Shown here piece by piece: positions 1 through 64,000 of a stretch of 64,000 bases of DNA. Origin of the DNA: Ruicaihuangia caeni (lineage in GTDB: Bacteria; Actinomycetota; Actinomycetes; Actinomycetales; Microbacteriaceae); assembly GCF_029952955.1 (NCBI RefSeq), contig NZ_JASATX010000002.1:369316-433315 (forward strand). Reading direction: 5' to 3'. Within the stretch, counting starts at the first letter, position 1. Each line of letters starts with the position of its first letter. The position numbers and the translations under genes are program-made. A model generated the notes under the pieces. It was not told where the DNA came from. It worked only from the letters and a program-made list of their open reading frames with translations, and ran no database searches.

Positions 1-141
1 GATGCAGCACTGAGCACTCGCCCGCAGAGGGCAGGCGCGCAGAGGACGGGCGAGCAGAGTCTTAAGCTGGAAGGGATGCTGCGCCTCGCGGCATCCCGCT
101 TGAACGGCGACAACGTTCCCCTGTCCTCTGAAAGCAAGGCA

Positions 142-1338
142 ATGTCCGCGCCTGTTCGTACCGGCGGCTTCCCCTGGCCGGCCCTTCTCGTGCTCGCTGG
201 AGCGATCTTCAGCTGCACGGTGAGCGAGTTCCTGCCCACCGGCCTGCTGCCCGACATCGCTCGCGAGCTGAACGTGAGCCAGGCACAGGTCGGACTGCTC
301 GTGACGATCTTCGCGGGAACCGTCGTGGTGAGCGCCGCGCCGCTCACCGCGCTCACCCGCCGGTACTCGCGCCGCGCCCTCATCGTGACCGTGCTGCTGC
401 TCTTCGCCGCCTCGAACCTGGTCGCGGCGATCGCGCCCGACTACACGGTGCTCGTCGTGGCCCGTGTCATCGCGGGGCTCGCGCACGGTGTCTTCTGGGC
501 GGTCGCCGGCGCATACCCGGTGCAACTCGTGACCGGTGCGCAGCTCAACAAGGCCATCGCGGTGACTAACATGGGCAGCACCGCGGCATTCGTCATGGGC
601 GTCCCGCTCGGCACGGCGCTCGGGCAGGCGCTCGGCTGGCGCCTCGCGTTCGCTTCGGTGGCGGTCACCGTCGCGGTGCTCGCGGTGCTCGTGCGCCTGC
701 TGCTTCCTCCGGTGGAGCACCGAGTGCCGCTCCGCACCGGCGAGATCGCCATCCCGGTGCGCCGCGACCCGACCCTGCCCGCCGTCGTGGTCGTGTGCGT
801 GCTGACGCTCCTGATCATGCTCGGCCAGCACTCGTTCTACACCTACATCGCGCCGTGGCTCATCGAGGTGCCAGCGCTGGATGCCGCGGCCGTGCCGACC
901 GTGCTGCTGCTCTACGGGCTTGCCGGGGCAGTGGGGCTCTTGCTCGCGGGCACCATCGGCCGCCGGTACCCGAGCGGCACCTTCGTCGGGGCGATCATCG
1001 TCGCCGGTGGCGCGATCGTCTCGCTCGCGCTGACCGCCTCGTGGCAGTGGCCGGTGTTCGTGCTTGCGCTCGTGTGGGGCGCGACCATGGGCCTCTTGCC
1101 CACGCTGCTGCAGACGCGACTCTTGCGGGTGGCCTCGCCTCGGGTGCGCGACGTGTCGTCGGCCTTCCTCACGACCTCGTTCAACGTCGGAATCGGCACG
1201 GGGGCGCTGGCGGGAGCCGCGGTGCTGGAGGCCGGGGGAGCGATTGCCGTGCCGTGGCCCGCGGCGGTGCTGCTCGCGCTCAGCGCAGTGGTGGCCTTCA
1301 TCACCGACCGTCGGGTGATGCGCGGCGCCCTGCGCTGA
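142..1338 (+). CDS. MFS transporter (DHA1-type drug/sugar efflux)
   Basis: This is a 398-residue 12-helix major facilitator protein. The N-terminal helix is followed by SEFLPTGLLPDIA, a stretch typical of the AraJ/sugar-efflux and chloramphenicol-resistance branch of DHA1 exporters. The loop TRRYSRRAL after helix 2 fits the MFS motif A position. The frame is open upstream to ATG 76, but GGAAGGG abuts that codon directly and the extra 22 residues are not membrane-like, so ATG 142, with AAGCAAGG just before it, is preferred. It converges on nagA and has no obvious partner. The substrate cannot be told from sequence. Confidence 0.8.
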   Translation: MSAPVRTGGFPWPALLVLAGAIFSCTVSEFLPTGLLPDIARELNVSQAQVGLLVTIFAGTVVVSAAPLTALTRRYSRRALIVTVLLLFAASNLVAAIAPDYTVLVVARVIAGLAHGVFWAVAGAYPVQLVTGAQLNKAIAVTNMGSTAAFVMGVPLGTALGQALGWRLAFASVAVTVAVLAVLVRLLLPPVEHRVPLRTGEIAIPVRRDPTLPAVVVVCVLTLLIMLGQHSFYTYIAPWLIEVPALDAAAVPTVLLLYGLAGAVGLLLAGTIGRRYPSGTFVGAIIVAGGAIVSLALTASWQWPVFVLALVWGATMGLLPTLLQTRLLRVASPRVRDVSSAFLTTSFNVGIGTGALAGAAVLEAGGAIAVPWPAAVLLALSAVVAFITDRRVMRGALR

Positions 1339-1408
1339 ACCGAGAGCTGCGGCCGACCGGGGGCGTCCCGCCCAGCCGCGTGCGCGGAGCACGATGCGGC
1401 GCGAGCAC

Positions 1409-2566
1409 TCAGGCAGCCGGGGTGAGCTCCCGACCGTCTGCCCATACACGTCGAACGTTCCACTCGGCATCGAGCAGCAGCATGTCAGCAACGGAACCGG
1501 GGTCCAACCGACCGGCACGGTCGAGACCGATCGCGCGCGCCGGCGTCTCCGTCGCCGCGGCGACGGCGTCGGCCTCCGGCACCCCGGCCTCGATCGCGCG
1601 CCGAACCGCTGCATCCATGGTCAGTGTCGACCCTGCGATGGCGCCGCCGTCGCGGAGGCGTGCGACGCCCTCCCGCACCTGCACATCCAGCGAGCCGAGC
1701 ACGTAGTCGCCATCGTGCGAGCCGGCTGCCGCCATGGCGTCGGTGACGAGCGCGATGCGGCCGGGCGCTCCGGCGAATGCGAGCCGCACGACTTCCGGTC
1801 GCACATGCACGCCGTCGTTGATGAGTTCGAGGGTCACACCCGGTGCCTCGGTTGCAGCGATCACCGGTCCGGGCTCGCGGTGATGGATGCCACGCATGGC
1901 GTTGAACGCGTGAGTGAGGAGGGTCGCTCCCGACTCGAAGGCGGCCCGCGCCTGCTCGAAATCGGCGCCCGTGTGACCGACCGCGACGCGAATGCCCGCC
2001 TCGCGGAACAGTGCGATGGCCTCGCTCGCACCGGGCAGTTCGGGGGCGAGGGTGACCTGGCGGATCACCCCGTGGCCCGCCTCGATGAGCCGCTGCACCG
2101 CGGCTGCGCTCGGAGCGCGCAGCTGGGCCGGGTCGTGCGCACCGCGGAACTCGTGCTCGATGAACGGCCCTTCGAGATGCACCCCGACCACGAGCGGATC
2201 GTCGGCCATGACGGATGCCGCGGCATCCAGCCGCCGCTCCAGCACCTCGAGCGGGGCGGTCACGAATGAGAGCACGCTGCGGGTGGTGCCGTGCGCGCGG
2301 TGCAGCGAGAGCGCTTGGCGGATCGCGTCGGCGCCGTTGTCGAAGGAGGCGCCGCCCCCGCCATGGCAGTGGATGTCGACGAAACCAGCGGTGAGCGTCA
2401 ACCCGCGAGCATCGACCACGACCGCATCGCCGACAGAGTGCTGCCGCCAGTCGTCGCCGCCTCCGAGCGCGATGATGCCTCGTTCGTCGAAGACGATCCA
2501 CGCCTCCGGGTGCCGCTCGTCGCTGGAGGGGCGGATGAGGCGGCCGGAGTGGATGACGGTGCGCAT
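1409..2566 (-). CDS. nagA: N-acetylglucosamine-6-phosphate deacetylase
   Basis: This 385-residue amidohydrolase removes acetate from GlcNAc-6-phosphate in amino-sugar catabolism and cell-wall recycling. Visible metal and active-site residues are the HCHGGGG loop (about residues 66-72), Glu132 in GVHLEGPF, His198 in VGHTG, His219 in THAFNAM and the catalytic Asp276 in LVTDAMAAAG. Length and motif order match the family. The frame runs on upstream to 2680, but that part overlaps the riboswitch region and is not family-like, so ATG 2566 (MRTVIHSGR) is chosen. It is divergent from glyA. No nagB or sugar transporter gene is nearby. Confidence 0.93.
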   Translation of the reverse strand: MRTVIHSGRLIRPSSDERHPEAWIVFDERGIIALGGGDDWRQHSVGDAVVVDARGLTLTAGFVDIHCHGGGGASFDNGADAIRQALSLHRAHGTTRSVLSFVTAPLEVLERRLDAAASVMADDPLVVGVHLEGPFIEHEFRGAHDPAQLRAPSAAAVQRLIEAGHGVIRQVTLAPELPGASEAIALFREAGIRVAVGHTGADFEQARAAFESGATLLTHAFNAMRGIHHREPGPVIAATEAPGVTLELINDGVHVRPEVVRLAFAGAPGRIALVTDAMAAAGSHDGDYVLGSLDVQVREGVARLRDGGAIAGSTLTMDAAVRRAIEAGVPEADAVAAATETPARAIGLDRAGRLDPGSVADMLLLDAEWNVRRVWADGRELTPAA

Positions 2567-2613
2567 CGTGAGCTTCACTCTACTGCTGCGCGTTCGCGGC
2601 ATCCGGGCATAGA

Positions 2614-2700
2614 ATCGGGTCGTCGCGACTGGCGTCGGATGGGTCACCATCGGGGAGCGACAGACACGGATCGGCCGCACGCCTGGGCCCGCACCCGACT
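2614..2700 (+). promoter_or_regulatory. ZTP riboswitch (pfl motif) upstream of glyA-folD
   Basis: The leader carries the conserved blocks of the pfl/ZTP aptamer in the right order: GGGTCGTCGCGACTGGCG at 2617-2634, ACCATCGGGGAGCG at 2646-2659 and CCGCACGCCTGGGC at 2675-2688. Known ZTP riboswitches sense the folate-stress signal ZMP/ZTP and switch on one-carbon and purine genes such as glyA, folD and purH. Here the element ends about 35 nt before the glyA start and glyA is followed by folD, the expected regulon. No strong terminator stem is visible after it, so control of translation initiation is possible. Confidence 0.88.
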
Positions 2701-2736
2701 AGTTTTGTCATGTCCGTGTCTGTGAAGGAGTACTCC

Positions 2737-4014
2737 GTGTCCGACCGCCTCCCCTCCACGTTCAACGAACCGCTCAGCGTCGTCGACCCGGAGATCGCCA
2801 AGGTCCTCGAGCAAGAGCTCGGCCGTCAGCGCGACTACCTCGAGATGATCGCGAGCGAGAACTTCGTGCCGCTCGCCGTGCTCGAGGCGCAGGGCTCGGT
2901 GCTCACCAACAAGTACGCCGAGGGCTACCCTGGACGCCGCTACTACGGCGGCTGTGAGTACGTCGACGTGGCCGAGAACCTGGCGATCGAGCGCGCGAAG
3001 TCGCTCTTCGGTGCCAAGTTCGCGAATGTGCAGCCGCACGCCGGCGCGCAGGCGAACGCCGCGGTGCTGCACGCCATCGCGAAGCCCGGCGACCGCATCC
3101 TCGGCCTGGAGCTCGCTCACGGTGGTCACCTCACGCACGGCATGCGCCTGAACTTCTCGGGCCGCCTCTACGAGGCGCACGCCTACGGCGTCGACCCCGA
3201 GACCATGCGCATCGACATGGACGTGGTGCGCGAGAAGGCGCTCGAGGTGCGCCCCCAGGTACTCATCGCCGGCTGGTCGGCCTACCCTCGACAGCTCGAC
3301 TTCGAGGCCTTCCGCTCGATCGCCGATGAAGTGGGCGCGACGCTCTGGGTCGACATGGCGCACTTCGCCGGACTGGTGGCGGCTGGGCTGCACCCCTCGC
3401 CGGTGCCGTACGCCGACGTGGTGAGCTCGACCGTGCACAAGACAATCGGCGGACCCCGTTCGGGCTTCATCCTGTCGAACGACGCCGACATCGCGAAGAA
3501 GCTCAACTCGGCGGTGTTCCCGGGGCAGCAGGGCGGCCCGCTCATGCATGTGATCGCAGCGAAGGCGGTCGCGTTCAAGCTCGCTGCCGAGCCCGAGTTC
3601 AAGGACCGTCAGGAGCGCACGCTGCGCGGCGCGAAGCTGCTTGCGGAGCGGCTCACGGCATCCGACTCGCGTGACGCCGGCATCGACGTGCTCACGGGTG
3701 GCACCGATGTGCACCTCGTGCTCGCCGACCTTCGCGAGTCGGCGATCGACGGCAAGCAGGCCGAAGATCTGCTGCATCAGGTCGGCATCACCGTGAACCG
3801 CAACTCGGTGCCCTTCGACCCCCGCCCGCCGATGGTCACCTCGGGTGTTCGCATCGGCACCCCGGCGCTCGCCACTCGTGGCTTCGACGATGCGGAGTTC
3901 ACCGAGGTCGCCGATGTGATCGCGTCGGTGCTGATGCCTGGCGCCGACATCGATTCGGCGCGCGCACGGGTGAAGGCGCTCGCCGACGCGTTCCCCCTGT
4001 ACCAGGCGCTCTGA
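2737..4014 (+). CDS. glyA: Serine hydroxymethyltransferase
   Basis: This 425-residue PLP enzyme interconverts serine plus tetrahydrofolate with glycine plus 5,10-methylene-THF. Family landmarks include MIASENFVP near the N-terminus, [15 protein letters not shown], and the PLP lysine at about residue 235 in [13 protein letters not shown], followed by [11 protein letters not shown] 2737 is preferred over ATG 2710 because AAGGAG (2725-2730) lies 6 nt before it. Translation is probably governed by the ZTP riboswitch just upstream. folD follows after 22 nt, so both one-carbon enzymes should be co-transcribed. Confidence 0.95.
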
Positions 4015-4036
4015 TCGAGTGGAGGAGGCTGAGCCG

Positions 4037-4924
4037 ATGACCGCGATCACGCTCGACGGCGTCGCCACCGCGTCGGCCGTGAAGTCGGAGTTGGCCTCGC
4101 GGATCGCGGCCCTGCGAGCGCGCGGCGTCGTGCCAGGGCTCGGCACGCTCCTCGTGGGCGACGACCCTGGATCGCGTTCGTATGTCGCCGGCAAGCACCG
4201 CGACTGCGCCGAAGTCGGCATCGAATCGATCCGCGTCGATCTGCCGGCCACGGCGACGGATGCCGATGTGCGTGCCGCGATCGACCGGCTCAACAGCGAC
4301 CCGGCCGTCACCGGCTACATCGTGCAGCTTCCGCTGCCGCGCGGCCTCGACGAGCACGCCGCGCTCGAGGCGATGGACCCGGCGAAGGATGCCGACGGCC
4401 TCCACCCGACCAACCTCGGCCGCCTCGTGCTCGGCGTCGCCGGCGAGCTCGACTCGCCGCTACCGTGCACCCCCGCTGGCATCGTCGAGCTGCTGCAGCG
4501 CTACGACGTGCCGATCGCGGGTCGGCATGTGGTGGTAGTCGGTCGAGGCATCACGGTCGGACGTCCGCTCGGCCTGCTGCTGACCCGCAAGGGCCTCGAC
4601 GCCACAGTGACGCTGACGCACTCGCGCACGGTCGATCTCGCCGCAGAAGTGCGCCGGGCCGACATCGTGGTCGCGGCGGTCGGAGTGCCGCACCTCATCA
4701 AGCCCGACTGGGTGAAGCCCGGCGCCGCGGTGCTCGACGTGGGCATCACGCGCGTCGAAGATCCCGCCACAGGCAAGGGCAGGCTGACCGGCGATGTCGA
4801 CCCCGCGGTCGCGTCCATCGCCGGGCACCTGTCGCCCAACCCGCGCGGGGTCGGGCCCATGACGCGGGCCATGCTGCTCGCCAACGTCGTGAAGGCCGCC
4901 GAGCTGCAGCATCCCGCCGCCTAG
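4037..4924 (+). CDS. folD: Bifunctional methylene-THF dehydrogenase/cyclohydrolase
   Basis: This 295-residue protein oxidises 5,10-methylene-THF to methenyl-THF and hydrolyses it to 10-formyl-THF. Conserved residues are Lys53 (YVAGKHRDC), Gln97 (YIVQLPLP), Asp120 (DADGLHP) and the nucleotide-binding [11 protein letters not shown] near residue 170. The C-terminal [17 protein letters not shown] is the family signature. A frame-extending GTG at 4019 is less likely than ATG 4037, which has GGAGGAGG about 8 nt upstream. It forms an operon with glyA behind the ZTP riboswitch. Confidence 0.95.
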
Positions 4925-5037
4925 GCCGAGCCGGCACCTCAGCCGCTACGGCGCAGAGTACGCGGAGCGGGCGCTGTTACGCTCGATCGGACGATCCGGC
5001 AGGATGCCGCCGGGCACACCCGCGAGAGGAAGTCACC

Positions 5038-5160
5038 ATGTGTCAGCCAGTCACCTGCAACCGCTGCGGCAAAGTGACGTGGGCCGGCTGCGGTGAGCAC
5101 ATCGAAGAGGCGAAGGCTCAAGTTCCCGCCTCTGAGTGGTGCGGCCACGTCGCCGAGTAG
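5038..5160 (+). CDS. Small Cys-rich zinc-ribbon-like protein (40 aa)
   Basis: A complete 40-residue ORF starts at ATG 5038 with GAGAGGAAG upstream. It has four cysteines arranged as CNRCGK near the N-terminus, then WAGCGEH, and WCGHV near the C-terminus. Cys and His spacing suggests a single bound zinc. I recall similar very short proteins with the CxxCGKxTWAGCGxH pattern in many Actinobacteria, with no assigned function. It lies between folD and the SMR pair and may be monocistronic. Confidence 0.75.
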   Translation: MCQPVTCNRCGKVTWAGCGEHIEEAKAQVPASEWCGHVAE

Positions 5161-5196
5161 ACGCACGAAGCGATCGGTGGTGAGTAGTCTCACCAC

Positions 5197-5604
5197 ATGC
5201 GATCTCGCGGCACGGCTGCCCCGTTGAAGCGCTGGCTGCTGCTGTCGGCCGCGATCCTCACCGAGGTGGTGGGCACGCTCGCGTTGAGGGCCACGGTCGA
5301 TGACGCCGTCTGGATGCCGGTCGTGATCGTCACCTATGCGGCCGCGTTCGTGCTGCTGGGGCTCGCGCTTCGCGCCGGGATGCCGGTGGGCATCGCCTAC
5401 GGCATCTGGGGCGCCTGCGGTGTCGCGCTCACCGCGGTGCTCGCCGCGGTGCTCTTCGACGAGCTGTTGAGCGGACCGGCGATCGTCGGCATCCTGCTCA
5501 TCATCGTGGGTGTCGTTGTCGTCGAGATGGGGTCGCACCCACTTCGCCGGGCCTCCACTCCGAAGACAGAACTGGCAGCCGAGCCAGACGAGGGCGCCGC
5601 ATGA
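5197..5604 (+). CDS. Small multidrug resistance (SMR) transporter subunit A
   Basis: This 135-residue protein has four predicted helices, preceded by a short basic N-terminus and followed by a charged C-terminal tail of about 25 residues. The first helix contains AAILTEVVGTLALR with the membrane Glu that binds cations and protons in SMR proteins. The third-helix region GMPVGIAYGIWGACG matches the family. Its stop overlaps the start of the next SMR gene (ATGA), so the two probably form an obligate heterodimer like EbrAB or YkkCD. No guanidine riboswitch is visible upstream. Confidence 0.85.
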   Translation: MRSRGTAAPLKRWLLLSAAILTEVVGTLALRATVDDAVWMPVVIVTYAAAFVLLGLALRAGMPVGIAYGIWGACGVALTAVLAAVLFDELLSGPAIVGILLIIVGVVVVEMGSHPLRRASTPKTELAAEPDEGAA

Positions 5605-5915
5605 GCTGGTTCTGGCTCTCGCTCGCAATCGTCACCGAGGTGGCGGCGACGCTCAGCTTGCGCGCTTCAGACGGGCTTCGCAAACGCCGGTGGCTGGTCC
5701 CGGTGGTCATCGGCTACGTCGCCTCGTTCTTCTTCCTGGCCTTCACCCTCGAAGCGGGGATGCCGGTGGGCATCGCCTACGGCGTCTGGAGTGCGATCGG
5801 CATTGTCGCTGTTGCCGTTCTCGCTCGCGCCATCTGGAAGGAGCCGTTGACCAAGCGGATGGTGCTCGGCATCGTCATCATCATCGCGGGCGTCGTGCTC
5901 GTCGAGCTCGGCTGA
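5601..5915 (+). CDS. Small multidrug resistance (SMR) transporter subunit B
   Basis: This 104-residue four-helix SMR protein is translationally coupled to the preceding one through a 4-nt overlap. AIVTEVAATLSLRASDGLRKR carries the conserved Glu of helix 1, and GMPVGIAYGVWSAIG is the helix 3 motif. It lacks the long C-terminal tail of its partner. Two unequal adjacent SMR genes are the hallmark of heterodimeric exporters of quaternary ammonium or guanidinium-like cations. The substrate is not known. Confidence 0.87.
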   Translation: MSWFWLSLAIVTEVAATLSLRASDGLRKRRWLVPVVIGYVASFFFLAFTLEAGMPVGIAYGVWSAIGIVAVAVLARAIWKEPLTKRMVLGIVIIIAGVVLVELG

Positions 5916-5948
5916 GCCGCGAGTCAATCCCGGCACGGGGCAGACGAG

Positions 5949-6761
5949 TCAGGCGTCGGGCGACTCGTTCTCCATCATGGTGCGCACGCGGTCGACGTCG
6001 AGCAGCGGCGACGATCGATCGCGTTCGGGTGCGGGAGCGGATGCGGCGGCGCCGGGGTCGAGCAGGCGCTGCAGTCCCACGCGCACCAGGCCGCCATCGA
6101 TGGACGTGATGCCGCTGAGGGAGAGCACTGACACGCCTTGATCCAGCGCCGCCATCAGCTTCGCGGCATCCTCGGCGGGCAACGAGTCGTCAGCAGGCCG
6201 GTTGGCCCTCGCGAGGTCGGCGTAGACGTCGATCATCACCTGCACACGCTCGCGGAGCGCTTCCGTGAGGGCTTCGTCTCGCGCGGCAGCCGCGATGAAT
6301 TCGAGGGTCGCGAGGCCGAAGCCGCGCACGAGCTCCTCTGGGTTCGTGTCGGCGCCACCCATGCCGAGCGAGCCCGGGGCGCTCGTCGCGGGAGACTCGG
6401 CATCAGCCTCGTGCTCATCATGCGGCTCGCGGTGGTCTGATACCCGACCCGGCGCCGACCCGGACCCCGCAGCGAACGGGTCCCAGCCCTGGCTCCGCAG
6501 GGCGCCCATCGTGAAGTCCATCGTCGCCAGGAAGAGCTGCGCTTTGTTCGTGAAGTTGGAGTAGACCGCTCCCTTCGAGAACCCCGCCTCGGCGGCGATC
6601 GTGTCGAGGCTGGCAGCGTGATAGCCCACCCGGGTGAACGCATCGAGCGCCGCCATGACCAGCGCTTCCCGGGTCTCCTGCTGCCGGGCCGCCCTGCTGC
6701 CCGCAGCCCGCGCACGGGTGTGCCCTGCGCTCGCATCCGCATTCGAGGGCGTCGACTCCAT
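5949..6761 (-). CDS. TetR-family repressor of the adjacent ABC exporter
   Basis: This is a 270-residue TetR regulator. The N-terminal helix-turn-helix shows TRVGYHAASLDTIAAEAGFSKG and the usual VYSNF, and a ligand-binding domain follows. A low-complexity Glu/Asp/Ser-rich linker of about 40 residues (around residues 105-145) is unusual for the family. ATG 6761 is preferred over the frame-extending start at 6785. A -10-like TATGAT (6773-6768 on this strand) lies 6 nt before it, which would give a leaderless mRNA. The gene diverges from the ABC genes across two palindromes, so it very likely represses both directions. Confidence 0.85.
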   Translation of the reverse strand: MESTPSNADASAGHTRARAAGSRAARQQETREALVMAALDAFTRVGYHAASLDTIAAEAGFSKGAVYSNFTNKAQLFLATMDFTMGALRSQGWDPFAAGSGSAPGRVSDHREPHDEHEADAESPATSAPGSLGMGGADTNPEELVRGFGLATLEFIAAAARDEALTEALRERVQVMIDVYADLARANRPADDSLPAEDAAKLMAALDQGVSVLSLSGITSIDGGLVRVGLQRLLDPGAAASAPAPERDRSSPLLDVDRVRTMMENESPDA

Positions 6762-6778
6762 ACGCCGATCATACGGAC

Positions 6779-6832
6779 TTGACATACCGAGCGTATGTCA
6801 AATACCGTCAGTACTTGAAATAACGACGGTAT
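6779..6832. promoter_or_regulatory. Double palindromic operator between tetR and ABC genes
   Basis: Two inverted repeats fill the divergent region. The first is a perfect TTGACATAC-N5-GTATGTCAA (6779-6801). The second is ATACCGTC-N15-GACGGTAT (6802-6832). They are adjacent, and a further CGGTAT lies just before the ABC start. TetR dimers normally bind such sites, and the position fits autorepression plus repression of the exporter. Confidence 0.65.
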
Positions 6833-6848
6833 CTGAAAGAGGGTCGGT

Positions 6849-7754
6849 ATGGAGAGAGCGGTTCTGGAGGTCGAGGCGCTGACCAAGCGCTTCGGGGCGC
6901 TGGTGGCAAACGATGCGATCGACTTGACGGTGCAGCCCGGCCAGGTGGTCGGGCTGCTCGGGCATAACGGCGCCGGAAAGACGACCCTCGTCTCGCAAGT
7001 CGTCGGCCTGTCCAAGCCAGACAGCGGCTCCGTTCGGGTGGCGGGCATGGATGCGATCGCTGATCCGGCTGCCGCTCGCAGGTGCGTTGCGCTGCAGGCG
7101 CAGAGTCAGGCGCCGCTCGACGGTCTGACGCCTCGCGCGGCCATTGAGATCGCAGGTCGCATCCGAGGGATGTCTCGCAATGATGCGCGGCGGGCCGCCC
7201 GTGAGCTCGCCGACGAGCTCGACATCGGCGAGTGGCTCGACCGTCGCGCGATGCCAGACGGCGGCGGGCTCTCAGGAGGGGTGCGGCGGCTCACAGCGTT
7301 TGCGATGGCCGCTGTCGCTGGGGTGCCGCTCATCATCCTCGACGAGCCCACGAACGACGTCGACGCCGCGCGACGGCGTCTTCTCTGGGCGGCAGTGCGC
7401 CGGCTCGGAGACGAAGGCGCCGGAGTGCTGCTCGTCACGCACAATGTGGTGGAAGCCGAGCGCGTCGTCGACGACCTCGTCGTGCTCGACCGCGGCGCCG
7501 TGGTCGCTGCGGGCTCCCCGAGCCGACTTCGTGGTGACCGAGACAACGAACTCCGCCTCGAGCTCTCGTTGACGCCGGAAGGCGAAGACCCGACGCTGCC
7601 ACCGACCGATGTTCCGATGCCGGTGACACGTCGAGTGCGAGTCGGGCGACGTGTGCTGCTCACAATCGCGCCGGATGCCGCTGAGTCGGCGGTCAGGTGG
7701 GCTGCGGCGCTGCGCGGTCAGGGCCGCGTGGAAGGGTACTCCCTCGCCCGATGA
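6849..7754 (+). CDS. ABC exporter ATPase (DrrA-like), C-terminus possibly truncated
   Basis: This 301-residue nucleotide-binding protein has Walker A GHNGAGKTT (about residues 38-46), a signature loop LSGGVRR in which the usual Gln is Val, Walker B LIILDEPTNDVD and an H-loop LVTHN. It is of the type that works with ABC-2 permeases. The chain ends at GYSLAR, where relatives usually continue with a short LEDVY-type tail. The stop is followed at once, in the same frame, by the remains of the permease gene. This suggests that a deletion removed the junction between the two genes. Confidence 0.8.
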   Translation: MERAVLEVEALTKRFGALVANDAIDLTVQPGQVVGLLGHNGAGKTTLVSQVVGLSKPDSGSVRVAGMDAIADPAAARRCVALQAQSQAPLDGLTPRAAIEIAGRIRGMSRNDARRAARELADELDIGEWLDRRAMPDGGGLSGGVRRLTAFAMAAVAGVPLIILDEPTNDVDAARRRLLWAAVRRLGDEGAGVLLVTHNVVEAERVVDDLVVLDRGAVVAAGSPSRLRGDRDNELRLELSLTPEGEDPTLPPTDVPMPVTRRVRVGRRVLLTIAPDAAESAVRWAAALRGQGRVEGYSLAR

Positions 7755-8300
7755 ATGGTCATGGGGCTGGTGATGGTGTCGCAAGGCGTGGCGCAGGCCC
7801 GCACGACCGGCACATTCACCTATCTGCGCGCGCTCCCTGTTCCCCGGCCGCTGCTGCTGTTCGCAGACCTCACAGTCTGGTTGGCCGTCTCCCTGCCGAG
7901 CGTGGCGGTAGCGCTGCTCGTCGCGCACTGGCGGTACGGCTTCGATTTCAGCTTCGACTGGCCCGTGCTGCTCCTCGCGTCCACGCTCACCGCTGTGACG
8001 GCATCCGCGGTGGGATGCGCACTGGCGCTTGCGCTGCCTCCCATGCTCACCCAGCTCGTCACCCAGGTGCTCGTGTTCTTCGTGATGCTCTTCTCGCCGA
8101 TCACCTTCCACGCCAGCCAGTTGCCCGAATGGTTCCAGATGGTGCACGACGTGCTGCCGTTCCGGCCGGCCGCCGATCTGCTGCGCGCGGGCATGCTGTC
8201 TGACAGCTACAACGCGTCGGCCTGGGATCTCGCGGTGCTTGGTGCCTGGTGCGTGGTCGGCTTCGCTGTGAGCCTTCGGGCCGTCATTCGGCGCGCCTGA
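7755..8300 (+). CDS. ABC-2 type permease, N-terminally truncated
   Basis: This 181-residue ORF begins in mid-domain. MVMGLVMVSQGVAQAR followed by GTFTYLRALPVPRP corresponds to the second-helix and cytoplasmic-loop region of ABC-2 permeases of about 250 residues. The first transmembrane helix and extracellular loop are therefore missing. Four to five helices remain, including FFVMLFSPITF and the terminal PFRPAADLLRAG. It starts directly after the ATPase stop in the same reading frame, with no clear ribosome-binding site. It is probably a decayed or nonfunctional permease, though a short active form cannot be excluded. Confidence 0.6.
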   Translation: MVMGLVMVSQGVAQARTTGTFTYLRALPVPRPLLLFADLTVWLAVSLPSVAVALLVAHWRYGFDFSFDWPVLLLASTLTAVTASAVGCALALALPPMLTQLVTQVLVFFVMLFSPITFHASQLPEWFQMVHDVLPFRPAADLLRAGMLSDSYNASAWDLAVLGAWCVVGFAVSLRAVIRRA

Positions 8301-8311
8301 ATTCGATGGAG

Positions 8312-8349
8312 CGCCGGTTCCCTTTTGCGTCGGCGAGCGGGAACCGGCG
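8312..8349. terminator. Bidirectional hairpin between convergent genes
   Basis: A perfect 11-bp inverted repeat, CGCCGGTTCCC (8312-8322) and GGGAACCGGCG (8339-8349), is separated by 16 nt and lies between two converging genes. There is no long U-tract on either side, which is common for terminators in high-GC actinobacteria. Confidence 0.6.
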
Positions 8350-8360
8350 GCTTCGTTGGT

Positions 8361-8741
8361 TCAGTGAGGCGGTCCGCCACGGCCGCGCAGTCGTTCGATC
8401 TCGCGTCGGTCGCGCTTGGTCGGGCGCCCTGCGCCCCGGTCGCGCTGAGGCACGAGCTCGCGCTCCGCGGCAGGCGGCGGGGGAGGAGTGAGGTCGATCA
8501 TGCATGTTGCCGCGACGGATGCCGAAACCCTCTTGCTGATGGTCTGCTGCACCACCGCGATCCGCTCGATCCCGGCGACGCGCACGCGCACCTCATCGCC
8601 CGAGCGCACCCGCTGTGCCGGCTTCGCCCGTTCGCCGTTGATGCGCACGTGCCCTGCCCGACATGCCTCTGTGGCAGCCGAGCGGGTCTTCGCGAACCGC
8701 ACCGCCCAGATCCACGCATCGACGCGGGCGGAGTCAGCCAT
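8361..8741 (-). CDS. S4-domain RNA-binding protein (Hsp15-like)
   Basis: This 126-residue protein has an N-terminal S4 domain (residues about 5-60, RVDAWIWAVRFAKTRSAATEACRAGHVRING) followed by a basic, Pro- and Arg-rich tail. The arrangement matches Hsp15/HslR, which binds 50S subunits carrying stalled nascent chains. The E. coli protein is of similar size. It stands alone between convergent and divergent neighbours. Confidence 0.85.
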   Translation of the reverse strand: MADSARVDAWIWAVRFAKTRSAATEACRAGHVRINGERAKPAQRVRSGDEVRVRVAGIERIAVVQQTISKRVSASVAATCMIDLTPPPPPAAERELVPQRDRGAGRPTKRDRREIERLRGRGGPPH

Positions 8742-8826
8742 GCGAAGAGTCTAGGCAGTGACCACTCGGCAGGCTTGGCGAGTAGCCTGGCTGCATCGAG
8801 GGCACTCGGCAGTTGAGGAGATGCGT

Positions 8827-9507
8827 GTGACTGAGACGGCGCTGGCCGCTTCGGTGGTCGACGATCTGATGGCCGAACTCGCGGCGCTCGACGACCCGCG
8901 GATGCGGGCGGTGAATGAGCGCCACGGCGATGACCACGGGGTGAACCTCAGCGCGTTGCGCGCCATCGCCAAGCGACTCAAGGCGCAGCCCGAGTTGGCT
9001 CGAGCGCTCTGGCAGACGAATGACACCGCCGCTCGACTGCTCGCGATTCTCGTCAGTCGGCCCAATACGTTCGAGCGCGGCGAACTCGACGCCATGCTCC
9101 GCGAGGCCCGCGCTCCCAAAGTGCACGACTGGCTCGTGAACTACATCGTGAAGAAGAGCCCCCACGCCGAGGAGTTGCGCCTCGCCTGGTTCGCCGACTC
9201 AGACCCGGTGGTAGCGAGCGCCGGCTGGGCGCTGACATCGGAGCGAGTGGTCAAGAAGTCGGATGGTCTTGATCTCCCCGGCCTGCTCGACACGATCGAG
9301 GCGGAGATGAAGGACGCGCCCGAGCGTCTGCAGTGGGCCATGAACACCTGCCTGGCCCAGATCGGCATCGAACATCCCGATCTGCGCGATCGAGCGATCG
9401 GGATCGGCGAACGCCTGGAAGTGCTCAAGGACTACCCGACCCCGCCGAACTGCACCTCCCCGTACGCGCCGACGTGGATCGCCGAGATGGTGCGTCGAAA
9501 AGGCTGA
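8827..9507 (+). CDS. AlkD-like HEAT-repeat protein (DNA alkylation repair family)
   Basis: This 226-residue all-helical protein resembles the DNA alkylation repair (AlkC/AlkD-like) HEAT-repeat family. Recognisable pieces are the N-terminal NLSALRAIAKRLK, the region after VHDWLVNYIVKKS, and the C-terminal DYPTPPNCTSPYAPTWI. GTG 8827 is chosen because GAGGAG (8815-8820) lies 6 nt upstream, while ATG 8821 would abut that site. AlkD glycosylases excise positively charged methylated bases. Whether this member keeps the catalytic Trp/Asp set cannot be judged by eye. Confidence 0.72.
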   Translation: MTETALAASVVDDLMAELAALDDPRMRAVNERHGDDHGVNLSALRAIAKRLKAQPELARALWQTNDTAARLLAILVSRPNTFERGELDAMLREARAPKVHDWLVNYIVKKSPHAEELRLAWFADSDPVVASAGWALTSERVVKKSDGLDLPGLLDTIEAEMKDAPERLQWAMNTCLAQIGIEHPDLRDRAIGIGERLEVLKDYPTPPNCTSPYAPTWIAEMVRRKG

Positions 9508-9532
9508 CTGACACGGTGCCGACGGGACTGAT

Positions 9533-9549
9533 CCCCCCCCCCCCCCCCC
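9533..9549 (+). repeat. Homopolymeric tract of 17 cytosines
   Basis: Seventeen consecutive C residues begin 26 nt after the stop of the AlkD-like gene, in non-coding sequence. This is by far the longest homopolymer noticed in the window. Such tracts slip during replication and are also a common site of sequencing error. Confidence 0.9.
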
Positions 9550-9692
9550 GACCGACGGGCCAAGAGCGCTTCGGCGAAACGTCGCAAGGATCGCGCTGCG
9601 CGGCGAACTCTCAGGCATGCGCCGGTTCCGGGCGCCGCAGTTGAGGGATCATCATGCAAAATGGCGGGCACGGCCTGGTTGCGGGTAAGCAC

Positions 9693-9723
9693 CCGGCCCT
9701 CCCCGCCGTTCGGGGAGGCCCGG
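9693..9723. terminator. GC-rich hairpin, possible terminator
   Basis: An 8-bp stem (around CCTCCCCG and CGGGGAGG) closes a 5-nt loop. It continues after one mismatch with four more pairs. It lacks a T-run, so its role as a terminator for either strand is only suggested by position. Confidence 0.4.
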
Positions 9724-9866
9724 CCTGTGCACGAATTCGGGTTACGTCGACGGGGTCGGGTCTCCCCTCCGGGGCGCTTGCGCTGTTCCACTGTGGAGCC
9801 GAGCAGGGGTCTGCCACCAGTCTCGTGTCTCTGAGACGACTCCAGCGCACGCGGTGGTCGCTCACA

Positions 9867-9942
9867 TGGTGGGCCCGGCGGGGCTCGAACCCGCGACCCG
9901 CGGATTAAAAGTCCGCTGCTCTGCCAGCTGAGCTACAGGCCC
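9867..9942 (-). tRNA. tRNA-Lys (anticodon UUU)
   Basis: On the minus strand the sequence folds as a complete cloverleaf. The acceptor stem is GGGCCTG with CGGGCCC. The D arm carries TAGCTCAGCTGG. The anticodon stem GCGGA/TCCGC has loop CTTTTAA, giving UUU. The T arm is GCGGGTTCGAGCCCCGC. The discriminator is A and CCA is encoded. It lies at the edge of the catabolic island. Confidence 0.95.
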
Positions 9943-10065
9943 GCGACAAGCTTAGTCGTGTCGCACTGGCCAGCCGTGGCATCCAACGGCCGAGCTCGCA
10001 CGGTCGGCCTCAAGTCGAGTAGGACACCCCTTGACTCGCGTCGCTCAATACGGAAAGGTGTTGCA

Positions 10066-10083
10066 CGACCGACCAATCGGTCG
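10066..10083. promoter_or_regulatory. Island operator copy 1 (upstream of transport/BVMO operon)
   Basis: The sequence CGACCGA-CCAA-TCGGTCG is a 7-bp inverted repeat around a 4-bp centre. It lies about 90 nt before the first gene of the plus-strand catabolic operon. The same arms recur at 27496 and 32453. All three are inferred to bind the TetR-family regulator encoded at 32553. Confidence 0.75.
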
Positions 10084-10170
10084 GGAGATGCAAGTCGACG
10101 AAGACTGCGGGCCTGAATGCAGGTCCGCTCGCGAACCGCAAGCCGCTCAGAGTTGAAGGGCTGATGGGAA

Positions 10171-11043
10171 TTGACTGTGATACCGAAGTCGCGACAAGGC
10201 TCTACCCGCGTTGCCACGGTTGTCGTTGAACCGAGGATCACAGATCGAGACCCCGAGAAGTTCAACCGCCGTGTGTCGCGGCAGAACACGGTGCTGGCGA
10301 TCGCCACACCGGTCTTTTTCCTGGTTCTCTGGGAGCTAGCAGCTCTGCTGGGCCTGATCGATACCCGCTTTTTTCCCGCCCCGAGCTCTATTGCCAGGAC
10401 GGGCGTGAACCTCGTGCAAGACGGCGTGCTCCTAGAGAGCCTTGCCGTCACCCTTCGAACGCTCATGGTCGGCCTGATAGTGGGAAACGTCATCGGCACT
10501 GTCGTCGGAGTGAGCATGGGATTGATTCGCCCACTGCGTGCCTCGCTCGACCCGCTGCTTTCGGGTCTGTACACCGTGCCGAAGCTGGCGATTCTGCCGC
10601 TGCTGCTCCTGATGCTCGGGCTTGGAGAAATGCCGCGTGTCATCGTCGTCGCGATCGGCTCGTTCTTCATCGCCTGGATCAGCATGATCGAAGCGACCAT
10701 GGGTATTGCCCACGGGTACTTGGAGACTGCGGAGTCGCTTGAACTGACCCGCAGTCAACGACTGCGGTTGGTGATATTTCCTGCGGTGCTCCCCGAGTAC
10801 TTCGTCGGGCTCCGGATCGCAGTCGGGAACGCAGTGCTCTTGATCGTCGGGGTCGAGTTCGTCATGGGCGGAAGCGGCATAGGCAGCATGATCTGGAACT
10901 CGTGGCAGATCTTCGCCACCGAGCGGATGTACGCCGGCATCGTTTGCGTGGGCCTCTTGGGATACGTGCTCACGAAGCTCGTGAAGATGATCGCCAGGGT
11001 GGCTGTTCCCTGGAGTCCCAAATCGACGAGTCGACGTCGTTGA
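10171..11043 (+). CDS. ABC importer permease (SsuC/TauC-like)
   Basis: This is a permease of up to 290 residues from the nitrate/sulfonate/taurine importer family, with about six helices and the cytoplasmic EAA-type loop (ETAESLELTRSQRLRLVIFPAVLPEYFVGLR) that docks to the ATPase. TTG 10171 or GTG 10177 are the possible starts, with GAAGGG or GGGA upstream, and the choice is uncertain. It is the first gene behind operator copy 1. Its binding protein follows directly. Its ATPase lies four genes on, with the monooxygenase and hydrolase genes in between, which ties uptake to catabolism of the same compound. Confidence 0.85.
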   Translation: MTVIPKSRQGSTRVATVVVEPRITDRDPEKFNRRVSRQNTVLAIATPVFFLVLWELAALLGLIDTRFFPAPSSIARTGVNLVQDGVLLESLAVTLRTLMVGLIVGNVIGTVVGVSMGLIRPLRASLDPLLSGLYTVPKLAILPLLLLMLGLGEMPRVIVVAIGSFFIAWISMIEATMGIAHGYLETAESLELTRSQRLRLVIFPAVLPEYFVGLRIAVGNAVLLIVGVEFVMGGSGIGSMIWNSWQIFATERMYAGIVCVGLLGYVLTKLVKMIARVAVPWSPKSTSRRR

Positions 11044-11115
11044 TCTCTCCTGTCGACCTCACCCAGTTTCGAACTCGCAATTTCAATCCCTCAACGAAGA
11101 GTGAAAGGAACATCT

Positions 11116-12213
11116 ATGCGTATTACGGCGATATTCGCGGGAACGATAGTCGGGGCGCTTGCGCTGTCCGGATGCGGGGCTGCCTCAGGCAACAGTGGAC
11201 CCGCCGACGGAGACGAGGACGCCCTCGGGACTGCCGAACAACTCATTGCTGATGGTGTCATGGACGAGGAAGGGGTGCTCACTGAGCCGGCGACGATCAC
11301 CATCGCAACGGCGGCGCCGACCGCGTTCACGATCCCGCTCTACATGGCCGCGGCAGGGTACGAGTCCTTCGAGCGACGGAATCTCACCGTGGAGATCGTC
11401 AACATGCCGGGAGTCGACTCGTATCCCCTCATGGCGACGGGGCAGCTTGACGGCAACTACAGCGCTCCGGATGTCGGGATGTTCAACTCGATCAACAGTG
11501 GAAGCGACCTCGCGGTCGTCGCTCCCACCCAGATACAGGCGGACGACGCCGTCGACGGGCTTTACTGCAGGGTCGACGAGATGGGCGGCAAGGACTTCAG
11601 TTGGGAGATGCTGCGCGGCAAGAAGATCGGCTCGTCGCAAGCCAACCGCGGAGTCTCCATGATTCAGATCGCCGAGAACCTCAAGGCCGCAGGCGTGCCG
11701 GTCGACGAGGTCGAGGTCGTGCAGATGAGCACGTCCGACCAGGTTGCGGCTCTGGAGAACGGCGCGCTCTTCTGCGGACTGATTCAGGAGCCGATCACCG
11801 CTGTCGTAGAGAAGGCGGGTCACGCGACCTTCTCGGCACGTCAGATGGAGCCCGGGTTCCCGAACGGCTCGATCGCGTTCGGGAAGTCAATGCTGCGCGA
11901 CCACCCGGAGGTCGGCTTCGCCTTCGTGGCTGCATTGGCGGAGCTCTATCGTGACGAATTGCAGGGCGAGTGGCTCCGTGGCAAGGAGGCATACTTCGCT
12001 GAACTCCTCGGACAGCCGCAGGACGCGCTCGAGCAGATGACCACCCCGACCTACACGCTCCCGTTGGCGTTTCCCACCGGCTACGCGGCGACATTCGACG
12101 AGACCTGGCGCAACTGGGATGACCTGCTTCAATACGACACGCCACTCGCCGAGTCCGATGTGATCGACGACCGATTCATGACCTTTGCGAATGACCTCCT
12201 CGCTCGCAACTGA
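11116..12213 (+). CDS. ABC importer substrate-binding lipoprotein (SsuA/NMT1-like)
   Basis: This 365-residue periplasmic-type binding protein has a lipoprotein signal with lipobox LSGC (Cys about residue 19), so it should be anchored outside the membrane. The mature part has the NMT1/THI5-like fold features of SsuA-type proteins (ITIATAAPTAFTIPLYMA, then GKKIGSSQANRG). ATG 11116 has AAAGGAAC 5 nt upstream. The ligand is unknown, but the operon suggests an organic acid or ketone rather than a sulfonate. The 3' end overlaps the start region of the monooxygenase. Confidence 0.85.
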   Translation: MRITAIFAGTIVGALALSGCGAASGNSGPADGDEDALGTAEQLIADGVMDEEGVLTEPATITIATAAPTAFTIPLYMAAAGYESFERRNLTVEIVNMPGVDSYPLMATGQLDGNYSAPDVGMFNSINSGSDLAVVAPTQIQADDAVDGLYCRVDEMGGKDFSWEMLRGKKIGSSQANRGVSMIQIAENLKAAGVPVDEVEVVQMSTSDQVAALENGALFCGLIQEPITAVVEKAGHATFSARQMEPGFPNGSIAFGKSMLRDHPEVGFAFVAALAELYRDELQGEWLRGKEAYFAELLGQPQDALEQMTTPTYTLPLAFPTGYAATFDETWRNWDDLLQYDTPLAESDVIDDRFMTFANDLLARN

Positions 12214-14158
12214 CCGCTCGTTGGAAGCAGCGGACGGGACCGTGTCGTTGAACAGGAGCGACATCCGTGAGCACCTTCGTCACGCCAACACGAACGTGCT
12301 CCGGGCGGTCCTCTACCTTCTGACGGGCGACCGTGAGCTTGCGGTCATGCGCACGATCGAGTGCGAGCGCCGCGGCGGCGCGTTCATCGAGCATGTCCTC
12401 GGTGAGCGCGACGCCCAACGTGTCATCGAGCTCGCGGCCGACTTCCTGGCGACGCCGCACTCCGCTCGGCGTTCGGATGCCAACGCGGCTCCGAGCGCCG
12501 ATCAGGAGCGCGTGCGCGATGCGATCGGCTTCCTACTCGGCAGCCGGCCGAGCGCAGCGGAGTTCCGCCTCGGCATCCGCGAACTGGGCCTCGAGGAGGT
12601 ATCCGGTGTCGAGACATCTCGAGCGGTGTGGTCAAGAGGGCAGGATGTGACCGGCTGGCGGGCGCTCGTCGTCGGAACTGGATTCAGCGGCATTGGCATG
12701 GCTGTTCGCCTGCAAGAGCTTGGCATCCCGTACTCCGTCGTCGACAAGCAGTCACGCATCGGCGGCACATGGGAACGCAACCAGTTTCCTGAGGCGAGAG
12801 TCGATACGACCAGCTTCGTATACCAGTACAGCTTCGTGGAGTACGCCTGGAAGCAGCACTATGCGCCCCAGGAGCAGGTCAGGGAGTATCTCGAGCATGT
12901 CGCTGAGACATACGGTGTGACCCCGAACATCCGATTGAACACGGAAGTGGTCGAAGCCCGCTTCGATCGCGACACCTCGCTCTGGAATGTGCTGCTTCGC
13001 GACGCTGCTGGTCGCGAGTGGCGCGAGGAAGCGAATTTCATCGTGAGCGCCTCCGGTCTGTTCTCGACGCCGAAGTGGCCGGACTTTCCGGGCATGGAGC
13101 GCTTCCGCGGGCCGGTTCTGCACAGTGCCCAGTGGGATCCCGAGTTCGATCCACGCGGCAAGCGTGTCGGGATCGTTGGCAACGGCTCGACCGGCGTGCA
13201 GATCATGCCCTGGCTCGCTCGCAATGCAGAACACGTATATGTATTCCAGCGCACTCCCCAGTGGATCTCGCCGCTCGAGAAATACAAGGAGCACGTGTCG
13301 ACGCAGACACAGTGGCTGCACGACAACATCCCCTTCTACTGGCGGTGGTCCTGTTACAACGCACGACTGATACGAGGCTCGCTTGGCGATGCACAGGAGT
13401 ACGACCGCGCCTGGCAGGCACTCGGCGGGAAGGTGAGCCGACGCAATGACGGCCTCCGCGCGAACCTGACTGAATACATTGCGACCAAGCTCGGACACGA
13501 TCCAGACCTTCAGCGCGCCTGTACCCCCGACTATGCCCCGCTGGCCCGCCGACTCGTCGTGGACAACGGGTGGTATGACGCGGTCGTGCAGCCCAACGTC
13601 ACGCTCGTTCCCCGGCCTGTCGCGGCGCTGGATGAGACGACGGTTGAATGCAGCGACGGTTCGGAATTCGAGTGCGACGCGCTCGTGCTCGCCACCGGCT
13701 TCGACGCCGAGAAATACACGCTGCCGGCGCAGTACTACTCCGCCTCGGGGCAGACCCTCGAAGAGGCCTGGGCAGAAGACGGACCCCGCGCCTACGTGGG
13801 GCTCGAGGTGCCGGGGTTCCCCAACCTCTATGTCATGTATGGCCCGAACGGCCAGCCGCGAGGCGGCAGCCTCGTGGCTGCGCTGGAACTGTGGGTGGAC
13901 TACATCGCCCGGCACATGGTGCGCACGATCGAGTCGGGTCACCGGAGCAGCGCCGTCCGACCGGAGGCCTTCGAGGCCTACAACTCGTTGATGGACAAGG
14001 AGATGGAACGGCTCATCTGGGAAGGCGAGGCGCCGCAAGAGCGCAACTACTACGTGAACCGCTTCGGCCGTCAGAACGTCAACATGCCCTGGCGCATCCA
14101 TGATTATGCGGCGATTCTGCGCAGAGACCCCGAGGAGACCCATGAGCTCTCGAACTAG
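12191..14158 (+). CDS. Baeyer-Villiger monooxygenase (HAPMO-like, FAD/NADPH)
   Basis: This flavoprotein of about 655 residues should insert one oxygen next to a ketone carbonyl to give an ester or lactone. It has a FAD GxGxxG site (VVGTGFSGIG), the GGTW motif, the Baeyer-Villiger fingerprint (FRGPVLHSAQWD) and a second Rossmann motif (VGIVGNGSTGVQ). A helical N-terminal extension of about 135 residues matches 4-hydroxyacetophenone monooxygenase rather than short cyclohexanone monooxygenases. The start is uncertain: ATG 12191 overlaps the upstream gene, and GTG 12242 (VSLNRSDIREHL) is an alternative. It is the likely first enzyme of the island pathway. Confidence 0.9.
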   Translation: MTSSLATDRSLEAADGTVSLNRSDIREHLRHANTNVLRAVLYLLTGDRELAVMRTIECERRGGAFIEHVLGERDAQRVIELAADFLATPHSARRSDANAAPSADQERVRDAIGFLLGSRPSAAEFRLGIRELGLEEVSGVETSRAVWSRGQDVTGWRALVVGTGFSGIGMAVRLQELGIPYSVVDKQSRIGGTWERNQFPEARVDTTSFVYQYSFVEYAWKQHYAPQEQVREYLEHVAETYGVTPNIRLNTEVVEARFDRDTSLWNVLLRDAAGREWREEANFIVSASGLFSTPKWPDFPGMERFRGPVLHSAQWDPEFDPRGKRVGIVGNGSTGVQIMPWLARNAEHVYVFQRTPQWISPLEKYKEHVSTQTQWLHDNIPFYWRWSCYNARLIRGSLGDAQEYDRAWQALGGKVSRRNDGLRANLTEYIATKLGHDPDLQRACTPDYAPLARRLVVDNGWYDAVVQPNVTLVPRPVAALDETTVECSDGSEFECDALVLATGFDAEKYTLPAQYYSASGQTLEEAWAEDGPRAYVGLEVPGFPNLYVMYGPNGQPRGGSLVAALELWVDYIARHMVRTIESGHRSSAVRPEAFEAYNSLMDKEMERLIWEGEAPQERNYYVNRFGRQNVNMPWRIHDYAAILRRDPEETHELSN

Positions 14159-15059
14159 AGGGTTGCCTTCCTGCGAAAAGCCGTGGGCCGAGCTGCCAGA
14201 GGGGAGTGCGCACGGTGTGTTCGGCGCCGACGACGTGCTCGGCACATTGAATCGGCAGTCTCCCGAGACAGTGCTCGGGGCGCTCTCAGCCGCGGTCATG
14301 GGCCGCGTGTTCTCGCTGAACCTTCCGCTCGACCAGCCCGAGCCTGCGCTGTTCCAGCGTCAGTTCCCGCGGCACCGGGTGTTCACGACACCCCGCGGCA
14401 ACCTCGATGACGTGGTCGACAACTTCTACCCGCAGTCGTCATCGCAGTGGGACGGGTTCCTCCACGTGCCCGACCCCGAACTCGGGTTCTACAACGGGCT
14501 CGGTCGAGACGAGCATGGCGTGCATCACTGGGCGAGCCGTGGCATCGTCGGACGCGGCGTGGTGCTCGACATCAGTGAAGCGATCGCTGCGGCGGGCTCC
14601 GACGCGTTCGCCTCTCGAACCCCGGTCGATGTCGAGGCGCTCGAAGCGGTTCGCCGCGCGGCAGGCGTCGAGTATCGGCGCGGCGACATCTTGGTGGTGC
14701 GGACCGGATGGATCTCATGGTTCCGCGAACAGGACGCAGAGTCCCGCGCTCGAGTACGTGACTCGCGGGCGGCGCCCGGGCTCGAGGGATCCGCTGCGAT
14801 GGCGGAGTATCTCTGGGACCACGGGTTCATTGCCGTAGCCTCCGATTCGCCTGGTGTGGAGGCGCTTCCAAGTAGTGCGGGCTCATTGCACCACCGAGTA
14901 CTGGCGCGACTCGGCATGCCACTTGGCGAGCTCTGGTGGCTCGATGACCTCGCCGCAGACTGCGCTGCCGACGGCAGACACGAGGCCATGGTCGTGTCGA
15001 GTCCCATGAACCTGGTCGGCGGCGTCGGATCGCCGGCGAATGCGATTGCGATCCGATGA
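14142..15059 (+). CDS. Cyclase-family hydrolase (kynurenine formamidase-like fold)
   Basis: This 305-residue protein of the metal-dependent cyclase family (PF04199 type) contains WDGFLHV followed by GFYNG. WDGFLH takes the place of the more usual GTHxDxxxH metal motif and marks a distinct subfamily. DILVVRTGW and a late SDSPGVE are further family landmarks. ATG 14142, with GAGGAG 5 nt upstream, overlaps the monooxygenase 3' end. Given its place next to a Baeyer-Villiger enzyme, it may hydrolyse the resulting ester or lactone. That role is inference. Confidence 0.8.
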   Translation: MSSRTRGLPSCEKPWAELPEGSAHGVFGADDVLGTLNRQSPETVLGALSAAVMGRVFSLNLPLDQPEPALFQRQFPRHRVFTTPRGNLDDVVDNFYPQSSSQWDGFLHVPDPELGFYNGLGRDEHGVHHWASRGIVGRGVVLDISEAIAAAGSDAFASRTPVDVEALEAVRRAAGVEYRRGDILVVRTGWISWFREQDAESRARVRDSRAAPGLEGSAAMAEYLWDHGFIAVASDSPGVEALPSSAGSLHHRVLARLGMPLGELWWLDDLAADCAADGRHEAMVVSSPMNLVGGVGSPANAIAIR

Positions 15060-15889
15060 CCACCGCGCACACCAACACCATGCACACCGAAGTGGGGAGT
15101 CTCGAGGTGACCGACAGCTCGGCCAGACAGATCAAGGCGACGATTCGTGACGTCAGCAAGGTCTACCGGGGGCGAACCCAGGTGCCCGCCCTCGACAACG
15201 TCGACGCGCATATCTACGACGGGGAGTTCTTGACGATCGTCGGGCCCTCAGGATGCGGCAAATCGACGTTGCTACGCATGATCAACGGCCTGCAGCGACC
15301 GAGTGAGGGCGCTGTGGAGATCTCGAAGTCGAGTACCGACCGGCCGCTCACGTCGATGGTGTTCCAGGACTACAGCGTCTACCCGTGGATGAACGTGTTC
15401 GACAACGTCTCGCTCGGTCTGGCACGCAGCGGGCTGCCCAAGCCCGAGAAGCATTCGCGAGTGCGCGTGTGGCTCGATCGGCTCGACCTGGGCAAGTTCG
15501 AGTCGGCGTATCCTTCTGAACTCTCGGGCGGGATGCTGCAGCGAGTCGCCATCGCCAGAGCTCTGGTCGCCGAACCCGAGATCCTGCTCATGGACGAGCC
15601 GTTCGCAGCGCTCGATGCCCAACTCCGTCGTCGCCTGCAGGAGGAGCTCCTCGAGATCGTCGGGGACGCGGGCAGGACCGTGGTATTCGTCACCCACAGC
15701 CTTGAGGAGGCGATCCTCCTCGGCGACCGAGTGCTCGTCATGTCGGCCCGCCCGGGGCGGATCGTCGACTCCGTTGACATTCCGTTCGATAGGCCGCGCG
15801 ACCCCGAGCTGCGCAAGTCGCCGGAATTCCGTGATCTCGAGGAACGGCTGTGGTTGATGTTGAAAGAGCACGCCACCGCGACTGCCTAG
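15056..15889 (+). CDS. ABC importer ATPase (SsuB/TauB-like)
   Basis: This 277-residue ATPase has Walker [10 protein letters not shown] (about residues 63-71), a Q-loop in VFQDYSVYPW, signature LSGGMLQR, Walker B ILLMDEPFAALD and H-loop FVTHSLEEA. The SLEEAILLGDRVLVMSARPG end is typical of nitrate/sulfonate importers. The start overlaps the hydrolase stop by 4 nt (ATGA), so it belongs to the same operon as the permease at 10171 and binding protein at 11116. Confidence 0.92.
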   Translation: MTTAHTNTMHTEVGSLEVTDSSARQIKATIRDVSKVYRGRTQVPALDNVDAHIYDGEFLTIVGPSGCGKSTLLRMINGLQRPSEGAVEISKSSTDRPLTSMVFQDYSVYPWMNVFDNVSLGLARSGLPKPEKHSRVRVWLDRLDLGKFESAYPSELSGGMLQRVAIARALVAEPEILLMDEPFAALDAQLRRRLQEELLEIVGDAGRTVVFVTHSLEEAILLGDRVLVMSARPGRIVDSVDIPFDRPRDPELRKSPEFRDLEERLWLMLKEHATATA

Positions 15890-15935
15890 CGCGGTCATCA
15901 GATTTCAGCTCGCCGACAGAAGGAGTGGGAAAGCA

Positions 15936-16691
15936 ATGTCAGACGATTCATTTGCAGGCCAAGTCGCGATCGTGACCGGCGGCGCCAGCGGCATCGGTGC
16001 TGCCGCAGTCGAGCACTTCGCACGTCGGGGAGCGCGGGTGTTCAGCGTCGACCGCGACTACCAGACGGCACCTGCCGAGATCGTCGCCGCGCGCGTCGGC
16101 ACGCTCGAGATCGAAACGGTGCACTGCGATGTATCAGACGAGCAGCAGGTGGCTGAGACTGCCGAGCGGATCGCCACAGAGGCTGGCAGCGCGAGCATTC
16201 TCGTGAACAGTGCCGGCATCACTGGTCCGCAGGCCCCGCTTTGGGAGACATCGTACGACTACTGGAAGCAGATCTACCGCGTCAATGTCGACGGCACATT
16301 TCTGATGTGCCGGGCCGTCTTGCCGCATCTCATCAAGGCCGGGTATGGCCGCGTCATCAATATTGCGAGCATGGCGGGGATGGAGGGCAATGCGCGATCG
16401 TCGGCGTACTCATCATCAAAATCGGCGGTGATCGGCTTGACCAAGTCGCTCGGCAAAGAGCTGGCCCGAACCGGCGTGCTCGTCAACGCCATCGCCCCCA
16501 CGGTGTTCACCACTCCGATCAACCAGAAGGTCGACCAGGACTACCACGAGTACCTCATCTCGCGCATTCCGCTGGGCCGGCCGGGTGAAGTGCACGAGGC
16601 CGCTGAACTCATCGGTTTCCTCGCCTCGTCGCGCTGCAGCTTCTCGACCGGGGCCGTCTTCGACCTGAGTGGTGGCCGTGCCGTCTATTGA
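15936..16691 (+). CDS. Short-chain dehydrogenase/reductase
   Basis: This 251-residue SDR has the cofactor motif TGGASGIG, the NSAG motif, and the active-site Ser-Tyr-Lys set (NIASMAG, then YSSSK). Asp after the second beta strand (SVDRD) favours NAD over NADP. AAGGAG precedes the ATG by about 11 nt. It would oxidise a hydroxy intermediate, for example the alcohol released after ester or lactone opening. The substrate is inferred from the operon only. Confidence 0.88.
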   Translation: MSDDSFAGQVAIVTGGASGIGAAAVEHFARRGARVFSVDRDYQTAPAEIVAARVGTLEIETVHCDVSDEQQVAETAERIATEAGSASILVNSAGITGPQAPLWETSYDYWKQIYRVNVDGTFLMCRAVLPHLIKAGYGRVINIASMAGMEGNARSSAYSSSKSAVIGLTKSLGKELARTGVLVNAIAPTVFTTPINQKVDQDYHEYLISRIPLGRPGEVHEAAELIGFLASSRCSFSTGAVFDLSGGRAVY

Positions 16692-18846
16692 GCTGGGGCG
16701 GCGATCGCCGAGACGAGCATCCCTGAGCGCTGAGTCGTATCGCGGCTTCATGTCCCCTGAATCTGTCGCAGTGATTGGTGCGTCGACCGACCCTGGTAAG
16801 GCGTCAGGTCGCACGCTCAGGTATCTGCGGCACTACGGATTCCACGGACGTGCCTATGCGGTCAACCCTGCGCGCGATGAGGTGCAGGGGTTTCCGTCCT
16901 TCCCCTCCGTACGTGACATTCCAGAGCGGGTCGACCTCGCGATGATCGTCACCTCTGGCAGACACGTGCTCGCTAGTCTTGAGGACTGCGTTCAACGGGA
17001 GATCCCTTCGGTCATCATCGTCTCAGCCGGATTCGCCGAGATCGGCGACGAGGGCCGTGCGATGCAGGCGGAGCTCGAGGCGGTCGTCGCGGGCAGCAGG
17101 ACCCGCGTACTCGGGCCCAACTGCGTCGGCATCGTCTCGACGCGGGTGAACCTCGCTGCGACCATCAACACCGGGCTCGATCAGGACCGGTTTCAGTTCC
17201 GCAACAGCGGGGTCGCGCTGGTGTCGCAGAGCGGGGCGATGGGGGCCTTCATCTTCAGCCAGTGCCAGGGGAAGGGCGTGGGACTCGGCTCGATGCTGAG
17301 CACCGGCAACGAGATGGACGTCTCGCTCACCGACATGCTGAACGCGTCGATCGACGACCCTGCAGTGACCTCCATCGTGGGGTACATCGAGGGCATCCGC
17401 GATGGCCGTGGGTTCATCGAAGCGCTTGAGCGAGCGCAGGCCGCCGGTAAGCCGATCGCCATGATGAAGGCCGGACGCTCAGACACGGGGCAGCGCGCTA
17501 TCGCGTCGCACACCGGCGCGCTCGCAGGCAGCGACAAGGCGTACGACGCGATATTCGAGCAGTATGGCGTGCACCGGCTCGACACTATCCGCGAACTGGG
17601 CGACTACGTCGAGCTCGCGGCCGTCGAGCACGTCACTCGCGGTCCTCGCCTGAGCGTCGCCACGACGTCGGGCGGCGCCGGCATCCTCGTGGCCGATTAC
17701 TGCGAGCGCTTCGGCCTCACGCTGGCGGAGTGGGATGCCGACTGGCAGCAGCGGCTCGGGGAGGCGCTGCCGCACTTCTCAGCGCTCGGCAACCCGATCG
17801 ACATGACTGGAGCAGGCGGCCGGCCGGAGGTGCTTGCGCCGGTGCTCGACACGCTGGTCTCACACCCCGGCACTGACGTCGCACTGCTCATGCTGGGCAA
17901 TCTTGAGAACAACGAGGACGCGCTCGTCGAGATCATCACCGAAAAGGCCGCCACCTCACCCGTGCCGCTCGTGGTCGTCTGGGTTGGCGGCAGCGGCAAA
18001 CCAGGCGCTGTGCTCAGCGCTCGCGGCATCCCCTGCTTCGCCGAACCGCTCGACGCGGTCCGCGCGATCGCGGCGCGGCGGCCGAACGCGGCCGGTTCCG
18101 GCCGCGCGGTCAGCGAACCGGTCGACGAGGCGCGCCGGGCGCGCGCTCTTGATCTGATCGCCGCGAGCGGCGGCGCCGGGGCGATGGACGAGGTGGCCAG
18201 CAAGGAGTTGCTCGGCCTGTACGGCATTCCCGTCGTCGAGGAGCGACGCGCCCCCAATGCGGACGAAGCCGCCTCCGCCGCCGAGCGGATCGGCTTCCCC
18301 GTCGTGCTCAAGGCGGTGCACCCTGAACTGCTCCACAAGTCCGACGTTGGTGGCGTGGTGCTCGACCTCGTCTCGGGAACCGAAGTGCACCGTGAGGCCG
18401 AAGCGATGGCGGCTCGAATCGAACGGCAACTCGGGTTGACGATCGAATTCACCGTGCAACGGATGGTGCCATCCGGCCACGAGATGCTGATCGGGGTGAA
18501 GCGCGACCCCGACTTCGGACTGCTGCTTGTGGTCGGGTCAGGCGGGCTGATCACTGAGTTGCTCGATGACGTCGTCATCCGCGTTCCGCGACTCGACGAC
18601 GCTGCGATCCGCGCTGCACTGCAGCGGCTACGCGCGTATCGCCTGCTCGATGGCTACCGCAACGGGTTGCGAGGGGACGTGGACGCGCTCGTCGACAGCA
18701 TTCGTCGAGTGATTGCCATGATCAGCGAGATCGGCGACCGCATTGACGGACTCGACGTGAACCCTCTGATAGTTCGACCCGATGGAAACGGTGCCGTCGC
18801 CGTCGACGCGCTGGCCTTCCTGAGAGGAGCAGTGACTGACTCATGA
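16669..18846 (+). CDS. ADP-forming acyl-CoA synthetase (fused alpha-beta)
   Basis: This protein of up to 725 residues has a CoA-binding Rossmann domain (SVAVIGAST), a succinyl-CoA-ligase-like domain with LGPNCVG and the phospho-acceptor His281 in ASHTGALAGS, and an ATP-grasp domain from about residue 500 (VVLKAVHPELLHKSDVGGV). It should make an acyl-CoA from a free acid, CoA and ATP, giving ADP. GTG 16669 overlaps the SDR gene; GTG 16672 or 16678 are equally possible. It activates the acid for the beta-oxidation genes that follow. Confidence 0.88.
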   Translation: MVAVPSIELGRRSPRRASLSAESYRGFMSPESVAVIGASTDPGKASGRTLRYLRHYGFHGRAYAVNPARDEVQGFPSFPSVRDIPERVDLAMIVTSGRHVLASLEDCVQREIPSVIIVSAGFAEIGDEGRAMQAELEAVVAGSRTRVLGPNCVGIVSTRVNLAATINTGLDQDRFQFRNSGVALVSQSGAMGAFIFSQCQGKGVGLGSMLSTGNEMDVSLTDMLNASIDDPAVTSIVGYIEGIRDGRGFIEALERAQAAGKPIAMMKAGRSDTGQRAIASHTGALAGSDKAYDAIFEQYGVHRLDTIRELGDYVELAAVEHVTRGPRLSVATTSGGAGILVADYCERFGLTLAEWDADWQQRLGEALPHFSALGNPIDMTGAGGRPEVLAPVLDTLVSHPGTDVALLMLGNLENNEDALVEIITEKAATSPVPLVVVWVGGSGKPGAVLSARGIPCFAEPLDAVRAIAARRPNAAGSGRAVSEPVDEARRARALDLIAASGGAGAMDEVASKELLGLYGIPVVEERRAPNADEAASAAERIGFPVVLKAVHPELLHKSDVGGVVLDLVSGTEVHREAEAMAARIERQLGLTIEFTVQRMVPSGHEMLIGVKRDPDFGLLLVVGSGGLITELLDDVVIRVPRLDDAAIRAALQRLRAYRLLDGYRNGLRGDVDALVDSIRRVIAMISEIGDRIDGLDVNPLIVRPDGNGAVAVDALAFLRGAVTDS

Positions 18847-20018
18847 GTGCGCTCACAGAAACGACGCTCGACGTGGCCACGTGGAGAGACGAAGTTCGCG
18901 GGTGGCTGAAAGCGCACCTGCCGGCCGACCTGACAGAGCCTGGCGCTCTCACCGGCCCTGAGGCGTTGCACCGCAGGCGCGCGTGGGAGCGCGAACTGTA
19001 CGACGGGGGCTACGCGGCGATCCATTGGCCCAAGGAGTACGGGGGCCGCGGTATGGGAGCGGCGCACCGGATGATCTTCCAAGAGGAGTACGAACGGATC
19101 GGAGCACCGCCTCGACTCAACATCCAGGGGCTCATGCTCGTCGGGCCGACGCTGATGGAGCACGGCACCGACGCTCAGCGGCAGCGCTGGCTGGACGCCA
19201 TCCTGCGCTGCGAGCAGGTATGGTGCCAGGGTTTCAGCGAGCCGGATGCCGGTAGCGATCTCGCCTCGCTGCGCACCGCAGCGAGGATCGAGGGCGATCG
19301 GTACATCATCAACGGCCAGAAGATCTGGACATCAGGCGCCACGTACGCCGATTGGATGTTTGCGCTCGTGCGGACGAACCCCGAGGCGCCCAAGCACCGC
19401 GGCATCTCCGCCGTGCTAATCGATATGCGTACCCCGGGTATCTCGGTGCGACCAATCCGCCAGATCAACGGTCGCGGCACGTTCTCCGAGGTGTTCTTCG
19501 ACAACGTCGAGGTGCCGGTCGCGAACACCATCGGCGCGGTCGATGACGGGTGGAACGTGGCCATGGGCGCGCTGCTGCTTGAGCGGGGCATCGGGCGCAG
19601 GTCGTATGTGAAGTACGTTCCGCTTCTGCGCACGCTCAGCAGTCTGACGACCTCGACCGGTGCCGGCCGCGACGGTGCAGCGCTTGAGGAGCTCGGCACC
19701 CATGTGATGCAGGTCAGCAAGTATCGGCATCACGTCGGGCGCACGCTGGCTGAGAGCAGTAACGGTGCGTTCGGGCCGGAGGCGAGTCTCAACAAGTTGT
19801 TCTGGTCGGAGATGGAGGCCGCGCTGTATGAATCCGGGATGAAACTCCTCAACGACCTTTCGGCCCTGTCGGACGACTCGGCTGTGCTCGATGGATACGG
19901 CCGTTGGGAAGCCGAGTACTGGCATGCGCGAGCGACAAGAATCTTCGCCGGCTCCAACCAGATACAGAAGAACATCATCGCCGAGCGCGTGCTCGGACTG
20001 CCGAAGGAGAAGCGATGA
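18843..20018 (+). CDS. Acyl-CoA dehydrogenase, subunit 1
   Basis: This 391-residue acyl-CoA dehydrogenase has the FAD-binding motif QGFSEPDAGSDLASL and the middle-domain stretch NGQKIWTSGATYADW. The C-terminal site, where most family members read TSE with the catalytic Glu, reads FAGSNQIQKNIIAERVLG here, so Gln replaces the base. It is coupled to its neighbours by ATGA overlaps on both sides and is followed by a second, smaller family member. The pair resembles heteromeric dehydrogenases such as PimC/PimD or mycobacterial FadE pairs. Confidence 0.9.
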   Translation: MSALTETTLDVATWRDEVRGWLKAHLPADLTEPGALTGPEALHRRRAWERELYDGGYAAIHWPKEYGGRGMGAAHRMIFQEEYERIGAPPRLNIQGLMLVGPTLMEHGTDAQRQRWLDAILRCEQVWCQGFSEPDAGSDLASLRTAARIEGDRYIINGQKIWTSGATYADWMFALVRTNPEAPKHRGISAVLIDMRTPGISVRPIRQINGRGTFSEVFFDNVEVPVANTIGAVDDGWNVAMGALLLERGIGRRSYVKYVPLLRTLSSLTTSTGAGRDGAALEELGTHVMQVSKYRHHVGRTLAESSNGAFGPEASLNKLFWSEMEAALYESGMKLLNDLSALSDDSAVLDGYGRWEAEYWHARATRIFAGSNQIQKNIIAERVLGLPKEKR

Positions 20019-21067
20019 CCGGTTCGTACGGTGCCGACGAGACTTCCGTCGAGCTCGCGACCGGCCTGCGCGAGTTCTTCAACGAGCACTGCGGGCTTGA
20101 CCGTGTGCGCGCGGCGTGGAGCGATGGCAGCCTCGACCTTGCCCTCTGGGGCGAGGTAGCGGCGCTCGGGTTCACCGGCGCACTCGCGTCGGAGGAGGTC
20201 GGCGGGCTCGGCGTGCAGCCGGAAGATCTTGTGCTCGCGATCGAAGAGATCGGCTATTCGGGGGCATCATTGCCCCTCGTGGACACCGCGGCCGTCGTGG
20301 TGCCGATCATTGAACGGTATGGCAGCGCCGAGCAGCGGGCGTCATTCCTGCCAGGACTGATCAGCGGTGAGCGCATCGCGGCGTCAACGGTGATGTTCGG
20401 CGGTGATCGCGCCATGTTCGCCGCCGAGGCCGATGTGCTGCTTCTTGAGCGTGATGACTGTCTCCACCTGCTCGATCGGCGTCAGTTCTCGACCGTCGAG
20501 GTGCACTCGCCCGACCCTGCCAGCAGGCTTGCCCGGGTGAGCGTGGAGTCCTCGGTGCTCTCAGACGCCACACGGCTCGCCGCGGGCGCGACCGACGATG
20601 CGCGCGGACGCGCGGTATGGGCGGCTTCGGCACTGCTCAACGGCGTATCGAGGCGGATGCTCGAAATGACGGTCGACCACGCGAAGACCCGGGAGCAGTT
20701 CGGCCGGGCAATCGGAAGCTTTCAGGCGGTGAAGCATCTGATCGCCGATGCGTGGGTGGCCATGGAGAGTTCCCGGCCTTGCGCCTGGTACGCGGCTCAC
20801 GCGTGCAGCCAAGGGCTTGCCGACGCAGCGGCCGCCGCAAGCGTGGCGAAGGCCTCCGCAAGCGATGCCGCGCGAGTCGTCGGTGACTCTGCGTTGCAGG
20901 TGCACGGCGGTATCGGCTTCACCTGGGAGCATCCGCTCCACTTCTGGATGAAGCGAGGAAAGCTGCTCGAGCATGCTTACGGGTCGCGGGGATTCCATCT
21001 GCGCAGTCTGGGAGCGGCCATGCGAGACGACCAGCAAGGCTCGGATGCCGTCTTCCCGGGCCTCTGA
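20015..21067 (+). CDS. Acyl-CoA dehydrogenase, subunit 2 (small)
   Basis: This 350-residue acyl-CoA dehydrogenase homologue is translationally coupled to subunit 1. The frame is open upstream, but ATG 20015 with AAGGAGAAG just before it and the ATGA overlap fixes the start. It keeps KTREQFGRAIGSFQAVKH and the C-terminal VHGGIGFTWEHPLHFWMKR seen in the small subunits of heteromeric dehydrogenases. The central FAD-contact segment is shorter and less conserved than in subunit 1. Together they likely catalyse one alpha,beta-dehydrogenation using ETF. Confidence 0.88.
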   Translation: MTGSYGADETSVELATGLREFFNEHCGLDRVRAAWSDGSLDLALWGEVAALGFTGALASEEVGGLGVQPEDLVLAIEEIGYSGASLPLVDTAAVVVPIIERYGSAEQRASFLPGLISGERIAASTVMFGGDRAMFAAEADVLLLERDDCLHLLDRRQFSTVEVHSPDPASRLARVSVESSVLSDATRLAAGATDDARGRAVWAASALLNGVSRRMLEMTVDHAKTREQFGRAIGSFQAVKHLIADAWVAMESSRPCAWYAAHACSQGLADAAAAASVAKASASDAARVVGDSALQVHGGIGFTWEHPLHFWMKRGKLLEHAYGSRGFHLRSLGAAMRDDQQGSDAVFPGL

Positions 21068-21095
21068 GTGAGTTCACGACACGAAGGAGAGCACA

Positions 21096-21890
21096 GTGCT
21101 GAAATCAGGGTCAACCCTCGATGTCCGATACGAGGGTGACGGCATAGCGGTCGTCACATTGAACCGACCAGATCGGCTGAACGCGGTCAGCCCCGAGATG
21201 CACCACGAACTGCAAGAGTTGTTCGACGCCATCGATGCCGACATCGACACGAATGTGGTCGTGCTCACCGGCGCCGGTCGAGGGTTCTGTTCGGGGGGCG
21301 ACACGAAGACCATGGCCGGCAGGCATGCCAAGAAGGATGAGCCCCTGCGGGTCTATTCCCGCGGACGTCACCTGATCTCGGGCATGCTTTCCGTCGAAAA
21401 GCCACTGATCGCGATGGTCAACGGGCCAGCAGCCGGGCTCGGCGCCACGATCGCGCTGTTCTGCGATGTCGTTTTCATGTCGGATGCCGCCACGATCGGC
21501 GATCGGCACGTCAACGTCGGACTCGTCGCCGGAGATGGCGGTGCGGTCGCGTGGCCCCTCCTGGTTGGACCCCTGCGAGCCAAGGAGCTTCTGATGACCG
21601 GCCGCATGCTGAGCGCCGCCGAGGCAGTCGAGCTCGGCCTGGTCAATCGACAGATCGCCGCCGACGCGCTCGAGAGCGAGACGCTGTCGCTTGCGCGCGA
21701 GATCGCAGCGCAGCCGCCCTATGCGGTCCGCGCGACGAAAGCCGCGATCAACCGTTACGTCAGCGCGGTGAACAGCCAAGTCCTCGACGCGTCGCTCGCC
21801 TGGGAGCGGATCTCGATGAGGACGGAAGATCACCAGGAGGCGCTCCGGGCACGCGCGGAGAAGCGCCCCGGCGTCTACCAGGGAATCTGA
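21096..21890 (+). CDS. Enoyl-CoA hydratase/isomerase family protein
   Basis: This 264-residue crotonase-fold protein shows VVTLNRPDRLNAVS, the first oxyanion-hole segment RGFCSGGDTKTM and the second NGPAAGLGATIALFCD. The two Glu residues of true hydratases are not at their usual places. An Asp in VAGDGGAVAWPLL is closer to PaaG- and isomerase-type members. GTG 21096 has AAGGAGAG upstream. It follows the dehydrogenase pair by 28 nt and overlaps the next SDR start, so it acts in the same beta-oxidation sequence. Confidence 0.87.
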   Translation: MLKSGSTLDVRYEGDGIAVVTLNRPDRLNAVSPEMHHELQELFDAIDADIDTNVVVLTGAGRGFCSGGDTKTMAGRHAKKDEPLRVYSRGRHLISGMLSVEKPLIAMVNGPAAGLGATIALFCDVVFMSDAATIGDRHVNVGLVAGDGGAVAWPLLVGPLRAKELLMTGRMLSAAEAVELGLVNRQIAADALESETLSLAREIAAQPPYAVRATKAAINRYVSAVNSQVLDASLAWERISMRTEDHQEALRARAEKRPGVYQGI

Positions 21891-22675
21891 TGTCGCGCTC
21901 ACCTGAACGGAGCAGGTCGTCGGACCGAGTGGCGATCGTCACCGGGGGCGGTCGGGCGATGGGGGCCGAGATCAGCCGTCGCCTGGCCGACGACGGGTTC
22001 GGTGTCTACGTGTGGGACCTCGACGTGGTCCTCGACTCACCCGACGCCGAGTGGATGGCGACGGCCCCCGGAGTGCGCGCCATGTCGGTGGACGTCGCAT
22101 CCGAGGAGCGCATCCAGGACGCGGTCCAGACGATCATCTCGGAGACCGGCCGAGTCGACTGCCTTGTCAACAACGCCGCGATCTCCCCGAAGCAGGAGAA
22201 CGGGTACCGGGTCTCGCCGACCGAGACGTCCACAGAGGAGTGGGACCTGGTGATGGGGGTGAACCTGCGTGGTCCGTTCTTGGCGACTCGTGCGGTGCTG
22301 CCGTCGATGATCGCTTCCGGGTGGGGAAGAGTGGTGAACATTTCCTCGAGCTCGGGTCGGCAGGGCGCGCGGATCGCGGGCCTGCCGTACGGCGTGGCGA
22401 AGACCGGGATCAACGGCCTGACGCGAACGCTTGCACTCGAGGTCGGGAAGCACGGCATCACGGTGAACTCCGTCGCTCCTGGGCGCATCGCGACTCCGAT
22501 GTCGGCGCGCAGCGCCCCCGAGGTGCAGGAGGCGTCTCGCGCCCGTATCCCGGTCGGTCGTGAAGGGCACGTGTCCGACGTCGCGGGGCTGGTCTCTTAT
22601 CTGTGCAGCGATGAGGCGGGGTTCGTCACCGGAGCGACGATCGACATCAACGGTGGAGCTTTCATGGCGCCGTGA
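21890..22675 (+). CDS. Short-chain dehydrogenase/reductase
   Basis: This 261-residue SDR has GGGRAMG as a somewhat divergent cofactor loop (usual TGxxxGxG), NNAA, NISSSSG and the catalytic YGVAK. Its start codon (ATG 21890) shares a base with the upstream stop. The best guess is a 3-hydroxyacyl-CoA or hydroxy-acid dehydrogenase step after the enoyl-CoA hydratase homologue. It carries FabG-like C-terminal features (GATIDINGG). Confidence 0.87.
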   Translation: MSRSPERSRSSDRVAIVTGGGRAMGAEISRRLADDGFGVYVWDLDVVLDSPDAEWMATAPGVRAMSVDVASEERIQDAVQTIISETGRVDCLVNNAAISPKQENGYRVSPTETSTEEWDLVMGVNLRGPFLATRAVLPSMIASGWGRVVNISSSSGRQGARIAGLPYGVAKTGINGLTRTLALEVGKHGITVNSVAPGRIATPMSARSAPEVQEASRARIPVGREGHVSDVAGLVSYLCSDEAGFVTGATIDINGGAFMAP

Positions 22676-22742
22676 ACTCGAGCGCAGCGTCAGCAGTGTC
22701 AGCAATCGAATGCGGGAGAGAGCAAGAGGAGCCGCACCGACT

Positions 22743-23522
22743 ATGAAGATCATCACCCTGGTGAAGCAGGTGCCCGATACGTGGTCCGAGCGCCGACTCG
22801 ACCCGGAAACCGGGCGTGTCGACCGCGCGGTGAGCGAGGCGGTCATCGATGAGATCAGCGAACGGGCGATCGAAGCCGCGCTCGCCCTGAAGGATGCCGA
22901 CAAGTCCACCACCGTGACACTGCTGACGATGGGCCCGGCGGGCGCGCTCGACGCGCTCCGCAAAGGGCTCTCGATGGGCGCGGACGACGCTGTCCATATT
23001 CGCGACGACGCGCTGCAGGGCGCCGATGTCACGATCACTTCCCGGGTGATCGCGGCCGCGCTGCTGCGGCGTCCATGGGACCTCGTCATTGCGGGCAACG
23101 AATCCACCGACGGACGCGGCGGAGTGCTCCCCGCAATGCTCGCCGAGCGCCTGGGCGTGGCCTCGGCGACCGGGCTCGACTCGTTCGAGCTCACAGGCGG
23201 CGCTGCCGGGGGTGACCTCGTCGGCCGTCGGTCCGCCGACGGTGTCGATGAGGTGCTGCGGCTTGGGTTCCCCAGTGTCGTCAGTATCACCGAGCGGATG
23301 CCCGACGCCCGCTTCCCGAATTTCCGGGGCATCCTCGGCGCGAAGAAGAAGCCTGTCGAGGTACTCACAGCGGCCGACCTCGGGCTCACCGACCTCCACC
23401 CGGCCGTATCCGTGGTGTCGGTCGCCGAGCGTCCGCCGCGCCAGGCAGGCACACGGATCATCGACGATGGCAGCGCGGCTGCAGCGCTCGCCGACTTCTT
23501 CGCCAGCCGGCGCCTCATCTGA
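22743..23522 (+). CDS. etfB: Electron transfer flavoprotein beta subunit
   Basis: This 259-residue protein begins MKIITLVKQVPDTW and carries the ETF-beta signature region VIAGNESTDGRGGVLPAMLAE and the late FRGILGAKKKP. It takes electrons from acyl-CoA dehydrogenases together with EtfA. The frame extends upstream but ATG 22743 is where homology begins, with AGAGGAG upstream. It sits directly after the beta-oxidation genes and before etfA, so it is probably dedicated to this pathway. Confidence 0.93.
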   Translation: MKIITLVKQVPDTWSERRLDPETGRVDRAVSEAVIDEISERAIEAALALKDADKSTTVTLLTMGPAGALDALRKGLSMGADDAVHIRDDALQGADVTITSRVIAAALLRRPWDLVIAGNESTDGRGGVLPAMLAERLGVASATGLDSFELTGGAAGGDLVGRRSADGVDEVLRLGFPSVVSITERMPDARFPNFRGILGAKKKPVEVLTAADLGLTDLHPAVSVVSVAERPPRQAGTRIIDDGSAAAALADFFASRRLI

Positions 23523-23538
23523 TACTCGGGAGCACACG

Positions 23539-24507
23539 ATGACCACCGTCCTTGTTTCCATCGAACTCACGCCATCGGGCGACGTGCGCCCCGGTCTGGC
23601 AGATCTCGTCGCGCACGCCCGATCGATCGGCTCGCCGGTCGGCGTCGTCACCGTCGCCCCCGGCGACAGCGCATCGGTCACCGAGCGCCTCGGAGCGTTC
23701 GGGCTGGCCGAGGTGCTGGTCGCCGAGTCGGCCGCCGTGGGCGCCGCTGACGCCGAGCCGCGAGTGCGGGCGCTCGTCGCTGCCGCAGCAGCACGGAATC
23801 CGACTGCCGTACTGATAGCGAATACGGTGCGTGGCCGGGATGTCGCGGCGCGTGTCGCGGTGCGGCTCGATGCAGGGCTGCTCCTCGACATCGTCGGCCT
23901 GCACGCCGAAGGCAAGCGAGTCGTCGGCGAGCACTCCGTCTTCGGCGGGGCATACCTCACGGCATCGACCGCAGGCGATCGGATGACGGTAGCCACTGTC
24001 CGCGAAGGATCGACTGGCGAACAGCCCTCGCCGGTGACCGCCTCGGCCTCCGCGCTCGAGATCGACGACACCACCGTGCCGACTGCTGTGATCACGGAGG
24101 CCACGGAGCATGCGCGGCGCAGCGAGCGGCCCGAGCTCCGCACCGCTGAGCGCGTGGTCTCGGGCGGACGGGCGGTCGGCTCTGCAGAGGGGTTCGAGCT
24201 GGTAGAACGCCTCGCTGACGCTTTAGGCGCCGCTGTTGGCGCCTCCCGGGCCGCGGTCGATGCCGGCTACATCTCCCAGGATCACCAGGTCGGCCAGACC
24301 GGGGTTAGCGTGTCGCCCGAGCTCTATATCGCACTTGGCATCTCGGGCGCGATCCAGCATCGCGCTGGTATGCAGACCGCGAAGACGATCGTCGCGGTGA
24401 ACAAGGACGAGACCGCGCCGATCTTCGAGATCGCAGACTTCGGCGTCGTCGGCGACATCTTCACGGTGGTGCCGGCGCTGATCGCCGAGGTCGAAGCACG
24501 TCGCTGA
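23539..24507 (+). CDS. etfA: Electron transfer flavoprotein alpha subunit
   Basis: This 322-residue subunit binds the FAD of ETF. The C-terminal FAD domain is clear: SRAAVDAGYISQDHQVGQTG, then ISGAIQHRAGM, then AVNKDETAPIFEIADFGVVGD. The N-terminal half is more variable, as usual. It follows etfB by 16 nt. No ETF:quinone oxidoreductase gene (fixC or etfQO type) is adjacent. A cytochrome b-like membrane protein comes next instead. Confidence 0.93.
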   Translation: MTTVLVSIELTPSGDVRPGLADLVAHARSIGSPVGVVTVAPGDSASVTERLGAFGLAEVLVAESAAVGAADAEPRVRALVAAAAARNPTAVLIANTVRGRDVAARVAVRLDAGLLLDIVGLHAEGKRVVGEHSVFGGAYLTASTAGDRMTVATVREGSTGEQPSPVTASASALEIDDTTVPTAVITEATEHARRSERPELRTAERVVSGGRAVGSAEGFELVERLADALGAAVGASRAAVDAGYISQDHQVGQTGVSVSPELYIALGISGAIQHRAGMQTAKTIVAVNKDETAPIFEIADFGVVGDIFTVVPALIAEVEARR

Positions 24508-24523
24508 GCATGGAGCGTGACCG

Positions 24524-25444
24524 ATGACATCGACCAATGTCGCACGACCGCGCTGGCGGACACTCGCCCTGGCGATTCCCGGGGCCATAGTCGCCGTCGC
24601 CGTGCTGATCGTCCTCGCCCGCTGGCTGCGGGAGTTGCCCGCGGTCGCCGACTTCGTCATGACCCACCCGGGTCACGTCGCACTTCCGGAATCGGCGCCG
24701 GTCGGCATCCCAGCCTGGCTCGCGTGGCAGCACTTCTTCAACGCGTTCTTCATCGTGCTCATCGTCCGCAGCGGGTGGTCGGTCCGCACCACACAGCGTC
24801 CGGCAGCCCACTGGACACGCAACAACTCCGGACTGATCCGTACCAAGCGTCCGCCGAAGCGCATCAGCCTTGACCTCTGGTTCCATCAGACGCTCGACGT
24901 GCTGTGGATCGTCAACGGCGCGATCTTCATCGTGATGCTGTTCACGACAGGGCATTGGATGCGCATCGTGCCGACGAGTTGGGAGGTCTTTCCGAACGCA
25001 CTCTCGGCGGGGCTTCAGTATGCCTCGCTTGACTGGCCGCTCGAGAACGGTTGGGTGAACTACAACAGCCTGCAAGTCCTCACCTATTTCGTCACGGTAT
25101 TCGTCGCAGCTCCGCTCGCGATCATCAGCGGCCTCCGGATGTCGGCGGCCTGGCCCGCATCGACTGCCCGCCTCAATCGGCTTTATCCCATCGAGCTCGC
25201 GAGAGCGGTGCACTTCCCCGTGATGCTGTACTTCGTGCTGTTCCTCATCGCCCACATCACGCTGGTCTTCGCGACGGGAGCGCTCCGGAACCTCAACCAC
25301 ATGTATGCAGCACGGGATGGCGCATCGTGGCTGGGATTCTGGATCTTCGCCGCCTCGGTGGTCGTCATGGTCGTGGCCTGGGTGGCGGCACGACCGTTGA
25401 TCCTCCGGCCGCTCGCGCAATTGATGGGAACCGTCTCAAGATGA
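24524..25444 (+). CDS. Cytochrome b561-like membrane protein
   Basis: This 306-residue protein has about six predicted helices. Histidines placed within helices are candidate haem ligands: AWQHFFNAFF, DLWFHQTLDVLW, RAVHFPVML and FLIAHITLV. The overall layout resembles the cytochrome b/b6 or b561 domain of membrane dehydrogenases. It starts 16 nt after etfA and is followed by the flavin reductase, so it is in the operon. A role in passing electrons from ETF to the quinone pool is attractive but unproven. Confidence 0.7.
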   Translation: MTSTNVARPRWRTLALAIPGAIVAVAVLIVLARWLRELPAVADFVMTHPGHVALPESAPVGIPAWLAWQHFFNAFFIVLIVRSGWSVRTTQRPAAHWTRNNSGLIRTKRPPKRISLDLWFHQTLDVLWIVNGAIFIVMLFTTGHWMRIVPTSWEVFPNALSAGLQYASLDWPLENGWVNYNSLQVLTYFVTVFVAAPLAIISGLRMSAAWPASTARLNRLYPIELARAVHFPVMLYFVLFLIAHITLVFATGALRNLNHMYAARDGASWLGFWIFAASVVVMVVAWVAARPLILRPLAQLMGTVSR

Positions 25445-25466
25445 CTGCCGGCGGAGGCCACGTGCG

Positions 25467-26081
25467 ATGCCGATGACCGACATCGACCTGTCTGAGCTCG
25501 AGGCAGGCGCCGCGTACCGGCTTATGACCGGGGTGATCGTGCCGCGCCCCATCGCCTGGGTGACCACGACTGCCGTGAGCGGGGCGGTCAACCTCGCGCC
25601 GTTCAGCTGCTACACCATGGTGTCCTATGCGCCAGTGCTGGTGGGGATCTCGATCGGGCGGCGAGCGGAAGGCCGCAAGGACACTGCCGTGAATATCCTT
25701 CGCGACGGCGAGTTCGTGCTGAACGTCGCGCACGAGTCGGAGGCTGCCCTGGTGCACCGCAGTTCGGCGCAGGTGCCCGCCGACATCAGCGAGGTCGAAC
25801 TGCTGGGCCTCGAGACGTGCCCCTCGGTGACCACCCGCACCCCGCGCCTTGCTTCCGCACCAATCGCGCTTGAATGTCGGCTCGAACAGGTGCTGACCTT
25901 CGACGGCTCGCCGTCGGAGTTCTTCATCGGCAGGGTCGCTCTCGCGCACATCGACACGGCGCTCTATCGTGACGGCAAGATCGAAACTCGCGAGCTCAAA
26001 CCGCTCGCGCGCATCGCTGGTCCGAACTACTCGAAGGTCGAGACCGTGCTCGAATACACGGCCGAGCACCAGCGCTGGTAA
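25467..26081 (+). CDS. Flavin reductase-like domain protein
   Basis: This 204-residue FMN-binding split-barrel protein matches the flavin reductase-like (DIM6/NTAB) family: MTGVIVPRPIAWVTT, NLAPFSCYTMVSYAP and the later AGPNYSKVE. ATG 25467 or 25473 are both possible starts. It ends the plus-strand gene run and converges on the MFS gene with a 7-nt gap. The Baeyer-Villiger enzyme upstream uses its own NADPH, so this protein may serve a different flavin-dependent step. Confidence 0.83.
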   Translation: MPMTDIDLSELEAGAAYRLMTGVIVPRPIAWVTTTAVSGAVNLAPFSCYTMVSYAPVLVGISIGRRAEGRKDTAVNILRDGEFVLNVAHESEAALVHRSSAQVPADISEVELLGLETCPSVTTRTPRLASAPIALECRLEQVLTFDGSPSEFFIGRVALAHIDTALYRDGKIETRELKPLARIAGPNYSKVETVLEYTAEHQRW

Positions 26082-26088
26082 GCATCCA

Positions 26089-27387
26089 TCACGGCTGGGT
26101 ATCCGGGTGCGATTCGCTTGCGCTGTCGTTCCGCGTCGAGGGCAGAGGTCGCTCGGTCGCAGGGTAGCGGGGGATGTACCTGGCGAGCAATCCCGCGCCC
26201 GCGAACCCGACCACCCCGAGCGCGGCGACTGCGAAAGGCAGCGAGATCGCCGCAGTGACTGCCGCGATCGCGAGCGGCGCCGCTGCGTTGCCGAGACTCC
26301 CGGTGAACCGCCATGCACCGAGGAAAGGTGCGGGGTCGCCCGGATCCGCGAGGTCGGCGCCAAGAGTGAGAATGATGCCGCTGCCCAGCCCGTTGGCCAC
26401 CGACATCAACATTGCGAGCACGATGAACCAGGGAACCGCTGCAGCCAGATCGTGGGTGAAGGCCAGCAGGAGGAACGTGATCGAGATGCCCACGGTACTG
26501 GGAATCGCGTTCCACAAGCGTCCGTGACGGTCCATCAGCCACCCGCCGAGATAGAACAGTGCGAAATCCACGCCGCCGGCGATCCCGATGATCGTCGTCG
26601 TAGCAACGTCGGGCAGGCCGATGCTCACGCCCCAGAGCGGCAGGACCACCATCTTCCCGGCACGCAGAGCGCTGATCACTGCTGCCCCAGAGCCGAGTCG
26701 CAGGAGCACGTCGCTGCGAGCGGCGATGGTGCGAAACAGGCTCCCGCGGCTTCTCGCGACCGGCGCTTCAGCGAGGTCGTTCATCGCCTTCGCGGGGTCG
26801 CGCACGAACAGCAGTACGATCGCTGACGCGAAGCACATCGCCACGTGGATCCAGAACGCCGACTCGAATGACACGAACATCGTGAGCACGGCCGCCGTGA
26901 TGAACGGCCCCACGAAGTACCCGAATCGGAACAGTCCTCCCACGGTCGCGAGCGCGCGGGCCCTGTGGCTGAACGGCACGTAGCTCACCACGAACGCGTG
27001 GCGGGCCAGGCCGAACACTGAGGTCGCCAGCCCGGTGAGCAACACACCGGCCCCGAGGTGCCATGGCGTCGTCGCGAGCACACACACGATGAGGCCGACG
27101 ATTGAAAGGCATGCTGCGGCGATCATCGCGTTGCGCTCGCCAATGCGTCCCACGAGCCAGCCGCTCGGGATGTTCCCGATGAGCTCGCCGAGCATGAGCA
27201 GTGAGGCGACCACGCCCGCGACGGCGAGAACGGTTGAGGCGTCGTCGAACAGCAATGCCCCGAGCCGGCTCGCGAACATCGGAACGACCGGCAGAATCGC
27301 GCCCGCGCCAGTGGCGTAGAGGAGTGTGGGCAGTAGGACGGGAACCGCGAGGCTGCGCCATGAAAAATCTCCGGTCGCGCGACTCAT
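26089..27387 (-). CDS. MFS transporter of the catabolic island
   Basis: This 432-residue 12-helix MFS protein has GELIGNIPSGWLVGRIGERNAM at the motif A position after helix 2. The frame continues far upstream through the neighbouring gene on the other strand, but MSRATGDFSWRSLAV from ATG 27387 is the natural start. A -10-like TACACT (27492-27487) and operator copy 2 lie upstream, in the divergent space shared with the MBL hydrolase. It may import the pathway substrate or export a toxic intermediate. Confidence 0.85.
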   Translation of the reverse strand: MSRATGDFSWRSLAVPVLLPTLLYATGAGAILPVVPMFASRLGALLFDDASTVLAVAGVVASLLMLGELIGNIPSGWLVGRIGERNAMIAAACLSIVGLIVCVLATTPWHLGAGVLLTGLATSVFGLARHAFVVSYVPFSHRARALATVGGLFRFGYFVGPFITAAVLTMFVSFESAFWIHVAMCFASAIVLLFVRDPAKAMNDLAEAPVARSRGSLFRTIAARSDVLLRLGSGAAVISALRAGKMVVLPLWGVSIGLPDVATTTIIGIAGGVDFALFYLGGWLMDRHGRLWNAIPSTVGISITFLLLAFTHDLAAAVPWFIVLAMLMSVANGLGSGIILTLGADLADPGDPAPFLGAWRFTGSLGNAAAPLAIAAVTAAISLPFAVAALGVVGFAGAGLLARYIPRYPATERPLPSTRNDSASESHPDTQP

Positions 27388-27495
27388 CTCGTGCTGCCGG
27401 CGGAGCTCCGGGCGATCCTCGAGAAGCGCACCCCCGAGCGGTACGTCACGGCGTCTCCCTTGACTGGCCTCCGTATCATGCAGAAGAGTGTAGCA

Positions 27496-27513
27496 CGACC
27501 GACCGATCGGTCG
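27496..27513. promoter_or_regulatory. Island operator copy 2 (MFS / MBL divergent region)
   Basis: CGACCGA-CCGA-TCGGTCG carries the same inverted arms as copies 1 and 3, and its inner 16 bp are a perfect palindrome. It lies 4 bases upstream of a TACACT -10 candidate (27487-27492) for the leftward MFS promoter, so bound regulator would block initiation. The rightward gene starts 55 nt away. Confidence 0.78.
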
Positions 27514-27567
27514 GGCAGCCCTCGTGGCTAAGAACCCCTGATCAGCATGCGGATTGGAGAATTCATC

Positions 27568-28617
27568 ATGAGCCACGCGAAGTCGTCGGGAGCCGTCACC
27601 GAGGTCGCCCCGGGCGTGTGGGCGATCCGGGTGCCGATGCCGCGTCACCCGCTTCGTGCGTCGTTCTGCTACGTGTATGCCCAGGCTGGGCGCGCCGCCG
27701 TGATCGACCCGGGGTGGCCGACTCCCGAATCGTGGGCGCAACTCGAGGTGGCGTTCGGTCATATCGGTCTCGAGATTGAGTCGGTCGAGTCCATCCTCCT
27801 CACCCACGTCCACCGTGATCACAGTGGCTTGGCCGGTCGACTCGCCGCGCGATCCGGAGCGAGCGTGGCATTGCACCCGGCTGACCGGGTGCTGCTTCCG
27901 CAGCCACCAGAGCGGCATCAGGCCCGGGTGCAGGAGTGGCTCGGCCTCGTCGGCGCGATGCCCGAGGCGGCGAGCGAGGCGATTGATGCGCTGCCCGCTC
28001 CGCCGACGCCGCTGACCGTGGGGCGCTGGCTGCGTGATGGCGAAGTGCTCGCGGTGCCCGGCGGCGAACTCATCGTGCACTGGACCCCGGGCCACACGCC
28101 TGGGCACGTTTGCTTCGAAGACCGCAACCGCGGCCTGCTCTTCTCTGGCGACCACCTTCTGCCGAGGATCACGCCCAACGTCTCGTCCATGGTCGGTCAC
28201 CGCACCACCGCGCTCGCCGACTACCTGCAATCGCTCGAACGAGTGCGCGCACTGGACTCGCGCGAGGTCATGCCCGGCCACGAATACGCATTCCAAGGGG
28301 CGGAGGCCCGCGCGACTGGACTCATCGCGCACCATCGGGCGCGTCTCCACGAGATCGTAATGGCGCTCGGAGCATTGCCCCGGCAGTCGACTCACGACGT
28401 CGCGCAAGCCCTCTCATGGTCGCGCCCGTGGAGCGGAATCTCGGGACTGCAGCGCCGCGCGGCCCTCGGCGAGGTGCTCTCGCACCTGTACTACCTGGAA
28501 GCGATCGGTGCCGTCGTCCGCGTCGCAAGCACGCCGACCATCGAGTGGTCCATTCGTGCCGCAGGCGCGCTTGAGGAGGAGTGGCGGCGCACGGGCCGTG
28601 CCCTAGCGGCGATGTGA
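27568..28617 (+). CDS. Metallo-beta-lactamase-fold hydrolase (LACTB2-like)
   Basis: This 349-residue protein has the metal motif HVHRDHSG (about residue 85), a downstream His in HTPGH, Asp in LFSGDHLLP and a final His in MPGHEYAF. A C-terminal winged-helix-like part follows, as in LACTB2-type proteins. ATG 27568, with GGAG 8 nt upstream, is preferred over the start at 27547. It is divergent from the MFS gene across operator copy 2. In this setting it could be a lactonase or a thioesterase; sequence alone does not decide. Confidence 0.83.
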   Translation: MSHAKSSGAVTEVAPGVWAIRVPMPRHPLRASFCYVYAQAGRAAVIDPGWPTPESWAQLEVAFGHIGLEIESVESILLTHVHRDHSGLAGRLAARSGASVALHPADRVLLPQPPERHQARVQEWLGLVGAMPEAASEAIDALPAPPTPLTVGRWLRDGEVLAVPGGELIVHWTPGHTPGHVCFEDRNRGLLFSGDHLLPRITPNVSSMVGHRTTALADYLQSLERVRALDSREVMPGHEYAFQGAEARATGLIAHHRARLHEIVMALGALPRQSTHDVAQALSWSRPWSGISGLQRRAALGEVLSHLYYLEAIGAVVRVASTPTIEWSIRAAGALEEEWRRTGRALAAM

Positions 28618-28643
28618 TCTGCTCGGATGCCGTCGGCTCGAGC

Positions 28644-29441
28644 TCAGTTCGGCTCGGCGCCCGCCGTGGCTCGACGCGTCTTGACGGTCCCTTCGAGGAA
28701 CCGTGCTCGCAGATCGATCGACTCGCGCGAACGCAGCAATTCGCTCTGCACGCGACCTTCCGCTGCGGCGGCCTCCGCAAGCGATCCCGCTTCGTGTGCC
28801 AGCAGACGCGAGACACCCGCCACCATCGGTGCCGAGAGCCGTGAGAGTGTTCCTGCCACGTCCATGGCGCGCCCCAGAGCGTCGCCGTCGTCGACGAGTT
28901 CGTCGACGAGTCCCGCCTCGAGCGCGGTCTGTCCGGTGAGTGTGAGCAGGGTGAGCATCATCCGGCGGGCCTTGGCTGGTCCGATGCGTCGAGGAAGGGT
29001 CCAGGTCAGGCCTGTGTCGGGAGCCAGCCCAATCTTCCCGAACGATGCTTCGAAGCGCGCGCTCCGGGCGCCGACGACGTAGGTGGCGCCGGACACCAGC
29101 GAGAGTCCCATGCCGTAGGCGCCGCCTTCCACGGCGGCGACGACGGGCGTGGAGCTATGCACGATTTGCTGCGCGATCGCAGCGAGCACGTCCAGGCGTT
29201 CGCCTGCCTCGATCGGGTCGTCGCTCATCGTGCGAATGTCACCTCCGGCGCTGAAGAACCCGTTCGCTCCCGTCAGCACGATTGCGCGTGCTTGGAGTTC
29301 GGCCGCGCGCAGAGCGTGCAGCAACTCGACTCTTGCCGGTAGGTCGAGCGCGTTCCGCCGCTCCGGGAATTGGAGAGTGATCACGCGGATATCGTGGTGA
29401 TCTCTCACGAGGATTCCACGCGACTCCGGCTGCCCGGTCAT
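28644..29441 (-). CDS. Enoyl-CoA hydratase/isomerase family protein
   Basis: This 265-residue crotonase-family protein starts at ATG 29441 with GAGAGGAG upstream. Oxyanion-hole segments are NGFFSAGGDIRTM and EGGAYGMGLSL. The first catalytic Glu of hydratases is replaced (GAYGMG), and the second site reads LAPDTGLTWTLPR with Asp, as in PaaG-type isomerases. It is the last gene of the four-gene minus-strand operon that includes glutaryl-CoA dehydrogenase. Confidence 0.87.
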   Translation of the reverse strand: MTGQPESRGILVRDHHDIRVITLQFPERRNALDLPARVELLHALRAAELQARAIVLTGANGFFSAGGDIRTMSDDPIEAGERLDVLAAIAQQIVHSSTPVVAAVEGGAYGMGLSLVSGATYVVGARSARFEASFGKIGLAPDTGLTWTLPRRIGPAKARRMMLTLLTLTGQTALEAGLVDELVDDGDALGRAMDVAGTLSRLSAPMVAGVSRLLAHEAGSLAEAAAAEGRVQSELLRSRESIDLRARFLEGTVKTRRATAGAEPN

Positions 29442-29490
29442 CGCCGCTCCTCTCGTCCGGTTGCGTCTCGCACAGTTGCGTGGGGCCGGC

Positions 29491-30666
29491 TCAATTGAAT
29501 GCGGCATGCCCCGTGATCGCCCGCGCGATCGAGAGCTGGTGGATTTCGGAGGTGCCTTCATACGTGAGTACTGACTCAAGATTGTTCGCATGACGCATCA
29601 CCGGGAACTCGCCGGTGATGCCCGCCGCGCCGAGGATGGTTCGACAGCCGCGTGCGATCTCCAGTGCCTCGCGCGTGCTGTTGAGCTTGCCGAGACTGAT
29701 CTGCTCGGGCTTGAGCCCGCCGCCGTCTTTGAGTTCGCCGAGACGGATCGCCAGCAGCATGCCCTTCTCGAGTTCGAGGGTCATATCGGCGAGTTTGGCC
29801 TGCGTGAGCTGGTAGCCGGCGAGCGGTCGGCCGAACACCTCGCGTTCTCGTGAGTAGCGGATCGTCGTCTCAAGACAGTCGCGCGCGGCGCCGAGCGCGC
29901 CGAACACGATGCCGAACCGCGCCTCGTTCAGGCACGTCAGTGGGCCCCGGAGCCCTGCTGCACCGGGCAGCACAGCCGCGGCTGGCAGGCGCACCTCGTC
30001 GAGCACAAGCTCGCTGGTCACCGACGCGCGCAGCGAGAGCTTGTGTTTGATCTGGGGCGCCGAGAATCCCGCGGTGTCGGTGGGGACGACAAACCCTCTG
30101 ATGCCGGACGCGTCACCTTGCGGCGATGTCTGTGCCCAGACGATCGCGACGTCCGCGACCGAGCCGTTGGTGATCCACATCTTGTTGCCGTTCAGCACCC
30201 AATCGTCGCCGTCCCTGCGCGCGAATGTTCGCATGCCGCCCGGATTCGATCCGAAGTCGGGTTCGGTCAGCCCGAAACATCCGATCGCCTCTCCGCGGGC
30301 CATGCGCGGCAGCCAATGCGCCTTCTGCTCTTCGCTGCCCCACTTCCAAATGGCGAACATCGCCAGGGAACCCTGCACCGACACGAGCGATCGCAGACCT
30401 GAGTCGACCGCCTCGAGCTCAAGGCACGCCAGTCCGTAGGCCATGGCGCTCGAGCCAGCGCACCCGTATCCCGTGAGATGCATGCCGAGCACGCCGAGAC
30501 CGCCCAGTTCGCGTGCGGCCTCACGCACCGGGAACTCGCCCGTCTCGTACCACTCGCTGACGCCGGGGCGGAACCTGTTGTCACAGAACGACCGCACCGC
30601 ATCCCGGAGTTCGAGATCGTCTGGGTCGAATTTCGAGTCGGTGTCGATCAGGGATGCCGGGGCCAT
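29491..30666 (-). CDS. gcdH: Glutaryl-CoA dehydrogenase-like acyl-CoA dehydrogenase
   Basis: This 391-residue flavoenzyme shows the glutaryl-CoA dehydrogenase pattern: YGCAGSSAMAYGL, FGLTEPDFGSNPGGMRT, NGNKMWITNG and the C-terminal FPVMRHANNLESVLTYEGTS with catalytic Glu. Such enzymes oxidise and decarboxylate glutaryl-CoA to crotonyl-CoA and pass electrons to ETF. ATG 30666 has AAAGGAGCC upstream. A hydratase and a 3-hydroxyacyl-CoA dehydrogenase are encoded upstream in the same operon, which gives the full route from glutaryl-CoA to acetoacetyl-CoA. Confidence 0.87.
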   Translation of the reverse strand: MAPASLIDTDSKFDPDDLELRDAVRSFCDNRFRPGVSEWYETGEFPVREAARELGGLGVLGMHLTGYGCAGSSAMAYGLACLELEAVDSGLRSLVSVQGSLAMFAIWKWGSEEQKAHWLPRMARGEAIGCFGLTEPDFGSNPGGMRTFARRDGDDWVLNGNKMWITNGSVADVAIVWAQTSPQGDASGIRGFVVPTDTAGFSAPQIKHKLSLRASVTSELVLDEVRLPAAAVLPGAAGLRGPLTCLNEARFGIVFGALGAARDCLETTIRYSREREVFGRPLAGYQLTQAKLADMTLELEKGMLLAIRLGELKDGGGLKPEQISLGKLNSTREALEIARGCRTILGAAGITGEFPVMRHANNLESVLTYEGTSEIHQLSIARAITGHAAFN

Positions 30667-30742
30667 GGCCGGCTCCTTTCTGCGAATGGTCAATCGCAAT
30701 GTCTCGTTGGTGCTGTCTCGATGGTGGGTCTCGTGGTGCTGT

Positions 30743-31621
30743 CTAGAGCGCGGGCGCTCCTCTGCGCGAGTCAGTGTCGTAGTGATAGAACCCCTGGCCG
30801 GTCTTGCGACCCAGCGTTCCCTGTTCCACGAGCGCGGTCACGGTGCGGGATGGGGCGTCGGCAGGATCGCCTGTTTCTTCGAAGCGGGCCTTCTTGGTGA
30901 GATAGCCGATGTCGATACCCGTGAGGTCCATGAGCTCGAACGGTCCCATCGGGTACCCGAGCGCGTGACGGCAGGCGAGATCGATGGATTCAACATCGGC
31001 ATAGCCCCCTTCCAGCAGCCGGATGGCCTCGTCTCGAACTGCGTTCAGGATGCGGTTCGCGACGAAACCCGGAATCTCCTTCTTCACGATCACCGGAAGC
31101 TTGTCGAGCGACTCGACGAACCGGGTCGCTCGGTGAACAGCGCCGGGGGAGGTCTCGGGCGCAGCGATGATCTCGACGCATCGCATCGAGAGCACCGGGT
31201 TGAAGAAGTGGATGTTCAGGAAGCGGCTTCGGTCGTCGAGATCGGTCGCGAGCGAAGAGGGCACGAAGCTCGACGAGTTCGACGCGAGCAGGGCATCGGC
31301 CGGAAGCGCCGGCTCGAGCTCCGCTAGCACGCGCCGCTTGACCTCGCGGTCCTCGGTCACGGCCTCGATGGCCAGGTCGATGTCGGTCACCTCATCGAGG
31401 CGAGCGATGAACTCAAGTCGTTCAAGCGCCGCACTCGCTTCGGGTCGCGTCGCACGTCCCTTGTCGACGTGCTTGCCGATGATGGCGGCCGCGCGCGGGC
31501 GCGCCGTCTCTCGCGTGTCGTCGTCAAGCTCCGCGAGCGTCACGTGCAGCCCGCGCAGGGCACACAGCACCGCGATCTGCACGCCCATCGCGCCGGCGCC
31601 GACGACCAGGATGTTCTTCAT
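30743..31621 (-). CDS. 3-hydroxyacyl-CoA dehydrogenase (3-hydroxybutyryl-CoA type)
   Basis: This is a 292-residue single-domain-pair enzyme of the PaaH/Hbd type. The NAD motif is VVGAGAMGVQIA, followed by SNSSS, the active-site HFFNP, the IPGFVANRI junction and the C-terminal GYPMGPFELMDLTG. The start is ATG 31621 with GGAAGG upstream; GTG 31633 overlapping the previous stop is an alternative. It should oxidise 3-hydroxyacyl-CoA formed by the hydratase upstream. Confidence 0.92.
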   Translation of the reverse strand: MKNILVVGAGAMGVQIAVLCALRGLHVTLAELDDDTRETARPRAAAIIGKHVDKGRATRPEASAALERLEFIARLDEVTDIDLAIEAVTEDREVKRRVLAELEPALPADALLASNSSSFVPSSLATDLDDRSRFLNIHFFNPVLSMRCVEIIAAPETSPGAVHRATRFVESLDKLPVIVKKEIPGFVANRILNAVRDEAIRLLEGGYADVESIDLACRHALGYPMGPFELMDLTGIDIGYLTKKARFEETGDPADAPSRTVTALVEQGTLGRKTGQGFYHYDTDSRRGAPAL

Positions 31622-31629
31622 GGGCACGG

Positions 31630-32409
31630 TCACCTTCCGCTGAACCCGGGCTTCCGGCGCTCCATGAACGCGGTCGTGCCCTCGCGCTTGTCGTCGGTCG
31701 TGTAGAGCAGCGCCTGCGCCAAGCGTTCGATCATCAGGCCCGTGCGTTCATCGACGTCGAGCGCCGAGCGAGTGACCAGCTTCGCGAGCCGCACAGCCAG
31801 AGGCGCCTTCGACAGGATGCCCCGCATGATTTCGGTCGAGCGCGCGAGCAGGCGATCACGCGGCACGACATCGCTCACGAGCCCGGCATCCCTGGCTTCG
31901 TCGGCCGAGAGAAGTCGTCCGGTAAGGATCATGTCGACCGCGCGTCCGACGCCGATATGACGCGCCAGACGCTGTGTGCCGCCCGCCCCTGGAATGATCC
32001 CCAGGCCCACTTCTGGCAGCCCGATCTTCGCGTGTTCGACTGCGATTCGCAGATCACAGGCCAGCGCGAGCTCGCATCCTCCGCCGAGCGCATGCCCGTT
32101 GATGGCTGCGACGGTAGGCTTCTCGAACGCTTGAACCTCGCTGAAGAGTTGCTGCGCGTCCCCGCGCAGCCCGCTCAGCAGGTCCCGGTCGCGAAGTTCG
32201 CCGATATCAGCGCCGGAGACGAACGCAGCATCGCCCGCGCCGGTGATCACGAGACCTCGCACCTCGTCGTCATCGGACGCCGTGCGCAGCAGTTCGCGGA
32301 GTTCGCGCTGAGCAAGCTGATCAAGCGCATTCCTCGCAGCGGGGCGGTTGATTGTCACGAGGAGGATGCCGGCATCCGTCACCGTCTGCAGCGTTTGGAA
32401 CTCTCTCAC
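31630..32409 (-). CDS. Enoyl-CoA hydratase (crotonase)
   Basis: This 259-residue enzyme keeps both catalytic Glu residues of true hydratases, in GGGCELALACD and GLPEVGLGIIPGAGGTQRL. The first oxyanion segment is AAFVSGADIGEL. The frame is open upstream, but GTG 32409 with GGAGG 5 nt before it and the start of homology (VREFQTLQ) fixes the start. It is the first gene of the minus-strand operon and begins 44 nt from operator copy 3. Crotonyl-CoA is the likely substrate. Confidence 0.9.
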   Translation of the reverse strand: MREFQTLQTVTDAGILLVTINRPAARNALDQLAQRELRELLRTASDDDEVRGLVITGAGDAAFVSGADIGELRDRDLLSGLRGDAQQLFSEVQAFEKPTVAAINGHALGGGCELALACDLRIAVEHAKIGLPEVGLGIIPGAGGTQRLARHIGVGRAVDMILTGRLLSADEARDAGLVSDVVPRDRLLARSTEIMRGILSKAPLAVRLAKLVTRSALDVDERTGLMIERLAQALLYTTDDKREGTTAFMERRKPGFSGR

Positions 32410-32452
32410 TCGACCTCCGAGCAGCGATGAGGGAGGGCTCTCCCTGGTGCGC

Positions 32453-32470
32453 CGACCGATTAGTCGGTCG
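32453..32470. promoter_or_regulatory. Island operator copy 3 (tetR / crotonase divergent region)
   Basis: CGACCGA-TTAG-TCGGTCG has the same arms as copies 1 and 2 and differs only in the 4-bp centre. A -10-like TATAGT (32478-32483) for the rightward tetR promoter lies just downstream. The operator therefore covers the promoter zone of both the regulator and the minus-strand operon, the normal arrangement for an autoregulated TetR repressor. Confidence 0.8.
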
Positions 32471-32552
32471 ATACCGGTATAGTGCCGGATGGGCCTGTTG
32501 GGGTCAAGCGCCCTGCGTTGCGATCGGTTGAGAAGAACGGAACACTCAGGGA

Positions 32553-33209
32553 ATGACGAACAATGAGCCGGAGACGCCAGCGGTCGGTCCCCGCACGCGA
32601 CCCGTGGGCCAAGTGCGCCGGCGCGAAATCGTTCGCCTCGCAAGCGAGCTGTTCCGTGAGATGGGATACCACAGCGCGACCATGGACCGGATCGCCGATG
32701 TGGCTGGGATCGCGAAACCCACGCTCTATCACTATTTCCGGAGCAAGGAGGAGATCCTTTTCGATCTCCACCTGCAATACATCATGCCGCTGATCGAGTC
32801 GCAGCAGGCGCGCGTGGAACGCGGCGTTTCGTCGACGAGAGTCGTTTACGAGGTCATCCTCGAACAGCTTCAGGTGACCGCGGAGAACCCCGGCATGCTG
32901 CTCTCGTTCTTCGAGCACCAGCGCGAACTGAGCGCTGATCGGCGGCTCGAGATGCGCGAGAATCGTCGACATTACCGGCATCTGGTGGAGGAGTCGTTCC
33001 GCCGCGATATCGAGCTCGGGGTCATCCCGGCTTGCGACACGAGAACAGTGGCATTCTCGCTGTTCGGCGTCTGCAACTGGGCATCGCGGGCGCATTCACG
33101 GCTCAAGCCCGAGGAGGTGCGGCCGGTCGCGAAGGAGCTCTGGCAGCTGTTCGTCTTCGGCACGAACAACCCATCCCGTGCCGACATGGATCCAGACGAC
33201 TTCGACTGA
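32553..33209 (+). CDS. TetR-family regulator of the catabolic island
   Basis: This 218-residue TetR protein has the DNA-binding part GYHSATMDRIADVAGIAKPTLYHYF at about residues 39-63. The C-terminal domain resembles those of KstR2/PaaR-like repressors that sense acyl-CoA esters (EHQREL, ENRRHYRHLVEESF). It starts after operator copy 3 and is the only regulator gene inside the island, so it is the natural candidate for binding all three operator copies. Derepression by a pathway CoA thioester is inferred from the family. Confidence 0.85.
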   Translation: MTNNEPETPAVGPRTRPVGQVRRREIVRLASELFREMGYHSATMDRIADVAGIAKPTLYHYFRSKEEILFDLHLQYIMPLIESQQARVERGVSSTRVVYEVILEQLQVTAENPGMLLSFFEHQRELSADRRLEMRENRRHYRHLVEESFRRDIELGVIPACDTRTVAFSLFGVCNWASRAHSRLKPEEVRPVAKELWQLFVFGTNNPSRADMDPDDFD

Positions 33210-33251
33210 CCTCGGGCTGCCAGCGCGGGCGATGGACGCAAGCGGTCTTGG

Positions 33252-34655
33252 TCAGGCGAGCGTGGGCTGCCTTACGAGAATTGTGCTGATCGACTGCGCG
33301 GCGCGAACGGGATCGTCGAAGGCGAGGACTCCGTGCTCGGCGAGTCGGCGCACCGCGTCCGACGAGCCTCCCGCCCAGATGACCGCGACGAGTTTTCGCG
33401 CCTCCGCGGAGATCGCCGCGATCTCCTGAAACAGCCGTTCGTCAACGTGCGGCATGTTCCCGAGCGTGAACACCACGATGTCGGTTCCCACGTGCGCGAT
33501 ACATCGCTGCAGCACCGCCCGCAGTGTAGAGAGGCGGGCGAAGATCGCTCCCGTGGCGTCGATCGGGTTGTCCACGATCGCGTGGTGCGGCAACAGCTCA
33601 GCGAGTTCGCGTCGTTCTGAATCGGTCCACCGGGCGAGCCGGAGCCCGCTGGCGATGGCGGCGTCGGTCATCAAGATTGCGGCACCGCCAGCGGCCGCAA
33701 CGATCGAGACCCGATCGCCACGGGGCCGCTTTGGGTGCGTGATCGCGCGTCCGGTGTCAATGGCCTGTTCGATGGTGGAACAGGTGACTGCTCCGGTCCC
33801 GGCCACGCTGTCATGCCAGGCCTCATCGTCCCACGGAGGAAGCCCGCTGTGCCTGGCGATGGCGTTGCGCCCCTCGGGCGTCGTTCCGGCCCGAAGGATC
33901 ACAACCGGTACGGCTTTGGCCCGAGCGTGCTCGAGAGCTGCGACGAAGTCGTGCGCATCGGCGGCCCCCTCGATGTAGGCGAAGATCAGTCGCGGTGCAT
34001 AGCGGTCGACGACACTGCGGAGCAGATCCGCGAAGGTGAGGCTGAACTCAGCACCGGTGCTGATGAAGTCGCCGATTGGCAAACCCGCTGCGTGAGCGGC
34101 CGAGAAAAGGTACGCTCCCACGCCGCCGCTCTGCGAGACGATGAACACGCCCGATGACGCGAATTGGAACGACTCCTCATCGGTCGCGGTCATGAAGCTC
34201 GCCGCGAGCTGCGAGCGCGCACTGTGTACGCCCAAACTGCTCGGACCGAGCATTCGGAGCGAGGAATGCTTGCGCAGCACCGCGTTCAGCTCGTCGCGGT
34301 GCGCTCGGTCGTCGAGTGCGAGCGCGCCGAGCATGATGACCATGTCTGCGCCGCGTGCTGCACATTGTCGCAGCGCGAGGATTGCCGCCGGGACTGGAAC
34401 GGCGAGGATGACCAGGTCGGGAACCCGCGGGAGCGCTTCCACCGAGGAGTGTGCACGAAGCCCGAGGACCTGGGTGTGCTTGGGATTGATTGGGAACACC
34501 TCCCCGCTGTACCCGTGCGTGGTGATGTTCCGGAGTACGCGTGCGCCCGGCTTGCGGAGGTCATCCGACGCTCCGACGAGCGCGATGCTTCGGGGTTCAA
34601 GAAGCCGCGCCACGATGGCGCCCGGTTGCGGAGGAGTCTCGTCTTCTCCAGTCAT
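33252..34655 (-). CDS. Acyl-CoA synthetase (ADP-forming)-like protein lacking ATP-grasp
   Basis: This 467-residue protein has the CoA-binding Rossmann domain (SIALVGASDD) and the succinyl-CoA-ligase-like domain, with a candidate phospho-acceptor His269 in ARHSG. It has no ATP-grasp domain. The normally conserved PNC motif reads MLGPSSLG, a change that may weaken activity. No separate beta subunit is encoded nearby, unlike the complete enzyme at 16669. It may be an alpha subunit that borrows a partner, or a nonenzymatic CoA-binding protein. Confidence 0.75.
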   Translation of the reverse strand: MTGEDETPPQPGAIVARLLEPRSIALVGASDDLRKPGARVLRNITTHGYSGEVFPINPKHTQVLGLRAHSSVEALPRVPDLVILAVPVPAAILALRQCAARGADMVIMLGALALDDRAHRDELNAVLRKHSSLRMLGPSSLGVHSARSQLAASFMTATDEESFQFASSGVFIVSQSGGVGAYLFSAAHAAGLPIGDFISTGAEFSLTFADLLRSVVDRYAPRLIFAYIEGAADAHDFVAALEHARAKAVPVVILRAGTTPEGRNAIARHSGLPPWDDEAWHDSVAGTGAVTCSTIEQAIDTGRAITHPKRPRGDRVSIVAAAGGAAILMTDAAIASGLRLARWTDSERRELAELLPHHAIVDNPIDATGAIFARLSTLRAVLQRCIAHVGTDIVVFTLGNMPHVDERLFQEIAAISAEARKLVAVIWAGGSSDAVRRLAEHGVLAFDDPVRAAQSISTILVRQPTLA

Positions 34656-34811
34656 CGCAAAGCCACACAGCCTTCAGCATCGTGAGTGCCGGCCGAACCG
34701 ACGGTGGTCCTCGCCGCGACGGCGCTGACGAGGTCGAACATCGGTAGGTTAGACGACGCCAACCGAACAGGGACCCAGCCACCCCGGAGCGTACGCGCCT
34801 ACCCTTGAACG

Positions 34812-35441
34812 GTGAGCGAGCGATTCCACCGGCCGACGAAGCTGCCAGGCGACCGCTTCGAGGCGTACCAGGGCGCGGAAGACCCTGCGGAGACGCTGCG
34901 TGTCGCGCACGACACGGCGAACGCCTTGCTCGACCGTGTGCGCAACGGCGCAGATCCGGCGATCATCGATCGCGTCGTGGCCTACACCGACGAGCACGGG
35001 ATCGACGCGCTCGCCGAGCTGTGGGCTCGCACGAGTGCCACGACGTTGCCCGGCGCCTTGTGGCGGCTGTATCTGTTGCGAGCGGCGGTTCGCCAAGACC
35101 CGGAGCACGCGAGCGTGCAGTTCCAGCGGGGCACTGAAGTGCTCGGCACCATCGACGCGGCGGTCGCCGGAGCGCAGCAGCCCACCGGACCGGCCGAGAT
35201 CGCAGAGCTCGCCGACCGCATCCTCCGGGGAGTGTTCACCGGCGACTTCGGGGTGGCGCTGGACCGGGCGGTGTCGTTCTGCCGGCTGATGAGCGCCGGC
35301 GCCACGAGCATCGCCGACGACCAGGAACTGGTGAACCCTCAGCGGGCGAGCGCGCTCACGCAGCGCGGCCTGCGGTACTCGTCGACCGCGCTCGAGTTGG
35401 CAGATTGCGCACGGCTCTGGCGCAAGGGCAGTCTCGACTGA
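34812..35441 (+). CDS. Conserved actinobacterial hypothetical protein
   Basis: This 209-residue soluble, mostly helical protein starts at GTG 34812 (VSERFHRPTKLPGDRFEAYQG). I recall close relatives in Microbacteriaceae that are sometimes labelled RNA polymerase subunit beta, but nothing in it resembles RpoB. No motif, membrane segment or signal is visible. It lies between the catabolic island and the gene-free stretch before pst and has no evident partner. Confidence 0.7.
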   Translation: MSERFHRPTKLPGDRFEAYQGAEDPAETLRVAHDTANALLDRVRNGADPAIIDRVVAYTDEHGIDALAELWARTSATTLPGALWRLYLLRAAVRQDPEHASVQFQRGTEVLGTIDAAVAGAQQPTGPAEIAELADRILRGVFTGDFGVALDRAVSFCRLMSAGATSIADDQELVNPQRASALTQRGLRYSSTALELADCARLWRKGSLD

Positions 35442-35890
35442 TGGCTGTCGCCGCGGGGCACGGGCGGCTGCACGGCGGTTGTTGGGTGCTGTGTTGCACG
35501 ATGGCCGGGGTCGAACAGATAGCTGATGCGAGTGAGCGGGGCCGCACGCGAGGCGCGGCTGGGCATTCGCTCAGAGGGGGCCCAGCGGCATCCGTGCAAC
35601 TTGAGGCACTGAGAAGCGGCGCGTACACTCGACGGGTCCGGCCGCAGTAACCCCGGGCTCCAAAACTAGCCGCTTCGAGCGGCCTCGCGCCGAGAGGCGT
35701 TCTGCGGTCGGGCACAGACTTCATCCGAGCGGATGCCGTCGGTCAGCGACGACTCGACGTTCCGCTTCCGTGGCCGGGGGTTCTCACGAGGGCTGCTCGC
35801 GGAGCGCCGCTGAACGAAGCCATGAGGCCGTGAGTCGAGCGCAGCCAAGCAGGCTCAACGCCGATCCGACCAGTGAGCCCGGGGCCGGGC
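35442..35890. other. Gene-free stretch between hypothetical protein and pstB
   Basis: These 449 bases contain no convincing gene. They hold a strong sigma70-like promoter pointing right (listed separately), a short GCCGCT-TCG-AGCGGC hairpin near 35670 and the 3' flank of pstB. No known RNA family could be recognised by eye. Confidence 0.55.
35601..35629 (+). promoter_or_regulatory. Orphan sigma70-like promoter
   Basis: TTGAGG (35601-35606) and TACACT (35624-35629) are separated by exactly 17 bp. The promoter faces the 3' end of the leftward pst operon and has no ORF downstream on its strand, so it may drive a small or antisense RNA starting near 35636. Confidence 0.45.
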
Positions 35891-36670
35891 CTACCCGAAC
35901 TTGCCGGAGACGTAGTCCTCCGTCGCCTGCACCTTCGGGTTCGAAAAGATCACGTCGGTGTCGTCGAACTCGATGAGCTTGCCCGGCTTACCGGTGCCCG
36001 CGATGTTGAAGAACGCGGTGCGGTCCGAGACGCGCGATGCCTGCTGCATGTTGTGGGTGACGATGACGATCGTGTAGTCGTTCTTCAGCTGCTCGATGAG
36101 GTCTTCGATCGCGAGGGTCGAGATCGGGTCGAGGGCCGAACACGGCTCATCCATCAGCAGCACGTCGGGCGATACTGCGATCGCGCGCGCGATGCACAGG
36201 CGCTGCTGCTGCCCGCCCGAGAGCCCCGAGCCCGGACGGTCGAGGCGATCCTTGACCTCGTTCCACAGGTTCGCGCCCTGCAGCGACTTCTCGACGAGGT
36301 CGTCAGCCTCCGACTTGGCCATCTTGCGGTTGTTGAGCCGCACGCCGGCGAGCACGTTCTCGCGGATCGACATCGTGGGGAAGGGGTTCGGCCGCTGGAA
36401 CACCATGCCCACCTGCCGGCGCACGAGCACCGGGTCGACCCCGGGACCGTACAGGTTGCTGCCGTCGATCAGCACCTCACCATCGACGCGCGCTCCGGGG
36501 ATCACCTCATGCATGCGATTGAGGGTGCGCAGGAACGTCGACTTCCCGCATCCGGACGGGCCGATGAACGCGGTCACACTGCGGGGCTCGACCGTCAGGG
36601 TCACGCCCTCGACGGCCTTGAAGTCGCCGTAGTAGACGTCGAGGTCGTTCACTTCGATGCGCTTTGACAA
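35891..36670 (-). CDS. pstB: Phosphate ABC transporter ATPase
   Basis: This 259-residue ATPase has Walker [10 protein letters not shown], the PstB-specific [12 protein letters not shown], signature LSGGQQQR, Walker [13 protein letters not shown] and H-loop IVTHNMQQA. The start is TTG 36670 (giving MSKRIEVND), with AAAGGA 6 nt upstream. The in-frame GTG at 36697 would add non-conserved residues. It is the last gene of the pstSCAB operon and powers high-affinity phosphate import. Confidence 0.95.
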
Positions 36671-36733
36671 CAGGGTTCCTTTGCTTGCGTTCAGCACCGC
36701 GCGGGCATTGGCCGTCGCGGTGACGAGGTCAGG

Positions 36734-37843
36734 CTATCTGCCCTTCTTGGGCGAGAAGATCTTGGCGATGAGGCGCGCCAGCAGGTTGAGCGCCATCACG
36801 ATGAGGATGAGGGTCAGCGCGCCGGCCCAGGCTCGGTCGAGGTAGGCCTGCGCGTCGGTGCCCTGGGCGATGTACGAGTTGTACACGAACAGTGGCAGGC
36901 TCTGCATCCGACCGTCGAAGAGGTCGTAGTTGAGGTTGGCGGTGAAGCCGGCCGCCACCAGCAGCGGCGCGCTCTCGCCGATCACGCGCGCGATCGCGAG
37001 CATGACACCGGTGGTGATACCGGCCATCGCGGTCGGCAGCACGATCTTCAGCACGGTGAGCCATTTCGGCACACCGAGCGCGTATGAAGCCTCACGCAGT
37101 TCATTCGGCACGAGCTTGAGCATGTCTTCACTGGAGCGCACGACGACCGGGATCATGAGCACCGCCAGCGCGATCGCGCCTGCTATTCCCAGTCGGATGC
37201 CGGGACCGAAGATCAGCGCGAACACCGCGTACGCGAACAGACCGGCGACGATCGACGGGATGCCGGTCATCACGTCGACGAAGAAGTTGATGGCGCGAGA
37301 CAACGGGCCGCCGCGGCTGTACTCGACGAGGTAGATCGAAGTCATCAGGCCGATGGGCACCGAGATGACAGCAGCGGTGAGCGTCATGAGCAGAGTGCCC
37401 ACGATGGCGTGCACGGCGCCGCCGCCTTCGCCGACGACGCTGCGCATCGACCAGGTGAAGAACTCGACGTCGAAACGGGGCAGGCCGTTCACGACCACCG
37501 TGTAGAGCAACGAGATCAGTGGCAGGAGCGCGATGATGAAGGCGGTGGTGACGAGCGCGGTCACCAGACGGTCCTTCGCCTGCCGCATGCCCTCCACCAG
37601 CAACGAGGTGATGAAGATCACCACGCCGTAGCCGAGCGCTCCCACCATGATCGCCCCGACGATGTTGAATCCGTCGGTGCTGCCGGCCGCGGCGAGCAGC
37701 GCGAACGCCACGATCGAGAGCAGCATGGTGGCGCCGAGCACCAGCCACGGCACTCGTCTGCCGAGGCGGCCGTGGGCGTACGCGTTCTCGAGCCCGTTCC
37801 CAGAGCTGTGGGCGGCATCCGTCCGGGTCTGCGTCGTCGTCAT
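36734..37843 (-). CDS. pstA: Phosphate ABC transporter permease PstA
   Basis: This is a 369-residue permease. The N-terminal third has three extra predicted helices before the usual six-helix PstA core (FFTWSMRSVVGEGGGAVHAIVGT onward). The EAA-like loop NELREASYALGVPKWLTVLKIVLPTA contacts PstB. Its ATG shares bases with the pstC stop (ATGA). It pairs with PstC to form the membrane channel. Confidence 0.93.
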   Translation of the reverse strand: MTTTQTRTDAAHSSGNGLENAYAHGRLGRRVPWLVLGATMLLSIVAFALLAAAGSTDGFNIVGAIMVGALGYGVVIFITSLLVEGMRQAKDRLVTALVTTAFIIALLPLISLLYTVVVNGLPRFDVEFFTWSMRSVVGEGGGAVHAIVGTLLMTLTAAVISVPIGLMTSIYLVEYSRGGPLSRAINFFVDVMTGIPSIVAGLFAYAVFALIFGPGIRLGIAGAIALAVLMIPVVVRSSEDMLKLVPNELREASYALGVPKWLTVLKIVLPTAMAGITTGVMLAIARVIGESAPLLVAAGFTANLNYDLFDGRMQSLPLFVYNSYIAQGTDAQAYLDRAWAGALTLILIVMALNLLARLIAKIFSPKKGR

Positions 37844-38796
37844 CAGTTCGCTCCCGAGAATTCCTTGCGCCGGTTCACGACCCAGCGGGCGATCGAGTTC
37901 ACGACGAGCGTGATCGCGAAGAGCATGAGGCCGGTGGCGATCAGCACGTTCACGTTCAGCCCGTATGCCTCGGGGAAGCTCAGAGCGATGTTGGCAGCGA
38001 TCGTGCTCGGGTTGGTGGAGGTGAGCACCTGGAACGTGACGACTCCGGCGGAGGAGAGCACCATCGCGACCGCCATCGTCTCGCCCAACGCCCGGCCGAG
38101 GCCGAGCATGGTCGCCGAGATGATGCCCGAGCGCCCGAACGGCAGCACGGTCATGCGGATCATCTCCCACCGGGTCGCGCCGAGGGCCAGCGCGGCCTCT
38201 TCGTGCAGCACTGGCGTCTGCATGAAGATCTCACGGCAGAGCGCGGTGATGATCGGGAGGACCATGACCGCCAGCACGATGGACGCGGTCAGGATCGTGC
38301 GCCCTGTTCCTGACACCTGGCCGCTGAACAGCGGGAACCACCCGAGGTTGTCGTTGAGCCACGTGTAGAACGGCTGCACGGCGGGCGCGAGGGTGTTGGC
38401 GCCCCACAGGCCGAATACGACCGAGGGCACCGCGGCGAGCAGATCGATGATGTAGCCGAGTCCCTGTGCGATGCGGCGCGGCGCGTAGTGCGAGATGAAG
38501 AGCGCGATGCCGATCGAGAGCGGCACCGCCATGAGGAGTGCGAGTGCGGCCGACCAAAGCGTGCCGAAGATCAGAGGCCAGACGTAGGTCCAGAAGTTCT
38601 CGTGGCCGGCGAGGATCGACATGTCGCGCGGGTCGGCAGTGACCGCGGGCACGCCCTGCAGCACGAGGAAGCTCGCCACGGCGGCGAGCATGGCGAGAAT
38701 GAGCGCTCCCGCAGTGGTCGCACCGCCCGAGAAGAGGCGGTCGCCGAGACGCTTCTTCGCCGTGATGCGGGCTGGTCTGGCCGGTGCGGAAGTCAT
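37843..38796 (-). CDS. pstC: Phosphate ABC transporter permease PstC
   Basis: This is a 317-residue six-helix permease. AAVPSVVFGLWG is the conserved PstC stretch, and HEEAALALGATRWEMIRMTVLP is the ATPase-contact loop. It is coupled to pstA by a 4-nt overlap. A strong stem-loop separates it from pstS, suggesting lower expression than the binding protein. Confidence 0.94.
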   Translation of the reverse strand: MTSAPARPARITAKKRLGDRLFSGGATTAGALILAMLAAVASFLVLQGVPAVTADPRDMSILAGHENFWTYVWPLIFGTLWSAALALLMAVPLSIGIALFISHYAPRRIAQGLGYIIDLLAAVPSVVFGLWGANTLAPAVQPFYTWLNDNLGWFPLFSGQVSGTGRTILTASIVLAVMVLPIITALCREIFMQTPVLHEEAALALGATRWEMIRMTVLPFGRSGIISATMLGLGRALGETMAVAMVLSSAGVVTFQVLTSTNPSTIAANIALSFPEAYGLNVNVLIATGLMLFAITLVVNSIARWVVNRRKEFSGAN

Positions 38797-38870
38797 CTGA
38801 GGGGCGATTCCTTGATGCGGTGGGGGAATGGGGCTCTGAACGGGGTGATGACATCGGCCACCACCTCAGT

Positions 38871-38917
38871 CTGCCCGGGGCCTTGCCGCTCACACAAGCG
38901 AGCTCGGTCCCGGGCAG
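38871..38917 (-). terminator. Stem-loop in the pstS-pstC intergenic region
   Basis: CTGCCCGGGGCC (38871-38882) and GGTCCCGGGCAG (38906-38917) pair over 12 positions with one G-U. A further CGCT/AGCG stem lies inside the loop. It lies between the pstS stop and pstC start on the transcribed strand without a T-run. It probably acts as a partial terminator or an mRNA 3'-stabiliser, so that pstS is made in excess over pstCAB. Confidence 0.65.
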
Positions 38918-38935
38918 AGCTGTGGTGCAAAGGTG

Positions 38936-40039
38936 TTACTTGATGGCTGCGACCGCGGCCGACGCCTTCTCGAAGAGCGTCTTCGAGATGGGGGCCGAAC
39001 CGGCCTTCTCAGCGGCGAGCTGCTGGCCCTCGTCGCTGATGATGTACTCGAGGTACGCCTTGGTGAGCTCGGCCTGAGCGGCGTCCTCGTACTCGTTGCA
39101 CGCGATCAGGTAGCTGATGAGCACGATCGGGTAGACGCCCGACTCGGTGCTGGCGCGGTCGAGCTCGATGGCGAGGTCGCCCTCACCGCGGCCCTCGACC
39201 AGGGGCGATGCGTCGACGATGGCCGCGGCAGCCTCGGCGGAGTACGGCACGTACTCGTCGCCGACCTTGACTGCGACGGTGCCGAGGTCACCTGCGCGCG
39301 AGGCGTCGGCGTAGCCGATCGTGCCCGTGCCGTTGGTGACGGCGTCGATCACGCCCGAGGTCTGGGGAGCAGCCTCGCCGTGCTCGATCGGCCACACACC
39401 GTCGGCCTCCCACGTCCACACCGAGGGTGCGGCCGCAGCGAGGTAGTCGGTGAGGTTCTCGGTGGTGCCCGAGTCGTCTGCGCGGTGCACGGCGGTGATC
39501 GCGAGGTCGGGCAGCTCGACGCCCTCGTTCTGCGAGACGATCGCGGGGTCGTTCCACTTGGTGATGTTGCCCGCGAAGATGTTCGCCACGGTGTCGGCGT
39601 CGAGGTTCAGCGTCGCGATGCCGTCGAGGTTGAAGATGATCGCGATGGGCGAGATGTAGGCGGGAAGCTCCACGATGCCGGTGCCCGGCACGCACGAGGC
39701 GAAGTTGTCCTCGGCGATCTCCTCGTCCTTGAACGCGCGGTCGGAGCCCGCGAACGAGCTCGCGCCGGCGATGAAGGTGTCGCGGCCCGCGCCGGAACCG
39801 GCCGGGTCGTACTCGACGGTCACGTCGGGGTTCGCGGTCTGGAACGCAGCGACCCATGCCTCCTGGGCCGACTGCTGCGACGACGCGCCCGCGCCGACGA
39901 GGGTGCCCGAGAGCGTCGACGGGGTGCCCTCGTCGCCGGTGCTCGAGCCGGTGTCGCCCTCGTTCGCAGCGCACGAGGCGAGCAGCAGGCTGCCCGCGAC
40001 AGCGATGGCAGCGACGCTGCCGTAACGCTTGAAGTTCAC
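38936..40039 (-). CDS. pstS: Phosphate-binding lipoprotein PstS
   Basis: This 367-residue exported binding protein has a lipobox LLASC near residue 23. Phosphate-site segments are GAGASSQQSAQEAW, YDPAGSGAGRDTF, FAGSDRAF and HRADDSGTTENLTDYL. GTG 40039 has AAAGGAAC upstream; the frame extends further but without signal-peptide features. It is the first gene of pstSCAB, preceded by PHO boxes. Confidence 0.95.
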   Translation of the reverse strand: MNFKRYGSVAAIAVAGSLLLASCAANEGDTGSSTGDEGTPSTLSGTLVGAGASSQQSAQEAWVAAFQTANPDVTVEYDPAGSGAGRDTFIAGASSFAGSDRAFKDEEIAEDNFASCVPGTGIVELPAYISPIAIIFNLDGIATLNLDADTVANIFAGNITKWNDPAIVSQNEGVELPDLAITAVHRADDSGTTENLTDYLAAAAPSVWTWEADGVWPIEHGEAAPQTSGVIDAVTNGTGTIGYADASRAGDLGTVAVKVGDEYVPYSAEAAAAIVDASPLVEGRGEGDLAIELDRASTESGVYPIVLISYLIACNEYEDAAQAELTKAYLEYIISDEGQQLAAEKAGSAPISKTLFEKASAAVAAIK

Positions 40040-40352
40040 GGTGTTCCTTTCGGGGAATGTGATGTTCCGTTCGGACCGTTGCGGCCCTCGGTCGAGGCTA
40101 GGAACGTCGGTTAACAAGCGTGGCCACTCTCGGTGAACGGCTGGTGAACAGGATGTGAGCGCGTGGCTGCATTGCTGGCGGCGTGGCGGCGCAGTACGTC
40201 TGCGCGGCCAGCACGCGGACGCTTGTCAGAGGGAATAGAGGCGGCGCCGCTTGGCGGCCTGCCGGCGCGACTGCGCCCGGGATTGCCAGCGCGGTCCCGT
40301 GAGCGCGGTCCTGCGGCGCGGCGATGCCCGACGGCATCCGGAATGGCAGCCG
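40040..40352. other. Intergenic region between two pstS genes
   Basis: These 313 bases separate the two phosphate-binding protein genes. The part nearest pstS holds its PHO boxes and promoter. The rest shows no gene; the open frames on the plus strand are antisense to the pstS coding regions. Confidence 0.6.
40105..40149 (-). promoter_or_regulatory. PHO boxes and promoter of pstS
   Basis: On the minus strand two abutting 11-bp units, GTTCACCAGCC (40149-40139) and GTTCACCGAGA (40138-40128), match the actinobacterial PhoP direct-repeat box. A third related unit, GTTAACCGACG (40115-40105), lies 12 nt downstream. A -10-like TAGCCT (40100-40095) follows 4 nt after it. Confidence 0.78.
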
Positions 40353-41426
40353 TCAGTGGATCGTAGCGACCGCTTCGGCGGCACGCTGCTGCAGGCTCGC
40401 CGACATCGGCGCGGAGCCCGCATGCTCCTGGGCGGCGCGCTGCGCCTCCTCGCTGATCACGTACTCGAAGAAGCCCCGGGCGAGTTCACCGATGGCGGGT
40501 TCCCGGTATTCCTGGCAGGCGATGAGGTAGCTGATGAGCACGATCGGATAGACGCCGGATGCCGACGGCGTGCGGTCGAGATCGAACGCGAGGTCCGCAG
40601 GCCCGCGGCCCGGCTCCACCGTCGAGACGTCGACCACCGCAGCCGCTGCCTCGGCCGAGTAGGGCACGAACTCGTCGCCGACCTTCACCGCCACTGCGTC
40701 GAGCCCCCGGGCCCGCGAGGCGTCGACGTATCCGATGGTGCCGACTCCGTTCCGCACGGCAGCGACCATGCCGGAGGTCTGCGGTGCCGCCTCGCCGTTC
40801 GTGATGGGCCAGACACCATCGGGCTCGTAGGGCCACGAATCCGCAGCCGCCACCGAGAGGTACTCGGTGAAGTTCTCGGTGACGCCCGAGTCGTCAGCGC
40901 GGTGCACCGGGGTGATGGCGAGATCGGGAAGCTCGACACCCGGGTTGCTCGCGGCGATCGGCTCAGCGTTCCACCGAGTGATCTCTCCGGAGAAGATGCG
41001 GGCGATGGTCGTCGGATCGAGATCGAGGCGGTCGATGCCCTCGAGCGTGAACACGACCGCGATGGGGGAGATGTACGCAGGAACCTCGACGATGCCGCTT
41101 CCCTCGGCGCAAGCGGCGAAGTGCGATGATTCGATCTCGTCGATGTGGAGCGCTCGGTCGGAGCCGGCGAACATGCTGCCGCCCGCAATGAAGCTATCGC
41201 GTCCGGCACCCGATCCTGAGGGGTCGTACTCGATGGTCGCGTCGGCGTTGGCCGATTGGAAGCCCGCGATCCAGGCCTCCTGCGCGGCCTGTTGCGATGA
41301 AGCCCCGCTACCGACGAGCGTGCCGTGGTACTTGCCCTTGCCCTCGAGCCCGAGTTCATTCACCGCGCAACCGCCGAGGGGGAGCACGAGGATCATGGCG
41401 GTCGTGACGAGAAGGGCGCGACGCAT
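40353..41426 (-). CDS. pstS: Second phosphate-binding lipoprotein (PstS paralogue)
   Basis: This 357-residue paralogue of the adjacent PstS has signal lipobox LGGC and the same ligand segments (GSGASSQQAAQEAW, YDPSGSGAGRDSF, FAGSDRAL, HRADDSGVTENFTEYL). The two proteins are collinear through the C-terminus, so this is a tandem duplication that has diverged. ATG 41426 lies only 7 nt after a -10-like TAGGCT and has no clear ribosome-binding site. The mRNA is probably leaderless. Confidence 0.93.
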   Translation of the reverse strand: MRRALLVTTAMILVLPLGGCAVNELGLEGKGKYHGTLVGSGASSQQAAQEAWIAGFQSANADATIEYDPSGSGAGRDSFIAGGSMFAGSDRALHIDEIESSHFAACAEGSGIVEVPAYISPIAVVFTLEGIDRLDLDPTTIARIFSGEITRWNAEPIAASNPGVELPDLAITPVHRADDSGVTENFTEYLSVAAADSWPYEPDGVWPITNGEAAPQTSGMVAAVRNGVGTIGYVDASRARGLDAVAVKVGDEFVPYSAEAAAAVVDVSTVEPGRGPADLAFDLDRTPSASGVYPIVLISYLIACQEYREPAIGELARGFFEYVISEEAQRAAQEHAGSAPMSASLQQRAAEAVATIH

Positions 41427-41433
41427 GCTGAAC

Positions 41434-41466
41434 AGCCTATGGCCGGCTGGTGACGTCTCGGTGAAC
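41434..41466 (-). promoter_or_regulatory. PHO box and leaderless promoter of the second pstS
   Basis: On the minus strand GTTCACCGAGA (41466-41456) is followed without a gap by CGTCACCAGCC (41455-41445), a two-unit 11-bp PHO box. TAGGCT (41439-41434) follows 5 nt later as a -10. The box lies within the 3' end of the neighbouring iclR coding region. Confidence 0.75.
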
Positions 41467-42237
41467 TAGGCGTGCGGGGACGCCTCCGATGCGCCTTGAG
41501 AGCTCCTGCGAGGCTGGCCGGATCTCATCAGCGACCTCGTCCAGCGCTCGGCCATCGGCTTCGGGGAAGGTCAGCGCTATTGCAGCGGTCGGCCAGCCGA
41601 GATGATCGAGCACCGGTAGGCCCACCGAGACCAGGCCCTGCGTGATCTCGCTCACCTCAGTGGCGTACCCTCGGGCGCGCGCGGTTCGCAGCCAATCGCG
41701 CAACTCCGCCACCGTCCGGGGGCCGCGGCCGGTGCGCTCGACGAGCATCTCCCGATCGGGGTACAGCGCCCAGAACTGTTCGGTGGGCATGGCGCTGAGC
41801 ATTGCCCTTCCGCTCGCCGTCAGGTGGGCCGGTAGACGTACCCCCAGCCCAGACACCAGCCGCGGCGCTTGGCGCGGCCGCTCTTCGACGATGTACAGCA
41901 CGTCGGTGCCGTGCATGACCGCCAGGTGGGCGTTCGCCCCGGCAGTGCGGGCAAGAGTCTCCACGAGCGGTCGTCCGAGCTGGGCCAGCGGTTCCTGGCG
42001 CGCGTAACCGGTGCCGAGCTCGAGTGCTGATACGCCCAGTCCGTAGCGGCGTCGCTCGCTCAGGTGTGTCACGAATCCCTGGCGAATGAGCACCGCCAAC
42101 AGGTGGTAGGTGGTGGAGCGGGGGACGGCGAGGGCGTTCGCAATCGCCGCAGCGGTCACGGGGCCTCGCTGGCGCGCCATGTAGCTCAGGATGCCGAGCG
42201 CCTGCTCAGCAGCGGGTACCGCGCTCGAATCTCCCAC
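41437..42237 (-). CDS. IclR-family regulator of the hut genes
   Basis: This 266-residue IclR protein has an N-terminal winged helix (AAAIANALAVPRSTTYHLLAVLIRQGFV) and a C-terminal effector domain ending RIGG plus a short basic tail. GTG 42237 has GAGGGAGC 3-4 nt upstream; the longer frame to 42363 would run into the divergent hutH control region. It is divergent from hutHUI, so it is the likely local regulator of histidine use. Its last codons contain the PHO box of the downstream pstS. Confidence 0.87.
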   Translation of the reverse strand: MGDSSAVPAAEQALGILSYMARQRGPVTAAAIANALAVPRSTTYHLLAVLIRQGFVTHLSERRRYGLGVSALELGTGYARQEPLAQLGRPLVETLARTAGANAHLAVMHGTDVLYIVEERPRQAPRLVSGLGVRLPAHLTASGRAMLSAMPTEQFWALYPDREMLVERTGRGPRTVAELRDWLRTARARGYATEVSEITQGLVSVGLPVLDHLGWPTAAIALTFPEADGRALDEVADEIRPASQELSRRIGGVPARLVHRDVTSRP

Positions 42238-42286
42238 GATGCTCCCTCGTGCGGCGCCGACAAACCGCCGTCGATTTCGGGGCCAC

Positions 42287-42302
42287 GTCTGGTATCCCAG
42301 AC
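42287..42302. promoter_or_regulatory. Palindrome in the iclR-hutH control region
   Basis: GTCTGG-TATC-CCAGAC is a perfect 6-bp inverted repeat with a 4-bp centre. It lies midway between the divergent iclR and hutH starts, ahead of a -10-like TATACG (42322-42327) for hutH. It is a candidate IclR operator. Confidence 0.5.
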
Positions 42303-42356
42303 ACATCCGATCGCTTTCGACTATACGCGGCACAGCGGGTGCGCTGGGATGCAAAC

Positions 42357-43937
42357 ATGACATCGAAGTCCGGGCAGCTTGAAGCAGAGGTCGGCGAGGT
42401 CATAGTCGACTCGCGTCCTGTGCCGGTTGAGCAGGTCGTGGCCGTCGCGCGCGGAAGAGCGAGAGTGGTACTCGACCCCGACTCACTGGCCGGGGTGGAA
42501 GCAAGCCGGGCCCTCGTCGCCGAGTTAGCCGACACCGGTCGTGCGCACTACGGCATCTCGACGGGGTTCGGGGCGCTGGCCACGACCTACATCGCGTCTG
42601 ACCGTCGCGCCCAACTGCAGCGCAGCCTGATCCGCTCGCATGCAGCAGGTACCGGCGCCGAGATCGAGACAGAGATCGTCCGCGGCCTCATGCTCCTGCG
42701 GCTGTCTACTCTGATGACTGGCCGTACCGGTGTGCGGGCAATCGTCGCTCAGACGTACGCCGACCTGCTGAACGCCGGCATCGTGCCGATCGTGCGCGAG
42801 TACGGATCGCTCGGCTGCTCCGGCGACCTCGCACCGCTCGCCCACGTCGCACTCGCAGCAATGGGCGAAGGCGAAGTTCGGGATGCTTCGGGAGCGCGCA
42901 TGCCGGCCGCACACGCGCTCGCGGCATCCGGCATCGAGCCGCTCGAGCTGATGGAGAAAGAGGGCCTGGCCCTCATCAACGGCACAGAGGGGATGCTCGC
43001 GCACCTCTCACTGGCGGTGCACGACCTCGAGGTGCTGCTCACCACCGCCGATATCGCCGCAGCGATCAGCGTGGAATCGCAAATGGGTACGGATGCGGTC
43101 TTCGCTGCGGATCTGCAGGCGCTGCGGCCTCAGGAGGGACAAGCCGCATCCGCGAGGAACATGCGAGCCGTGCTCAAGGGTTCGCCGATGGTCGCCAGCC
43201 ACCGGGGTCCCGAGGACACGAGAGTGCAGGACGCGTACTCTCTGCGGTGCTCGCCCCAAGTGCACGGCGCAGCCCGCGACACACTCGAGCACGCGCGCAC
43301 CATCGCCGAGCGAGAGCTTGCCAGCGCGATCGACAACCCGGTGATCACAGTCGACGGGCGCATTGAGTCGAACGGCAACTTCCATGGCGCCCCCGTCGCC
43401 TATGTGCTCGATTTCCTCGCCATCGCTATCGCCGACGTGGCGAGCATCTCGGAGCGCCGCACCGACCGCGCTCTCGATCCCACTCGGAGTCACGGGCTGC
43501 CGGCGTTTCTCGCTCATGAGCCGGGCGTCGACTCAGGGCTCATGATCGCGCAGTACTCCGCCGCGGGCATCGTGTCTGAGCTGAAGCGGTTGGCCGTGCC
43601 CGCGTCCGTCGATTCGATCCCGTCCTCGGCCATGCAGGAGGACCACGTCTCGATGGGCTGGGCGGCTGCCCGTAAACTTCGGCGCGCCATCGATGGTCTT
43701 GCTCGGGTGCTCGCCATCGAGCTGCTGTGCGGTGTGCGCGCGCTCGACCTGCGAGCGCCGCTGCAGCCCGCGCGCGCAACCTCGGCGGTGCGAGATCTTG
43801 TCGCCGAAGTGACGGGCGAGCCGGGGCACGACCGCTTCCTCTCGCCCGAGATCGAAGCCATCACCGCCCTGGTGCTCGAAGGGCGGGTGGTGGAGGCCGC
43901 TATGCCGTCGACAGTTTCCGAGAAGGAGGAACGATGA
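42357..43937 (+). CDS. hutH: Histidine ammonia-lyase
   Basis: This 526-residue lyase turns histidine into urocanate and ammonia. The self-forming MIO cofactor triad is read as CSG in [15 protein letters not shown] (most lyases have ASG). STGFG near the N-terminus and the later NGNFHG complete the active site. The frame is open further upstream, but ATG 42357 ([11 protein letters not shown]) begins the plausible protein. hutU overlaps its stop by 4 nt. Confidence 0.93.
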
Positions 43938-45658
43938 TCGACAATTCACCTCTGGCAGAAGTACAGCGGCAGACCGAGCGAGCGCCGGTGCGCGCCGCGC
44001 GCGGTACAGCGCTCACCGCAAGGTCGTGGCAGACCGAAGCGCCGCTGCGCATGCTCATGAACAATCTCGACCCCGAGGTAGCGGAGCATCCGGACCGGCT
44101 CGTGGTGTACGGAGGCAGCGGCAAGGCCGCGCGGGATTGGGAGTCGTTCGACGCCATCGTCGAAGCGCTGCGCGACCTTGAGAGCGATGAAACGCTGCTG
44201 GTGCAGTCCGGCAAGCCGGTAGGCGTGTTCCGCACCCACGAGTGGGCACCGCGAGTGCTCATCGCGAACTCGAACCTGGTCGGCGACTGGGCCACATGGC
44301 CCGAGTTCCGTCGGCTCGAAGCTCTGGGCCTCACGATGTACGGGCAGATGACGGCGGGTTCTTGGATCTACATCGGAACTCAGGGCATTCTGCAGGGCAC
44401 GTACGAGACGTTCGCGGCGGTCGCGCGGTCACTCGCGACGAAACGCGGTGCGGATGTCGCCTCCTCTTCGCTGAAGGGCACGCTGACGCTCACCGCGGGG
44501 TGCGGCGGCATGGGTGGAGCCCAACCGCTCGCGGTCACGATGAACGGCGGCGCTGTACTCATCGCGGACGTCGACGAGTCGAGGCTCGCCCGGCGGGCCG
44601 AGCGCGGCTACCTCGATGAGTACAGCCGCGATCTCGACGAGGCGCTCGGGAGGGCACTCGCCGCGCGTGACATCGGTGAGGCGCGCTCGATCGGAATGGT
44701 TGGCAACGCGGCGACGATCTACGCCGAACTGCTCGATCGCGGCATCCGGTTCGACGCGGTGACCGACCAGACCAGCGCGCATGATCCGCTCTCGTATCTG
44801 CCCGAAGGAATCGAGGTCTCAGAGTGGCGAGCCGCCGCCGAGCGCGACCCCAACGGCTTCATCGAGCGAGCGCGTGCAGCGATGGCGAAGCAGGTGCGCG
44901 CGATGGTGGGGTTCCAGGATGCCGGCGCCGAGGTGTTCGACTACGGCAACTCGATCCGTGCCGAAGCCCAACTCGGCGGCTTCGATCGGGCGTTCGAGTT
45001 CCCCGGGTTCGTCCCGGCCTATATCCGTCCTCAGTTCGCCGAGGGGCGGGGACCCTTCCGCTGGGCCGCACTCTCCGGCGACCCGCACGACATCGAGGTG
45101 ACCGACAGAGCGGTGATGGAGCTGTTCCCCGACGATGCCGGGCTGCGTCGCTGGCTCGCGCAGGCCGGCGAGAAGGTGCAATTCGAAGGGTTGCCCGCAC
45201 GGATCTGTTGGCTCGGATACAAGGAACGCCACCTCGCCGGCTTGCGCTTCAACGAGCTTGTCGCTTCGGGGGCTCTGAGAGCGCCGATCGTGATCGGTCG
45301 TGACCATCTCGATTCGGGCTCGGTCGCGTCGCCATATCGCGAAACGGAGGCCATGGCCGACGGCTCGGATGCGATCGCCGACTGGCCGCTGCTGAACGCG
45401 CTGCTCAACACGGCCTCTGGCGCAACGTGGGTGTCGATCCATCATGGCGGCGGCGTCGGCATCGGCCGCAGCATCCACGCCGGTCAAGTGGTGGTCGCCG
45501 ACGGCACAGCGCTGGCAGCGCAGAAGCTGGAGCGTGTGCTGATCAACGACCCGGGCAGCGGGGTCATGCGACATGCGGATGCCGGCTACGAGCGCGCGGT
45601 CGAGGTTGCCCGCGAGCGCGGCCTGCGCCTGCCGATGATCGACGGCGCCGATGGCTGA
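43934..45658 (+). CDS. hutU: Urocanate hydratase
   Basis: This 574-residue urocanase converts urocanate to imidazolonepropionate with bound NAD. Characteristic parts are [38 protein letters not shown] and the C-terminal [14 protein letters not shown] 43934 is preceded by AAGGAGGA and overlaps the hutH stop (ATGA). Its own 3' end overlaps hutI by 8 nt, so the three genes are one operon. Confidence 0.96.
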
Positions 45659-46925
45659 CGTGATTGTGGGGCACGATCGCGACCAGCACGCCGACCCGGC
45701 CGCGGCTGAGGCCGCCGACGCCGAGCGCACGCTCCTCATCACCGGCATCGGGGAACTCGTCACCAACGACGCGACCCTTGATGCGACGGTCCCAATAGGT
45801 CGATCGGACGCCGGCGGTGCGGTCGGCGTGCTCTGGAACGCCGCTGTACTCATCGAAGGTGAGCGCATCGCCTGGGTAGGATCCGTTCAACGAGCCCCGG
45901 ACGGCGCCGATGCGGTCGTCGATGCGGGCGGCGCCGCCGTGATCCCCGGTTTCGTCGACAGCCACACGCACCTCGTGTTCGGCGGTGATCGATCCGCCGA
46001 GTTCACGGCGCGCATGTCTGGTCATCGCTATGAGGCGGGCGGAATTCGCTCGACGGTCGCCGCGACTCGCGCAGCAGGCGAAGAGGTGCTGCGCACGAGG
46101 CTGCACCGCCTCGTTGATGAACTGCGCGACCAGGGGACGACCACGTTCGAGGTGAAGAGCGGTTACGGACTGGATGCTGCGACCGAAGCGATTTCAGTGA
46201 GGCTTGCGCGCGAGGTGACGCCCGAGGTGACGTTCCTCGGCGCTCACGTCGTGCCCCCGGAGTTCGAGGGCCGTGCCGACGAGTATGTCGACCTCGTCTG
46301 TGGTGAGATGCTCGATGCCTGCGCTCCACATGCGCGATGGATCGACGCCTTCTGCGAGACCGGCGCGTTCACCGTGGAGCAGTCGAGACGCGTGCTCGAG
46401 GCTGGTTCGATGAGAGGCCTCATGCCCCGCGTGCATGGAAACCAGCTTGGCGCCGGAGGGGGAGTGGCACTCGCGGTCGAGCTCTCAGCGGCATCCGTCG
46501 ACCACTGCACGTTTCTCAGTGACGCGGATGTCGCGGCGCTCGCCGGGTCTGAGACAGTGGCCACGCTTCTTCCGGGCGTGGAGTTCTCGACCAAGCAGCC
46601 GTATCCCGACGCCCGCAGGCTCCTGGACGCCGGGGTGACGGTCGCGCTCGCTTCTGATTGCAATCCCGGTTCTTCATTCACCTCCTCGATGCCGCTGATG
46701 GTGGCGCTCGCCGTGCGTGAGATGGGTATGACGACCGGTGAGGCCGTGTGGGCGGCGACAGCCGGCGGTGCGAGGGCACTGCGACGGGACGACATCGGTG
46801 TGATCGCCCCCGGTCGGCGTGCCGACCTGGTGGTGCTCCGCGGCCCTTCGCACGCCTACCTGGCGTATCGGCCCGGAGTGCCGCTGATCGAGCGCATGTG
46901 GATGGGCGGCGTCGAGCACTGCTGA
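45651..46925 (+). CDS. hutI: Imidazolonepropionase
   Basis: This 424-residue amidohydrolase opens the imidazolone ring to N-formimidoylglutamate. Metal-site segments are [38 protein letters not shown] and LASDCNPGS. The protein starts with a longer acidic N-terminus than usual. It ends the rightward hut operon and converges on hutG. Confidence 0.94.
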
Positions 46926-46959
46926 GCGCGCCTGGCTAGCCGCAAGCCGCCCGAATCGT

Positions 46960-47931
46960 TCAGGATTCGCGAGCATGCCCAACGGGCGACTCAACTGGCC
47001 GCTCCAGTACTCCGGTGAGCAACTCGAGCACGGTGAGGGCGGCGAGCCGCACAGTGCGCCCGTCGGGAGCGTCGGCGCTCGCGTCGATCTCCACGATGTC
47101 CGCGGAGCGGAGCCGGGGGTCGCGGGCAGCGGATCGGGCGGCGCGGCGGAGTTCCCATGCCGAAATACCGCCGGGAACGCTCGCGGGGCAGGCGGGGGCG
47201 ACGGAACGGTCGCATACGTCCACGTCGATATCCAGGTGCACCGGGCCTCCCGCGGCACCAGCGACGTCGAGCGCTTCTTTTATCACGTCGCCCACGTCGC
47301 GGCCCACCAGCTCGTCGCGGTGCACGACCGTGACACCGAGTTCGCGTGCACGGCGCGCATACTCAGCGGAGTTCGCGAAGTCTGCGATACCGATCTGAAC
47401 GATCCGAGAGGGATCGAGCCCCGCTTCGATCAGGCGGCGCACCGGCGAGCCGTTGGAGATGCCCTCCCGCAGGTCGAAATGCGCGTCGAGTGTGACCAAC
47501 CCAGCGCGGTGGAGCTGGTCTCCGAAAACACCCATCGCCGTCGCTACCGTGATGGAGTTGTCGCCCCCGAGCGCGACCACGAGCTCGGCTTGAGCAGCGC
47601 TCCGAGCGACCAGCGCAATGGTGCGCCGTTCACCGCCATCGCCGTCGGGGTCAGCCACATCACCCACATCGATGACTCGCGCGGACCTTGCTTGGCCTTC
47701 CGTCACGCCACCGCTCGCGGCACCGAGCGACATCGCCCAGGGACTGTACCGCCGCAAGGCGTCGCGGATCTCCCTCGGCGTCAAGTGGGCGTTGGTCGGC
47801 GACAGCGACGTGAGGTGCGCTGGTACCCCGAGCACTGCAAGGTCCACCGGGCCTCCCGCGGGGTCAGCATCCGCGGCCCACCCGCCGGCACGCGGCCATA
47901 GCGGATCCATCGGAAGCTGCACGCTTGTCAC
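46960..47931 (-). CDS. hutG: Ureohydrolase, probable formimidoylglutamase
   Basis: This 323-residue arginase/agmatinase-fold enzyme has metal motifs GGDNS (usual GGDHS), DAHFDLR and HLDIDVDVCD. GTG 47931 has GGAGG about 9 nt upstream. HutG would split formimidoylglutamate into glutamate and formamide and complete the pathway started by hutHUI, which converges on it. However, it lies 48 nt behind the ABC transporter ATPase on the same strand and so is probably co-transcribed with that operon. A different ureido or guanidino substrate is therefore possible. Confidence 0.8.
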   Translation of the reverse strand: MTSVQLPMDPLWPRAGGWAADADPAGGPVDLAVLGVPAHLTSLSPTNAHLTPREIRDALRRYSPWAMSLGAASGGVTEGQARSARVIDVGDVADPDGDGGERRTIALVARSAAQAELVVALGGDNSITVATAMGVFGDQLHRAGLVTLDAHFDLREGISNGSPVRRLIEAGLDPSRIVQIGIADFANSAEYARRARELGVTVVHRDELVGRDVGDVIKEALDVAGAAGGPVHLDIDVDVCDRSVAPACPASVPGGISAWELRRAARSAARDPRLRSADIVEIDASADAPDGRTVRLAALTVLELLTGVLERPVESPVGHARES

Positions 47932-47979
47932 GAGCGTTCGCCTCCGCCTCGGTGGTGAACGAGCTGCCCGGTCATGCAA

Positions 47980-49689
47980 CTACCCTGACACCCGAGGCAG
48001 GCCCGATGCCGGGTCAGCCGGCACGTGGACCGCTCGCGTCGTGTGGTACGCCGCGGGACCGCCGGCGTGAGCCGACTCCCGGTCCATGCGTTCGTCGGCG
48101 ATCGTGCGATTGAGGGCGAGCAACCGCTTGGAATACTCGGCGCGCGGATGCTCGAGGACCTGCTGCACCGGGCCCTGCTCGACGCAGGACCCCTCTTTCA
48201 ACACCATCACGCGGTCGGCGATCGATGAGACGAGTGCCAAGTCATGCGTGATGAACAGCATGGACAGCTGTTCCTCGCGCTGCAGGCGCTGCAGCAGCGC
48301 CACGATCTCTGCTTGTACCGACACATCGAGCGACGATGTCACTTCGTCGCAAACCAGGAGCGTGGGGCGAGCGAGCAGCGCGCGTGCAAGCGCGACCCGC
48401 TGACGCTGGCCGCCTGACAGCTCTCGCGGCATCCGATCGAAGTGCTCCGTCTGAAGGCCCACCCGCTCGAGCATGTGACGTGCTTCGGCCGCTGCCGCCT
48501 TGGCTGGCAGACCTCCCGAGAGTCTCGCACCCGCAGCGAGGCTCGCACCGACGGATCGCCTCGGGTTGAGCGCCGAAAACGGGTTCTGCGACACGTACTG
48601 GACACCGGCGAGCTGCTCCGGAGTGCGGCGGCCGACTCGAGCGGACAGCCGTTCCCCGTTCCAGTGCACTTCGCCTTTGAACTCGTGGTGGAACCCGGCG
48701 ACGCAGCGCGCGAGAGTGGTCTTACCGCTCCCTGATTCGCCGACCAGCGCAAGGCACGTGCCCCACGCGAGGTCGAACTCGATCGAGTGCGTAATCTCTA
48801 TCCCGCTGTAGCTGGCTCGAAGCTGGCGCACTTCGAGCGCATTGGCCGCAACCGCCCCGCTCCCACTCTCTCGTCGTGAGCGATGCGCCAGCGGGTCAGG
48901 GAGCGCCGCCAGCAGCCGCCGCGTATAGGCGTGCGTCGCTTCGCGCTCAAGCGCTGAACTCGCCGCGTCATCGACAATGCGACCCTCGCACATGACGATC
49001 ATGCGGTCGGTGAACGCCATCAGCATCCGAAGGTCATGGCTGATCACCACGACGCTCGCGCCGACGCTCTCGCTCAGTTCGCGCACAAGTGCCATCACCG
49101 CGAGCTTCGTCGGCGAGTCAAGACCGGTCGTCGGCTCGTCCATCACAACCACCGATGGCTCGAGCGCGAACCCGATGGCGATCGCAAGGCGCTGCTGCTG
49201 TCCGCCCGAGAGCTCGTGCGGGTAGCGTTTGAGGAACGCTTGATCGTGCGGCAGTCCCACTTTTTGAAGCAGCCGGACCAGGCGGGCGTCAGCATCGGCG
49301 GTGGCCAGCTGATGCGCTCCAGCCGCCTCACTGAATGCCTCTCGCACCCGGAGTGCGGGGTTCAGCGCCATCACCGGGTCTTGCGGCACATAGGCGATCT
49401 CATTCCCGCGGAGGCGGCGCAGAGCGCCCATGCTCAGCAAAGCAAGGTCGTGTCCGGAAACGACCACAGATCCGCTGCTGCGGCGCAGACCCGGTCGATA
49501 GTGACCCATCATGGCGAGCCCGAGCGTCGACTTGCCGGAGCCAGTCTCTCCTGCCAGACCGAGCACCTGGCCCCTGGGTACGGTCAGATCGATGGCGTGG
49601 AGGATCGGCCGACCGTCGTAGGTCGAGACCTCGAGGCCCTGGATCTCCACGGCGAGCGCCCTCGCGCCGGTCTCCGTGTCCGTCGCCAT
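47980..49689 (-). CDS. Oligopeptide-type ABC transporter, fused DppD-DppF ATPases
   Basis: This 569-residue protein carries two complete ATPase domains. The first has Walker A GETGSGKST, signature LSGGQQQR and VVMDEPTTGLD. The second, from about residue 290, has GESGSGKTT, LSGGQRQR and LVCDEVTSSLD. Fused pairs are common in nickel/peptide importers. ATG 49689 is chosen; GTG 49698 overlapping the permease stop is an alternative. It powers the permeases encoded just upstream. Confidence 0.9.
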   Translation of the reverse strand: MATDTETGARALAVEIQGLEVSTYDGRPILHAIDLTVPRGQVLGLAGETGSGKSTLGLAMMGHYRPGLRRSSGSVVVSGHDLALLSMGALRRLRGNEIAYVPQDPVMALNPALRVREAFSEAAGAHQLATADADARLVRLLQKVGLPHDQAFLKRYPHELSGGQQQRLAIAIGFALEPSVVVMDEPTTGLDSPTKLAVMALVRELSESVGASVVVISHDLRMLMAFTDRMIVMCEGRIVDDAASSALEREATHAYTRRLLAALPDPLAHRSRRESGSGAVAANALEVRQLRASYSGIEITHSIEFDLAWGTCLALVGESGSGKTTLARCVAGFHHEFKGEVHWNGERLSARVGRRTPEQLAGVQYVSQNPFSALNPRRSVGASLAAGARLSGGLPAKAAAAEARHMLERVGLQTEHFDRMPRELSGGQRQRVALARALLARPTLLVCDEVTSSLDVSVQAEIVALLQRLQREEQLSMLFITHDLALVSSIADRVMVLKEGSCVEQGPVQQVLEHPRAEYSKRLLALNRTIADERMDRESAHAGGPAAYHTTRAVHVPADPASGLPRVSG

Positions 49690-49694
49690 GTCGC

Positions 49695-50507
49695 TCACGC
49701 TCCCTTCGCCAGTGCGCGAGAGAGGCCGTCGCGGAATAGATTCGCGCCGACCAAGAAGCAGCCGAGCGCCGCGACGGGAGCCAGAACGGCGAGAGGCTGG
49801 ATCGTGAGACCGCCCTGGTTCTGGTGGATCATGCTTCCCCAGTCGTCGGCGGTCGCGCCGAAGCCCAGATACGAGAGTGTCGCGAGCACGACCGAAGAGA
49901 TCGCCAGGCGGATGCTGAGTTCGATAACGACGACGCCGGTGATGTTCGGCATGATCTCGCGCCAGAACAGCCACCCCCACCGAGCGCCGAACCCGCGGGC
50001 AGCTTCGAAGTAGCCCTCTGAGGTCACCCGCTGCACCGCCACGCGAACCACCCTCGCCGACTGCGGAACATGTGCGAACGCGATGACAGCGATGAGCGTG
50101 AACGGCGACGAGCCGAGTCGGGTCAGCACGAGCAGGGCGATGATGATCTGGGGCAGCACGATGAGGGCGTCGTTGAACGACAGTGCGATGTCGGCCGGCT
50201 TACGAGGCAGCGTCGCGAGCACGGTCCCCGCGAGTACGCCCAGTCCGACCCCGATGATCGTGGCCGCCACTGCCTCGGCGAGGAAGAGCAGTCCTCCGCT
50301 GAGCAAGCTCGACAGCACATCGCGCCCGAGCACATCCAGTCCGAGCGGATGTGCACTGTCGGGCGATTGGAAGGGTCTGCCGACGAATGCGCCGGGATCG
50401 TGCGGCGCAACGAGCGGTCCGACCAGCGCCAGCAGCACGACGGCCAGCGCCAGCGCGCCGCCCGTGAGGCCACGCGCGTCGTGGCGCATTCTCCTCAAGG
50501 TGTTCAC
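49695..50507 (-). CDS. Oligopeptide-type ABC permease (DppC-like)
   Basis: This 270-residue permease of the dipeptide/nickel family has GPLVAPHDPGAFVG after the first helix, then SAHPLGLDVLGRDVLSSLLSG, the DppC hallmark, and the loop EGYFEAARGFGARWGWLFWREIMPN that contacts the ATPase. The start GTG 50507 overlaps the dppB stop by 4 nt. Confidence 0.92.
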   Translation of the reverse strand: MNTLRRMRHDARGLTGGALALAVVLLALVGPLVAPHDPGAFVGRPFQSPDSAHPLGLDVLGRDVLSSLLSGGLLFLAEAVAATIIGVGLGVLAGTVLATLPRKPADIALSFNDALIVLPQIIIALLVLTRLGSSPFTLIAVIAFAHVPQSARVVRVAVQRVTSEGYFEAARGFGARWGWLFWREIMPNITGVVVIELSIRLAISSVVLATLSYLGFGATADDWGSMIHQNQGGLTIQPLAVLAPVAALGCFLVGANLFRDGLSRALAKGA

Positions 50508-51508
50508 GACGCCAGCGCCGATCGAAGCTTGGGAGTGAGCAGGATGCCGCAGACGTCGGCGACGAGATAGATGATGAGCGCCACCGCGGCCATCAGCATG
50601 GTGATCGTCTGCACGGTTGGGAGGTCTCTATTGGCGACGGCCGCGGTGAGTGCAGCGCCGATCCCGGGGAACGCGAAGACACTCTCGACTGCCACGATGC
50701 CGCCCGTGAGATACACGAGCGTTGTTCCGGCGACCTGAAGCGCGGGACCGATGCCGTTCGGCAAGGCGTATCGCCAGAGCACTCGACGCTCCCGGATGCC
50801 GGTGAGACGCGCCCAGGTCACGTACTCGCTCATGAGCTCCTCGCGCAGGGTCGTCCGGATCGATTCGGTGAAGTAGGGAAGGCCTCCGATCACGAGAGCG
50901 AGTACCGGCAGTACCAGGAGGTCGGTCTGCGCGAAGAGCGGCTGCGATGAATCGATGATCGATGTCGGCGGGAAGAGCTTCACGACGTTGGTCGCCAGGA
51001 TGACGATCACGAGAATGGCGATGATGAACTCGGGGAGTGCGATGACCAGGAGTATCAGCACTGTGACGATGCCGTCGATGATCCCGCGCGGGCGTGCGGC
51101 CGCGGTCGCGCCCATCGCGAGCGCGAGGGGGAACAGAATCGCCACGGTGACGCCGACGAGTACCGCACTGTTCGCTACCCGAGGGGCAATTGCCTCGGCG
51201 ACCGGCAGCCCCGAGGTGAGCGAGCGGCCGAGCTCGCCGGTGAACAGGCCGCCTACCCAGTCGAAGTACTGGACGACGACCGGGCGATCGAGCCCCAACT
51301 GCTCTCGCAGAGATGCGATCTGGTCAGGCGTCGCGCTCTGTCCGAGCACCTGTCGGGCAACATCGCCTGGCAGCGCCTGCGTGAAGAAGAAGATTGCAAC
51401 GGAGACGAACGCCAGCATGACGACGCCGACGATCAGCCGCTTCACGACGTAGCGTGCGATCGGGTGTTCTCCGGCCGCGCGTCGCAGGGCTATCGCCGAC
51501 GTCGTCAT
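50504..51508 (-). CDS. Oligopeptide-type ABC permease (DppB-like)
   Basis: This 334-residue six-helix permease has the typical N-terminal YVVKRLIVGVVMLAFVSVAIFFF, LPGDVARQVLG, the extracellular domain and the EELMSEYVTWARLTGIRERRVLWRYALPN coupling loop. ATG 51508 lies 8 nt after AAGGAG, which overlaps the end of the binding protein gene. It is coupled to dppC downstream. Confidence 0.92.
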   Translation of the reverse strand: MTTSAIALRRAAGEHPIARYVVKRLIVGVVMLAFVSVAIFFFTQALPGDVARQVLGQSATPDQIASLREQLGLDRPVVVQYFDWVGGLFTGELGRSLTSGLPVAEAIAPRVANSAVLVGVTVAILFPLALAMGATAAARPRGIIDGIVTVLILLVIALPEFIIAILVIVILATNVVKLFPPTSIIDSSQPLFAQTDLLVLPVLALVIGGLPYFTESIRTTLREELMSEYVTWARLTGIRERRVLWRYALPNGIGPALQVAGTTLVYLTGGIVAVESVFAFPGIGAALTAAVANRDLPTVQTITMLMAAVALIIYLVADVCGILLTPKLRSALAS

Positions 51509-51513
51509 CGACA

Positions 51514-53076
51514 TCACTCCTTGACGGTCATGTCCTTGAAGTTGTATCCGCTGGGTCCGTCCGCGTTGGGATACGGCTGGTAGCCGCTGACCTTCGCGGA
51601 GTAGGCGCTGATGTTGTCGACGAAGATCGCAACGACGTAGGCGCCCCGTTCGTATTCGATGCGCTGCATCTGATGCACCAGGTCTATGCGCTCGTCATCG
51701 TCGACGGTGCGCACTGCCTGCTCGTAGAGCGAGTTGTACTCGTCATCCTGCCACTTGGTCGCGTTGTACGGAGCGTCGTTCACGATCGTGAACGCGGCCT
51801 GGTCGAAGATGCTCAACTGGCCCCAGAACGAGAGCGACAGTGGGTAGGTGCCGTAGGCGTCGCCGTAGTACGTAGCGGCATCGACCTTGTTGAACGTGAT
51901 GCGGAATCCTGCTTCTGCCGCCTGTTGCACGAGCACCTCGTTCTGGCGGTCTGCGGTCGGCTGGATCGGCGCGGCCGTCAACTCCACGTCGACGCCGTCC
52001 GGGTAGCCGGCTTCAGCGAGCAACGACTTGGCCTGCTCGATGTCACGCTCTCGTTGGGGCAAACCGTCGTCGTAGCCCTCGTCGAACGGCGAGAAGATAT
52101 CGTTCCCGAGCGTGGCGTAGCCGTCGTAGACCTGGTCGATGATCTGCTGCCGGTCAACGGCCAGTCGAAGCGCTTGTCGAACCTTCACGTCGTCGAACGG
52201 CTTCTGGGCGACATTCATCTGCCAGGTGAGCGTGCCGCTCGTCGGATAGTTGAACACCTTGTAGCCATCGCCGCCGGCCTCGACGACCGGCACGAGGCTG
52301 GGGTCCATCGAAGAGGCGACGTCGATCTGGCCTCCAACCAGAGCGTTGACCATGGCGTTGCTGTCGGGGAACGAGATGAACTCCAGTGTGTCCACGCCGG
52401 GCTGGCCGTCCTGGAAGTACTCGTCGTTGGCGTCGAAGCTCACCCGCGAACCAGGATCATGGTTCGCCAAGACGAACGGCCCGGAGCCGATCGGCTTCTC
52501 CGGGTCGAAACCCTCCGGCACGATCGCCATGGTCGGCGAGGTGAGAGCGTCCGGAAGAACGACAGTGGGGTATTCCAGGTTGAATCGGACCGTGGTGTCG
52601 TCGACTTTCTCGACGCCATCTGCCGTGAGGAACGGCAGTGAGTTCGCAGGGGGCAGCTCTTCGTCGAAGAAGCGCTTGAAGGTGTACACGACGTCGTCGG
52701 CGGTGACGTCCTCCCCGTCCGACCACTTGGCATCTTTCAGGGTCAGGGTCCAGGTGTCGGCGGAATCGCCGGGTTCGAGCGACTCGGCAAGCCGGTTCGT
52801 CACCTTGCCGTCGGTGCCGTATTCCACCAGCGTGTCGAACAATTGCCGCGCGATCGCATACCCGCCGACCGTGGTCGCCTTGGCGGGATCAAGAGAGTCC
52901 GACGTGGACAGTGAGACCAACCCGACGCGCAGGCGCGTGGGTTGGTCTTCGGAAGGTTGGTCGGAGGCGCACGCGCTCAGCATGAGCGTGGCGCCGGCGA
53001 GGAGGGCGAGAACGGACTTGCCACCGCGGCGAGGCGCCGAGGCACGACCGGAAGGGGTGGTGCGCGAGGTGTGCAT
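51514..53076 (-). CDS. Extracellular solute-binding lipoprotein (family 5, DppA-like)
   Basis: This 520-residue binding protein has a signal peptide and lipobox LSAC near residue 37. Its family-5 features are SLDPAKATTVGGYAIARQLFDTLVEY, DAKWSDGEDVTADDVVYTFKR and IGSGPF. Family members carry peptides, nickel, sugars or opines, and the ligand here is unknown. ATG 53076 has GGAG 7 nt upstream. It lies between the two small unknown genes and the permeases of one minus-strand operon. Confidence 0.92.
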   Translation of the reverse strand: MHTSRTTPSGRASAPRRGGKSVLALLAGATLMLSACASDQPSEDQPTRLRVGLVSLSTSDSLDPAKATTVGGYAIARQLFDTLVEYGTDGKVTNRLAESLEPGDSADTWTLTLKDAKWSDGEDVTADDVVYTFKRFFDEELPPANSLPFLTADGVEKVDDTTVRFNLEYPTVVLPDALTSPTMAIVPEGFDPEKPIGSGPFVLANHDPGSRVSFDANDEYFQDGQPGVDTLEFISFPDSNAMVNALVGGQIDVASSMDPSLVPVVEAGGDGYKVFNYPTSGTLTWQMNVAQKPFDDVKVRQALRLAVDRQQIIDQVYDGYATLGNDIFSPFDEGYDDGLPQRERDIEQAKSLLAEAGYPDGVDVELTAAPIQPTADRQNEVLVQQAAEAGFRITFNKVDAATYYGDAYGTYPLSLSFWGQLSIFDQAAFTIVNDAPYNATKWQDDEYNSLYEQAVRTVDDDERIDLVHQMQRIEYERGAYVVAIFVDNISAYSAKVSGYQPYPNADGPSGYNFKDMTVKE

Positions 53077-53169
53077 GTTGACTCCATTGGCAAGGATGCA
53101 AGCGGTATTCAGTTGTAGTGGCGCGGATGCCGGCCGCAAGTGCCGGCATCCGTCACGCGGCAGCGGAGG

Positions 53170-53598
53170 TCACTCCTCGAGGAGTGTCATCCACACACGC
53201 GTTCCAGGCTCGAGCCAGGTCTTGATGCCGATGAGTTCGAGCTTGTCAGCGCCTTCTACCACCCAGCCGATCGCTGAGACCGGGAGCGGTTCCGGTGGAA
53301 TGTCATTGCCGTACATGATCGAGATCTGCTGCCGGGGGCCGTAGTACGACACGGCTCCGCGGATCTCGGTGTTCTTCTCCGCCACTTCAGCGGCGAGATC
53401 TTCGGGGTAGAAGATGTTCTCCCAGTCGGCAAGGATCTTCGTCTGCATCAGAAGCAGATCCCCGGTGAGCTTGCCGTGCTGAAGGTAGGTGGCGAAGGGC
53501 AGCGCGTCCTTGATCTTCGCCGCGAGCTCGGGCACCTTGTCTTCCCAGATCTCGATCACGGCGACGTCTTCGCCGGCGAGGTTGAAACCGATTCTCAT
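53170..53598 (-). CDS. DUF3830-like (cyclophilin-like fold) protein
   Basis: This 142-residue soluble protein resembles the DUF3830 family, small beta-barrel proteins with a cyclophilin-like fold and no established function. Visible features are the N-terminal MRIGFNLAGEDVAVIEIWEDKVPE, ALPFATYLQHGKLTGDLLL and the late Tyr-Gly-rich SYYGPRQQISIMYG. It is the second gene of the transporter operon, 40 nt after the unknown gene at 53639. Confidence 0.65.
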   Translation of the reverse strand: MRIGFNLAGEDVAVIEIWEDKVPELAAKIKDALPFATYLQHGKLTGDLLLMQTKILADWENIFYPEDLAAEVAEKNTEIRGAVSYYGPRQQISIMYGNDIPPEPLPVSAIGWVVEGADKLELIGIKTWLEPGTRVWMTLLEE

Positions 53599-53638
53599 GA
53601 CTGCTCCTTCGCGTCCGTTCTCGTCGTATGCCTGTGGG

Positions 53639-54202
53639 TCACTGCTTCTCGGCCGCGTCGATGATCTTCTGCAGCGGGTTCACGCGCTTGAATCCATCGA
53701 CCAGGCCCCACGGGAACACGATGTCGACCCAGCCGTGCAAGCGGTTGAAGTACGTCATCGCAGACTCGGTGAGCCTCGCGAACTCGTCTGCGTTCTGCGC
53801 GATGCGGATGCCGCCGACGTACACCTTGAGAATCTCTCCGCCCTCAGGCAGGCCGACATAGTCGTTCATGTTCGCCTTGTACTGCGCGATCTCGTCCATG
53901 TAGGTCACGAGCGTTCGAAGGTCGATGTCCGGGTGCCGGGTCGCTGTGGCCCAGGCGAACCACAGGATCTCGTCCGTCAACGTGCGCAGTTCGTTCTCGG
54001 CGAAGATCAGCGTCGACAAGTAGTTGTTCTTCGCGCCTGTCCCGCGCGGCACATGCCCCGTGCCGAGAGCCAGCACTTCCGCGGGTGGCTTCTCCCAGAT
54101 GGCTTCGCGTGCCGCATCGATGATCGCGATCGCTGCTTCGACTGACTCGACTTCGGTTCGTATCTCGGCCTGCGCGACGGCTGCCGTCCCTTGTGCGACC
54201 AC
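53639..54202 (-). CDS. Unknown protein, first gene of the DUF3830-transporter operon
   Basis: This 187-residue protein is not recognised. It is soluble and largely helical. A striking segment, ALGTGHVPRGTGAKNNYLSTLIFAENELRTLTDEILWFAW, is followed by KANMNDYVGLPEGG. GTG 54202 is well supported by AAGGAGGAG about 6 nt upstream; the frame continues beyond without family features. It is the first gene of the operon divergent from the second IclR regulator, so it probably acts on the compound that the transporter brings in. Confidence 0.65.
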   Translation of the reverse strand: MVAQGTAAVAQAEIRTEVESVEAAIAIIDAAREAIWEKPPAEVLALGTGHVPRGTGAKNNYLSTLIFAENELRTLTDEILWFAWATATRHPDIDLRTLVTYMDEIAQYKANMNDYVGLPEGGEILKVYVGGIRIAQNADEFARLTESAMTYFNRLHGWVDIVFPWGLVDGFKRVNPLQKIIDAAEKQ

Positions 54203-54249
54203 TGCAACTCCTCCTTGAGTGTCTGGTGTATCGTGCAGCATATGAATGC

Positions 54250-54286
54250 TTGCCACTAGACGCAACAGGTTTTCACGTGGTGGCAA
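54250..54286. promoter_or_regulatory. Inverted repeat between the unknown gene and iclR
   Basis: TTGCCAC (54250-54256) and GTGGCAA (54280-54286) form a 7-bp inverted repeat with a 23-nt centre. It lies in the 98-nt divergent region. A shorter AGCAT-ATGA-ATGCT repeat (54237-54250) abuts it. Either may be the IclR operator. Confidence 0.45.
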
Positions 54287-54300
54287 ATGGAGGGATTGCG

Positions 54301-54969
54301 ATGGCGGGAGACGACGGCGGCGGGGGTGCAACGCGCTCGGTTGACCGGGCGATGCGAGTGCTCAAGGCGGTGGTCGAAGCGCCCGAGGCCGCGACGCTGT
54401 CAGAGATCGCGCGCGAAGTGGAGCTTTCGCCGAGCACCACTCTTCGGTTGCTGGGCACTCTCGCTCACCATGACTTCATCCGGCGTGACGACAGCGGCCG
54501 ATATCACGCCGGGATCGGAATGAAGCAGCTCGCTGCGTCCGCCTTGCGCGACGACCCTGTTTACGACCTTTCGGGCCACTTCCTTGACGAGCTGGTCTCT
54601 GCAACCGGTGAGACAGCGAGCCTCGGGGTTCCCATGGGCTCAGACGAAGTGCTCTACCTTCGGCAGATCCCCTCCACTCGAGAGGTGCAGAGCATTGTGT
54701 GGACCGGACGAGTGATCCCGCGCAGGGGCACTGCGCTTGGTCGCGCTCTTGACGCCCAGGTCGCACCCCACGGGTACGTCGTCTCACACCGTCCCGACAG
54801 CGATGTGGTTGCGGCTGCTGTGCCGGTCTTCGGCCCGACCGGCTCCATCGTCGGGGCGCTCAGCATCAACGCCCCTGCGTATCGCACCGGGCGTGACGAT
54901 GTCGAACGGTTCGGCCGGGAGCTGGTCAAGCAGGGCGAGGCGCTCTCACGCGCACTTGGCGCGCCCTGA
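54301..54969 (+). CDS. IclR-family regulator of the DUF3830-transporter operon
   Basis: This 222-residue IclR protein has the winged helix RSVDRAMRVLKAVVEA, SEIAREVELSPSTTLRLLGTLAHHDFI and a rather short effector domain. ATG 54301 has GGAGGG 6 nt upstream; GTG 54277 is an alternative. It is divergent from the operon beginning with the unknown gene at 54202 and likely regulates it in response to the imported substrate or a product. Confidence 0.87.
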   Translation: MAGDDGGGGATRSVDRAMRVLKAVVEAPEAATLSEIAREVELSPSTTLRLLGTLAHHDFIRRDDSGRYHAGIGMKQLAASALRDDPVYDLSGHFLDELVSATGETASLGVPMGSDEVLYLRQIPSTREVQSIVWTGRVIPRRGTALGRALDAQVAPHGYVVSHRPDSDVVAAAVPVFGPTGSIVGALSINAPAYRTGRDDVERFGRELVKQGEALSRALGAP

Positions 54970-54996
54970 GGAACGTCGAAACGGCCGGACGCGAAT

Positions 54997-55018
54997 CGGA
55001 TCGGTGAAGCCTGATCCG
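54997..55018. terminator. Hairpin between iclR and mutT1 (convergent)
   Basis: CGGATC (54997-55002) and GATCCG (55013-55018) pair around a 10-nt loop between the convergent iclR and mutT1 genes. There is no T-run. Confidence 0.4.
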
Positions 55019-55025
55019 ACCAGCC

Positions 55026-56006
55026 CTACACCGTCGGCTGGTGCGTCTCCACCGCCACCAGACGATGGTTCGGTGCTCCCACCGAGACGTGCATTGCGCA
55101 GAAGTCGCCAGTTCCAAGTGAGGAAGCGTGCCGAAGCTCATCCCCGAGCGCCGCGCCGGTGCGCGTGACCACATCGTGGACGATCTCGGGCAGCACCGGG
55201 CCGTGGCTGCACAGCACCGCCGACTCCTCGCGGTCGAACACGCGCCGCACGATATGCGGTACCCGTCCATTGCCATCGGCCCAGGCATCCTGGCTGAGCC
55301 CCGCCTTCTCCTTGGCGTCGAGGCCGACAAGCCGGGCGAGCGGCGCGATGGTCGCCACGCAGCGCGTCGCATCCGAAGTGACCAGGCGCTTGGGTCTGAA
55401 CGCAGCGATGCCGTGAGCGACGCTGGCGGCCTGGTCGGCGCCCTTCTGGAGCAGTGGGCGGGTCGAGTCGGGGCCGTCCCACGCGTCTCGGGAGACGGCT
55501 TTGCCGTGCCTGAGCACGATGATGGCGAACGTGCGGTTGGTGCCGGCCTCGACACGATCGGCGAAGCGATCGAGCAGGTCGATGTCGTGCTCGTAGCTCA
55601 GGGATTCCCGGGCGAGGTCGATCGGCATCCACTCGAGTGATTCGATCTCGTCGTTCGAGACGAACGTCGAATTGCCGATCGCCGCTTCGCCGACCTCTGC
55701 GAGCCAGTAGTAGACGATCTTGGGCCGGCCGCTCGGCAGCGTGTACTCGATGGTGCCGAGTGGCGCGCCGAGCCCCACACACAGCCCGGTCTCTTCGGCG
55801 ATCTCTCGAACCGCGCACTCGGGCAGCGTCTCGCCCGGCTCCAGCTTGCCCTTCGGGAACGAGACATCGCGATGCTGGGTGCGGCGCACGACGAGCACTT
55901 GCACCTCGTCTCCGACCGCCTTCCAGCACAACGCGCCCGCCGCGAGCACGGGCACGCCCGCGGCACCCGCGACCTCGGCACCGAGGCCGTCGCGAGAATC
56001 GCTCAC
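55026..56006 (-). CDS. mutT1: NUDIX hydrolase with histidine phosphatase domain (MutT1-like)
   Basis: This 326-residue two-domain protein has an N-terminal NUDIX domain with the box G(x5)E(x7)REIAEETGL at about residues 55-77, and a C-terminal histidine-phosphatase domain from about residue 165 ([11 protein letters not shown], then TSDATRC). This is the architecture of mycobacterial MutT1, which removes 8-oxo-guanine nucleotides. GTG 56006 overlaps the ppk stop, so the two genes are coupled. Confidence 0.88.
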
Positions 56007-58210
56007 CAGTGGTTCCCCCCGTGGCGGCGACTGCCCCCACCGCCTGAGGAAGGCCGCCGCAGCGATCGGCGTCGCATCAGCACGTCCTGCATATCGTCGA
56101 GAGTATCGCCGCTCGGGCCCCGGTTCTTGCGCGTCCAGGCGCCTTCCGAGTCGAGCCACCACGAAGCCGTGGTGTCGGCCATCGCCAGGTCGAACAGCGC
56201 GTCGATCTCGGCGAGGTGCTCCGGGGCGCTGAGGCGTACGAGCACTTCGACGCGGCGGTCGAGGTTCCGGTGCATCATGTCGGCGCTCCCGATGAACACC
56301 GCGGGATTGCCGTCGTTCTCGAACGAGAAGACCCGGGAGTGCTCGAGGTAGCGACCGAGCACCGAACGCACTCGAATGGTCTCGCTCAAACCTCGCACCC
56401 CCGGCTTGAGCGAGCAGATGCCACGCACCCACACGTCGATGGGCACGCCCGCCTGACTCGCGCGATACAGCGCGTCGATGATCGCCTCATCGACCATCGA
56501 GTTCACCTTGATGCGGATGCCGCTCGGCTTGCCCTCCCGCGCGTTCTGCTCCTCGGCGCGGATGCGTTTGAGCAGCCCGTTGCGAAGGTGCAGCGGCGCC
56601 ACGAGCAGCCGTTTGAACTTCTTCTCGATGGCGTAGCCGCTCAGCTGATTGAACAGCCGCGTAACGTCTTTCCCCACTTGCGGGTCGGCGGTGAAGAGGC
56701 CGATGTCCTCGTACACCCGACTCGTCTTCGGGTTGTAGTTGCCGGTGCCGATGTGGCTGTAGTGCCGCAGTTCGTCGCCTTCGCGTCTGATGACGAGCGC
56801 GAGCTTGCAGTGCGTCTTGAGCCCGACGAGCCCGTACACCACGTGCACGCCGGCCTTCTCGAGCTTCCGCGCCCACCCGATGTTGTTGACCTCATCGAAC
56901 CGCGCCTTCACCTCGACCAGCGCAAGCACGGCTTTGCCGGCCTCCGCGGCAGCGATCAGGGCATCGACGATGGGGCTGTCGCCGCTCGTGCGGTAGAGCG
57001 TCTGCTTGATGGCCAGCACGTCGGGGTCGGAGGCCGCTTGCTCGAGAAACGCCTGCACGCTCGTTGCGAATGATTCATACGGGTGGTGCACCAGGATGTC
57101 GCGTGAGCGGATCGCCGCGAAGACGTCGGCGCGCTCTGTCGGTTCGCCCGGAACGAGCTGCGCCGGGGTGACCGGCACGTGCTTCCGGTACTTCAGCGCC
57201 GGCCTGTCGATACGGCTGAGCTCGAAGAGCGCGCTCAAGTCGAGCGGTGCAGGAAGTCGGTAGACCTCCGCCTCTGTGACATCCAGCTCTTGCATGAGCA
57301 GCCGGAGGGTCACGTCATCCATGTCATCGGTGATCTCGAGGCGGATCGGCGGTCCGAACCGGCGCTTCAGAAGCTCTCGTTCGAGTGCCTGAATGAGGTT
57401 CTCCGACTCGTCCTCCTCGACCTCCACGTCTTCGTTCCGAGTGACGCGGAACTCGTGGTGCTCGAGGATCTCCATGCCGGGGAACAGCTCGTCGAGGTGG
57501 TTCGAGATGAAGTCCTCGAGTGCCAGGTAGCGCAACCGCCCGCTGCCGTCATCTGGAAGTCGTAGCAGCCGCGGCAGCACCGAGGGCACCTTCAACCGCG
57601 CGAACTCGACCTTGTCGCTGTTGGGGTTCCGCACCCGGACTGAGAGGTTGAGGCTGAGGCCCGAGATGTACGGGAACGGGTGCGCGGGGTCGACGGCAAG
57701 CGGCATGAGCACCGGGAAGATGCGGGTCGAGAAGACCTCGTCGAGCGCCGCGCGATCATCAGCATCGAGCTGCTGCCAGGTCTCGATCGCGATACAAGCT
57801 TCGGCAAGCTCGGGCACGAGCGCCCGGAATGCCGCCGCGTGGCGCTCCTGCAACTCGTGCGCCTTGCGGCTGATGTCATCGAGCACCTGCCTCGGCGGGG
57901 TGCCGATATTCGTCGGAACCGCGATTCCGGTCATGATGCGGCGCTTCAGGCCCGCGACGCGCACCATGAAGAACTCGTCGAGGTTGCTTGCGAAGATCGC
58001 GAGGAAGTTGACGCGCTCCAGCAGTGGCACGGTCTCGTCCTCGGCCAATTCCAGCACGCGCTGATTGAACGCGAGCCAGCTCAACTCGCGGTCGAGGAAC
58101 CGGTCGACCGGCAGGTCGTCGCCGTCGATCCAGGGCGGCAGCTCGTCGGTGTCGTCATCGAGGCGATCGGTCGCAACCGATGGGTCGTCGAGGTTGCTCG
58201 TGCGCTCCAT
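56003..58210 (-). CDS. ppk: Polyphosphate kinase 1
   Basis: This 735-residue enzyme makes polyphosphate from ATP. Landmarks are [60 protein letters not shown], the autophosphorylated His in [10 protein letters not shown] and [13 protein letters not shown] 58210 has AGGA about 8 nt upstream; GTG 58216 is an alternative. The basic Gly/Ser/His C-terminal tail of about 15 residues is variable in the family. It is coupled to mutT1. Confidence 0.95.
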
Positions 58211-58257
58211 GCGCACATCCTGGCACCTTCAGGTTGCGAGACCGTTACCGGTTTCGC

Positions 58258-59175
58258 TCAGCGATCGGCATCGCGACGATAGAGCACGTCCACGGTGTGA
58301 TCGCGATACCCGAAGGCTCGGTACAGCCGCAGCGCAGGCTCGTTATCGGCCTCCACATACAGGTTCGAGCGGCGGATGCCGCGAGCCCGAAGCCGCGCCA
58401 AGCCGGACTCCAGCAGGGCACGTCCCAGACCCCGTCCGCTTTCGCCAGGATCGACGCCGATCACATAGACCTCGCCGACCTCGCCCTGGTCGTCGCTGCC
58501 AAGCTTCAGCCAGCAGTAGCCGCGCATCCGGCCGCCGGCATCCCTGGCCACCAGGAAGTCGTCGGCGCCGTTCTCGGCGAGTCTCGGTGCGAGCGTCTCG
58601 ACCGTGATGCGGCCCTGTTCGGGGTGGTCCGCGAACACCCGAGCGTTGAGGGCGACCCACTCCGCCTCGTCCTCGCCCTCGCGGAACAGGTCGAACAGAT
58701 ACCCTTCCGGCGCCCGGGCGACGTTGGCTCCCGCAACCTCTCGCTCACCAACGCGATCCGCGTCGTCGCGCTCCATCAGGTCGGCCATGAGCTGCAGCAG
58801 CACGCGGTCACGACGGAGGCCGTACCGCTCAGCGAGGGCGCGCGCGCCTGGATGGTCGCCGTGCGCCCAAGCAGAGAACGGTCTCTCGAGGATCGCATCG
58901 AGCAGTGCGGCGCCGTATCCCTTCTCGCGCTCTCGCGGGTCCACGGCGAACTCCGCCTCGAGCGCACCCGCCGCATCGCGACGCAGCATGGCCGCACCCA
59001 CGGTTCGCCCGTCGGCCGAGAACCGTTCCACCTCGCTGATCTCGAGCATGCTCGCCTCGTTGAACGGTGCGGCGCCATCCGCGTCGGCCGCGCGGCGAGC
59101 GAGGTCGTGCAGCCATTGCTCGACCGTCGGGTCCGATCGCTGAAGCGTCTCGCGCTCAACCCGTTGCTGAGCCAT
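58258..59175 (-). CDS. mshD: Mycothiol synthase
   Basis: This 305-residue protein has two GNAT acetyltransferase domains. The first is poorly conserved (EAEFAVDPREREKGYGAALLDAI). The second holds the acetyl-CoA site (EVYVIGVDPGESGRGLGRALLESGL, then YVEADNEPALRLYRAFGY). It acetylates Cys-GlcN-Ins to make mycothiol, the thiol of Actinobacteria. ATG 59175 has AAGGAGGAG upstream and lies inside the 3' end of glnR. Confidence 0.93.
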   Translation of the reverse strand: MAQQRVERETLQRSDPTVEQWLHDLARRAADADGAAPFNEASMLEISEVERFSADGRTVGAAMLRRDAAGALEAEFAVDPREREKGYGAALLDAILERPFSAWAHGDHPGARALAERYGLRRDRVLLQLMADLMERDDADRVGEREVAGANVARAPEGYLFDLFREGEDEAEWVALNARVFADHPEQGRITVETLAPRLAENGADDFLVARDAGGRMRGYCWLKLGSDDQGEVGEVYVIGVDPGESGRGLGRALLESGLARLRARGIRRSNLYVEADNEPALRLYRAFGYRDHTVDVLYRRDADR

Positions 59176-59848
59176 CTGCTCCTCCTTCAGGGGCGACCAT
59201 CTCGGTGACATTGAACCGGTAGCCAACGTTCCGGACCGTACCGATCAGTGACTCGAGGTCGCCGAGCTTCGCGCGCAATCGGCGCACATGCACATCAACG
59301 GTCCGCGTTCCGCCGAAGTAGTCGTAGCCCCACACCTCGCTGAGCAGTTGCTCCCGAGTGAATACGCGCGAGGGATTCGCTGCGAGAAACCGCAGCAGCT
59401 CGAACTCTTTGAAGGTGAGGTCGAGCGGCTCGCCGCGCACCTTGGCCGAGTAGCTCGTCTCATCTATCACCACACCGGAGGCTTGAATGGGTTGCTTTCC
59501 ACGCTCATGCGCGCGCGCCACGGCGAGGCGCAGCCTGGCGTCGAGTTCCCCCGGGCTCGCGGTGGTGAGCACCAGGTCGTCGAACTGCCAGTCGACTTGC
59601 ACGGCGGCGAGAGCGGCCTCGCCGAATACGGCGAGCACTGCGGATGCCGATGCGGCAGCACCCGCGACCTTGCACAGCACTTTCGCCCGCGGAAGATCGG
59701 CGCGCGCGTCGATCACCACGACATCATGCTCGGCGGCGTGGGGGAGTGAAGCAGTGTCCGCCGGCAGCGTGCGCACGGCGTGACCGAGCAGTTCGAGCGA
59801 GGGCAGCGGCGAGTCCGTGGCGTTGCTGAGCACGAGCACACGCGCCAC
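59156..59848 (-). CDS. glnR: GlnR-type nitrogen regulator (orphan OmpR-like)
   Basis: This 230-residue response-regulator-like protein has a degenerate receiver domain (VLVLSNATDSPLPSLELLGHAV, DVVVIDARADLP, VQVDWQFDDLVLTTASPGELDARLRL) that matches actinobacterial GlnR. The OmpR-type winged helix follows (LTFKEFELLRFLAANPSRVFTREQLLSEVWGYDYFGGTRTVDVHVRRLR). No sensor kinase is adjacent, consistent with GlnR acting without phosphorylation. AGGAGGG precedes the GTG start. It overlaps mshD by 20 nt. Confidence 0.88.
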   Translation of the reverse strand: MARVLVLSNATDSPLPSLELLGHAVRTLPADTASLPHAAEHDVVVIDARADLPRAKVLCKVAGAAASASAVLAVFGEAALAAVQVDWQFDDLVLTTASPGELDARLRLAVARAHERGKQPIQASGVVIDETSYSAKVRGEPLDLTFKEFELLRFLAANPSRVFTREQLLSEVWGYDYFGGTRTVDVHVRRLRAKLGDLESLIGTVRNVGYRFNVTEMVAPEGGADGSATG

Positions 59849-59879
59849 GCCGACCCTCCTGACTTCGCGGGTGCCCAGT

Positions 59880-60494
59880 CTATTCGGCGCGTCGGCGCCG
59901 TTCGGTCGCGTGACGCTTGAGTACCTCGACGATCTCGATCAGACGCTCGAGGTCGTGCGGCGGCGCGTCTGCGGCTTCTTGTTCGGCATCCGCCGCGCCG
60001 GGCGTCTTGGAGGGGTCAAGGGCCGAGCCGGTGAGCACCGAGTTGTAATAGAGGCCATCTCCGAGCAGGAGGATCGCCCAAGCAGTGGCGGCGTCGCCGA
60101 CTTCGTCGAGGATCGCCTCGTACCACTGCCGTTGGCAGTGCAGCATGGCATCCCGTGCCGTCTTGACGGAACCCTGGACCAGGCGAGCGGTGGCCACCAG
60201 GGTGCGGTCGAGAGGGGAGTCGTCCTCAGCGGAGCCTCGCACGTAGTGCACGGCCGCTCCCTCGGGCGCTCGCCGCATCTCGGCGGCATCCGCGTCGGCG
60301 AGTTCGCGAAGCCTCTCCGCGAGAGCGCTGACGAGTGCGTCTTTGCTCCTGAAGTGATAGAGCAGGCCGCCCTTGGAAACTCCCGCCCGGGCCGCGACCG
60401 CGTCGAGCGTGGCGGCGCGTTCGCCGTCGTCGATCAGCAACTGCTGAAAGGCGACGATGATCTGCTCGCGCACCGGCGTCTCTGATCGGGCCAT
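59880..60494 (-). CDS. TetR-family repressor of the adjacent MFS pump
   Basis: This 204-residue TetR protein has the helix-turn-helix AATLDAVAARAGVSKGGLLYHFRSKDALV near the N-terminus and a variable ligand domain. ATG 60494 (MARSETPVREQ) is preferred over the longer open frame to 60617. A palindrome lies 55 nt upstream, between it and the divergent MFS gene, so it should repress the pump and itself until an effector binds. Confidence 0.87.
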   Translation of the reverse strand: MARSETPVREQIIVAFQQLLIDDGERAATLDAVAARAGVSKGGLLYHFRSKDALVSALAERLRELADADAAEMRRAPEGAAVHYVRGSAEDDSPLDRTLVATARLVQGSVKTARDAMLHCQRQWYEAILDEVGDAATAWAILLLGDGLYYNSVLTGSALDPSKTPGAADAEQEAADAPPHDLERLIEIVEVLKRHATERRRRAE

Positions 60495-60548
60495 CGACGT
60501 CACTGTACCGGCTCGCGTTCCTCTGATCGCCTGGCGGTTCGCGTACTG

Positions 60549-60564
60549 TACCGTCCAGACGGTA
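60549..60564. promoter_or_regulatory. TetR operator upstream of the DHA2 pump
   Basis: TACCGTC-CA-GACGGTA is a perfect 7-bp inverted repeat with a 2-bp centre, midway between the divergent tetR and MFS genes. This compact form is typical for TetR repressors of drug pumps. Confidence 0.65.
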
Positions 60565-60647
60565 AAGTGATGAGCGGGTGCTGAACTTTCGGCCGCGAGC
60601 GCACCCGCATCGACCATGGCGGCCTGTAGTCAGCATCAGGAGTCCCC

Positions 60648-62267
60648 GTGCGAACCCGCACCCGCCCCCGCACGCCCTCTACCCGAACTGCGACTGCGAA
60701 CATGCCCGCGCTGCGCCGACCGGCACGGCGGTGGGCAGCGCTCGTCGTCTTGATGCTTCCGGTGCTGCTCGTTGCGATCGACAACACTGTGCTGAGCTTC
60801 GCGGTGCCGGCGATCACCTCGGCGGTACGTCCGGATGCCGCCCAACTGCTCTGGATCATCGACGTCTACCCTCTCGTGCTGGCGGGGTTGCTGGTCCCCA
60901 TGGGGGCGCTGGGCGATCGCTTCGGCCGTCGGCGGCTGCTGCTCGTCGGCAGTGCCGGGTTCGCTGTGGTCTCCGGGCTCGCCGCGTTCTCCCCGGATGC
61001 CGGTTGGCTCATCGCGGCCCGCGCCTTGCTCGGATTCTTCGGTGCCATGCTCATGCCGGCCACGCTGTCGCTGCTGCGCAACATCTTCACCGATGCGGGC
61101 GAACGTCGGCTTGCGATCGCGATCTGGGCTTCCGGGTTCTCCGGCGGCGCCGCGCTCGGGCCGATCATCGGCGGGGTGCTGCTCGAGCACTTCTGGTGGG
61201 GCTCGATCTTTCTGCTCGCGGTGCCATTGCTGCTGCCGCTTCTGATCGCCGGACCGCTGCTGCTGCCCGAGTCGCGCGACTCGACACCTGGCCCGGTCGA
61301 TGTGGTCGGTATCCTGCTCGTGATCGCCGCCATGCTGGCCTTGGTGTGGGGCATCAAGTCTCTGGCGCAAGCGGGAGCCGCGGTTCCCGGCGCGCTGGCC
61401 TTGGTCGCGGCCGCCGTGCTCGGCACCGCGTTCGTGCGCCGGCAACGCCGCCGCCCGGTGCCGATGCTCGATATGCGGCTCTTCGCCGACCCCGTGTTCA
61501 GTGGCGCGGTCGCGGCGAACCTGCTCAGCGTGTTCTCACTGGTCGGGTTCCTGCTCTTCGCCTCCCAGCACCTGCAATTGGTGAGCGGCCACAATTCGAT
61601 CACGGCGGCCCTCGTACTGCTGCCCGGCTTCGCTGCGACCGTGCTGGCGGGTCTCGCGGTCGTTCCGCTCGCTCGTCGCATCCGACCGGTCACGGCAGTG
61701 GTCACGGGACTGGCGCTCAACGCCGCGGGCTACGGCACTGTGATGCTCGCCGGCATCCTGGATTCGGATTTCGCGCTCATGGTCGCCTTCACCGTGCTCG
61801 GAGTCGGCATCGGGCTGGCCGAGACCGTCTCGAACGATTTGATCCTCTCGAGCGTGCCTCCCTCAAAGGCGGGTGCCGCTTCGGCTGTCTCTGAGACGGC
61901 GTATGAGGTCGGCGCGGTGCTCGGCACGGCGGTGCTGGGCAGCATCCTCGCCGCCACGTTCAAAGCCGGGTTGCAGGTGCCGCCCGGTCTTTCTGCGTGG
62001 CAGGCGGATGCCGCTCGCCAGACGCTGGGCGGCGCGCTGGAGCTCGCGAACTCGCTGCCCCCTGGGCCCGCGCAGGCGCTGGTCGCCTCCGCTCGCGCAG
62101 CGTTCGACTCCGGCGTGCTCGTCACCGCCGGCATCGGGGTGGCGCTTGCGCTCGCGGCGGCGCTGATCGCCGGCCGGGCTCTGCGTTCAGCGCAGTGGCG
62201 TCGAGTCGATGTCGCCGGCGAAGACAGTGCCGCTCCTGCCAACACTGTTGTCACGCACGGGTCATAG
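60648..62267 (+). CDS. MFS drug exporter, DHA2 family (14 TM)
   Basis: This 539-residue protein has about 14 predicted helices and the DHA2 signatures AIDNTVLSFAVPAI in helix 1, LWIIDVYPLVLAGLLVPMGALGDRFGRRRLLL covering motif A, and GPIIGGVLLEHFWW for motif C. It resembles the SmvA/LfrA/QacA group that expels cationic antiseptics and dyes. GTG 60648 has AGGAG 5 nt upstream. Control is most likely by the divergent TetR. Confidence 0.9.
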   Translation: MRTRTRPRTPSTRTATANMPALRRPARRWAALVVLMLPVLLVAIDNTVLSFAVPAITSAVRPDAAQLLWIIDVYPLVLAGLLVPMGALGDRFGRRRLLLVGSAGFAVVSGLAAFSPDAGWLIAARALLGFFGAMLMPATLSLLRNIFTDAGERRLAIAIWASGFSGGAALGPIIGGVLLEHFWWGSIFLLAVPLLLPLLIAGPLLLPESRDSTPGPVDVVGILLVIAAMLALVWGIKSLAQAGAAVPGALALVAAAVLGTAFVRRQRRRPVPMLDMRLFADPVFSGAVAANLLSVFSLVGFLLFASQHLQLVSGHNSITAALVLLPGFAATVLAGLAVVPLARRIRPVTAVVTGLALNAAGYGTVMLAGILDSDFALMVAFTVLGVGIGLAETVSNDLILSSVPPSKAGAASAVSETAYEVGAVLGTAVLGSILAATFKAGLQVPPGLSAWQADAARQTLGGALELANSLPPGPAQALVASARAAFDSGVLVTAGIGVALALAAALIAGRALRSAQWRRVDVAGEDSAAPANTVVTHGS

Positions 62268-62290
62268 GTGCTCGCCGATAGCATGGGCCC

Positions 62291-62557
62291 ATGTCGTGGC
62301 GTCCGCTGAGCATCGTGCCCGTGTGGGTCGCAGTGGCGGCTGCCGTCGTGATTTGGGCGGTGCTGGCGCCCGCTTCGCTCTACCCGCTCGCGATCGTGTT
62401 GACCCTCGGCATCTCGGTGCTCGTGGTGTTCGCGGCGCAGCTCGCGCTGCAGCAGCAGGAAGGCTTCGTGCGGCGCACCGCGTTGGCGATCAGCGGCTGC
62501 GTGGTGATGCTGGCGATCGCGAGCGCCGTGCTCCTGCCCGGCTCGGGTTTAGGATAG
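62291..62557 (+). CDS. Small hypothetical membrane protein (88 aa)
   Basis: This 88-residue protein has three hydrophobic segments (VWVAVAAAVVIWAVL, YPLAIVLTLGISVLVVFAAQLAL and ISGCVVMLAIASAVLL) and little else. It has no recognised family. It is followed after 5 nt by another tiny membrane ORF, and both precede the nitrobindin gene on the same strand. Confidence 0.65.
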   Translation: MSWRPLSIVPVWVAVAAAVVIWAVLAPASLYPLAIVLTLGISVLVVFAAQLALQQQEGFVRRTALAISGCVVMLAIASAVLLPGSGLG

Positions 62558-62562
62558 GCAGC

Positions 62563-62673
62563 ATGCTTCTGGCTCTCGAGATCCTCTTCACCGGCCTTCT
62601 GCTCGTGGCGAGCCTTGCCATCGCGTTCACGGCCGGCGTCGTCGTGTGGAACCTCTACCGGGGTCAGCGCTGA
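62563..62673 (+). CDS. Very small single-helix membrane protein (36 aa)
   Basis: ATG 62563, with AGGAT about 7 nt upstream, opens a 36-residue ORF with one hydrophobic helix (LEILFTGLLLVASLAIAFTAG) and a basic end (YRGQR). It is flanked closely by same-strand genes (5 nt and 11 nt), as expected for a real small operon member. The function is unknown. Confidence 0.6.
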   Translation: MLLALEILFTGLLLVASLAIAFTAGVVVWNLYRGQR

Positions 62674-62684
62674 GCTGAGCGATC

Positions 62685-63281
62685 GTGTTCGACCTCGACG
62701 CGAGCACCCCTCCGGAGCTCGTTCCGCTCTCTTGGCTCATCGGAGTGTGGGAGGGCACCGGAGTCCTCGACTACCGTGTCGGCGATGACACCGTCTCTCA
62801 CGAGTTCGGTCAGCGCGTCTCCTTCAGCCACGATGGCGGTTCCTGGCTGAACTACTCGTCCATCAGCTGGCTGCTCGACGATCCGTCCCGCTCGCCGCTC
62901 ACCGCCGAGGCCGGGTACTGGCGGCTCCGGTATGAGCCGGCCGCGAACGACGCGGGGCCCGGGATGCTGCCTGGGACCGGCGCACGTCGGTTCGGCTCTG
63001 CCGAGGCGGTCGAGACGCTGCGCACCGACAACGGCTTCGAGATCGAAGCCTCGATCATCCACCCAGATGGCGTCGACGAGCTCTACATCGGCCACGTGAA
63101 CGGCCCACGAATCGATCTCGTCACCGACGCCGTCATGCGCTCATCGACGGCGAAGGAGTACACGGCGGCCACGCGCCTCTACGGTCTCGTCGAAAGCCAC
63201 CTGCTCTGGGCCTGGGACATCGCCGCCCTCGGTCAGGACCTCCGCTCTCACGCCTCAGCCCGACTGGCCCGCACGGAGTGA
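62685..63281 (+). CDS. Nitrobindin-like heme-binding beta-barrel protein
   Basis: This 198-residue protein matches the FABP-like/nitrobindin family. It has the N-terminal WLIGVWEGTG barrel motif, EFGQRVSFSHDG, YWRLR and a C-terminal HLLWAWDIAALGQDLRSHASARLAR. Relatives bind heme b and can isomerise peroxynitrite to nitrate. GTG 62685 is the start. Its stop overlaps the region before the next gene. Confidence 0.87.
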   Translation: MFDLDASTPPELVPLSWLIGVWEGTGVLDYRVGDDTVSHEFGQRVSFSHDGGSWLNYSSISWLLDDPSRSPLTAEAGYWRLRYEPAANDAGPGMLPGTGARRFGSAEAVETLRTDNGFEIEASIIHPDGVDELYIGHVNGPRIDLVTDAVMRSSTAKEYTAATRLYGLVESHLLWAWDIAALGQDLRSHASARLARTE

Positions 63282-63286
63282 CGAAC

Positions 63287-64000
63287 ATGCTCGAGATCGG
63301 CCGCGATCACTTCGGCAGCCCCACCATCGAACAGCGCGAACTGCTGGCCGGACGCGCCATCGTCCCGCTCAACGACCGCGCCGTGATCTCGCTCACCGGC
63401 CCCGACCGGCTGACCTGGCTCGACTCGGTGACGTCGCAACAGCTCATCGGCCTGCGGCCAGGCGACAGCGCCGAGACCCTCCTGCTCGACCCCAACGGCC
63501 GCATCGAGCACGCCATGCGCGTGGTCGAGGATGGTGTCTCGCTGTGGCTGCTGGTCGATTCGGAGCAGGCCGCGCCGCTCGAGCAATGGCTCGGGCGCAT
63601 GAAGTTCATGGCGCAGGTCGAGATCGCCGACCGCACGGCCGAGTTCGCGACGGTCGCGGCATTCGCCGACGGCCTCATCGAACCCGCTGCGCCGAATGAC
63701 GTCCCGCTCGTCTGGAACGACCCCTGGCGGGAGATCGTCTCCGGCGGTTGGCAGTACGCCTCCGCTCAAGAGCACCCCGGGCTCCACTGGACCTACCGCG
63801 AAGTGCTCGTCGAGCGCGACGCACTGTCGTCGATCCCCGCTGAGCGGCTCGCGGGAACTCTCGCGCTCGAGGCGCTTCGCATCGCTGCTTGGCGGCCTCG
63901 GCTCGCGACCGAGGGCGACGAGCGGTCGATTCCTCACGAGCTCGACTGGCTCCGCAGCGCCGTGCACCTGGCGAAGGGCTGCTACCGCGGGCAGGAGACC
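63287..64000 (+). CDS. ygfZ: YgfZ/GcvT-like folate-binding protein (3' end beyond window)
   Basis: The first 238 residues of an aminomethyltransferase-fold protein are present, and the gene runs off the window. Features are ISLTGPDRLTWLDSVTSQ, LLLDPNGRIEHAMRVVEDG and, at the very edge, the YgfZ signature KGCYRGQET. YgfZ proteins help Fe-S cluster enzymes in a folate-dependent way. ATG 63287 has GGAG 8 nt upstream; GTG 63278 overlapping the previous stop is the alternative. Confidence 0.88.
   Translation, partial: MLEIGRDHFGSPTIEQRELLAGRAIVPLNDRAVISLTGPDRLTWLDSVTSQQLIGLRPGDSAETLLLDPNGRIEHAMRVVEDGVSLWLLVDSEQAAPLEQWLGRMKFMAQVEIADRTAEFATVAAFADGLIEPAAPNDVPLVWNDPWREIVSGGWQYASAQEHPGLHWTYREVLVERDALSSIPAERLAGTLALEALRIAAWRPRLATEGDERSIPHELDWLRSAVHLAKGCYRGQET

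Follow-up and report, generated by a model that had tools for sequence, protein, structure and literature searches.

The leader of glyA and folD in Ruicaihuangia caeni carries a ZTP riboswitch, which confirms what the first-pass annotation had proposed for this locus. The locus is a well-placed, ordinary member of a known riboswitch class whose family and gene link are already in print, and its biology is the expected one, i.e., one-carbon supply under the control of folate stress. The riboswitch probably raises glyA-folD expression, with a helix between the J1/3 strand of the aptamer and the stretch preceding the Shine-Dalgarno sequence of glyA blocking ribosome loading when ZMP is absent.

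The ZTP aptamer and its genes

The RF01750 model (ZMP/ZTP riboswitch, pfl motif) matches positions 2615-2695 of the window (the whole stretch of 64,000 nucleotides that was analysed; features lie on its plus strand unless indicated otherwise) with 56.3 bits, the gathering score being 39 (E 1.9e-6 for 64 kb against 4227 families). This is the sole RF01750 match found in the source genome. The alignment spans model positions 1-86 of 86 and contains P1, P2, P3 and the conserved core in order; the earlier reading of complete and ordered pfl/ZTP blocks in front of glyA was thus correct, and the covariance search suggested as its check gave a score above the threshold. As transcribed, the aptamer is predicted to occupy positions 2622-2695. 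Its P1 consists of GTCGC (2622-2626) paired with GCGAC (2657-2661), as seen from the RF01750 alignment and the pairing counts in the family, whereas the outer P1 pairs of the Rfam model are partly mismatched in the window. The P2 hairpin (GATGG/CCATC, 2638-2651) and the P3 stem-loop (GGCC/GGCC, 2673-2689) follow from the sequence and the same alignment. Furthermore, GGCG at 2631-2634 can pair with CGCC at 2680-2683, and from our reading of the sequence we take these strands to form the pseudoknot that is presumably common to ZTP riboswitches.

Downstream of the aptamer, glyA encodes serine hydroxymethyltransferase (2737-4014; NF000586, 597.2 bits, cut-off 335). The folD gene that had been claimed to follow it was found at 4037-4924, 22 nt past the glyA stop codon, and passes its NCBIfam cut-off (NF010789, 455.9 bits, cut-off 401), so that genes of purine or one-carbon metabolism lie downstream on the same strand. 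The GTG start codon of glyA (2737-2739) and its Shine-Dalgarno sequence AAGGAG (2725-2730) had been recognised correctly, but the distance between aptamer and start codon had been given as about 37 nt and is 41 nt from the end of the Rfam match. The in-frame ATG at 2710-2712, 27 nt upstream of the GTG, had rightly been called an annotation trap: by eye, no Shine-Dalgarno-like sequence lies ahead of it, and in both congeners (L032 and L033) the GlyA match starts at the residue of the GTG. On the other side of the aptamer, nagA (TIGR00221, 245 bits, cut-off 226) is divergent, starting at about 2563 on the minus strand. Elsewhere in the window, a tRNA gene is located at 9870-9942 on the minus strand (RF00005, 70.8 bits), and two ORFs for small membrane proteins (5197-5915), which share 4 nt, resemble by eye a paired SMR-type transporter.

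Within the Microbacteriaceae, 220 of 249 genomes have a match to RF01750 (218 of the 249 over the cut-off), as do all three genomes of the genus, the window's genome being included in both cases. Samples of the order and of the class gave 79 of 119 and 57 of 148 genomes with a match, respectively, counts that include the window's genome and some of its family. These large genome searches were run with stricter filters, and 29 of the 249 family genomes had no match under them. Such gaps would fit an aptamer that is a relic, i.e., genuine in sequence but with little regulatory function left. However, this explanation is hardly credible, as so many family genomes (218) exceed the cut-off, the conserved blocks are kept and the spacing to the promoter is fixed.

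The comparison of leaders started from 133 loci, namely that of the window, 30 best-scoring ones, two that came from the search of the genus and 100 chosen by hand among the places listed. In 128 of them glyA is present. We kept 117 leaders representing 55 genera, a set biased toward better-scoring aptamers (we removed two repeats, three identical leaders and six in which no anchor or start was recognised). Among the nearest named contigs is one of Cryobacterium levicorallinum, whose GlyA is 84% identical to that of the window. A sequence titled Planococcus sp. APC 4015 (L204) has a leader of actinobacterial type, and its GlyA shares 79% identity with that of the window; the name looks wrong. 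At some loci the aptamer occurs without glyA: in L014, L080 and L120 the next ORF is purH-like by eye, in L055 there is no glyA after the aptamer, and in L093 (G070:C4:162271-162354, minus strand) the ZTP aptamer is followed by an ORF that resembles by eye an MFS transporter and not a folate or purine enzyme.

Promoter spacing and the 5' end of the RNA

The first-pass annotation had placed the 5' edge of the element at 2614. Most likely, however, positions 2614-2621, and with them the 5' edge of the Rfam match, are a DNA signal (the end of a -10 hexamer and the discriminator), and the mRNA begins at about 2622, the first base of P1. Two regularities suggest that this 5' edge is probably promoter, namely the fixed spacing between hexamer and aptamer and the restriction of the conserved P1 to five pairs. 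In the window, the -10-like hexamer TAGAAT (2610-2615) starts 18 nt ahead of the conserved ACTGGCG, the spacing typical of the family: TANNNT starts 17-19 nt ahead of ACTGGC in 115 of the 117 family leaders (54 of 55 genera). A simple motif search of 80 named glyA contigs, some of which are genomes already counted, placed the hexamer at -18 or -19 in 48 of 48 leaders with a recognised aptamer; the other 32 contigs contained no aptamer by this motif pattern. Outside the family, 52 of 53 loci (strands assigned by hand) could be anchored, with the hexamer at -16 to -20 in 36 and at -21 to -26 in 14; the two anchored loci lacking it are probably mis-anchored. By eye, the five loci without glyA have the hexamer at -18 in four cases (L014, L055, L080, L120) and at -21 in one.

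The five P1 pairs are formed in 109-117 of the 117 leaders (93-100%). The position beyond them is paired in 50 of 117 leaders (43%, with 37% expected), or 30 of 55 if counted per genus (42% expected); P1 may thus be longer in a small number of leaders. Nearly all leaders (115 of the 117) have a purine at the predicted +1. A consensus promoter scan of 2400-5200 revealed no two-hexamer promoter and no -35 was recognised, which suggests that the -35 is weak or absent.

J1/3, the Shine-Dalgarno region and the level of control

J1/3 together with the last two bases of P1 (ACAGACACGGA, 2660-2670) forms a perfect 11-nt inverted repeat with the stretch before the Shine-Dalgarno sequence (TCCGTGTCTGT, 2713-2723), and the corresponding helix stops one base short of the Shine-Dalgarno sequence. 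Such complementarity is also above chance in the family as a whole. Across the 117 leaders, the pairing energy of the P1 3' strand plus J1/3 with the leader's own pre-Shine-Dalgarno stretch averaged -10.5, compared with -9.0 for permuted partners (z -6.7, 0/20000 permutations), and the own pair was within the best 5% of its row in 18 leaders. With a single leader per genus (55 genera) z was -5.5 (0/3000), whereas the controls, five downstream windows and five segments from elsewhere, gave z between -1.9 and +1.5; the control window from SD-62 to SD-40 contained too few leaders. In the per-genus set, J1/3 alone reached z -5.2 and the P1 3' strand alone (9 nt) z -1.9. The signal therefore resides in J1/3, and direct competition with P1 involves only two bases in the window. 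A sliding scan over the 55 genera had its complementarity peak at SD-12 to 0 (z -5.0), although a distant window at +28 to +40 also reached z -2.3.

Omission of the window's genus left z at -3.8 to -5.3 over ten draws (-2.4 to -3.6 by rank). After removal of the six best of 54 genera it fell to -1.7, with 236 of 5000 permutations as low; the signal thus rests mostly on a subset, and the complementarity of J1/3 to the pre-Shine-Dalgarno stretch marks some members of the family and is weak elsewhere. In the two congeners, helices of 7 and 9 pairs ending 4-5 nt from the Shine-Dalgarno sequence can be drawn by eye. Their changes are one-sided only, and no double compensatory change was seen by eye within the genus.

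The octamer TCCGTGTC occurs twice, before the Shine-Dalgarno sequence (2713-2720) and over the start codon (2734-2741), and both copies are complementary to J1/3. In a rival reading, the main alternative partner of J1/3 would be the start codon itself, with 2663-2670 pairing with 2734-2741 and hiding the GTG directly. We regard this as quite improbable for the window, even though the 8-nt complement over the start codon is perfect: the upstream helix is longer (11 vs 8 pairs), and the complementarity scan has no peak at the start codon. As a shared mechanism, pairing with the start codon is unsupported as well, GACAC in J1/3 and GTGTC at the start being unassociated per genus (Fisher p 1.0, 55 genera; p 0.053 for the 117 leaders).

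Folding models agreed in part with a block by the longer helix before the Shine-Dalgarno sequence. We compared the free fold with a bound-like model in which P1 is forced and J1/3 is single-stranded by construction, pseudoknot and ligand being left out. Opening the span from SD-6 to start+13 in the window costs 21.2 kcal/mol in the free fold vs 8.6 in the bound-like model, and across genera it is cheaper by at least 1 kcal/mol in the bound-like model in 37 of 55 and dearer in 6. For the narrow span from the Shine-Dalgarno sequence to the start codon, the opening cost in the window rises from 5.2 to 7.1. The Shine-Dalgarno sequence itself is not freed in the bound-like model: its openness goes up by more than 0.2 in 7 of the 117 leaders and down by more than 0.2 in 22, and in the window it changes from 0.51 to 0.29. 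In the L111 leader, the Shine-Dalgarno sequence lies inside the helix. General sequestration of the Shine-Dalgarno sequence by pairing had been expected, but was not seen in the folding models of the 117 leaders.

A swap control, in which the pre-Shine-Dalgarno stretch was exchanged for those of other genera, gave weak support across the 55 genera (own above swapped in 32, Wilcoxon p 0.041) and none for the window, whose modelled opening gain of 12.6 falls inside the range of 10.5-15.0 obtained with the foreign stretches. That this high gain survives the swap is perhaps due to the second TCCGTGTC over the start codon, a point in favour of the start-codon pairing. Free folding of 2613-2800 (z -1.66, 10 of 200 shuffles as stable) and of 2656-2800 (z -0.47, 60 of 200) showed no unusual stability and was consequently left out of the evidence. 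As the models do not free the Shine-Dalgarno sequence and the window does not stand out in the swap control, the mechanism remains a matter of inference.

The translational control envisaged in the first-pass annotation is favoured by a simple scan of 2400-5200, which revealed no terminator-like site of the kind used by terminator-type ZTP platforms, and by the potential of J1/3 to pair with the pre-Shine-Dalgarno stretch, which is supported across genera; some of the folding controls do not support it, and its direction and level are deduced. There is a small but real chance that the same riboswitch acts on transcription, a long J1/3 hairpin or the untranslated leader exposing the RNA to Rho unless ZMP prevents it. 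Indeed, the ZTP riboswitches of C. beijerinckii and F. ulcerans work via a terminator hairpin (PMC10085676; PMC7484762), and predicted terminators overlap many pfl RNAs (PMC2864571), according to the excerpts available of these papers. Against control of transcription stand the result of the terminator scan and the location of the conserved complementarity at the Shine-Dalgarno sequence.

The translational reading, which we prefer, can be put as follows. ZMP/ZTP would accumulate in a shortage of 10-formyl-tetrahydrofolate, and glyA-folD expression would go up. Transcription would begin at about 2622, so that the aptamer is made first, with a P1 of five pairs. In the ZMP-bound state, the J1/3 strand would be kept from other pairing by P1, P3 and the pseudoknot; without ZMP, J1/3 (2660-2670) would pair with 2713-2723 to give a long helix ending one base ahead of the Shine-Dalgarno sequence, which would hinder ribosome loading. 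For Microbacteriaceae and many leaders of the surrounding class, we give even chances to a more general proposal: the aptamer would be locked to its promoter so that P1 starts right at +1, and some members of the family would have J1/3, not P3, taken by the pre-Shine-Dalgarno segment in a distinct translational platform.

Comparison with known ZTP riboswitches

The ligand of the ZTP riboswitch was reportedly identified in a paper from 2015, which may also describe translational members. The locus described here resembles the RF01750 family in its full-length covariance match and its glyA-folD context. It differs in P1, which is conserved over five pairs and apparently begins at +1, whereas the Rfam model draws ten pairs. 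The pfl motif was linked to glyA and folD in a paper of 2010, which also predicted an ON direction (PMC2864571), and its validation by means of ZMP and ZTP has been reported as well (PMC7266159). Among the titles and abstract openings retrieved in our literature search, none dealt with an aptamer starting at +1 or with an invader of J1/3. If promoter lock and J1/3 invader prove true, they would offer a testable translational platform in a class that the cited papers, as far as their excerpts go, have dissected via terminators, and coordinates of covariance matches would be unsafe as transcript ends.

A covariation model from 2026 likewise derives the rearrangement between aptamer and platform from RF01750 sequence alignments (PMC13273304). 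According to the excerpt, that model was built on sequences with intrinsic terminators, whereas the leader in the window has no terminator by simple scan. The pfl ZTP riboswitch of Clostridium beijerinckii belongs to the same aptamer class and, in the part of the report available, also has a downstream invader strand in competition with the aptamer (PMC10085676). That strand breaks up P3 and the pseudoknot and gives rise to a terminator, whereas the invader proposed here would take J1/3, spare P3 and end at the Shine-Dalgarno sequence.
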